From: a virus
DNA: 24,518 nucleotides
Strand: one strand, 5' to 3'
IMG/VR virus record: IMGVR_UViG_3300042691_036104
Location: 1-24,518 of that record
Part shown: in pieces, positions 1 to 24,518 of the stretch
How positions within the stretch are numbered: the first letter of the stretch is position 1
How the letters are laid out: each line of letters opens with the position of its first letter
Program-made: the position numbers and the translations under genes
The notes under the pieces: model-generated
The model's database searches: none
The model's input: only the letters and a program-made list of their open reading frames with translations
What the model was told of the DNA's origin: nothing

Positions 1-63
1 GAAGAGCTCCGCAAAACACAAGCACGGCACGAAGACATCCTCTCGCAAGGCGGGCGCGCATGA
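1..63 (+). CDS. C-terminal end of a gp25-like (DUF2730?) phage protein, 5' truncated
   Basis: Reading from base 1 gives 20 codons, ending SQGGRA and a TGA at 61-63. The TGA overlaps the ATG of the next gene (ATGA), the junction style used throughout this operon. The short charged helix (EELRKTQARHEDIL) and its position directly before the gp26-like gene fit the end of Mu gp25 (DUF2730, a small coiled-coil protein of unknown role). Only the last 20 residues are present, so the family name rests mainly on gene order. Confidence 0.45.
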   Translation, partial: EELRKTQARHEDILSQGGRA

Positions 64-383
64 CCGGTTCATCTGCCAATCTCCACCCATCGAGTCTGCA
101 TGGGGCCTGGCGCGAGCATCTGCGCATTGCATTGCTGCGCACCCTTGCGATCTCACCCGCCCACCAGCTCAACGACTCGATCCTCGTCGATGTCGTGCGC
201 AGTGCCGGCATCAATGCGACGCGCGACCAAGTACGCGTCGAGCTGCAATGGCTCGCCGAGGCGGGGCTTGCGTCGCTGCAAAGCTTCGACGCGCTCACGG
301 TCGCGACCCTGACCGCGCGCGGCGAGGACGTCGCCAACGGTCGCGCGATCGCACCCGGCGTCAAGAAGCCCTCTGCGCGATGA
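60..383 (+). CDS. Mu gp26-like winged-helix protein (VpaChn25_0724-type family)
   Basis: This is a 107-residue protein. Residues 15-95 look like a compact winged helix: LRIALLRTLAISP, then DSILVDVVRSAGINATRDQVRVEL, then a wing-like TVATLTARGEDVANG. This pattern is typical of the small protein found just before DUF3486 in Mu-like phages. In Mu the gp26/gp27 pair lies beside the large terminase and is thought to include the small terminase function; that is family knowledge, not shown here. It overlaps the upstream gene by ATGA and sits 39 nt before the DUF3486 gene. The Shine-Dalgarno site is weak (AAGGCGGG), so translation probably depends on coupling. Confidence 0.8.
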   Translation: MTGSSANLHPSSLHGAWREHLRIALLRTLAISPAHQLNDSILVDVVRSAGINATRDQVRVELQWLAEAGLASLQSFDALTVATLTARGEDVANGRAIAPGVKKPSAR

Positions 384-422
384 CCCTGCAGCGCGCCGCA
401 AACATGGGGACGCGTTAGGCCC

Positions 423-1001
423 ATGGGGCGCAAATCCGCCATCGACCGTTTGCCGCTGCCGCTGCGCAAAGAGATCGCGCGTCTGCGCGAAGAGCAGGGC
501 TGCACGCTCGACGAAATCTTGGCGCATCTTCAAGCGCTCGCACCTTCCGCCGAAATCTCGCGATCTTCGTTGGGCCGCTACACCAAACGCATCGACGCGA
601 TGGGCGCCATCCTCAAGGACGCACGCGAAGGTGCGACGGCCTTGGTGGCGCAGCTCGGCGAGCGCGGCGAAGGCGACGTGCAGCGCCTCAATGTCGAGCT
701 CGCCCAGTCGCTGCTCACGCGCGTGATGATCACGGAAGAGGGCGACGCCGTGAAGCTCGACCCCAAGGAGTCGATGTTCCTGGCGTCGGCCATCAAGAGC
801 CTTACCGGGGCAAGCCGCGACAATGCCGCGTTCGTCGAAGCCGTCGAGAAACGCGCGCGCGCCAAAGCGGCCGAGCTCGCCAAGTCGGCCGCCAAGGCCG
901 CAGGCATCTCGGCCGAGCTCGCCGACACGATCGCCGCGACGATCTTGGGCGTGGCCCCTGTATCAGCGAGCGTGGGCGTCGCACCGCAGGTGCAGACGTG
1001 A
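423..1001 (+). CDS. DUF3486 family protein (Mu gp27-like), putative small terminase partner
   Basis: The protein has 192 residues and opens MGRKSAIDRLPLPLRKEI, the signature start of DUF3486 (Mu gp27). Residues 5-60 form the expected helix-turn-helix-like part (SAIDRLPLPLRKEIARL, then TLDEILAHLQAL, then SRSSLGRYTKRID). The rest is helical and Ala/Lys-rich, including KRARAKAAELAKSAAKAAG. DUF3486 genes lie directly upstream of the large terminase in Mu-like phages and are candidates for the DNA-recognising small subunit. The stop overlaps the next start as GTGA at 998-1001, which implies coupled translation with the terminase. The length fits the family. Confidence 0.9.
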   Translation: MGRKSAIDRLPLPLRKEIARLREEQGCTLDEILAHLQALAPSAEISRSSLGRYTKRIDAMGAILKDAREGATALVAQLGERGEGDVQRLNVELAQSLLTRVMITEEGDAVKLDPKESMFLASAIKSLTGASRDNAAFVEAVEKRARAKAAELAKSAAKAAGISAELADTIAATILGVAPVSASVGVAPQVQT

Positions 1002-2653
1002 AAGCGCCCGCGACCAAAGCTGGGGCCAAAAAATCTTCCTCGAGCAAGCCGAAAACCCCGGCCGCACCCGCAGCCACGTCCCCGCCCTTGCGCCAGATCG
1101 AAAGCGTTCTGCTGCCCTACCAGCAGCGCCTCTTCCATTCGGTCTCGACCGAAGCTTTGGTCGTGTACGAGAAGAGCCGCCGCATCGGCATCACGTGGGC
1201 GGTCGCGTCGGCCGCCGTGCTGGCGGCCGCGAAGGCCAAAGCGGCCGGCGGCATGGACGTGCTGTATCTCGGCTACGCGCTCGACATGACGCGCGAATTC
1301 ATCGACACATGCGCAAGCTTTGCGCGCGCGATCGAGCCGGCCGCCGCAAGCGTGCACGAGTTTCTGTTCGACGACGGCAGCGAAAAGGGCGTCAACGCTT
1401 TCCGCATCTCGTTCGGCAGCGGCTTCGAAATCGTGGCGCTCACCTCGAAGCCGCGCAGTCTTCGCGGCCGCCAGGGCTTCGTGATCCTCGACGAAGCGGC
1501 GTTCCACGACGATCTCGACGAAGTGATCAAGGCCGCGATGGCGCTGCTGATCTGGGGCGGGCGCGTCGCGGTCATCAGTTCGCACGACGGTGCCGACAAC
1601 CCTTTCAATCGGCTGATCCTGGAGATCCGTGCCGGCAAGCGCAAAGGGACCGTCCTGCGCACGACGTTCGACGATGCGTTGGCGGACGGGCTCTACAAGC
1701 GCATTTGCTTCGTGCGAGGCAAGCAATGGACGCCAGAGGCCGAGGCCGCCTGGCGTGCGGAGATCTACGGCTTCTACGGATCCGGTGCGAGCGAAGAGCT
1801 CGACGTCGTGCCGGCGGCCGGCTCGGGCACCTGGCTGTCGCGCGGCGTTCTCGAAACGCGCACGATCGACGTACCGGTTTTGCGCATCGCGCGCGACGCG
1901 GCTTTCACGATGCTGCCCGTCGCGGCGCGCGAAGCCGACATCGATGCGTGGTTGGCTGCGAACGTCGCACCGTTGCTTGGCGAATTGCATCCGCACCACA
2001 TCGCCGCATTCGGTCTCGATTTCGGCCGCGAGGTCGATCGCTCCGTGTTGTGGCCGATCCAGCGCGACGAAGCGCTTGTGTGGCGGCCGCCGTTCCTTGT
2101 CGAGATGAGCGGCGTGCCGTTCGAACAGCAGCGGCAAATTCTGTTCTTCGTGTGCAATGCGCTCGGCTCGCGTCTCGTCAAGGGTGCGATGGACAAGGGC
2201 GGCAACGGTGCTTATCTCGCCGAGGTCGCGATGCAGACCTACGGCAGCCGCATCGAACCGATCCAGCTCAGCGAGGGCTGGTACCGCGAGCATATGCCCA
2301 AGCTCAAGGCCGGGCTCGACGACGGCATTTTCTTGGTGCCGCGCGACGCGGACGTCGTGGACGATCTGATGCAGTTCAAATTGGTGGGCGGCGTTGCGCG
2401 CCTGCCGCCGGGTGCCAGCCGCATCGGCAGCGACGGCAACGGCCGGCATGGCGACGCCGGCATTGCCGGCGCACTCGCGCGCTATGCGAGTGCTGCCGAC
2501 CCGATCGAATACGCATACACGCCCGTGCCCAAGGCAGCCACGCCGGAACGGGGCGGCGGCCGCGACATGCGCATGCACGCGGACACGCAAAGCCCCTACT
2601 CGCAAGACGGGGACGACATGCCGGCCGGCATCTTTGCAGGAGGCTCGTTCTGA
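998..2653 (+). CDS. Large terminase subunit (Mu gp28-like), packaging ATPase/nuclease
   Basis: This 551-residue protein pumps and cuts DNA during headful packaging. The N-terminal ATPase has the Mu-type Walker A variant KSRRIGITWA (residues 59-68), Walker B FVILDEAA (161-168) and a coupling motif around SSHDG (194-198). The C-terminal RNase H-like nuclease has spaced acidic residues in GLDFGREVD (D341), MDKGGNG (D399) and RHGDAGIA (D486). These are the expected metal ligands, assigned by eye. The GTG start at 998 is chosen because it forms the GTGA overlap with DUF3486 and gives a normal family length. The stop at 2651-2653 shares its last base with the portal ATG. Confidence 0.96.
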   Translation: MKAPATKAGAKKSSSSKPKTPAAPAATSPPLRQIESVLLPYQQRLFHSVSTEALVVYEKSRRIGITWAVASAAVLAAAKAKAAGGMDVLYLGYALDMTREFIDTCASFARAIEPAAASVHEFLFDDGSEKGVNAFRISFGSGFEIVALTSKPRSLRGRQGFVILDEAAFHDDLDEVIKAAMALLIWGGRVAVISSHDGADNPFNRLILEIRAGKRKGTVLRTTFDDALADGLYKRICFVRGKQWTPEAEAAWRAEIYGFYGSGASEELDVVPAAGSGTWLSRGVLETRTIDVPVLRIARDAAFTMLPVAAREADIDAWLAANVAPLLGELHPHHIAAFGLDFGREVDRSVLWPIQRDEALVWRPPFLVEMSGVPFEQQRQILFFVCNALGSRLVKGAMDKGGNGAYLAEVAMQTYGSRIEPIQLSEGWYREHMPKLKAGLDDGIFLVPRDADVVDDLMQFKLVGGVARLPPGASRIGSDGNGRHGDAGIAGALARYASAADPIEYAYTPVPKAATPERGGGRDMRMHADTQSPYSQDGDDMPAGIFAGGSF

Positions 2654-4377
2654 TGCGCGAAGTTCCCAATACAAATCCCAACATGCGCGTTTTGCTGGGA
2701 CCCGACGGCGAGCCGATCGACCGCTTGCGTCTGATGCGCGAAGAGGCCGCACCCACGCTCACGGGCGTGCGCACCGTCGATGCGCAGGATCCGTCGACGG
2801 GCCTCACGCCGGTGCGCTTGGCGTCGCTGCTGCGCGAGTCCGAGGCGGGCGACCCGCAGAGCTATTTCGAGCTCGCCGAGCGCATCGAAGAAAAAGACGC
2901 GCACTACGTCTCGGTGTTGCGCACGCGCAAGCTCGCCGCGTCGGCACTCGAACCTGTGGTCGAGGCCGCCAGCGACGATCCGCAAGACGTCGCGATCGCG
3001 GATTTCGTGCGCGACGTGGTGACGGGCGATGCGGTGCGAACGGCTTTGTTCGACATGCTCGACGCGATTGGCAAGGGGATCAGCGTTACCGAAATTCTGT
3101 GGGACCTCACCGGCGAACGGTGGGTGCCGAAGAAATTGAAATGGGTCGATCCGCGCTGGATCGATTTCGATCCACTCGACCGGCGCACGCCGATGCTGCG
3201 CAGCCAACCGGGCGAACTCGGGGCGGGCGCGCTCGCACGCCCGGACTCGCGCAGCACGCCCCAGCTGAAGCCGCTGGCGCCCTTCAAGTTCGTCGTCTGC
3301 AACATCCAAGCAAAATCAGGGTTGCCCGCGCGCAGCGGTTTGGCGCGGCCGGCCGCCTGGGTCTATCTGTTCAAAAACTTCGATCTCAAGAACTGGCTCC
3401 AGTTCGCCGAGATCTACGGCATGCCGCTGCGCGTGGGCAAATACCATGCGGGTGCCACGCCGGAGGAAAAGCGCACGCTGCTGCGCGCGATCGCCAGCAT
3501 CGCGGCCGACGCGGCGGCGATCATCCCGCAATCGATGGCCGTCGAATTCGTCGAAGCGAGCGGCAATCGCGACGGTGCGATGTTCGAAAAGTTCGCGACC
3601 TATTGCGATCTGCAGCTTTCCAAACTCGTGCTCGGCCAAACCGGCACCACCGATGCCGTCGCCGGCGGCTACGCGGTCGGCAAGGTGCAGAACGAGGTGC
3701 GCATCGACATTCGCGATGCCGATGCGCTGCAGCTCGCCCAATCGCTGCGGCGCGATCTCGTCGAACCGGTTGTCGATCTGAATTTTGGTCCGGCACCCAA
3801 CGGTGCCAAGCGCCGCTATCCGAATTTGCGCATGGCGTCGCCCAAGACGCTCGACGTATCGACCATGTCGGATGCGTTGACGAAGCTGGTACCGCTCGGC
3901 CTTGAGGTCGAAGCGAGCGTCGTGCGCGACAAGCTCGGCTTCGGCGATCCGAAACCGGGTGCGGTGCTGCTCAAAGCGCCGGCGCCGGCGCCGGCGCTGC
4001 CGGCCCCCACAATGCCGGCAGCCATGCCGCCAGCAACGGCCTCTGCCTCTTCGAGCGATGCCCTGGCCCGCGCCTTCCATGCGTTGGCATCCCGCCAAGC
4101 GGCGGATGCAAGCGACGATACGACGCGCATTGCCGCCAAGCTTGCGGCGGCGGCCGAGCCTGCGATCGCGGCGCAACTCGCGCGCATCGAAAAAGCCGTC
4201 GCGAGTGCCGGCAGCTTCGACGATCTGTCGGACGCGCTGTTGGGTTTGGCCGGCGAATTGTCGGCCGACGATTTCGCGGCAGCCATGCGCGACGGCATGA
4301 CGCTCGCCCATCTGTCTGGTGCAGCTGCAGTGCCCGCAGTCCGACCGCCCACTGCTCGATCCAGGCGCAAGCCATGA
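2653..4377 (+). CDS. DUF935 portal protein (Mu gp29-like)
   Basis: The product has 574 residues. The portal ring sits at the head vertex and passes DNA to the terminase motor. DUF935 features are clear: LTPVRLASLLRESEAGDP and YFELAERIEEKDAHYVSVL near the start, then KNWLQFAEIYGMPLRVGKY and ATPEEKRTLLRAI in the middle, and LGQTGTTDAVAGGYAVGKVQ further on. After about residue 440 comes an Ala/Pro-rich linker encoded by a GCGCCG microsatellite. It is followed by a helical tail (ARIEKAVASAGSFDDLSDALLGLAGEL) that many Mu-like portals share. The ATG at 2653 overlaps the terminase stop by one base, and the frame is open far upstream only as an antisense-type shadow. The stop overlaps the F-like gene by 4 nt. 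Confidence 0.95.
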   Translation: MREVPNTNPNMRVLLGPDGEPIDRLRLMREEAAPTLTGVRTVDAQDPSTGLTPVRLASLLRESEAGDPQSYFELAERIEEKDAHYVSVLRTRKLAASALEPVVEAASDDPQDVAIADFVRDVVTGDAVRTALFDMLDAIGKGISVTEILWDLTGERWVPKKLKWVDPRWIDFDPLDRRTPMLRSQPGELGAGALARPDSRSTPQLKPLAPFKFVVCNIQAKSGLPARSGLARPAAWVYLFKNFDLKNWLQFAEIYGMPLRVGKYHAGATPEEKRTLLRAIASIAADAAAIIPQSMAVEFVEASGNRDGAMFEKFATYCDLQLSKLVLGQTGTTDAVAGGYAVGKVQNEVRIDIRDADALQLAQSLRRDLVEPVVDLNFGPAPNGAKRRYPNLRMASPKTLDVSTMSDALTKLVPLGLEVEASVVRDKLGFGDPKPGAVLLKAPAPAPALPAPTMPAAMPPATASASSSDALARAFHALASRQAADASDDTTRIAAKLAAAAEPAIAAQLARIEKAVASAGSFDDLSDALLGLAGELSADDFAAAMRDGMTLAHLSGAAAVPAVRPPTARSRRKP

Positions 4378-5657
4378 CGAGCTCGCCCGCATCAGTGCCT
4401 GGCGCATTCGATCTGCCGTTCGACGAGGCGATCGCGTTCTTCCGCCAGAAGATCGACATGCCGAGCAAGGACTATCGCGCCCTCTACGAGGGCATGCACG
4501 CGCGCGGCTTCGTGGTGGCGGGTGCGACGAACGCGCAGCTGCTCGCCGACTTTCGCGCCGCGATCGACAAAGCCCTTGCGGACGGCACCACGCTCGACAC
4601 GTTCCGCAAGGATTTTGCGCAGATCGTCGCGGCCAATGGCTGGACGGACTACACGGGTGCCGACAGCGCCAAGGGCCGCGCCTGGCGCACGGGCGTGATC
4701 TTCGACACGAACTTGCGCACCGCGCGTGCGGCCGGCCAATGGGCACAGATCCAGCGCACGAAGAAGACGCACAAGTGGCTTCGCTACGTCGCGGTCCAAG
4801 ACGACCGCACGCGCGACGAGCATCGCCAGTGGGACGGGCTCGTGCTCGATGCCGACGACGCGTTCTGGAAAACGCACTATCCGCCCAACGGCTGGAATTG
4901 CCGCTGCACGGTCGAAGCGCTCGACCAGGTCGATCTCGACGAAGAGGGCATCGAGCCCGACAAAGCCCCGCCGGTCGAGATGGAAACGCGCACCGTGAAG
5001 ACCGCCGACGGCGACATGCAGGTCCAGGTGCCCAAAGGCATCGACACCGGATTCGGCACCAACGTGGGCGAGGCGGCGGGCCTGGCGCTGAGCCCCGAAC
5101 GCCTCGCAATGGAACGCGCGGGCCTGTTCGAAGAGATCGCTTCGCCGCTGCAGCCGCCGCCCGAACGCGTGCCGCCGCTGGCCGCCGAGCCCGCGCGCGC
5201 GAAGCAAGCAGCCGAAGTCTCGCCGGGCGACGGCGATGCCATGCGCGCCGTGTTGCGCGACGCGATCGGCGGCGACGAAAAAACCTTCGTCGATCCGGCG
5301 GGCGGCCGCGTGCGCATCAATGGCGCGATCGTCGATCATTTGCTTGCGGACGAAAAGCGCCTCGCTGCGCACCGCGAGCGGTTCTTTCCGTTCATCCCCG
5401 AGCTCATCGAAGACCCCGCCGAGATCTGGACCACTTTCGCGCGCAGCACCGAGACCGGTGCCGTGCGCTTGCGTCGTCGCTACGTGAAACGCCTGCAGCT
5501 CGGCAAAGAGCGCTCGGTCGCCTTCGTCGCCGAGCAGGACAACGGCATTTGGAGCGGCTTCAATTTTCTGATGTCCGATCGCGAAATCGGAAACGTGCGC
5601 AAAGGCACCCGCATCTACGAACGCGGTCGCCCGAAAAAACCGGGGGCGGAATCGTGA
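4374..5657 (+). CDS. F: Mu F-like minor head protein with a C-terminal PBECR2-like nuclease domain
   Basis: The protein has 427 residues. The first half is the phage Mu F-like minor head (head morphogenesis) domain: FDEAIAFFRQKIDMPSKDY (16-34), a helical stretch to residue 90, RAWRTGVIFDTNLRTARAAG (102-121), and the hallmark DEHRQWDGLVLDADDAFW (148-165) followed by PPNGWNCRCTVEAL (170-183). A Pro/Ala linker (about 255-285) leads to a separate domain at about 290-420 containing HLLADEKRLAAHRERFFPFIPELIEDPAEIW, RLRRRYVKRL and a GIWSGFNF strand. This resembles the PBECR2 (Barnase-EndoU-ColicinE5/RelE-like) domains fused to other phage head proteins. The nuclease call comes from pattern memory and no catalytic set was proven. 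The ATG at 4374 overlaps the portal stop (ATGA). Confidence 0.9.
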   Translation: MTSSPASVPGAFDLPFDEAIAFFRQKIDMPSKDYRALYEGMHARGFVVAGATNAQLLADFRAAIDKALADGTTLDTFRKDFAQIVAANGWTDYTGADSAKGRAWRTGVIFDTNLRTARAAGQWAQIQRTKKTHKWLRYVAVQDDRTRDEHRQWDGLVLDADDAFWKTHYPPNGWNCRCTVEALDQVDLDEEGIEPDKAPPVEMETRTVKTADGDMQVQVPKGIDTGFGTNVGEAAGLALSPERLAMERAGLFEEIASPLQPPPERVPPLAAEPARAKQAAEVSPGDGDAMRAVLRDAIGGDEKTFVDPAGGRVRINGAIVDHLLADEKRLAAHRERFFPFIPELIEDPAEIWTTFARSTETGAVRLRRRYVKRLQLGKERSVAFVAEQDNGIWSGFNFLMSDREIGNVRKGTRIYERGRPKKPGAES

Positions 5658-6130
5658 AGCGATTTTTCGGATGGTGGCACAGGTCCGTCGGCCAGCCTGG
5701 CTTCCCCCGTCGGGACTTTGGGGCGCGACCCACCCGACGACGGTGGTTGTTTTATGCCCCCGTTCCCGGTGCCGGTCAATGGCCGGTCGCTTCGATGGCC
5801 CGCCCCAACGCCCGCCGAGCCGGTTTTGGCCGGGCCGCTGCTAACGCTTTGGGGCGCCCGACACCCCCCAGGGGGCGAGCCCTGGTGCGGGAGCACGGCA
5901 GACCATGCGTTAGGTATGCGTTAGCGGGCGATTTTCGGGCGTGCCGGGCGGCCCTTGGCGGGCGGTCCCCCGTCCGATCGGCCGTCTCCCCCCGCAATTG
6001 GCCGGAGGAAGCCCCTGCGCAGGTGCCGGGCGACGCGCGTCGTCCTGCCTGGTCTGTGCCGCAGTTCGTACGGTGCCATTCGTCGCCCGCCGCTGCAACC
6101 CAAACCCGAGCCTTTCGAGAAATCGCGTGA
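5654..6130 (+). CDS. Possible 158-aa Arg/Pro-rich protein of unknown function, or an untranslated spacer
   Basis: This 470-bp stretch separates the F-like and protease genes. One frame fits it exactly: a GTG at 5654 overlaps the F-like stop as GTGA, and its own TGA at 6128-6130 overlaps the protease GTG, again as GTGA. The same junction occurs at 998. The product begins VKRFFGWWHRSVGQPGF and is extremely basic, with many Arg, Pro and Trp residues and no domain I recognise. Against it, the frame uses rare codons (CGA, AGG), the DNA is full of C/G runs, and a 7-bp inverted repeat (5708-5714 with 5733-5739) precedes a T-rich TTGTTTTAT. Mu carries gene G at this place. It is either a real coupled gene or a passage kept open by chance. 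Confidence 0.4.
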   Translation: MKRFFGWWHRSVGQPGFPRRDFGARPTRRRWLFYAPVPGAGQWPVASMARPNARRAGFGRAAANALGRPTPPRGRALVREHGRPCVRYALAGDFRACRAALGGRSPVRSAVSPRNWPEEAPAQVPGDARRPAWSVPQFVRCHSSPAAATQTRAFREIA

Positions 6131-7242
6131 CCCTCGCCGTGTTCGCCGCATCGTCCGAGATCGCACTTGCCGCAGCAATCGCTGCGGACGGCAAGCAAGC
6201 TGCGCCGCCTGCGGTGCATCTGATGCCGCTCGGCGTGTGGAAGGGCAAAGACGGGCGCGGTCCCTATCGCAACGACAAAGCCAACGCTGCACGCGTCGTC
6301 GCCGAAACCAAGGCCGCCGCCGCCGCTCGGCCGCTGCCGATCGACTACGACCACGCGATGGACCTTGCCTTGGGTGCGCGCGTCGGCGCACCCGCACCGG
6401 CCGCTGGCTGGATCGTCGATGTCGAGCTGCGCGAGGACGGCATCTGGGGAACTGTCGAATGGACCGACAGCGGCGGCCGCGCGGTCGCAAGCCGCGAGTA
6501 TCGCTTCATCTCGCCCGTCTTCGACCACGACAGCGACGGCACGGTGCGGCGCATCAGCCACGCCGGTCTCACCAACAACCCGAATTTCACCACGCTCGTT
6601 GCCGTGGCTTCCGCCGCTTCCGGATCCGAAGCAGACCCCAAAACCGAAAAGGACAAACCGACCATGGAACTCCTGCAGCAGCTCGTCGCCTTGCTGGGCC
6701 TCGCCGCCGGCGCCACGCCGGCCGACGTCGTCGCCGCCGTCAAGGCGATGATCGACAAAGACGCATCCGCAACGGCCGCGACCAAAACCGCCGCGGCCTC
6801 GTTGGGGCTCGGCACTGACGCCGAGCTCGCAGCCGTGCTGACGGCCGCCATCGCCAAGGCAGACAAGAACAAGTCCGCGACCGGCGACACTGCGACGGCG
6901 ATCGCATCGCTGAATGCGACCGTCGCCGATCTCAACAAGCAGCTCGTCGAGCTCAAGGCGGGCAAGGCCGGCGAAACGGCACAGACTGCCGTCGCAAGCG
7001 CCATGGCGGCCGGCAAGGTCGCACCCGCCGCGAAAGACTGGGCGCTCGACTACGCGACCAAGGACCCGCAGGGCTTCGCAACCTACGTCGCGAAGATGCC
7101 GGCCGTGCTGACGCCCGGCACCGACACGCCGGCGGTCGCGTCTGCGACCGGTGCCGACGGCCTCACGGCCGCCGAGCGCGAAGTGGCGGACGGCATGGGC
7201 ATCTCGCATGCCGATTTCGTCAAGGCCAAGAAGACGGCCTAA
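6127..7242 (+). CDS. I: Mu I-like prohead protease with scaffold (gp32-like)
   Basis: The product has 371 residues from GTG 6127. In Mu, gene I encodes the prohead protease, and its 3' half is also the scaffold. Residues 1-160 match the protease part: TLAVFAASSEI at the start, HLMPLGVWKGKDGR (31-44), LPIDYDHAMDLALG (70-83), APAAGWIVDVELREDGIWG (90-108) and SREYRFISPVF (122-132). The scaffold part follows, with helices such as MELLQQLVALLGLAAG (from 180) and a coiled-coil-like stretch ASLNATVADLNKQLVELK. The end, ADGLTAAEREVADGMGISHADFVKAKK, is typical for the family. GTG 6127 is chosen because Mu I also begins near the ALAV..SSEI motif. The frame upstream to 5941 is open but looks non-coding. 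Confidence 0.92.
   Translation: MTLAVFAASSEIALAAAIAADGKQAAPPAVHLMPLGVWKGKDGRGPYRNDKANAARVVAETKAAAAARPLPIDYDHAMDLALGARVGAPAPAAGWIVDVELREDGIWGTVEWTDSGGRAVASREYRFISPVFDHDSDGTVRRISHAGLTNNPNFTTLVAVASAASGSEADPKTEKDKPTMELLQQLVALLGLAAGATPADVVAAVKAMIDKDASATAATKTAAASLGLGTDAELAAVLTAAIAKADKNKSATGDTATAIASLNATVADLNKQLVELKAGKAGETAQTAVASAMAAGKVAPAAKDWALDYATKDPQGFATYVAKMPAVLTPGTDTPAVASATGADGLTAAEREVADGMGISHADFVKAKKTA
6664..7242 (+). CDS. Nested in-frame scaffold protein (Mu Z-like), internal start
   Basis: An in-frame ATG at 6664 (codon 180 of the protease gene) is preceded by AAAAGGA at 6647-6653, with a 10-nt gap. That is a better Shine-Dalgarno site than the GTG start of the full gene has. Translation from it would give a 192-residue helical protein (MELLQQLVALLGLAAG...) equal to the scaffold half alone. 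In Mu, a scaffold protein called Z is made from an internal start in gene I, so the same plan is expected here. The signal is visible in the sequence; its use is inferred. Confidence 0.55.
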   Translation: MELLQQLVALLGLAAGATPADVVAAVKAMIDKDASATAATKTAAASLGLGTDAELAAVLTAAIAKADKNKSATGDTATAIASLNATVADLNKQLVELKAGKAGETAQTAVASAMAAGKVAPAAKDWALDYATKDPQGFATYVAKMPAVLTPGTDTPAVASATGADGLTAAEREVADGMGISHADFVKAKKTA

Positions 7243-7313
7243 GCAACCCCCAAGCTCTTCGGCCGCCGAGTTTTTCGGCCCTCAAAATTTCAGAACCGAG
7301 AAGGATCTAGCCC

Positions 7314-7721
7314 ATGCCGCTTTCCGCACCCCGCGAAACCGTCCAGTACCTGGAGCCCGTCGAACGCGTCCTGCCGGTCGAGGCCGGCGTGCGCATCTTC
7401 CAGGGCGCACTCGTCGTCGTCGCGGCGGGCCTTGCGCGTCCCGGCCGCGTCGCCACCACCGACACAGCCGTCGGTGTCGCGATGGCCGAGGCCAACAATA
7501 TCGGCGGTGCAGCCAGCGCCATCTCCGTCCAAGTGCGGCGCGGCGTGTTCTGCTTCCGCAACTCGACGGCCGGCGACCTCATCGCGCGCAGCGACATCGG
7601 CGCCAACTGCTTCATCGCCGACGACGATCTTGTCGCCAAGACGAACGGCGCGAGCACGCGCTCGATCGCAGGGCGCGTCTACGACGTCGATGCGCGCGGC
7701 GTCTGGGTCGAGATCGGTTAG
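7314..7721 (+). CDS. Small head protein, decoration/cement-like (gp33 position)
   Basis: This is a 135-residue beta-rich protein between the scaffold and the major head gene. The pattern VGVAMAEANNIGGAASAISVQVRRGVFCFRNS, then DLIARSDIGANCFIADDDLVAKT, then STRSIAGRVYDVDARGVWVEIG is typical of small proteins that precede the major capsid gene in Mu-like phages and are thought to decorate or stabilise the capsid. The role is inferred from position and fold type. AAGGA at 7301-7305 lies 8 nt before the ATG. The 71-nt spacer before it holds only a weak GGCCG/CGGCC inverted repeat. Confidence 0.75.
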   Translation: MPLSAPRETVQYLEPVERVLPVEAGVRIFQGALVVVAAGLARPGRVATTDTAVGVAMAEANNIGGAASAISVQVRRGVFCFRNSTAGDLIARSDIGANCFIADDDLVAKTNGASTRSIAGRVYDVDARGVWVEIG

Positions 7722-7775
7722 GCCCGCAACGCGTAAAGCCCATCCCCGACAAGCTATTCCACGGAGCAAGAAAAA

Positions 7776-8678
7776 ATGATCATCAATCGCGCAAGCATCG
7801 AAGCGCTGTTCATCGGCTACAAATCCGCCTTCCAGGGCGGCTTCGAGTCCATCCGGGCGGTCGACTCCTTCTACAAGCAGATCGCCATGGAAGTGCCTTC
7901 GACCAAATCGTCGGAGGTCTATCCGTGGCTCGGCGCCATGCCACGCTTCCGCGAATGGCTGGGTCCGCGCATCCTCAACAATCTGCGCACCCACGACTTC
8001 ACGATCCGCAACCGCAGCTTCGAAAACACGGTCGCGGTTCCGCGCGAGCGCATCGAAGACGACGAGTGGGGCGTCTACAAGCCCTTCTTCAAGCAAATGG
8101 GCTCGGCCGCCGCGTCGTTCCCGGACGAGCTGCTGGCCGAGGCCATCGTCCTGGCCGAAAGCGCGCTTTGCTACGACGGCCAGTTCTTCTTCGACACCGA
8201 CCATCCGGTGCTGAATGCCGACGGCTCGACGTCGGTTGCCGTCAACCACGGCGGCGGTGCGGGCAATCGCTGGTACCTCATGGACCTCACGAAGGAGATC
8301 AAGCCCTTCATCTTCCAGCAGCGCAAAAAGCCCGAGTTCGTCAGCAAGGACAAGCCGACCGACGACAACGTGTTCGACCGCAACGAGTACGTCTACGGCG
8401 TCGATACCCGCTGCAATGTCGGCTTCGGTCTGTGGCAGATGGCGTATCTGTCGCGCCAGCCCCTCACTGCGGCCAACTACAGTGCGGCGCGCGCGGCCAT
8501 GCTGGCCTTCAAGGCCGACAACGGCCGCCCGCTCAACATCAACCCCTCGCACCTGGTCGTCGGGCCGTCGAACGAAGGTGCCGCGCGCAAGCTCTTGATG
8601 AACGACGCGGCGACGGGCGGCGAGTCCAACGAATGGAAGGGCACCGCGAAGCCCATCGTCACCCAGTATCTGACGTAA
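7776..8678 (+). CDS. T: Major head subunit (Mu gpT-like)
   Basis: The 300-residue product is close to the length of Mu T. It forms the HK97-fold capsid shell. Recognisable T features are MIINRASIEALFIGYKSAFQ at the start, SSEVYPWLGAMPRFREWLGPR (48-68), RIEDDEWGVYKPFFKQMG (93-110), ALCYDGQFFFDTDHPVLNADG, and DTRCNVGFGLWQMAYLSRQPL later. The N-terminus shows no cleaved scaffold, in line with a separate scaffold gene upstream. ATG 7776 is preceded by GGAGCAAG. Codon use is strongly biased, as expected for a highly expressed gene. Confidence 0.96.
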   Translation: MIINRASIEALFIGYKSAFQGGFESIRAVDSFYKQIAMEVPSTKSSEVYPWLGAMPRFREWLGPRILNNLRTHDFTIRNRSFENTVAVPRERIEDDEWGVYKPFFKQMGSAAASFPDELLAEAIVLAESALCYDGQFFFDTDHPVLNADGSTSVAVNHGGGAGNRWYLMDLTKEIKPFIFQQRKKPEFVSKDKPTDDNVFDRNEYVYGVDTRCNVGFGLWQMAYLSRQPLTAANYSAARAAMLAFKADNGRPLNINPSHLVVGPSNEGAARKLLMNDAATGGESNEWKGTAKPIVTQYLT

Positions 8679-8736
8679 GCCGAACCCGCGCCGGAACCCG
8701 AAACCCCAGCCCCAGACTCCAGAAGGAACACCCAGC

Positions 8737-8958
8737 ATGAAAGCCCTTCACGTCGTCGCGAAGACCAACAGCTTCTGGCGTTGCGGCCGCCAGTTCGGCC
8801 CCACGCCGACGATCATCCCGATCTCCGAGCTCGAAGAAGAAGAGCTCGAACGGCTGAAGGCCGAGACGATGCTCGTCGCCGTCGAGGTCGATGTCGAAGA
8901 CCCGGCCAAGAAGAAGACCAAGGCCGGCGAGGGCGACGGCGGCAAGGACACCAAGTAA
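8737..8958 (+). CDS. Mu gp35-like small protein (HI1506-related)
   Basis: This is a 73-residue protein. The N-terminal half, HVVAKTNSFWRCGRQFGPTP and then IIPISELEEEELERLKAE, is the conserved pattern of the small Mu-like protein that follows the major head gene. It proposes a short beta unit and then a helix that begins ISELxxEELxxL. The C-terminus is a charged Lys/Glu/Gly tail. The function is unknown. AGAAGGAA at 8721-8728 gives a good ribosome site before ATG 8737, and the gene ends 3 nt before the DUF1320 gene. Confidence 0.8.
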   Translation: MKALHVVAKTNSFWRCGRQFGPTPTIIPISELEEEELERLKAETMLVAVEVDVEDPAKKKTKAGEGDGGKDTK

Positions 8959-8961
8959 GCC

Positions 8962-9390
8962 ATGCCCTACGCCACGCAACAGGATCTGGTCGATCGGTAC
9001 GGCGCGGACGAAATCCGCGCCGTGTCCGATCGCGCCGATCCGCCGCTCGATGCGATCGATGCGGCGGTCGTGGCGAAGGCGCTTGCCGACGCGGGCGAGG
9101 AGATCGACGGCTATTTGGCCAAGCGCTACGCGCTGCCGATCTCGGGCACAGTGCCGCCGGTGCTGACGATGCTTGCGTGCGAGATCGCGCGCTTCCGCCT
9201 GCAGCGCAACATTCCGTCCGAAGACCTCACGAACGGCTATACGCGCGCGATCAAGCGCCTGCAGGAAATCGCCGCCGGGCAATTCGTGCTGCAGCTCGCC
9301 GGCACCGAGCCCGCCGGCGGCGGCCAGGCGACGGCCGAGATCGAAGTGCCGCCGCGCCTTTTCACCCGCGACACGATGACGGGGTTCTGA
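8962..9390 (+). CDS. DUF1320 head-tail connector protein (Mu gp36-like)
   Basis: The 142-residue protein opens MPYATQQDLVDRYGADEI, the standard DUF1320 beginning. A helical body follows (AIDAAVVAKALADAGEEIDGYLAKRYALPI), then PPVLTMLACEIARFRLQRN and YTRAIKRLQEIAAGQF. This fold resembles the gp6/gp15-type adaptor ring that joins portal to tail, so a connector role is likely by family. The start is 3 nt after the gp35-like stop, with AAGGA inside the end of that gene acting as ribosome site. Confidence 0.9.
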   Translation: MPYATQQDLVDRYGADEIRAVSDRADPPLDAIDAAVVAKALADAGEEIDGYLAKRYALPISGTVPPVLTMLACEIARFRLQRNIPSEDLTNGYTRAIKRLQEIAAGQFVLQLAGTEPAGGGQATAEIEVPPRLFTRDTMTGF

Positions 9391-9392
9391 CC

Positions 9393-9839
9393 ATGGCCGG
9401 GGTCGCGATCAAGATCGACGCAAGCACGCTGGGGCCGGTCGCGGACGCGCTGCGCGCGATCGGTCGCCGTGCGGGCGACATGACCGAGCTGTTCGAAATC
9501 TTCGGGCAAAGCTTGCGCACATCGACGCGTCGTCGCTTTCGCACGAATGTCGGGCCGGACGGTACGGCCTGGCGTCGCTCGCAGCGCGCCACGAAAGACA
9601 ACGGCCAAACGCTCGTCGATCGCGGCCATCTGCGCGACAGCATCACGTTCAAAGCGGGTCCGCGCGAAGTCGCGATCGGCACCAATCTCGTCTATGCCGC
9701 GATCCATCAATTCGGCGGCCGTGCGGGGCGCGGCGGCAAAACCATCCTGCCGGCACGCCCCTTTATCGGCCTGTCGCAAGGCGATCTCGCGGGCCTCGCC
9801 AAGCGCGCTTCGATCTTCCTCGAGGGGGGCAACCGATGA
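9393..9839 (+). CDS. G: Virion morphogenesis / tail completion protein (Mu gpG-like)
   Basis: The 148-residue product belongs to the phage virion morphogenesis family (Mu G, P2 S). Evidence is LFEIFGQSLRTSTRRRF, then DGTAWRRSQRATKDNGQTLVDRGHLRDSI, the beta part REVAIGTNLVYAAIHQFGG, and the closing ARPFIGLS. That block order (dispensable helix, TLxDxGxLRDS, VYAxIHQFGG, ARPFLG) is diagnostic. The family is needed to finish tails or join them to heads. In Mu the gene sits between F and I; here it lies between gp36 and gp37. The ATG is 3 nt after the previous stop, and the stop overlaps the next start by ATGA. Confidence 0.93.
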   Translation: MAGVAIKIDASTLGPVADALRAIGRRAGDMTELFEIFGQSLRTSTRRRFRTNVGPDGTAWRRSQRATKDNGQTLVDRGHLRDSITFKAGPREVAIGTNLVYAAIHQFGGRAGRGGKTILPARPFIGLSQGDLAGLAKRASIFLEGGNR

Positions 9840-10462
9840 TCCCGCTCGGCAAGATCGAGGGGGCTGTGGTCGATACCCTCAAGGCAGCACTCGCGGGTGC
9901 TGGTGCGCCCTACGCACTCGGCACGATCGCCAGCTACGGCGGCGAGTTCGACAGCGACGATGTCGGCAAGGTCCTCGCCAAGTTCCCGGCCTTGCTCGTG
10001 AGCTTTTCGGGATGGGACGAGCCGAGCGATCAAGGTGCGGACAAAATCTTCGATCTGCGTTTTCAGGTTTTTGCGTGCGCGCAATCGCTGCTCAACGAAG
10101 GCAGCGGGCGCGCGGGTGCATCGGGCAAGCCCGGCGCCTATCAGCTCGTCGGCGACGCAGCCCTTGTGCTCGACGGCTCGGCACTGGGGCTCGACGAGAT
10201 CGGCGTCCCTGTGACTCGGCCTGTCGCGATCGGCGCCATGCAGTCGGTTCGCAATGGCCTCGTGCAGGCAAAGCGCTTGGCGGTCTACGCGCTCGACATC
10301 GGCTTCTCGGTGCGCGCGACACGCAAAGCGCGCGGCCAGCCTGTTGGCGAGCTGCTGACCGTCAATGTCGATTGGGACATTCCGCCGCACGACGCAGCCC
10401 CCGAGACCTTGCCCGTCGATCCGCCGCGCGACGGCAGCCAAACCATCAAACCACGGGAGTGA
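9836..10462 (+). CDS. Mu gp37-like protein (DUF1834), tail terminator-like
   Basis: This 208-residue protein has MIPLGKIEGAVVDTLKAAL, IASYGGEFDSDDVGKVLAKFPALLVSF, and the FDLRFQVFACAQSLLNE strand and helix. That is the DUF1834 (Mu gp37) layout, a family associated with tail terminator function. The phrase SYGGEFDSDDV is particularly typical. The C-terminal third carries the strands VYALDIGFSVRATR and LLTVNVDWDIPP. It is coupled to gpG by a 4-nt overlap and followed 6 nt later by DUF2635. Confidence 0.88.
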   Translation: MIPLGKIEGAVVDTLKAALAGAGAPYALGTIASYGGEFDSDDVGKVLAKFPALLVSFSGWDEPSDQGADKIFDLRFQVFACAQSLLNEGSGRAGASGKPGAYQLVGDAALVLDGSALGLDEIGVPVTRPVAIGAMQSVRNGLVQAKRLAVYALDIGFSVRATRKARGQPVGELLTVNVDWDIPPHDAAPETLPVDPPRDGSQTIKPRE

Positions 10463-10467
10463 TTTCC

Positions 10468-10659
10468 ATGCCGCAGATCCGCGTGACACCCAAGACCAGC
10501 GACCCCGTCTTGCATCAAGACGGCAAGCGCGTGCTCGATGCGGCCGGCGAGACGGTCGAAGACAGCGTGCACTGGCGTCGGCGCGAAGCCGAAGGCGAGG
10601 TCGAGATTGCACCCGCGAGCGAGGCCGTTAGCACGCGCAACCCGGCCAAGCAGCGCTAA
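10468..10659 (+). CDS. DUF2635 small protein (Mu gp38-like)
   Basis: The product has 63 residues: MPQIRVTPKTSDPVLHQDGK, then VLDAAGETVEDSVHWRRREAEGEVEI. This is the DUF2635 pattern (basic start, L/V-P-D/E-G-R like turn, then WxRRxxxGEVE), always placed directly before the sheath gene in Mu-like phages. Its function is not known. GGGAGTG lies just before ATG 10468. The stop TAA at 10657-10659 falls inside the octamer GCTAACGC. Confidence 0.88.
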   Translation: MPQIRVTPKTSDPVLHQDGKRVLDAAGETVEDSVHWRRREAEGEVEIAPASEAVSTRNPAKQR

Positions 10660-10700
10660 CGCCCCCCCTCGAACGCACAGGCCGAACAGGAGCCAATCCC

Positions 10701-12161
10701 ATGCTTACGTCCAGCGCTTTCAGCCAAATTCCGATTTCAATGCGCACGCCCGGCGCCTATGTCGAAGTCGATCCCTCGCGCGCGGTGCGGGGCTTGCCGA
10801 TCCAGCGCCACAAAGCGCTGATCGTCGGCCAGCGTCTTGCCGCCGGCACAGTGCCGGCAGGCTCGGTGCGGCTCATCTCGACTGTGGACGAAGCGAATGC
10901 CTGGTTCGGGCGCGGCTCGCAGCTCGCCGCGATGGTGCGCGCGTTCAAGCAAGTGGACACCTACACCGAAACCTACGCGCTCGCCGCCGACGACACCGGT
11001 GCGGGCGTGACCGCAACCGGCACGCTCACCTTCACCGGTCCCGCGACGGCCGCCGGCACGATCGAGCTCTATATCGGCGGTGCGAATATCGAAGTGGGCG
11101 TCGCCTCGGCCGACACGGCGACGGCGATCGCGACGGCCACGGCGGCGGCGATCAATGCCAATCTCGATCTGCCCGTCACGGCCGCGTCGGCGGCGGGCGT
11201 CGTTACGCTCACGTGCCGCCACAAGGGCGAGCTCGGCAACGCGATCGATGTGCGCCACAGCTACTGGCCCGGCGAAGCTTTGCCGACCGGCGTGGCGCTC
11301 GCGGTCGTTGCTTTGTCGGGCGGCACGTCGGATCCGGCGGCCGCCGCTTTGATCGCGGCGATGGCCGACGACCGCTTCGACACGATCGTGTGGCCGTGGA
11401 CGTCGTCGGGCAGCCTGACGGAACTCAAGAACGAGCTCGTGCGGCGCTTCGGCGCACTCGTGATGAAAGAGGCGCACGCGCACTCGGCCGCGCGCGGCAC
11501 GCTGTCGGCGCTGCAGACGCTTGGAAATCTGCACAACTCGCCGCATCTCACGATCGCGGATGCCGGCAACGAGCCGACCGTGCCGTGGGTCAAGGCATCG
11601 CAGATCGCCGCACGCGACGCGTTCGAACCGGACCCCGCGCGCCCGCGCCAGTATCTCACGCTGCCGAACGTCATGGCGCCGGTGCGCGAATTGCGCCGCA
11701 CCCGCAGCGAGCGCGAGACGCTGCTGGCGGCCGGCATTGCCACCACGATCGTCGGCGACGACGGCACCGTCGCCATCGAGCGCCTGGTCACGACGTACAA
11801 GACCAATCCGGCGGGTGCCGCCGACACGGCCTATCTCGACGTCGAGACGATGCGCACGCTCGCCTATCTGCGCTGGTCGATGCGCACGCGCATCCAACAG
11901 CGTTTCCCGCGCCACAAGCTTGCGGGCGACGAAAATCCCGGCGGCCTCACGATCGCGCGGCCGAAGGACATCGTCGCCGAGTTGGTCGCGTTGTTCGTGC
12001 AGTGGCAGGAAGCGGGGCTCGTCGAAAATCTCGACCAGTACAAAGCCGATCTGCAGGTCGTGCGCGACACGAACGACCCCAACCGGCTCAACGCGCTGGT
12101 GCCGCCGGACCTCGTCAACCAGTTCCGCACCTTCGCGGGGCTGCTGCAATTTCGTTTGTAA
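10701..12161 (+). CDS. L: Contractile tail sheath protein (Mu gpL-like)
   Basis: The 486-residue protein (Mu L is of similar size) forms the contractile sheath. Features include the start FSQIPISMRTPGAYVEVDPSRA, common to Mu sheaths, HKALIVGQRLAAGTVPAG, and ANAWFGRGSQLAAMVRAFK. A beta-rich inserted domain (about 95-190) follows, then FDTIVWPWTSSGSLTELKNEL and the C-terminal body TNPAGAADTAYLDVETMRTL, WSMRTRIQQRFPRHKLA and DPNRLNALVPPDLVNQFRTFAGLLQFRL. AGGAG lies upstream of ATG 10701. It is the first gene of the tail block and is followed by a three-frame stop cluster before the tube gene. Confidence 0.96.
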   Translation: MLTSSAFSQIPISMRTPGAYVEVDPSRAVRGLPIQRHKALIVGQRLAAGTVPAGSVRLISTVDEANAWFGRGSQLAAMVRAFKQVDTYTETYALAADDTGAGVTATGTLTFTGPATAAGTIELYIGGANIEVGVASADTATAIATATAAAINANLDLPVTAASAAGVVTLTCRHKGELGNAIDVRHSYWPGEALPTGVALAVVALSGGTSDPAAAALIAAMADDRFDTIVWPWTSSGSLTELKNELVRRFGALVMKEAHAHSAARGTLSALQTLGNLHNSPHLTIADAGNEPTVPWVKASQIAARDAFEPDPARPRQYLTLPNVMAPVRELRRTRSERETLLAAGIATTIVGDDGTVAIERLVTTYKTNPAGAADTAYLDVETMRTLAYLRWSMRTRIQQRFPRHKLAGDENPGGLTIARPKDIVAELVALFVQWQEAGLVENLDQYKADLQVVRDTNDPNRLNALVPPDLVNQFRTFAGLLQFRL

Positions 12162-12173
12162 GGATGGGTCCGG

Positions 12174-12205
12174 CTCTAAGGGCCAGCTCTAACCGCAATC
12201 TCTAA
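12174..12205 (+). repeat. Three CTCTAA units at 13-bp period, giving stops in all three frames
   Basis: CTCTAA occurs at 12174, 12187 and 12200 in the spacer between the sheath and tube genes. Because 13 is one more than a multiple of three, the three TAA triplets (12177, 12190, 12203) fall in three different frames. Any ribosome that reads through or slips past the sheath stop at 12161 would be halted before the tube gene. The arrangement is directly visible; a purpose is inferred. Confidence 0.6.
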
Positions 12206-12222
12206 CCGAAGGGGAGACGCAC

Positions 12223-12597
12223 ATGGCGTCGGCCAACCAACGCACGGGTCAAATCTATGTCCGGGTCGGCGGCAATCTGCTGCAGTCGCTGCCGGGCGCC
12301 ACGCTCAAGGATTTCGCGGGCGTCAAGCGCACGCCGGTCGTCGGCACCAAGGTGCACGGCTTCACCGAAGAGACGACCGTGCCGACGATCGAATGCGAGG
12401 TCAGCCACGGCGCCGACGTATCGGTCGATACGCTGATGAAGATCGTCGATGCGACGGCGACGTTCGAATGCGACAGCGGCCCGGTCTACGTTCTCGCGAA
12501 CGCCTGGGTCGCCGACGCGTCCGAGCTCAAAGACGGCAAGCTCAAAGTCGTCATCAACGCCAAGAGCTGCACCGAGCAGGGTACGAGCGCGAGCTAA
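12223..12597 (+). CDS. M: Tail tube protein (Mu gpM-like)
   Basis: This is a 124-residue protein; Mu M is about the same length. The pattern QRTGQIYVRVGGNLLQSLPGATLKDFAGVKRTPVVGTKVHGFTEE followed by TVPTIECEVSHGADVSVDTL and SGPVYVLANAWVADASELKDGKLKVVINAKSC is the Mu-type tail tube. It forms the inner tube inside the sheath. A strong AAGGGGAG site at 12209-12216 precedes ATG 12223. It lies directly after the sheath gene, as in Mu. Confidence 0.94.
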   Translation: MASANQRTGQIYVRVGGNLLQSLPGATLKDFAGVKRTPVVGTKVHGFTEETTVPTIECEVSHGADVSVDTLMKIVDATATFECDSGPVYVLANAWVADASELKDGKLKVVINAKSCTEQGTSAS

Positions 12598-12609
12598 GGA
12601 GCGAAGAAC

Positions 12610-12906
12610 ATGTCGGAGACCGAAACGATCAAATTCACGCTCGATCGGCCAATCCAAGTCGAGGGCAAAAGCGTGTCGGAGCTCGCACTGCGCACAGACG
12701 TGCGCGCGCGCGATTTCTTTGCCGCCGACGGTGCGAAGGGCGAAACCGAGAAGGCTGCGCGTATCGCCGCTCGCCTCGCCAACGTGCCGCCGTCCGCGAT
12801 CGCGGACATGCACGCGCGCGACTTTGTGCGCCTCATGGGGATCGTCGGCCCTTTGGTGGAGGGTGGCCCTCCGACGTCGGCGACGTTGCCGGCGAAGTCG
12901 CCCTGA
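12610..12906 (+). CDS. Tail assembly chaperone, short form (Mu gp41-like)
   Basis: The 98-residue product in frame 0 begins TIKFTLDRPIQVEGKSVSELALR, which is the Mu gp41 type chaperone (Phage_TAC family) start. It continues DFFAADGAKGETEKAARIAARLANVPPSAIADMHARDFVRLMGIVG. The family binds the tape measure and loads it for tail assembly. After residue 80 the frame leaves conserved sequence and stops, because the continuing protein is encoded in the -1 frame (see the frameshift site). GAGCGAAG at 12600-12607 is the ribosome site. Confidence 0.92.
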   Translation: MSETETIKFTLDRPIQVEGKSVSELALRTDVRARDFFAADGAKGETEKAARIAARLANVPPSAIADMHARDFVRLMGIVGPLVEGGPPTSATLPAKSP

Positions 12907-13001
12907 TCCTCAAATTCGGCGCGCGCGAGATCGGGGATTTCACGCGCGAAGAGCTGATGTTCTGGCACGGCCAGGCAATGCGCGTTTCCAAGAAGGATTG
13001 A
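12610..13001 (+). CDS. Tail assembly chaperone, -1 frameshift product (130 aa)
   Basis: If ribosomes slip back one base at C CCT TTG (12849-12855), the chaperone continues after Leu82 with GGGWPSDVGDVAGEVALILK and then KFGAREIGDFTREELMFWHGQAMRVSKKD, stopping at 12999-13001, 4 nt before the tape measure ATG. The extension has no start of its own and good codon usage. The phrase FTREELMFWHGQA is the usual end of such chaperone extensions. This parallels the lambda G/GT system and the chaperone pair reported for Mu. The slip itself is inferred from the sequence. Confidence 0.82.
12849..12872 (+). promoter_or_regulatory. Programmed -1 ribosomal frameshift signal
   Basis: CCCTTTG at 12849-12855 is a perfect X XXY YYZ heptamer in the chaperone frame (C CCT TTG). 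Two bases later GGAGGG (12858-12863), TGG and CCCTCC (12867-12872) form a 6-bp all-strong hairpin with a 3-nt loop, followed by a palindrome CCGACGTCGG. The spacing is shorter than usual, so part of the stem may melt when the ribosome sits on the heptamer. The location is exactly where the conserved protein changes frame. Confidence 0.78.
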
Positions 13002-13005
13002 GACC

Positions 13006-14778
13006 ATGTCGAGCATGACGGTCCAGCTGATCCTGCAGGCGATCGACAAGGCCACGGCGCCGATCGCAGCGGTGGGCCGCGCCCTCGACAAAGTCGGCGA
13101 GGTTCCGCGCGCCGTTGCCGCCTCGTTGGGGAAGCTTGGCCAAGATGTCGGTCTTGCGAACGTCGCTGCGCGCGCGCGTGTGGCCGGCGATGCTTTGGGC
13201 CAGGTCGGCATGGCGGCGGCCGGGGCCGGTTTGAAGCTGGCCGCTTTGGCAGGGCTCGGCGGCGGCGGGTTGCTCGGGCTAACGCGCGCCACGGCAAATT
13301 ACAGCGAGCAAATTTTGATGCTTTCGGAGAAGACCGGCATTGCCACCGACACGTTCCAGCAGCTCGCCTTTGCGGCGGAACAGTCGAGCGTGGGTCCCGA
13401 GGCCTTTGCCGACAGCATGAAGTTCCTGAACCGCAACATCGCATCGGCATTGACCGGGAGCGCGGAAGCCGAAGAGGCGTTCCGCAGTGCCGGCATCTCG
13501 ATCCGCGACTCCAGTGGCAACGTCAAGACGGCCGACGCGATCTTCCTCGAGCTGTCCGAAGCCTTCAAAGGTTCGACCAACGCTGCCGCCAAAACCCAGA
13601 TCGCGATGGCGCTGCTCGGGCGTGCGGGCAGCGACATGATCCCTTTGCTCAACAGCGGCAGCGGCTCGATCAAGGAACTGATGGAGAAGGCGGCGAAGCT
13701 GGGCCTGGTGCTCGACGAGAAGACCATCAAAGCCGCCGAGGCATTCGGCGATAAACTGTCGCAGCTTTGGCAGGTCGTGAAAATGACGGGCATCGCGATC
13801 GGTGGTGCTCTGATCCCGTATGTCGAACCGCTGGTCGATCGCTTCATCGAGCTGTCGGCAGCGTTAAGCCCGATCGTGACCGCGAAGATCGCGGCGTGGT
13901 TCGAAAGCCTGGGCGACGTGGTGCCTGTGGTGCTCGACGGGCTGGGCCAATTCTGGGACGTGCTGCAGCAAGTGGGTTCGGCGATCGCATGGGTCGGCGA
14001 TACGTTCGGCTACGGCACCACGATCGCAGTCGCATTGGGCGCCGTGGTTGCCGGTCCGCTCGTGGTGGCTTTCGCCAATCTCGCACTCGCCAGTACGCTG
14101 CTCGGCAGCTCGTTGGTGTCGATGATCGCCAAACTCGGCGCACTCGTCGTGATGCCGGCCGCTGCCGCGATCGGAGCGCTCTTCACGGCAATTCGCAGCG
14201 GCATGGGCGTTATGGCCGCCTTCAATTTGGTGCTGGCCGCCAATCCGATCGGCTTGCTCATCGTCGGGATTGCAGCGCTCGCGGCAGCTGCGACCGCGAT
14301 CTACGTCTACTGGGGGCCGATTTCGAAGTTCTTTGCAGACCAATGGGCCAACATTGTCGGGTTCGCTTCGAATGCTGATAGCCAAATTTCGGCGGTGCTC
14401 GACGGCATGGGGACGTCGATCAAGAGCGCGTTGGGTGGCGCGCTCGAATGGCTCGGCAATCTCTTCGACGCGACGTTCGGGCGCATCGTTGCTGGCTTCA
14501 AAGGCCTGACCTCCATGCTGCCCGACAGCGTCCGCAAATCGTTGGGCCTGTCGGCTGCAGCACCCGCCCAAGCGCTTACGGCTGCGCAAGCGCCGGCGGC
14601 GAGCCTGTCGGCAAACGGCGGCAGCTTGCGCGAAACCGTCAACCGGGCACAGGCGATCGACGGGCAAATCGTGATCCGCCTCGAAGGCGACACGGACCGT
14701 GCGCGCGTCGAGAGAATGCAGAGCAGCGGCGGCGTCGATCTCGGCCTCGATCTCGGCCACACGATGGCGATGCCATGA
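13006..14778 (+). CDS. Tail tape measure protein (Mu gp42-like)
   Basis: The 590-residue protein sets tail length and is ejected ahead of DNA. Residues 95-290 match the conserved tape measure core: YSEQILMLSEKTGIATDTFQQLAFAAEQSSVGPEAF and AAKTQIAMALLGRAGSDMIPLLN. The N-terminus (QLILQAIDKATAPIAAVGRALDK) is the usual opening. About 338-435 is a chain of hydrophobic segments (AVALGAVVAGPLVVAFANLALA, then NPIGLLIVGIAALAAAATAIYVYWGPI) that could cross the host membrane. The Ala-rich tail ends with VIRLEGDTDRARVERMQS, also seen in Mu relatives. It lies right after the frameshifted chaperone; an alternative ATG lies at 13015. Confidence 0.95.
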   Translation: MSSMTVQLILQAIDKATAPIAAVGRALDKVGEVPRAVAASLGKLGQDVGLANVAARARVAGDALGQVGMAAAGAGLKLAALAGLGGGGLLGLTRATANYSEQILMLSEKTGIATDTFQQLAFAAEQSSVGPEAFADSMKFLNRNIASALTGSAEAEEAFRSAGISIRDSSGNVKTADAIFLELSEAFKGSTNAAAKTQIAMALLGRAGSDMIPLLNSGSGSIKELMEKAAKLGLVLDEKTIKAAEAFGDKLSQLWQVVKMTGIAIGGALIPYVEPLVDRFIELSAALSPIVTAKIAAWFESLGDVVPVVLDGLGQFWDVLQQVGSAIAWVGDTFGYGTTIAVALGAVVAGPLVVAFANLALASTLLGSSLVSMIAKLGALVVMPAAAAIGALFTAIRSGMGVMAAFNLVLAANPIGLLIVGIAALAAAATAIYVYWGPISKFFADQWANIVGFASNADSQISAVLDGMGTSIKSALGGALEWLGNLFDATFGRIVAGFKGLTSMLPDSVRKSLGLSAAAPAQALTAAQAPAASLSANGGSLRETVNRAQAIDGQIVIRLEGDTDRARVERMQSSGGVDLGLDLGHTMAMP

Positions 14779-16154
14779 CGGCAAGCATTTCAAACGTCGT
14801 GCAGACCGGGTCGTTCAGGGGCGTGCCTTTCGAATGCGCGCTCCAGGCCAACGACGAAACCGGCCGACGTCTCGCAATCCATCGCTATCCGCAACGCGAC
14901 GAAGCGTTCGCCGAAGATCTCGGGCGCAAGAACGAGCCGTTCGAAATCGAAGCGATCGTGACCGGCCCCAATTGGCTCGACGACGCCAAGAAGCTGCACG
15001 AGGCGTGCGGCCAAAAGGGGCCCGGCGAGCTTGTGCATCCGTGGCTCGGGCTGATGCGCGTCGTTTGCCTTTCCTCTAAGCGCGTCTTCAATGCGCGCGA
15101 GCGCGGTGCCGCCAAGTTCACGCTGCAGTTTTTCGAGGCGGCCGACAATGTCTATCCGGCCGCCGTGCAGGATACAGGTGCGGCCGTGCGCGAGGCGGCC
15201 GACGCTGCGATCGAGCCCGCGCGCATCGAGTATTCGGAAGCCGTCTCGACCAAGGGGCAAAGCATCGTGCGCGAGCGCTTGCGCGACCGCGTGGCTGACA
15301 TGCGCCAATCGGCGACGCGCGCCTTCGCGGACTCGCGCAACGCCGTCTCTCTTGATGGCGCGTTGGACGGCGATACGCTCGATGTCGGCCGCGACGTGCT
15401 GGGTGCGAGCGACGATGCGCTTGGCTTCGCCGAAGGAACTTTGCGCAGTGCAAGGACCGGCGGGCGGGGCGGCATGTCGAGCCTGTCTTCGTTGTTGCTG
15501 GGCGACTATGCCGATCTTGTCGATAGGCCGACACAGCTCGCCAATCGCACCGCGTCGATCGCGCGCTTGCTCGGCTATTCGAAAACCGATCCCGCTGCCG
15601 GTGCCCGCAGCCTGCGCAGCTGGAACGAGCCCTATGCCGGCCAGCGCGCAAACTGGAGTACGGCGCCGCGCACGGTCGGCCAGGCGCAAAGCGTTTCGGG
15701 TGCTACGGCAACACGCAGCCAGGCCGCGCGAAACGAGCGTGCATTGGCCGAGCTCGTTGACCGTGCAGCGCTGGCGGCCGAGGCGCGGCGCGTGCCGGAA
15801 TACGAGTTTGCCAGTCGCGAAGAAGCGCTCGCCTATCGCGACGATTTGAATGCGCGGCTGATGGCGGCCGCACGGCGTGCGGCTGATCTTGGCGACGACG
15901 GCAGTGCGGCAGCCCTGGTGGCGTTGCGCAACGCCGTGGCACGCGATCTCAATGCGCGGGCGGGCGACCTGTCGCGCGTGGCGAACATTCGCCCAGCGAG
16001 CACGCAGCCTTCGTTGCGGCTCGCGTGGCAGCTCTACGGCGACGATCCCGATACGGTGCTCGACCGCGCTTCGCAAATCGCCGCGCGCAACGGCGTGCGG
16101 CATCCGGGTTTCGTGCCGGGCGGCCGCGACATCGAGGTGCTGCTCGATGAGTAA
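14775..16154 (+). CDS. N: DNA circularization / tail protein (Mu gpN-like)
   Basis: The protein has 459 residues. The N-terminal 100 residues are the DNA_circ_N domain: TGSFRGVPFECALQANDETGRRLAIHRYPQRDEAFAEDLGR, EIEAIVTGPNWLDDAKKLHEAC and GPGELVHPWLGLMRVVCLS. A long helical region follows, then a conserved end RLAWQLYGDDPDTVLDRASQIAARNGVRHPGFVPGG, similar to the end of Mu N and lambda-like baseplate hub partners. It is a baseplate component; the circularization label is historical. The ATG overlaps the tape measure stop (ATGA), and its last 8 nt overlap the P gene. Confidence 0.93.
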   Translation: MTASISNVVQTGSFRGVPFECALQANDETGRRLAIHRYPQRDEAFAEDLGRKNEPFEIEAIVTGPNWLDDAKKLHEACGQKGPGELVHPWLGLMRVVCLSSKRVFNARERGAAKFTLQFFEAADNVYPAAVQDTGAAVREAADAAIEPARIEYSEAVSTKGQSIVRERLRDRVADMRQSATRAFADSRNAVSLDGALDGDTLDVGRDVLGASDDALGFAEGTLRSARTGGRGGMSSLSSLLLGDYADLVDRPTQLANRTASIARLLGYSKTDPAAGARSLRSWNEPYAGQRANWSTAPRTVGQAQSVSGATATRSQAARNERALAELVDRAALAAEARRVPEYEFASREEALAYRDDLNARLMAAARRAADLGDDGSAAALVALRNAVARDLNARAGDLSRVANIRPASTQPSLRLAWQLYGDDPDTVLDRASQIAARNGVRHPGFVPGGRDIEVLLDE

Positions 16155-17202
16155 TGCGCCGGAATTCTCCGCACTCACGATGACGGTCGGCGGCCAGAGC
16201 TACGGCGGCTGGAAATCGGCGCGCATTCGCACGTCGATCGAAACGCTCGCCAGCGGCTTCAGCGTCACGGCGAGCGAACGCTGGCCGCAAGATGCCGGTG
16301 CCAAGCGCATCCGCACCGGCGACGCGGTGCGATTGAGCATCGGCGGTGCAACCGTGATTACCGGCAGCATCGACGCGGTGCGCGTGCGCTACGATGCCGG
16401 CAGTCACGATGTCGAGTTCACGGGACGCGACGCGACCGGCGACCTGGTCGACTGCTCGGCCGACGTCGAGCCCGGCGAATGGCGCGGCCAAAAACTCGAA
16501 GCGATCGCGGCTGCTTTGGCCGCACCTTTCGGCATCAAGGTCGGCGTGTCGGCCGACACGGGCGCTGCGTTCGAGTCCTTCCGTCTGACGGACGGCGAGA
16601 CGGTCGCGGCCGCGATCGAGCGACTGTGCCGGCATCGCGGGTTGCTGCGCGTGGCCGACGGCAAAGGCGGCCTCGTGCTCACGCGCGCCGGCACGGGCCG
16701 CGCGCCCGCCGCCTTGGTGTTCGACCAAAACGTGGTCGAGGCTTCCGGCGAGTTCGACGACAGCCAGCGTTTCAGCCAGTACCGCGTGAAAGGCCAGCAC
16801 CCCACGGTCGATCTGCAAGCGCCTGCGCAAACCGTGTCGCCCAGTGCCGTCGTGCGCGATCGCGGCATGGGCCGCCATCGCCCTTTGATCGTGATCGCAG
16901 AAGAGCCCGGCGACGAAGCGCAGTATGCGACGCGCGCGCAGTGGGAAGCCAACATGCGCTACGGCAAAAGCCGACGCGCCACCTACACCGTCGCGGGCTG
17001 GACGGCCGCCGGCACGCTGTGGCGGCCCAATGCGATGGTGCATGTGCGCGACAATTTCATCGGCATCGACGAAGAAATGCTGATCGTCGGCGTCGATTTC
17101 AGCTTGGACGAGCAAGGCAGCCGCACGTCGATCGCAGTCGCACGGCGCCAGGCGTTCGAATTGCTGCCGATGCCGGAACGCAAGGGGGCGCTCTCGCTAT
17201 GA
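16147..17202 (+). CDS. P: Baseplate hub protein (Mu gpP-like)
   Basis: This is a 351-residue hub protein of the gp27/gpD type. Evidence is ALTMTVGGQSYGGWKSARIRTSIETLASGFSVTASERW, DAVRLSIGGATVITGSIDAVRVRYDAGSHDVEFTGRDATGDLVDCSA, and the later RFSQYRVKGQH and YTVAGWTAAGTLWRPNAMVHVRDNFIGIDEEMLIVGV. These blocks are the Mu P signature. The hub links the tube to the spike. ATG 16147 overlaps the N stop by 8 nt; the stop at 17200-17202 overlaps the spike start (ATGA). Confidence 0.94.
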   Translation: MSNAPEFSALTMTVGGQSYGGWKSARIRTSIETLASGFSVTASERWPQDAGAKRIRTGDAVRLSIGGATVITGSIDAVRVRYDAGSHDVEFTGRDATGDLVDCSADVEPGEWRGQKLEAIAAALAAPFGIKVGVSADTGAAFESFRLTDGETVAAAIERLCRHRGLLRVADGKGGLVLTRAGTGRAPAALVFDQNVVEASGEFDDSQRFSQYRVKGQHPTVDLQAPAQTVSPSAVVRDRGMGRHRPLIVIAEEPGDEAQYATRAQWEANMRYGKSRRATYTVAGWTAAGTLWRPNAMVHVRDNFIGIDEEMLIVGVDFSLDEQGSRTSIAVARRQAFELLPMPERKGALSL

Positions 17203-17732
17203 GCTTGCTCGCAGCTCTTCAAGCGCGCGTGGCGTCGATGCTCGGCCGCTGCCTGCTGCTGGCCGTCGCCAACGAAGCGGGCGGGTTTCGCAAGCTGCAG
17301 GTCCAGGTGCGCGCCGGCACGGTGCGGGACGATGTCGAACAGTTCGAACCTTACGGCTTCGCCGCGAGCCCGCACATGGGCGACAACCCGCAAGGCATGT
17401 ATGCCGAGCTTGGCGGTGCGGCCGGCCATCCGGTCGTGATCGTCGTCCATGCGCCCGCCGCACGGCCGCGCAATCTCGCACCCGGCGAGGTCGCGGTTTA
17501 CGCGCGCTTCGGCCAGCTCTTCAAAATGGACGCGGACGGCAATCTCAAAATCACGGCGCCCGGCAAGATCGAAATCGATGCGGGCGGAGAAGCCCGTCTG
17601 CGCTCGGCGACGCGCACCGTCGTCGAGTGCAACGGCCACGGCACGGCGACGCTGCCCAACAAGTTGGACAGCTGGACGATCGGTGCCGTCGCCGGCGCCA
17701 CGGCCGCGATCGCTGCACCCCGGTTGCCGTGA
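17199..17732 (+). CDS. Baseplate spike protein (Mu gp45-like)
   Basis: This is a 177-residue protein; Mu gp45 is about 20 residues longer. The N-terminal OB-like part contains GRCLLLAVANEAGGFRKLQVQVRAGTVRDDVEQFEPYGFAASPHMGDN, and HPVVIVVHAPAARPRNLAPGEVAVYARFGQLFKM follows. The spike repeat is DGNLKITAPGKIEIDAGGEARLRSATRTVVECNGHG. A trimer of this protein forms the needle that pierces the outer membrane. The end lacks the HxH apex motif known to hold iron in Mu/P2 spikes; only a single His (NGHG) is seen. Start and stop are tightly packed with P and gp46. Confidence 0.93.
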   Translation: MSLLAALQARVASMLGRCLLLAVANEAGGFRKLQVQVRAGTVRDDVEQFEPYGFAASPHMGDNPQGMYAELGGAAGHPVVIVVHAPAARPRNLAPGEVAVYARFGQLFKMDADGNLKITAPGKIEIDAGGEARLRSATRTVVECNGHGTATLPNKLDSWTIGAVAGATAAIAAPRLP

Positions 17733-17745
17733 AGGAGATGCTGCG

Positions 17746-18276
17746 ATGGATCTAGCGCTCGCCTTCGACTCCGAAAATCTGCAAAGCGATCTGCTGCTCG
17801 ATGGCGGCGATCTCGCGACCGACGGCGGCTTGGCGTCGGCCGTTATCGTGTCGCTGTTCTCCGATGCGCGCGCACTGCCCGGCGACCGCTTGCCGGACGA
17901 AGCGCGCGCACCGTGGGATCAAGTCACGCCGCCGCAGGTCTTCGCCGATCGGCGCGGCTTCTGGGGCGACGTGATCCCGCCGCAATCCGCTGCGGCCGTT
18001 CAAGCCACCGGCAAACGTCGCAGCACAGGTTCGCGCCTGTGGCTTCTGCGCCGCGAAAAGCTCACGTCGGAGACGTTGCTGCGTGCCGAGACTTATGCGC
18101 GCGAGGCGCTGGCCTGGCTCCTCGAGGACGGGATTGCGCGCCGCATCGACGTGTCGGCCGCTGCCGAGCGGACGAGCTGGCTCGTGCTCACCATCGAGAT
18201 TTGGCGGCCCGACGGTCTGCGCTTCGAGAAGGTGTGGAACCTGCCGAGCGGCCAAGCGCAAGGGGGTGCGAGCTGA
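17746..18276 (+). CDS. Baseplate wedge protein (Mu gp46-like)
   Basis: The 176-residue protein contains GDLATDGGLASAVIVSLFSDARA, PWDQVTPPQVFADRRGFWGDVIP, GSRLWLLRREKLTSETLLRAETYAREALAWLLEDGIARRID and LVLTIEIWRPDGLRFEKVWNL. This is the Mu gp46 family, which fills the role of the gp25-like wedge subunit. ATG 17746 is preferred over 17738 because only it is in the open frame and GAAGGAGA ends 7 nt before it. The stop shares one base with the gp47 ATG. Confidence 0.93.
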   Translation: MDLALAFDSENLQSDLLLDGGDLATDGGLASAVIVSLFSDARALPGDRLPDEARAPWDQVTPPQVFADRRGFWGDVIPPQSAAAVQATGKRRSTGSRLWLLRREKLTSETLLRAETYAREALAWLLEDGIARRIDVSAAAERTSWLVLTIEIWRPDGLRFEKVWNLPSGQAQGGAS

Positions 18277-19346
18277 TGCCGTTCGAACGCCCCACGCTTA
18301 GCGAGCTCGTCGCGCGCAGCGAGCGCGACATCGAAGCCAACATGCCGGGCTCCGAGCCGTTGCTGGCGCAAGGTGTCTTGCCCGCCTTGCTGCGCGCCCA
18401 TGCCGGTACCGCATTCGGCCTCTATGGCTTCCTCGACGTTCTGCGCGCCGACATCCTGCCGGATACCGCCGACGCGGCCGAGCTGGCGCGGCACGCGTCG
18501 ATCTGGGGCATTGCGCGCAAACCCGCGACGGCCGCCATCGGCGCGGCCACGATCACCGGCACGAATGGCACGGTGGTGCCGGCCGCCACCGCCCTCGTTC
18601 GCAGCGACGGCACGGCCTATCGCACCACGGCCGTTGCTACGATTGCGGGCGGCACGGCGACGCTGACGTTAACGGCCGACATTGCCGGAGCCGCTGCTAA
18701 CGCTGCTGGCGGCGTCAAGTTGCGCTTCGTCTCGCCGATCGGCGGGGTGTCCGGCGAAGCGCTGGTGGTGGCCGGGTCGGGCTCTGCGGGGGGTCTCGCA
18801 GGGGGTACCGAAACCGAAAGCGACGCATCGTTGCTTGCCCGGCTGCTGGCGCGCATCCAGTCGCCGCCGCAAGGCGGTGCGCTAGCGGACTATCTCACCT
18901 GGGCGCTTGAGGTGCCCGGTGTGACGCGCGCCTGGGTGTCGCCGGGCGAGCTGGGGCTTGGCACGGTCACGCTGCGCTTCGCGATGGACGGCCGCCCGAA
19001 CCCGATCCCGCTGCCGGCCGACGTTGCGACCGTCGCCGCCCATATCGAAACCGTGCGGCCCGTGACGGCGCAAGTGACGGTCGTTGCCCCGATCGCGTTG
19101 CCGATCGATTTCCAAGTGCGCATCGTGCCGGCCACGCCCGCCGTGCAAGCGGCTGTCGAAGCCGAGCTTCGCGATCTCGTCGCGCGCGACTCCGCCGTGG
19201 CGGGCACCGTGCTCTTGAGCCGCATGCGCGAAGCGATCTCGGTCGCCGCCGGCGAAACGGACAATCAGCTTGTGGCCCCCACGGCAAACGTCGTCGCCAG
19301 CGTCGGTCAATTGCCGATCTTCGGCAGTATTGCCTGGGTGCCGTAA
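18276..19346 (+). CDS. Baseplate J-like protein (Mu gp47-like)
   Basis: This 356-residue protein is a match to Mu gp47 in length and layout. It starts FERPTLSELVARSERDIEANMPG, continues AELARHASIWGIARKPATAAIGAATITGTNGTVVPAATALVRSDG, then GTETESDASLLARLLARIQSPPQGGALADYLTWALEVPGVTRAWV, and ends with IAVSAAGETDN-like sequence SVAAGETDNQLVAPTANV. The baseplate J family forms the outer wedge that rearranges at contraction. The ATG at 18276 overlaps the gp46 stop. Confidence 0.95.
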   Translation: MPFERPTLSELVARSERDIEANMPGSEPLLAQGVLPALLRAHAGTAFGLYGFLDVLRADILPDTADAAELARHASIWGIARKPATAAIGAATITGTNGTVVPAATALVRSDGTAYRTTAVATIAGGTATLTLTADIAGAAANAAGGVKLRFVSPIGGVSGEALVVAGSGSAGGLAGGTETESDASLLARLLARIQSPPQGGALADYLTWALEVPGVTRAWVSPGELGLGTVTLRFAMDGRPNPIPLPADVATVAAHIETVRPVTAQVTVVAPIALPIDFQVRIVPATPAVQAAVEAELRDLVARDSAVAGTVLLSRMREAISVAAGETDNQLVAPTANVVASVGQLPIFGSIAWVP

Positions 19347-19362
19347 TGAAGGGCGTGCCGTG

Positions 19363-19959
19363 ATGGACCTCGCAACGAAGATCGCGGCCTATCGCGACCA
19401 GCTCATCTCGCTGCAGCCGCCCGGTGCCGCATGGACGACCGAGCCCGGCTCGACGCGCTGGAACATGCTCACGGCCCTTGCGGTCGAGTTCGCGCGCATC
19501 GACATGCGCGCGGCCGAGCTGCGCGAGGAAGCCGATCCGCGCACCACGGTCGAGATGCTGCCCGACTGGGAGCGCGTGGCAGGCTTGCCCGACCCGTGCG
19601 CTGGGCAAGCGCAGACGCTTGCCGAGCGGCGCCAACGATTGGTCGCCAAGCTCGCCGCGCGCGGCGGGCAGTCGATTGCTTACTTTGTCGGAATAGCCGC
19701 CCAGCTCGGCTACACGGTAACGATCGAAGAGTTCCGCGTGTTCACGTGCGTGAGCCGCTGCATCGACGCGCTCAATCCGCCGCCATGGCAATACGCCTGG
19801 CGCGTGCGCGCACCGGCCAACACGGTGCGCACGATGACGTGCGCTTCCGCGTGCGACGAGCCCTTGCGCAGCTGGGGCAATCGGATTTTGGAGTGCGTGA
19901 TCGGGCGTCTGAAGCCCGGGCAGACGCACGTGATTTTTGCTTATGGAGCGCCCACATGA
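19363..19959 (+). CDS. DUF2313 (YmfQ) tail protein (Mu gp48-like)
   Basis: This 198-residue protein has ATKIAAYRDQLISLQPPGAAWTTEPGSTRW, ADPRTTVEMLPDWERVAGLPDPC, and the Cys-rich end FTCVSRCIDALNPPPWQYAWRV, ASACDEPLRSWGNRILECVIGRLKPGQTHVIFAYG. This is the DUF2313/YmfQ tail family, which joins the baseplate to the fibre. ATG 19363 is chosen; a GTG immediately before it (19360) is an alternative. The stop overlaps the fibre start (ATGA). Confidence 0.93.
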   Translation: MDLATKIAAYRDQLISLQPPGAAWTTEPGSTRWNMLTALAVEFARIDMRAAELREEADPRTTVEMLPDWERVAGLPDPCAGQAQTLAERRQRLVAKLAARGGQSIAYFVGIAAQLGYTVTIEEFRVFTCVSRCIDALNPPPWQYAWRVRAPANTVRTMTCASACDEPLRSWGNRILECVIGRLKPGQTHVIFAYGAPT

Positions 19960-20549
19960 ACCGCATCACTACGAGCTCGCGCCAGATCGACAAATTCGGT
20001 CCCGGCAAAGACGGCTTCACCCGCGGCGACGAAGCGACCGGCGTTCCGGCAACCGCGCTCAACTTCGCCTGGTTCGATGGCGTGCAGGAAGAACTCGCCG
20101 CCGTGATCGAAGGTGCCGGCATCGCACTCGACGCCGGCAGCTTCACGCAGCTGCGCACCGCCATTGCTGCAATGATCGCCGCCGGCACGCCGGCGGGTGT
20201 GGCCTATCTCGCAAGCGTCCAGGCCTGGACGCGCGCGCAGCGTTACGCGCCGCAGAATTTGACCGACGGCCCGACGATCGATTGGAACCTCGACACCCAG
20301 CCGGTCGCGCGTGTGACGCTTGGCGGCAACCGCAGCCTCAACGCGCCGAGCAATCAGCGCGACGGCGGCATGTTCGCACTCATCGTCAATCAGGACGCGA
20401 CCGGTGGGCGCACACTGGCTTGGAACGTCGCCTACGATTTCGGCCTCGAAGGTGCGCCGATTTTGCCTGCGGGTCCCAACAAGGTTTCGATCTTCACCTT
20501 CATGTCGAACGGTGCGGCGATGCGCTGCGTCGGCCGCTGGAGCAACTGA
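19956..20549 (+). CDS. Short tail fibre-like protein
   Basis: The 197-residue protein lies at the position of Mu fibre gene S. The beginning, RITTSSRQIDKFGPGKDGFTRGDEATGVPATALNFAWFDGVQEELAAVIEGAG, followed by FTQLRTAIAAMI, is the common attachment module of tail fibres and collar-domain proteins. The rest is beta-rich, with VARVTLGGNRSLNAPSNQRDGGMFALIVNQDATGGRTLAWN and KVSIFTFMSNGAAMRCVGRWSN. That pattern is typical of small fibre heads. It is far shorter than Mu S (about 500 aa), so adhesion may be shared with the next gene. Confidence 0.8.
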   Translation: MNRITTSSRQIDKFGPGKDGFTRGDEATGVPATALNFAWFDGVQEELAAVIEGAGIALDAGSFTQLRTAIAAMIAAGTPAGVAYLASVQAWTRAQRYAPQNLTDGPTIDWNLDTQPVARVTLGGNRSLNAPSNQRDGGMFALIVNQDATGGRTLAWNVAYDFGLEGAPILPAGPNKVSIFTFMSNGAAMRCVGRWSN

Positions 20550-20551
20550 CG

Positions 20552-22114
20552 ATGTTTCCGCTGATCCCCTTCGGCGCCGAGCGCTATTCGATCCCGTTTG
20601 CGGTGCCGCTGCGCCCGGCCAACGGCTCGTTTTTCACGCGGACGAACGTCGCGGCACCTACCGACAATCGCAAATGCACGATCTCGATTTGGGACGAGTG
20701 GGCGGCCGGCACCGGCTCGCAAGCGCTGCTCGGCGTCGATACCGGATCGGCAGCGGCGTGCATTCGCTACAACGCGCTCGCTTCGACGCAACGCGATTTC
20801 GAGGTCGGCGACCCGAGCTACGGCGCATTCACTTTGCGCACCAACGCACTTTTCAGGGATCCGACCGGGCACGGTCACACGCTAATCCAATTCGATACGA
20901 CGCAGGCCACGTCTGCGAACCGGCTGCGGATTTTCCGCAACGGTACGCAGCTCACGAGCTTTCAGACCGCCAACTATCCGGCCTTGAATTCGGCGGTGCC
21001 GTTCAATTTGGCGGGTGCGGTGCAAGCTTTGGGGCGGCGACACGCAACGTCCGCCACCTGGTACTACGACGGCGTCGCGGCCGAGCATATCTTCGTCGAT
21101 GGGCAGGTGGTGGACCCAGAGAGTTTCGGCCGCGCGGCCGACGGCATGTGGGTGCCTCGCCGTTTTGTCGGCACCTACGGCGCCAACGGCGGGTGGTGGC
21201 GTTTCGACGACGCCACGGCCGCGACGGCCGCCGCCATCGGCAAGGACAGCTCGGGCAACGGCAACAATTTCACGCCGAGCGGGATAAGCGTCGCAGCAGG
21301 TGCTTCCTTCGGCCAATCGCTCGATACGCCCTCGCGCAATTTTTGCACAATGAACCCGCTCACGCCCGGAGCAACCGGTTTGAGCAACGGCAACCTCACG
21401 GTGGCGGGCCCCACGCCGAACGTGCTCGGCACGATCGGCGTGTCGTCGGGCGCTTGGGTTTTCGAGGGCCAGATCGCTGGGTTTCCGGGATCGACGGAAT
21501 CGACCGGCATCGGCATTCGCTCCAACACGGGCGCGCAGCGCTACATTCGGTCGCGCTCGGCCGACTTCGCGGGCACGGTCTCGTCGGCAGGCGAAACGAC
21601 GGGGCTTGCCTTCTGGTCGACCAACGACGTGGCGCGCATCGAGTTCGACATCGACGCCAATCGCTGCGCGATTTACCGCAATGGAACCTTGGTTCTGGAG
21701 TCGCTGGCGGCCGGCCTCGCGGGCCAAACCTGGTGGCCCGAAATTCAGGCGGCGGTCGGCGGCACCTGGCATTTCAATTTCGGCGCGCGCGCTTGGGCGC
21801 AGAGCCCCACGGCCGGGTATCGCGCGATCTCGACGCGCGACATTGCCAGTGCGGCCCACGCGCTCTCGGGCAGCTTTACCGGAAATGCGTCGTCGGACGG
21901 CCCGGTGGTTTGGCTCGGAGGAACGCCCGCATCGATCTCCATCAACGGCAATGCCGTCATTTGGGGCACGCACGCCGACAAGATCGCAGGCGGCTTCAAG
22001 CTGCGAACGTCCTCGGCTTCCTACAATGCGAGCGGCACCAACAACTGGACCGCCACCGCAGGACCGCGCTTCGCGGCCCCCAACCGAAACGCCAACAACG
22101 CACAGGTGAACTGA
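20552..22114 (+). CDS. Tail protein with LamG-like and SPRY-like domains (receptor-binding candidate)
   Basis: This is a 520-residue protein. The first half (about 25-245) resembles the concanavalin/LamG-type phage tail modules: ISIWDEWAAG, LRIFRNGTQLTSF, WYYDGVAAEHIFVDGQVVDPESFG, then MWVPRRFVGTYGANGGWW and the linker SSGNGNNFTPSGISV. The second half (about 278-450) looks SPRY-like: LSNGNLTVAGPTPNVLGTIGVSSGAWVFE, GIGIRSNTGAQRYIRSRSADF, IEFDIDANRCAIYRNGTLV. Such proteins are probably sugar-binding adhesins; that function is inferred. It starts 2 nt after the fibre-like gene and ends 1 nt before the DUF4376 gene. Confidence 0.8.
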   Translation: MFPLIPFGAERYSIPFAVPLRPANGSFFTRTNVAAPTDNRKCTISIWDEWAAGTGSQALLGVDTGSAAACIRYNALASTQRDFEVGDPSYGAFTLRTNALFRDPTGHGHTLIQFDTTQATSANRLRIFRNGTQLTSFQTANYPALNSAVPFNLAGAVQALGRRHATSATWYYDGVAAEHIFVDGQVVDPESFGRAADGMWVPRRFVGTYGANGGWWRFDDATAATAAAIGKDSSGNGNNFTPSGISVAAGASFGQSLDTPSRNFCTMNPLTPGATGLSNGNLTVAGPTPNVLGTIGVSSGAWVFEGQIAGFPGSTESTGIGIRSNTGAQRYIRSRSADFAGTVSSAGETTGLAFWSTNDVARIEFDIDANRCAIYRNGTLVLESLAAGLAGQTWWPEIQAAVGGTWHFNFGARAWAQSPTAGYRAISTRDIASAAHALSGSFTGNASSDGPVVWLGGTPASISINGNAVIWGTHADKIAGGFKLRTSSASYNASGTNNWTATAGPRFAAPNRNANNAQVN

Positions 22115-22115
22115 C

Positions 22116-22688
22116 ATGAGCCGCTTCAGATTTCCCGACGGACAGATCGTGCGCGTGGGGCAAGGCTACACGCGCGGCGATTTCAACTATCCGGCCGACT
22201 GGCTCGGCGGCATGACCGAAGAAGAGCGCGCCGATCTGGGGCTTGCGCCGGTACCCGAGGCGCCCGATTACGATCCGCGCTTTCAAAGCTGCGTCGAGAC
22301 CGAACCGGGCGTCTACACCCTCGCCGACATGCCGGTCGCCGACGTGCGCGCAGCGAAGCTCGCGGAGCTGTCGGCGCGACGCTACGCAAAAGAGATCGCG
22401 GGCGTCTCGATCGGCGGGCTTGCCGTCAGCACCGATCGCGAAAGCCAGGCTTTGATTACCGGAGCTGCACTCGCGGCCACGCTCGATGCGGCCTACACCG
22501 TCGATTGGAAGACGCCGGCCGGCTTCGTGACACTCTCGGCCGTGCAGCTGCTCGGCGTCGCGCAAGCCGTGCGCGCGCACGTTCAAGCGTGTTTCTCGGC
22601 CGAGCGCGCGAAGAGCGAAGCAATCTCGGCCCTCGATACGGCCGCCGCCGTGCTTGCCTACGACCTCGAAGCCGGCTGGCCCGGATGA
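22116..22688 (+). CDS. DUF4376 tail fibre-associated protein
   Basis: The protein has 190 residues. Residues 1-70 contain a short beta module, RFRFPDGQIVRVGQGYTRGDFNYPADWLGGM. Residues 82-185 are DUF4376: AAKLAELSARRYAKEIAGVSIGGLAVSTDRESQALITGAALAA, AYTVDWKTPAGFVTLSAVQLLGVAQAVRAHVQACF. This domain is found in phage tail fibre assembly or fibre-associated proteins. The gene follows the adhesin after 1 nt and ends with TGA at 22686-22688, which overlaps an ATG at 22685. Confidence 0.85.
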   Translation: MSRFRFPDGQIVRVGQGYTRGDFNYPADWLGGMTEEERADLGLAPVPEAPDYDPRFQSCVETEPGVYTLADMPVADVRAAKLAELSARRYAKEIAGVSIGGLAVSTDRESQALITGAALAATLDAAYTVDWKTPAGFVTLSAVQLLGVAQAVRAHVQACFSAERAKSEAISALDTAAAVLAYDLEAGWPG

Positions 22689-22773
22689 CGAAGAACCACT
22701 CGCCAAAGCGACCGGCGGGGGATGCGCTGTTGACGCAGCGCAAACCGCACGCGCGAACGTGCCCGACCACAAC

Positions 22774-22790
22774 CGGCCGCATTGCGGCCG
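22774..22790 (+). promoter_or_regulatory. Perfect 7-bp hairpin in the leader before com
   Basis: CGGCCGC (22774-22780), ATT and GCGGCCG (22784-22790) form a stem with a 3-nt loop in the 148-nt stretch between the DUF4376 gene and com. A second, weaker G/C stem (CCCC/GGGG around TGGCCT) follows at about 22799-22812. There is no T-run, so it is not a standard terminator. It might regulate com/methyltransferase mRNA. Only the base pairing is seen. Confidence 0.4.
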
Positions 22791-22836
22791 ACCCGCCACC
22801 CCTGGCCTGGGGCGGGAACGAGTGTAGGGCGATTCG

Positions 22837-23595
22837 ATGCGTAGCGACTACCGCTGTTCGTGCGGGCGGCTGCTGGCGAGGGCCAGCGGGCCGCTTGACG
22901 TCGAGATCAAGTGCCCGCGTTGCGGCGCGCTCAACCGTTTCAAAACCGAAGGGCCGTCGAGCCCATCAAACCCCGAACGCCGCCGCGCGTCTCTCGAAGG
23001 AGAATTACGTGCATGGCGTGGCTCTATGTGCCGGTGCTGCCGGCCTCGAACTCGGACTCCACATCGCCGATCCCAACTACCGAACCGTCTGCTATGCCGA
23101 GCGCGATCCTTTCGCGGCCGCGATCCTCAAAGCGCGCATGCAAGACGGCTCTCTCGACGACGCCCCGATCTGGGACGACGTCAAAGCCTTCGATGGGCGC
23201 GCCTGGCGCGGCCGAGTGGATATCCTCACTGCCGGCTATCCGTGCCAACCGTTCTCGTCGGCCGGCCACCGCAAGGGCTCGGCCGACCCGCGTCATCTGT
23301 GGCCCGCGATCAAGCACATCGTCGGCGAGATGCAGCCCCGCCGCGTTTTCGTCGAAAACGTGCGGGGCCATCTCACCCTCGGTTTCGACCGCGTCGTCGG
23401 CGACCTTCAGCAACTGGGTTTCCGCGTTGCAGCTTGCGTCGTCGAAGGCGTCGAAGTCGGCGCGAGCCATGCGCGGGCCAGGGTTTTCGCTTTGGCCGAC
23501 GCCGACCGCGATCCGCAACGGCAATCATGTGTGGATGCAGATCGGCCCGCGCGGCCTGCGTTTCGTGCCCATCCCCGACGCGTGGCAGACGATGA
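22837..23595 (+). CDS. com: Com-like zinc-finger translational regulator (only the first ~45-60 codons supported)
   Basis: The N-terminus YRCSCGRLLARASGPLDVEIKCPRCGALNRFK is a clear relative of Mu Com, with Cys at 7, 9, 26 and 29. In Mu, Com is a 62-residue zinc-finger protein that binds the com-mom mRNA and exposes the mom start. Here the first spacing is CxC instead of CxxC. After about residue 57 the frame overlaps the methyltransferase and runs open to a TGA at 23593-23595 (252 codons). That tail is Arg/Pro-rich and looks like a shadow of the methyltransferase, so a stop may have been lost or the tail may be tolerated. ATG 22837 has a modest AGGG site. No mom homologue follows. Confidence 0.7.
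   Translation: MRSDYRCSCGRLLARASGPLDVEIKCPRCGALNRFKTEGPSSPSNPERRRASLEGELRAWRGSMCRCCRPRTRTPHRRSQLPNRLLCRARSFRGRDPQSAHARRLSRRRPDLGRRQSLRWARLARPSGYPHCRLSVPTVLVGRPPQGLGRPASSVARDQAHRRRDAAPPRFRRKRAGPSHPRFRPRRRRPSATGFPRCSLRRRRRRSRREPCAGQGFRFGRRRPRSATAIMCGCRSARAACVSCPSPTRGRR
22992..23011 (+). promoter_or_regulatory. Strong Shine-Dalgarno and small hairpin at the methyltransferase start
   Basis: AAGGAGA (22997-23003) lies 5 nt before GTG 23009, inside the com frame, and decides the methyltransferase start. TCTC (22992-22995) can pair with GAGA (23000-23003) around GAAG, covering part of the ribosome site. The stem has only 4 bp. It is a possible counterpart of the Mu mom translation-inhibitor structure that Com opens; this is inference. 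Confidence 0.5.
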
Positions 23596-23890
23596 GCATC
23601 AGCGGGGCCGCACTCGCGTGGTCGGTGCTGTGGGACGTGACGCAGGCGGCCGGCGGCGCCAGGCGTTCGCTCGTATCGGAGTCTTCCCGCCCGGTCCTGG
23701 CGAGCTTGTGGCCTGGAAGAATTGGCTCCGCCTACGCCCGCACGCTGAACCCACGCTTCCTCGAGGCGCTGATGGGCTGGCCCGACGGCTGGACCGATCC
23801 CGCGTCGCCGGTAACGGGGTTCTCGCATTGGCTGCAGCGCATGCGTACCGAACTCTCGACCGTGCCCTTGCGTCAGCGGACTTAGATTGA
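23009..23890 (+). CDS. C5-cytosine DNA methyltransferase
   Basis: The product has 293 residues from GTG 23009. It moves a methyl group from SAM to cytosine C5. All main motifs are present: I ALCAGAAGLELGL (5-17), II YAERD (29-33), IV GYPCQPFSSAG (76-86, catalytic Cys79), VI FVENV (114-118), VIII SHARARVFAL (153-162) and X AGNGVLALAA (267-276). The short variable region (about 165-225) would be the target-recognition part. It probably protects phage DNA from restriction, replacing mom. The frame is open upstream to an ATG at 22685, but the region before 23009 is unconserved and overlaps com. The last 417 nt also encode a second conserved frame. Confidence 0.9.
   Translation: MHGVALCAGAAGLELGLHIADPNYRTVCYAERDPFAAAILKARMQDGSLDDAPIWDDVKAFDGRAWRGRVDILTAGYPCQPFSSAGHRKGSADPRHLWPAIKHIVGEMQPRRVFVENVRGHLTLGFDRVVGDLQQLGFRVAACVVEGVEVGASHARARVFALADADRDPQRQSCVDADRPARPAFRAHPRRVADDEHQRGRTRVVGAVGRDAGGRRRQAFARIGVFPPGPGELVAWKNWLRLRPHAEPTLPRGADGLARRLDRSRVAGNGVLALAAAHAYRTLDRALASADLD
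23469..23885 (+). CDS. Overlapping frame, WPTPT/LMGWPDGW-type phage protein (138 aa)
   Basis: Nested in the methyltransferase gene in the +1 frame. From ATG 23469 it reads MRGPGFSLWPTPTAIRNGNH, then PIPDAWQTMSISGAALAWSVLW, and near the end LNPRFLEALMGWPDGWTDP and TGFSHWLQRMR. This is the pattern of a protein or C-terminal domain often attached to or overlapping phage cytosine methyltransferases. By hand count about 85% of its codons end in G/C, against about 61% for the methyltransferase frame over the same bases, so codon bias favours it. No good ribosome site is visible before 23469; it might begin by internal initiation or as a +1 frameshift product. Its function is unknown. Confidence 0.6.
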   Translation: MRGPGFSLWPTPTAIRNGNHVWMQIGPRGLRFVPIPDAWQTMSISGAALAWSVLWDVTQAAGGARRSLVSESSRPVLASLWPGRIGSAYARTLNPRFLEALMGWPDGWTDPASPVTGFSHWLQRMRTELSTVPLRQRT

Positions 23891-23897
23891 ATTCTGA

Positions 23898-23923
23898 TTG
23901 ACAGAACACGGCCGAGATAAGAT
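23898..23923 (+). promoter_or_regulatory. Possible sigma70-type promoter for the secreted-protein gene
   Basis: TTGACA (23898-23903) is a perfect -35 hexamer. TAAGAT (23918-23923) is a partial -10, but the 14-nt spacing is short. It lies in a locally A/T-rich gap between the methyltransferase and the last gene. Independent expression of that gene in a lysogen would fit. Confidence 0.4.
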
Positions 23924-23955
23924 GGTGTTTCAACTACAACCTGGAGACCGCAGAT

Positions 23956-24405
23956 ATGAAGATCGTGATTTCGGGGATTGTGGCGCTCGTCGCTTTCGTG
24001 GGGACCGCTTTTGCGTGCGATCTAGCGGTCGGCACGTCGGCGGCGCGCGACATCGAAAACACCGTCAACACGCTGGTCGAGACCCATCGCAGCCAATGCC
24101 GCCCGGCTGCCGACGGCGCGCGGTGTTCGGTTATCTGCGTGTCCCAGGTCCGCGTAGTCAACTACGACGGTTGGCTACTCGTCGCCGGCGCTGCCGGGGG
24201 GCTTGCGGCACGCGAACGCGGGCTCGACAGGTTCAGCTACGTGTCCTTGATTGATCGCAACCTCGGAGAGGACCGCAAGTACCTCAGAATCGACATCGCC
24301 AAGGCATCAGCGGTCCAGCAAAGAATGGTTGCCGGCCGAGTCGACGGCCCGACCGGTCTCGCGCAAATGAAGGCTGCCGCGAGCATCCAGTCCATCGGAC
24401 AGTGA
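23956..24405 (+). CDS. Small secreted protein of unknown function (prophage cargo candidate)
   Basis: This is a 149-residue protein. The N-terminus KIVISGIVALVAFVGTAFAC is a signal peptide; AFA before Cys21 suits signal peptidase I, and a poor lipobox is possible. The mature part has Cys at 21, 48, 57 and 61 (DGARCSVICVSQVRVVNYDGWLLV), which could form disulfides in the periplasm. A SYVSLIDRNLGEDRKYLRIDIAK block follows. I do not recognise a family. GGAGA lies 8 nt before ATG 23956. It has its own apparent promoter and terminator and sits outside the late operon, a position typical of cargo genes carried by prophages. The codon use is somewhat less G/C-rich than in the structural genes. Confidence 0.8.
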   Translation: MKIVISGIVALVAFVGTAFACDLAVGTSAARDIENTVNTLVETHRSQCRPAADGARCSVICVSQVRVVNYDGWLLVAGAAGGLAARERGLDRFSYVSLIDRNLGEDRKYLRIDIAKASAVQQRMVAGRVDGPTGLAQMKAAASIQSIGQ

Positions 24406-24426
24406 TCCCATAAAATGCGACTGCTT

Positions 24427-24468
24427 ACCTACCACAAGCGTTAGTCTCTAACGCTTGTGGTAGGTTTT
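24427..24468 (+). terminator. Strong intrinsic terminator, 18-bp perfect stem
   Basis: ACCTACCACAAGCGTTAG (24427-24444) and its exact complement (24448-24465) enclose the loop TCT, and the right arm runs into TTTT (24465-24468). It lies 22 nt after the stop of the secreted-protein gene. The left flank has few A residues, so bidirectional action is uncertain. It separates the cargo gene from the right end of the element. Confidence 0.92.
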
Positions 24469-24470
24469 AA

Positions 24471-24512
24471 GAAATTCAAACTGCCTGTCCCTGAATTTCA
24501 AATTGGCTGTCC
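24471..24512 (+). repeat. Two direct repeats, likely transposase-binding sites at the right end
   Basis: GAAATTCAAACTGCCTGTCC (24471-24490) and GAATTTCAAATTGGCTGTCC (24493-24512) match at 17 of 20 positions with a 22-bp period. In Mu, the right end carries adjacent 22-bp MuA binding sites (R1, R2). The spacing, place after the last gene and lower GC all fit. The terminal dinucleotide is not seen in the window, so the true end may be just downstream. Confidence 0.7.
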
Positions 24513-24518
24513 GGCTAC

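What the first reader, a model, noticed from the sequence alone, without database searches (positions are those of the whole stretch)
23469..23885. Two conserved proteins encoded in different frames of the same 417 bp at the end of the methyltransferase
The methyltransferase frame keeps motif X (AGNGV) and the typical ending PPGPGELVAWKNW, DGLARRLDR, LAAAHAYRTL. The +1 frame over the same bases reads WPTPTAIRNG through LNPRFLEALMGWPDGWTDP to TGFSHWLQRMR, another known phage sequence type, and has the better codon bias (about 85% G/C-ending codons against about 61%, by hand count). Both endings fall within 5 bp. This suggests real dual coding. It could be an overprinted gene or an alternative C-terminus reached by +1 recoding after motif VIII, which might change target recognition.
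Basis: partly seen in the sequence, partly recalled or inferred. Interest (0 to 1): 0.75.

Follow-up and report, generated by a model that had tools for sequence, protein, structure and literature searches.

The report
Two-frame split phage cytosine methyltransferase
A phage DNA-methylating enzyme appears to be made as two cooperating proteins read from the same stretch of DNA in two different reading frames, one carrying the catalytic half and the other the DNA-recognition half, and the same arrangement is conserved in over a hundred viral and prophage sequences.

Summary
The dual coding is real and larger than reported. Frame 0 (23009-23890, "alpha") encodes the large domain of a C5-cytosine methyltransferase (motifs I-VIII and X). 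The +1 frame is open from 23013, not only from 23469, to 23885 ("beta") and encodes the same enzyme's target-recognition domain and motif IX. It is not an unrelated protein. In 177 of 190 fetched loci, and 76 of 80 picked by alpha alone, the beta motif lies in the +1 frame. Substitutions switch from frame-0 phase to +1 phase exactly after motif VIII and back at motif X. The +1 frame is nearly stop-free across motifs I-VIII (1 stop against 59 expected; neighbouring genes 1.01x). Start codons of both frames sit side by side in 118 of 126 loci (third-frame control 7), as GTGcATG in the window or as NTGTG. Best reading: one ribosome-binding site feeds two overlapping genes for a two-subunit methyltransferase, as in M.EcoHK31I. 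Programmed +1 frameshifting is a weaker rival. Expression, complex formation and methylation were not shown. It is a new, apparently widespread variant of a known kind.

The parts
22837..23010 (+). com-like zinc-ribbon gene (Mu Com family) just upstream; in the window its own stop is lost and the ORF runs on to 23595 in the third frame
   Evidence: PF10122 E 1.1e-12, phrog_6417; in relatives the com stop lies next to the alpha start
22997..23002 (+). Shine-Dalgarno-like AAGGAG, 6 nt before GTG 23009 and 10 nt before ATG 23013
   Evidence: sequence
23009..23890 (+). alpha ORF (293 aa, GTG start): C5-methyltransferase large domain, motifs I-VIII and X
   Evidence: PF00145 E 2e-27; phrog_363 E 1.7e-52; predicted fold matches M.HhaI 12-327, Z 20.9
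23013..23885 (+). beta ORF (+1 frame, 290 aa, ATG start 4 nt after the alpha start): N-terminal MAWLYVP, long low-conservation stretch, then recognition domain and motif IX
23459..23497 (+). alpha motif VIII (GASHARARVFALA); coding phase switches to +1 right after it
23490..23744 (+). beta target-recognition region (LWPTPTAIRNG...); alpha frame here is an unconstrained open spacer
   Evidence: alpha model pLDDT under 50 at residues 178-214
23684..23716 (+). alpha FPPGPGELVAW segment, conserved in frame 0, mixed coding phase
23745..23798 (+). beta motif IX (LNPRFLEALMGWPDGWTD), overlapping alpha ADGLARRLDR (23768-23797)
   Evidence: same motif in-frame with motif X in single-chain relatives L016, L021, L024, L025
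23804..23857 (+). alpha motif X (VAGNGVLALAAAHAYRTL)

Best explanation
The locus encodes a two-polypeptide cytosine-C5 DNA methyltransferase from two overlapping genes. Alpha (frame 0) folds as the large, AdoMet-binding catalytic domain: motifs I-VIII plus the C-terminal motif X helix, joined by an unconstrained spacer. Beta (+1 frame) supplies the small domain, the target-recognition region and motif IX, on the end of a long, mostly disordered N-terminal stretch that is the by-product of reading motifs I-VIII in the +1 frame. One Shine-Dalgarno sequence serves two adjacent start codons in different frames (GTG 23009 and ATG 23013), so ribosomes make either alpha or beta from one mRNA. The two subunits then assemble into an active methylase, presumably protecting phage DNA from restriction. 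Shown by sequence: both frames, their constraint, motif assignment, stop avoidance and dual starts. Inferred: translation of both, assembly, enzymatic activity and biological role.
For: Frame relation conserved: 177/190 loci, and 76/80 picked by alpha motifs alone. In the recognition region the +1 profile scores 38.9 against 5.6 for synonymous shuffles, with the third-frame control at 7.6 against -4.1. Substitution phase: motifs I-VIII pos1/2/3 = 0.096/0.054/0.240, overlap 0.217/0.120/0.164, with a sharp switch after motif VIII and back at motif X. Window against L002 alone: 0.080/0.067/0.213 then 0.173/0.063/0.110. +1 stops over I-VIII: 1 observed, 59.1 expected; neighbour genes 1416 against 1405. 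Alpha frame open from VIII to X in 104/106. Dual starts in 118/126, third-frame control 7/126; in 22 loci the beta start directly follows a +1 stop. Lower-G+C phages keep it: C75C1, 41% G+C, 446 open +1 codons, 9.9 stops expected; Paenibacillus phage Bloom has both frames annotated as methyltransferase. Single-chain relatives carry IX and X in one frame (L016, L021; Mycobacterium phages). Precedents: M.EcoHK31I, large subunit I-VIII and X, small subunit IX (PMC3404938); AUGUG/GUGUG sites start both frames in E. coli (PMC9841429); the motif X helix packs back onto the large domain (PMC5944983).
Against: No expression or biochemical data. The coding-phase switch is sharp at motif VIII, and beta's first ~155 residues show little amino-acid conservation beyond the control (+1 z 6.4 against third-frame z 5.5). 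The beta model is poor (mean pLDDT 56) and found no fold match. In L161 and L164 the alpha frame is broken between VIII and X, so those need a third piece or recoding. In Paenibacillus phage Bloom beta starts internally, not at the alpha start. The -35 to -20 bins before motif VIII hint at some extra constraint not explained.
Confidence: 0.8

Rival explanations
1. Programmed +1 ribosomal frameshifting just after motif VIII joins motifs I-VIII to the recognition domain and motif IX in one chain, with the unshifted product supplying motif X.
For: Coding phase switches abruptly at the end of motif VIII; no conserved start codon near the junction; beta's upstream stretch is little conserved.
Against: Does not explain why the +1 frame is kept stop-free over all of motifs I-VIII (1 against 59 expected), the paired start codons, or a beta ORF that begins right after a +1 stop at the alpha start in 22 loci. 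No conserved slippery sequence was noticed by eye at the junction.
Confidence: 0.12
2. The +1 frame is a passive shadow of a conserved, G+C-rich, codon-biased frame 0 and makes nothing.
For: High G+C makes long +1 ORFs easy; synonymous shuffles also give inflated scores for the third frame because relatives share codons; the third frame also has fewer stops than shuffles in I-VIII (0.57).
Against: Substitution phase flips to +1 in the recognition region, where frame 0 shows no constraint; frame 0 is broken there in L161 and L164 while +1 is intact; neighbouring genes show no +1 stop avoidance; the arrangement persists in 41-50% G+C phages.
Confidence: 0.02
3. Beta is an overprinted gene with a function unrelated to the methyltransferase, such as a regulator or anti-restriction protein.
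For: Most of beta has no annotated domain and no fold match; a hidden HNH endonuclease in another frame of a phage methylase is known (PMC11855218).
Against: Beta ends in canonical motif IX, which sits between the VIII and X regions in single-chain relatives; alpha lacks a recognition domain and motif IX without beta; beta repeats W.TP modules in multi-module loci.
Confidence: 0.05

Closest known systems
M.EcoHK31I (two-polypeptide C5 methyltransferase, YGGCCR)
   Same: Large polypeptide with motifs I-VIII and X, small polypeptide with motif IX (PMC3404938). From memory, the small gene overlaps the large one in another frame (Lee et al. 1995, not readable here).
   Different: Published account puts the predicted recognition domain on the large subunit; here coding phase puts it on the +1 product. 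Here the overlap runs from adjacent start codons over the whole gene, in phages and prophages.
M.AquI (split C5 methyltransferase)
   Same: Two polypeptides, split after motif VIII in the variable region.
   Different: In M.AquI motifs IX and X are both on the small subunit (PMC3404938); here X stays on the large one. Gordonia phage Float294 genes 62/61 look M.AquI-like.
Ambiguous initiation at AUGUG/GUGUG (E. coli pqiA, tamA, narQ; Thermus rnpA-rpmH)
   Same: Adjacent start codons open two frames; the NTGTGG class here has this signature (PMC9841429).
   Different: Here both products are conserved halves of one enzyme; the window uses GTGcATG, 4 nt apart.
ShiLan hidden HNH element in phage methylases
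   Same: A second protein in another frame inside a phage DNA methylase gene (PMC11855218).
   Different: That is a homing-endonuclease insertion; beta is the methylase's own missing half. L163 carries an HNH-like insert on top.

Membership tests
C5-cytosine DNA methyltransferase (PF00145) | Motifs I, IV (PCQ), VI (ENV), VIII | tested here: met
   PF00145 over alpha 3-163, E 2e-27; motifs located; fold match to M.HhaI
C5-cytosine DNA methyltransferase (PF00145) | Motif X | tested here: met
   GNGV in frame 0 at 23804-23857, alpha-phase constraint 0/0.008/0.233, confident C-terminal helix
C5-cytosine DNA methyltransferase (PF00145) | Recognition domain and motif IX in the same chain | tested here: not met
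   Both lie in the +1 frame; met only across the two products together
M.EcoHK31I-type two-subunit C5 methyltransferase | I-VIII and X on one polypeptide, IX on another | tested here: met
   Motif frames in the window and relatives; that both are made as polypeptides was not tested
M.EcoHK31I-type two-subunit C5 methyltransferase | Predicted recognition domain on the large subunit | tested here: not met
   Recognition region shows +1 coding phase only
M.EcoHK31I-type two-subunit C5 methyltransferase | Both polypeptides needed for methylation | not testable with these tools
   Needs biochemistry
M.AquI-type split | IX and X both on the small subunit | tested here: not met
   X is in frame 0 with I-VIII
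Programmed +1 frameshift gene | Recoding signal, with no need for an independent start or an open +1 frame upstream | tested here: inconclusive
   No slippery site seen by eye, but no systematic search; upstream openness and dual starts argue against

The most novel reading that the evidence does not exclude
A very widespread phage methyltransferase family uses frame-ambiguous initiation, one ribosome-binding site with two start codons in two frames (ATGnATG or NTGTGG), to make the two essential subunits of one enzyme from fully overlapping genes; in the com-linked members the Com RNA-binding protein could further control this choice.
Probability: 0.6. Interest if true: 0.85.

Novelty: new variant of a known kind. 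Interest (0 to 1): 0.72.

Why it matters
If true, many phage methylases are annotated as half an enzyme: some records name only alpha, some only beta, few both. It would explain methylases that seem to lack a recognition domain, and it separates the recognition half so that it can change almost independently of the catalytic half. It would also be a broad natural example of frame-ambiguous translation initiation producing two cooperating proteins, a mechanism so far shown for only a few bacterial genes, and it gives a directly testable case of long-lived, strongly constrained dual coding.

Tried and rejected
Start of beta at ATG 23469: rejected, not conserved. Synonymous-shuffle scoring as sole proof: set aside after the third-frame control showed inflation by shared codons; the substitution-phase and stop-avoidance tests carry the argument instead. 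Amino-acid conservation of beta's N-terminal ~155 residues: not established beyond control, apart from the M(x)WLYxP start. Fold search of the beta model: no useful match in PDB, best VIA Z 2.7 to unrelated chains; model too poor to conclude. Profile search of beta against PDB sequences: only chance-like hits. The genome search by kinship is not possible for a virus record. Lee et al. 1995 (M.EcoHK31I) is not held, so its gene overlap is quoted from memory and its sequence could not be compared. Papers describing this overlap as general in phages: none found in ten searches of the open-access library.

Full report
WHAT IS THERE. The window is a 24,518-base virus record whose right end carries tail-fibre genes, a com-like zinc-ribbon gene (PF10122) and a C5-cytosine methyltransferase. 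The methyltransferase frame runs from GTG 23009, behind AAGGAG at 22997-23002, to 23890 (293 aa) with motif I, PCQ, ENV, motif VIII, an FPPGP segment and motif X. The +1 frame is open from 22911 to 23885. Open reading alone is weak evidence here: all three frames are open over part of this G+C-rich gene, and a synonymous shuffle leaves the window's beta frame open in 0.6% of trials.

WHAT THE +1 FRAME ENCODES. Its end, LNPRFLEALMGWPDGWTD, is the motif IX region of C5 methyltransferases. In single-chain relatives the same element (for example RRLTPMECERLMGWPDGWTD) is followed in the same frame by motif X (L016, L021, L024, L025; Mycobacterium phages Rita, Moonbeam, Papez), and phage family phrog_116 aligns the N-terminal half of alpha and the motif IX of beta in that order. 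The W-P-T-P segment after motif VIII is the start of the variable, target-recognition region; L161 and L164 carry five to six such modules in the +1 frame. So alpha holds motifs I-VIII and X, the large domain, and beta holds the recognition region and IX, the small domain. That matches the domain division described for this enzyme class (PMC3404938; PMC5944983).

CONSERVATION. Of 190 fetched loci, 177 carry the beta match in the +1 frame relative to alpha. Of the 80 fetched by alpha motifs only, 76 do. Some loci are the same contig fetched twice, and later tests used de-duplicated sets. Among closely related pairs, codon-position substitution rates are 0.096/0.054/0.240 in motifs I-VIII and 0.217/0.120/0.164 in the overlap (a few of these pairs are duplicates, removed). 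In five-codon bins over 49 independent pairs the phase switches at the end of motif VIII, stays in +1 phase through the recognition region with no frame-0 signal, is mixed at FPPGP, +1 again at motif IX, and frame 0 at motif X. This does not depend on the shuffle tests, whose scores are partly inflated by shared ancestry: a third-frame control gave z 5.5 against 6.4 over motifs I-VIII. With close relatives excluded, the recognition region still separates well (38.9 against 5.6 in +1; 7.6 against -4.1 in the control frame).

HOW BETA IS MADE. No start codon near motif VIII is conserved. But the +1 frame is kept free of stops over the whole of motifs I-VIII: 1 stop against 59.1 expected in alpha-picked loci and 5 against 75.9 in beta-picked loci, while neighbouring genes show 1416 against 1405. 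The third frame of the same region shows only mild depletion (0.57 and 0.80). The frame is therefore probably translated from its beginning. There, 118 of 126 loci have start codons of the two frames within a few bases (control frame 7 of 126): 69 with beta 4 nt after an alpha start, 52 with beta 2 nt before it (some loci allow both). In 22 loci a +1 stop directly precedes the beta start. Beta begins M(x)WLYxP in both classes. The second class, NTGTGG, is the AUGUG/GUGUG signature shown to start both frames in E. coli (PMC9841429). Alpha is likewise open from VIII to X in 104 of 106 loci although that stretch is unconstrained in frame 0.

STRUCTURE. Alpha is predicted as a C5-methyltransferase large domain (mean pLDDT 74). 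It aligns to M.HhaI 12-327 with Z 20.9, rmsd 3.0, 186 residues, with the recognition stretch (178-214) unstructured and the motif X helix confident. Beta is poorly predicted (mean pLDDT 56): residues 1-122 disordered, residues after about 170 at 66-83; no fold match. The motif X helix folds back onto the large domain, and its displacement was suspected of making C-terminal fragments of other enzymes insoluble (PMC5944983), which may be why X stays with alpha.

ISOLATED PHAGES. The arrangement occurs in phages of Synechococcus, Pseudomonas, Acidovorax, Acinetobacter and Paenibacillus, and in C75C1 and ct2t2046, including genomes of 41-50% G+C where the open +1 frame is itself improbable. Annotation is inconsistent: alpha only in Synechococcus phage Yong-M2-251, beta only in Pseudomonas phage phPA-G and Acidovorax phage Alfacinha3, both in Paenibacillus phage Bloom.

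LIMITS. Nothing here shows that either protein is made, that they bind, or that they methylate DNA. The relation to M.EcoHK31I rests on a published description of its motifs; its gene overlap is from memory and its sequence was not compared. L161/L164, with frame 0 broken between VIII and X, need a further piece or recoding. The Rfam search and a systematic recoding-signal search were not run.

Noticed in passing
window 22837-23595: The com-like gene has lost the stop that its closest relative L002 has just before the methyltransferase (TAG in L002, TTA in the window), so its ORF runs on in the third frame over the methyltransferase.
   Followed up: partly
L161 2501-4057; L164 2507-3949: Multi-module variants: frame 0 has many stops between motifs VIII and X, the +1 frame is open for 509-549 codons with several W.TP modules; motif X sits in a separate short frame-0 ORF with its own possible ATG.
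   Followed up: partly
L163 2501-3775: An HNH/zinc-finger-like stretch is inserted in the +1 frame between motifs IX and X while frame 0 stays open, resembling the hidden HNH elements reported in actinophage methylases (PMC11855218).
   Followed up: no
L170 about 3250-3290: A (CA)n dinucleotide repeat lies where the frames switch; could allow phase variation or be an assembly error.
   Followed up: no
L194 1297-2530 (Gordonia phage Float294 genes 62/61): M.AquI-like split: motifs I-VIII in gene 62, recognition domain, IX and X in gene 61 in the +1 frame.
   Followed up: partly
L195 1414-2469 and 1616-2320 (Paenibacillus phage Bloom): Two overlapping genes in different frames, both annotated DNA cytosine methyltransferase; beta has an internal ATG start.
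   Followed up: partly
window about 24428-24470: Long perfect inverted repeat (CCTACCACAAGCGTTA...TAACGCTTGTGGTAGG) followed by TTTT, terminator-like, near the window's right end.
   Followed up: no
PHROG families 363, 1008 and 27243 (matches to the window, 23009-23890): phrog_363 matches alpha while phrog_1008 and phrog_27243 match beta, so separate protein families in that library appear to be two frames of one gene.
   Followed up: partly
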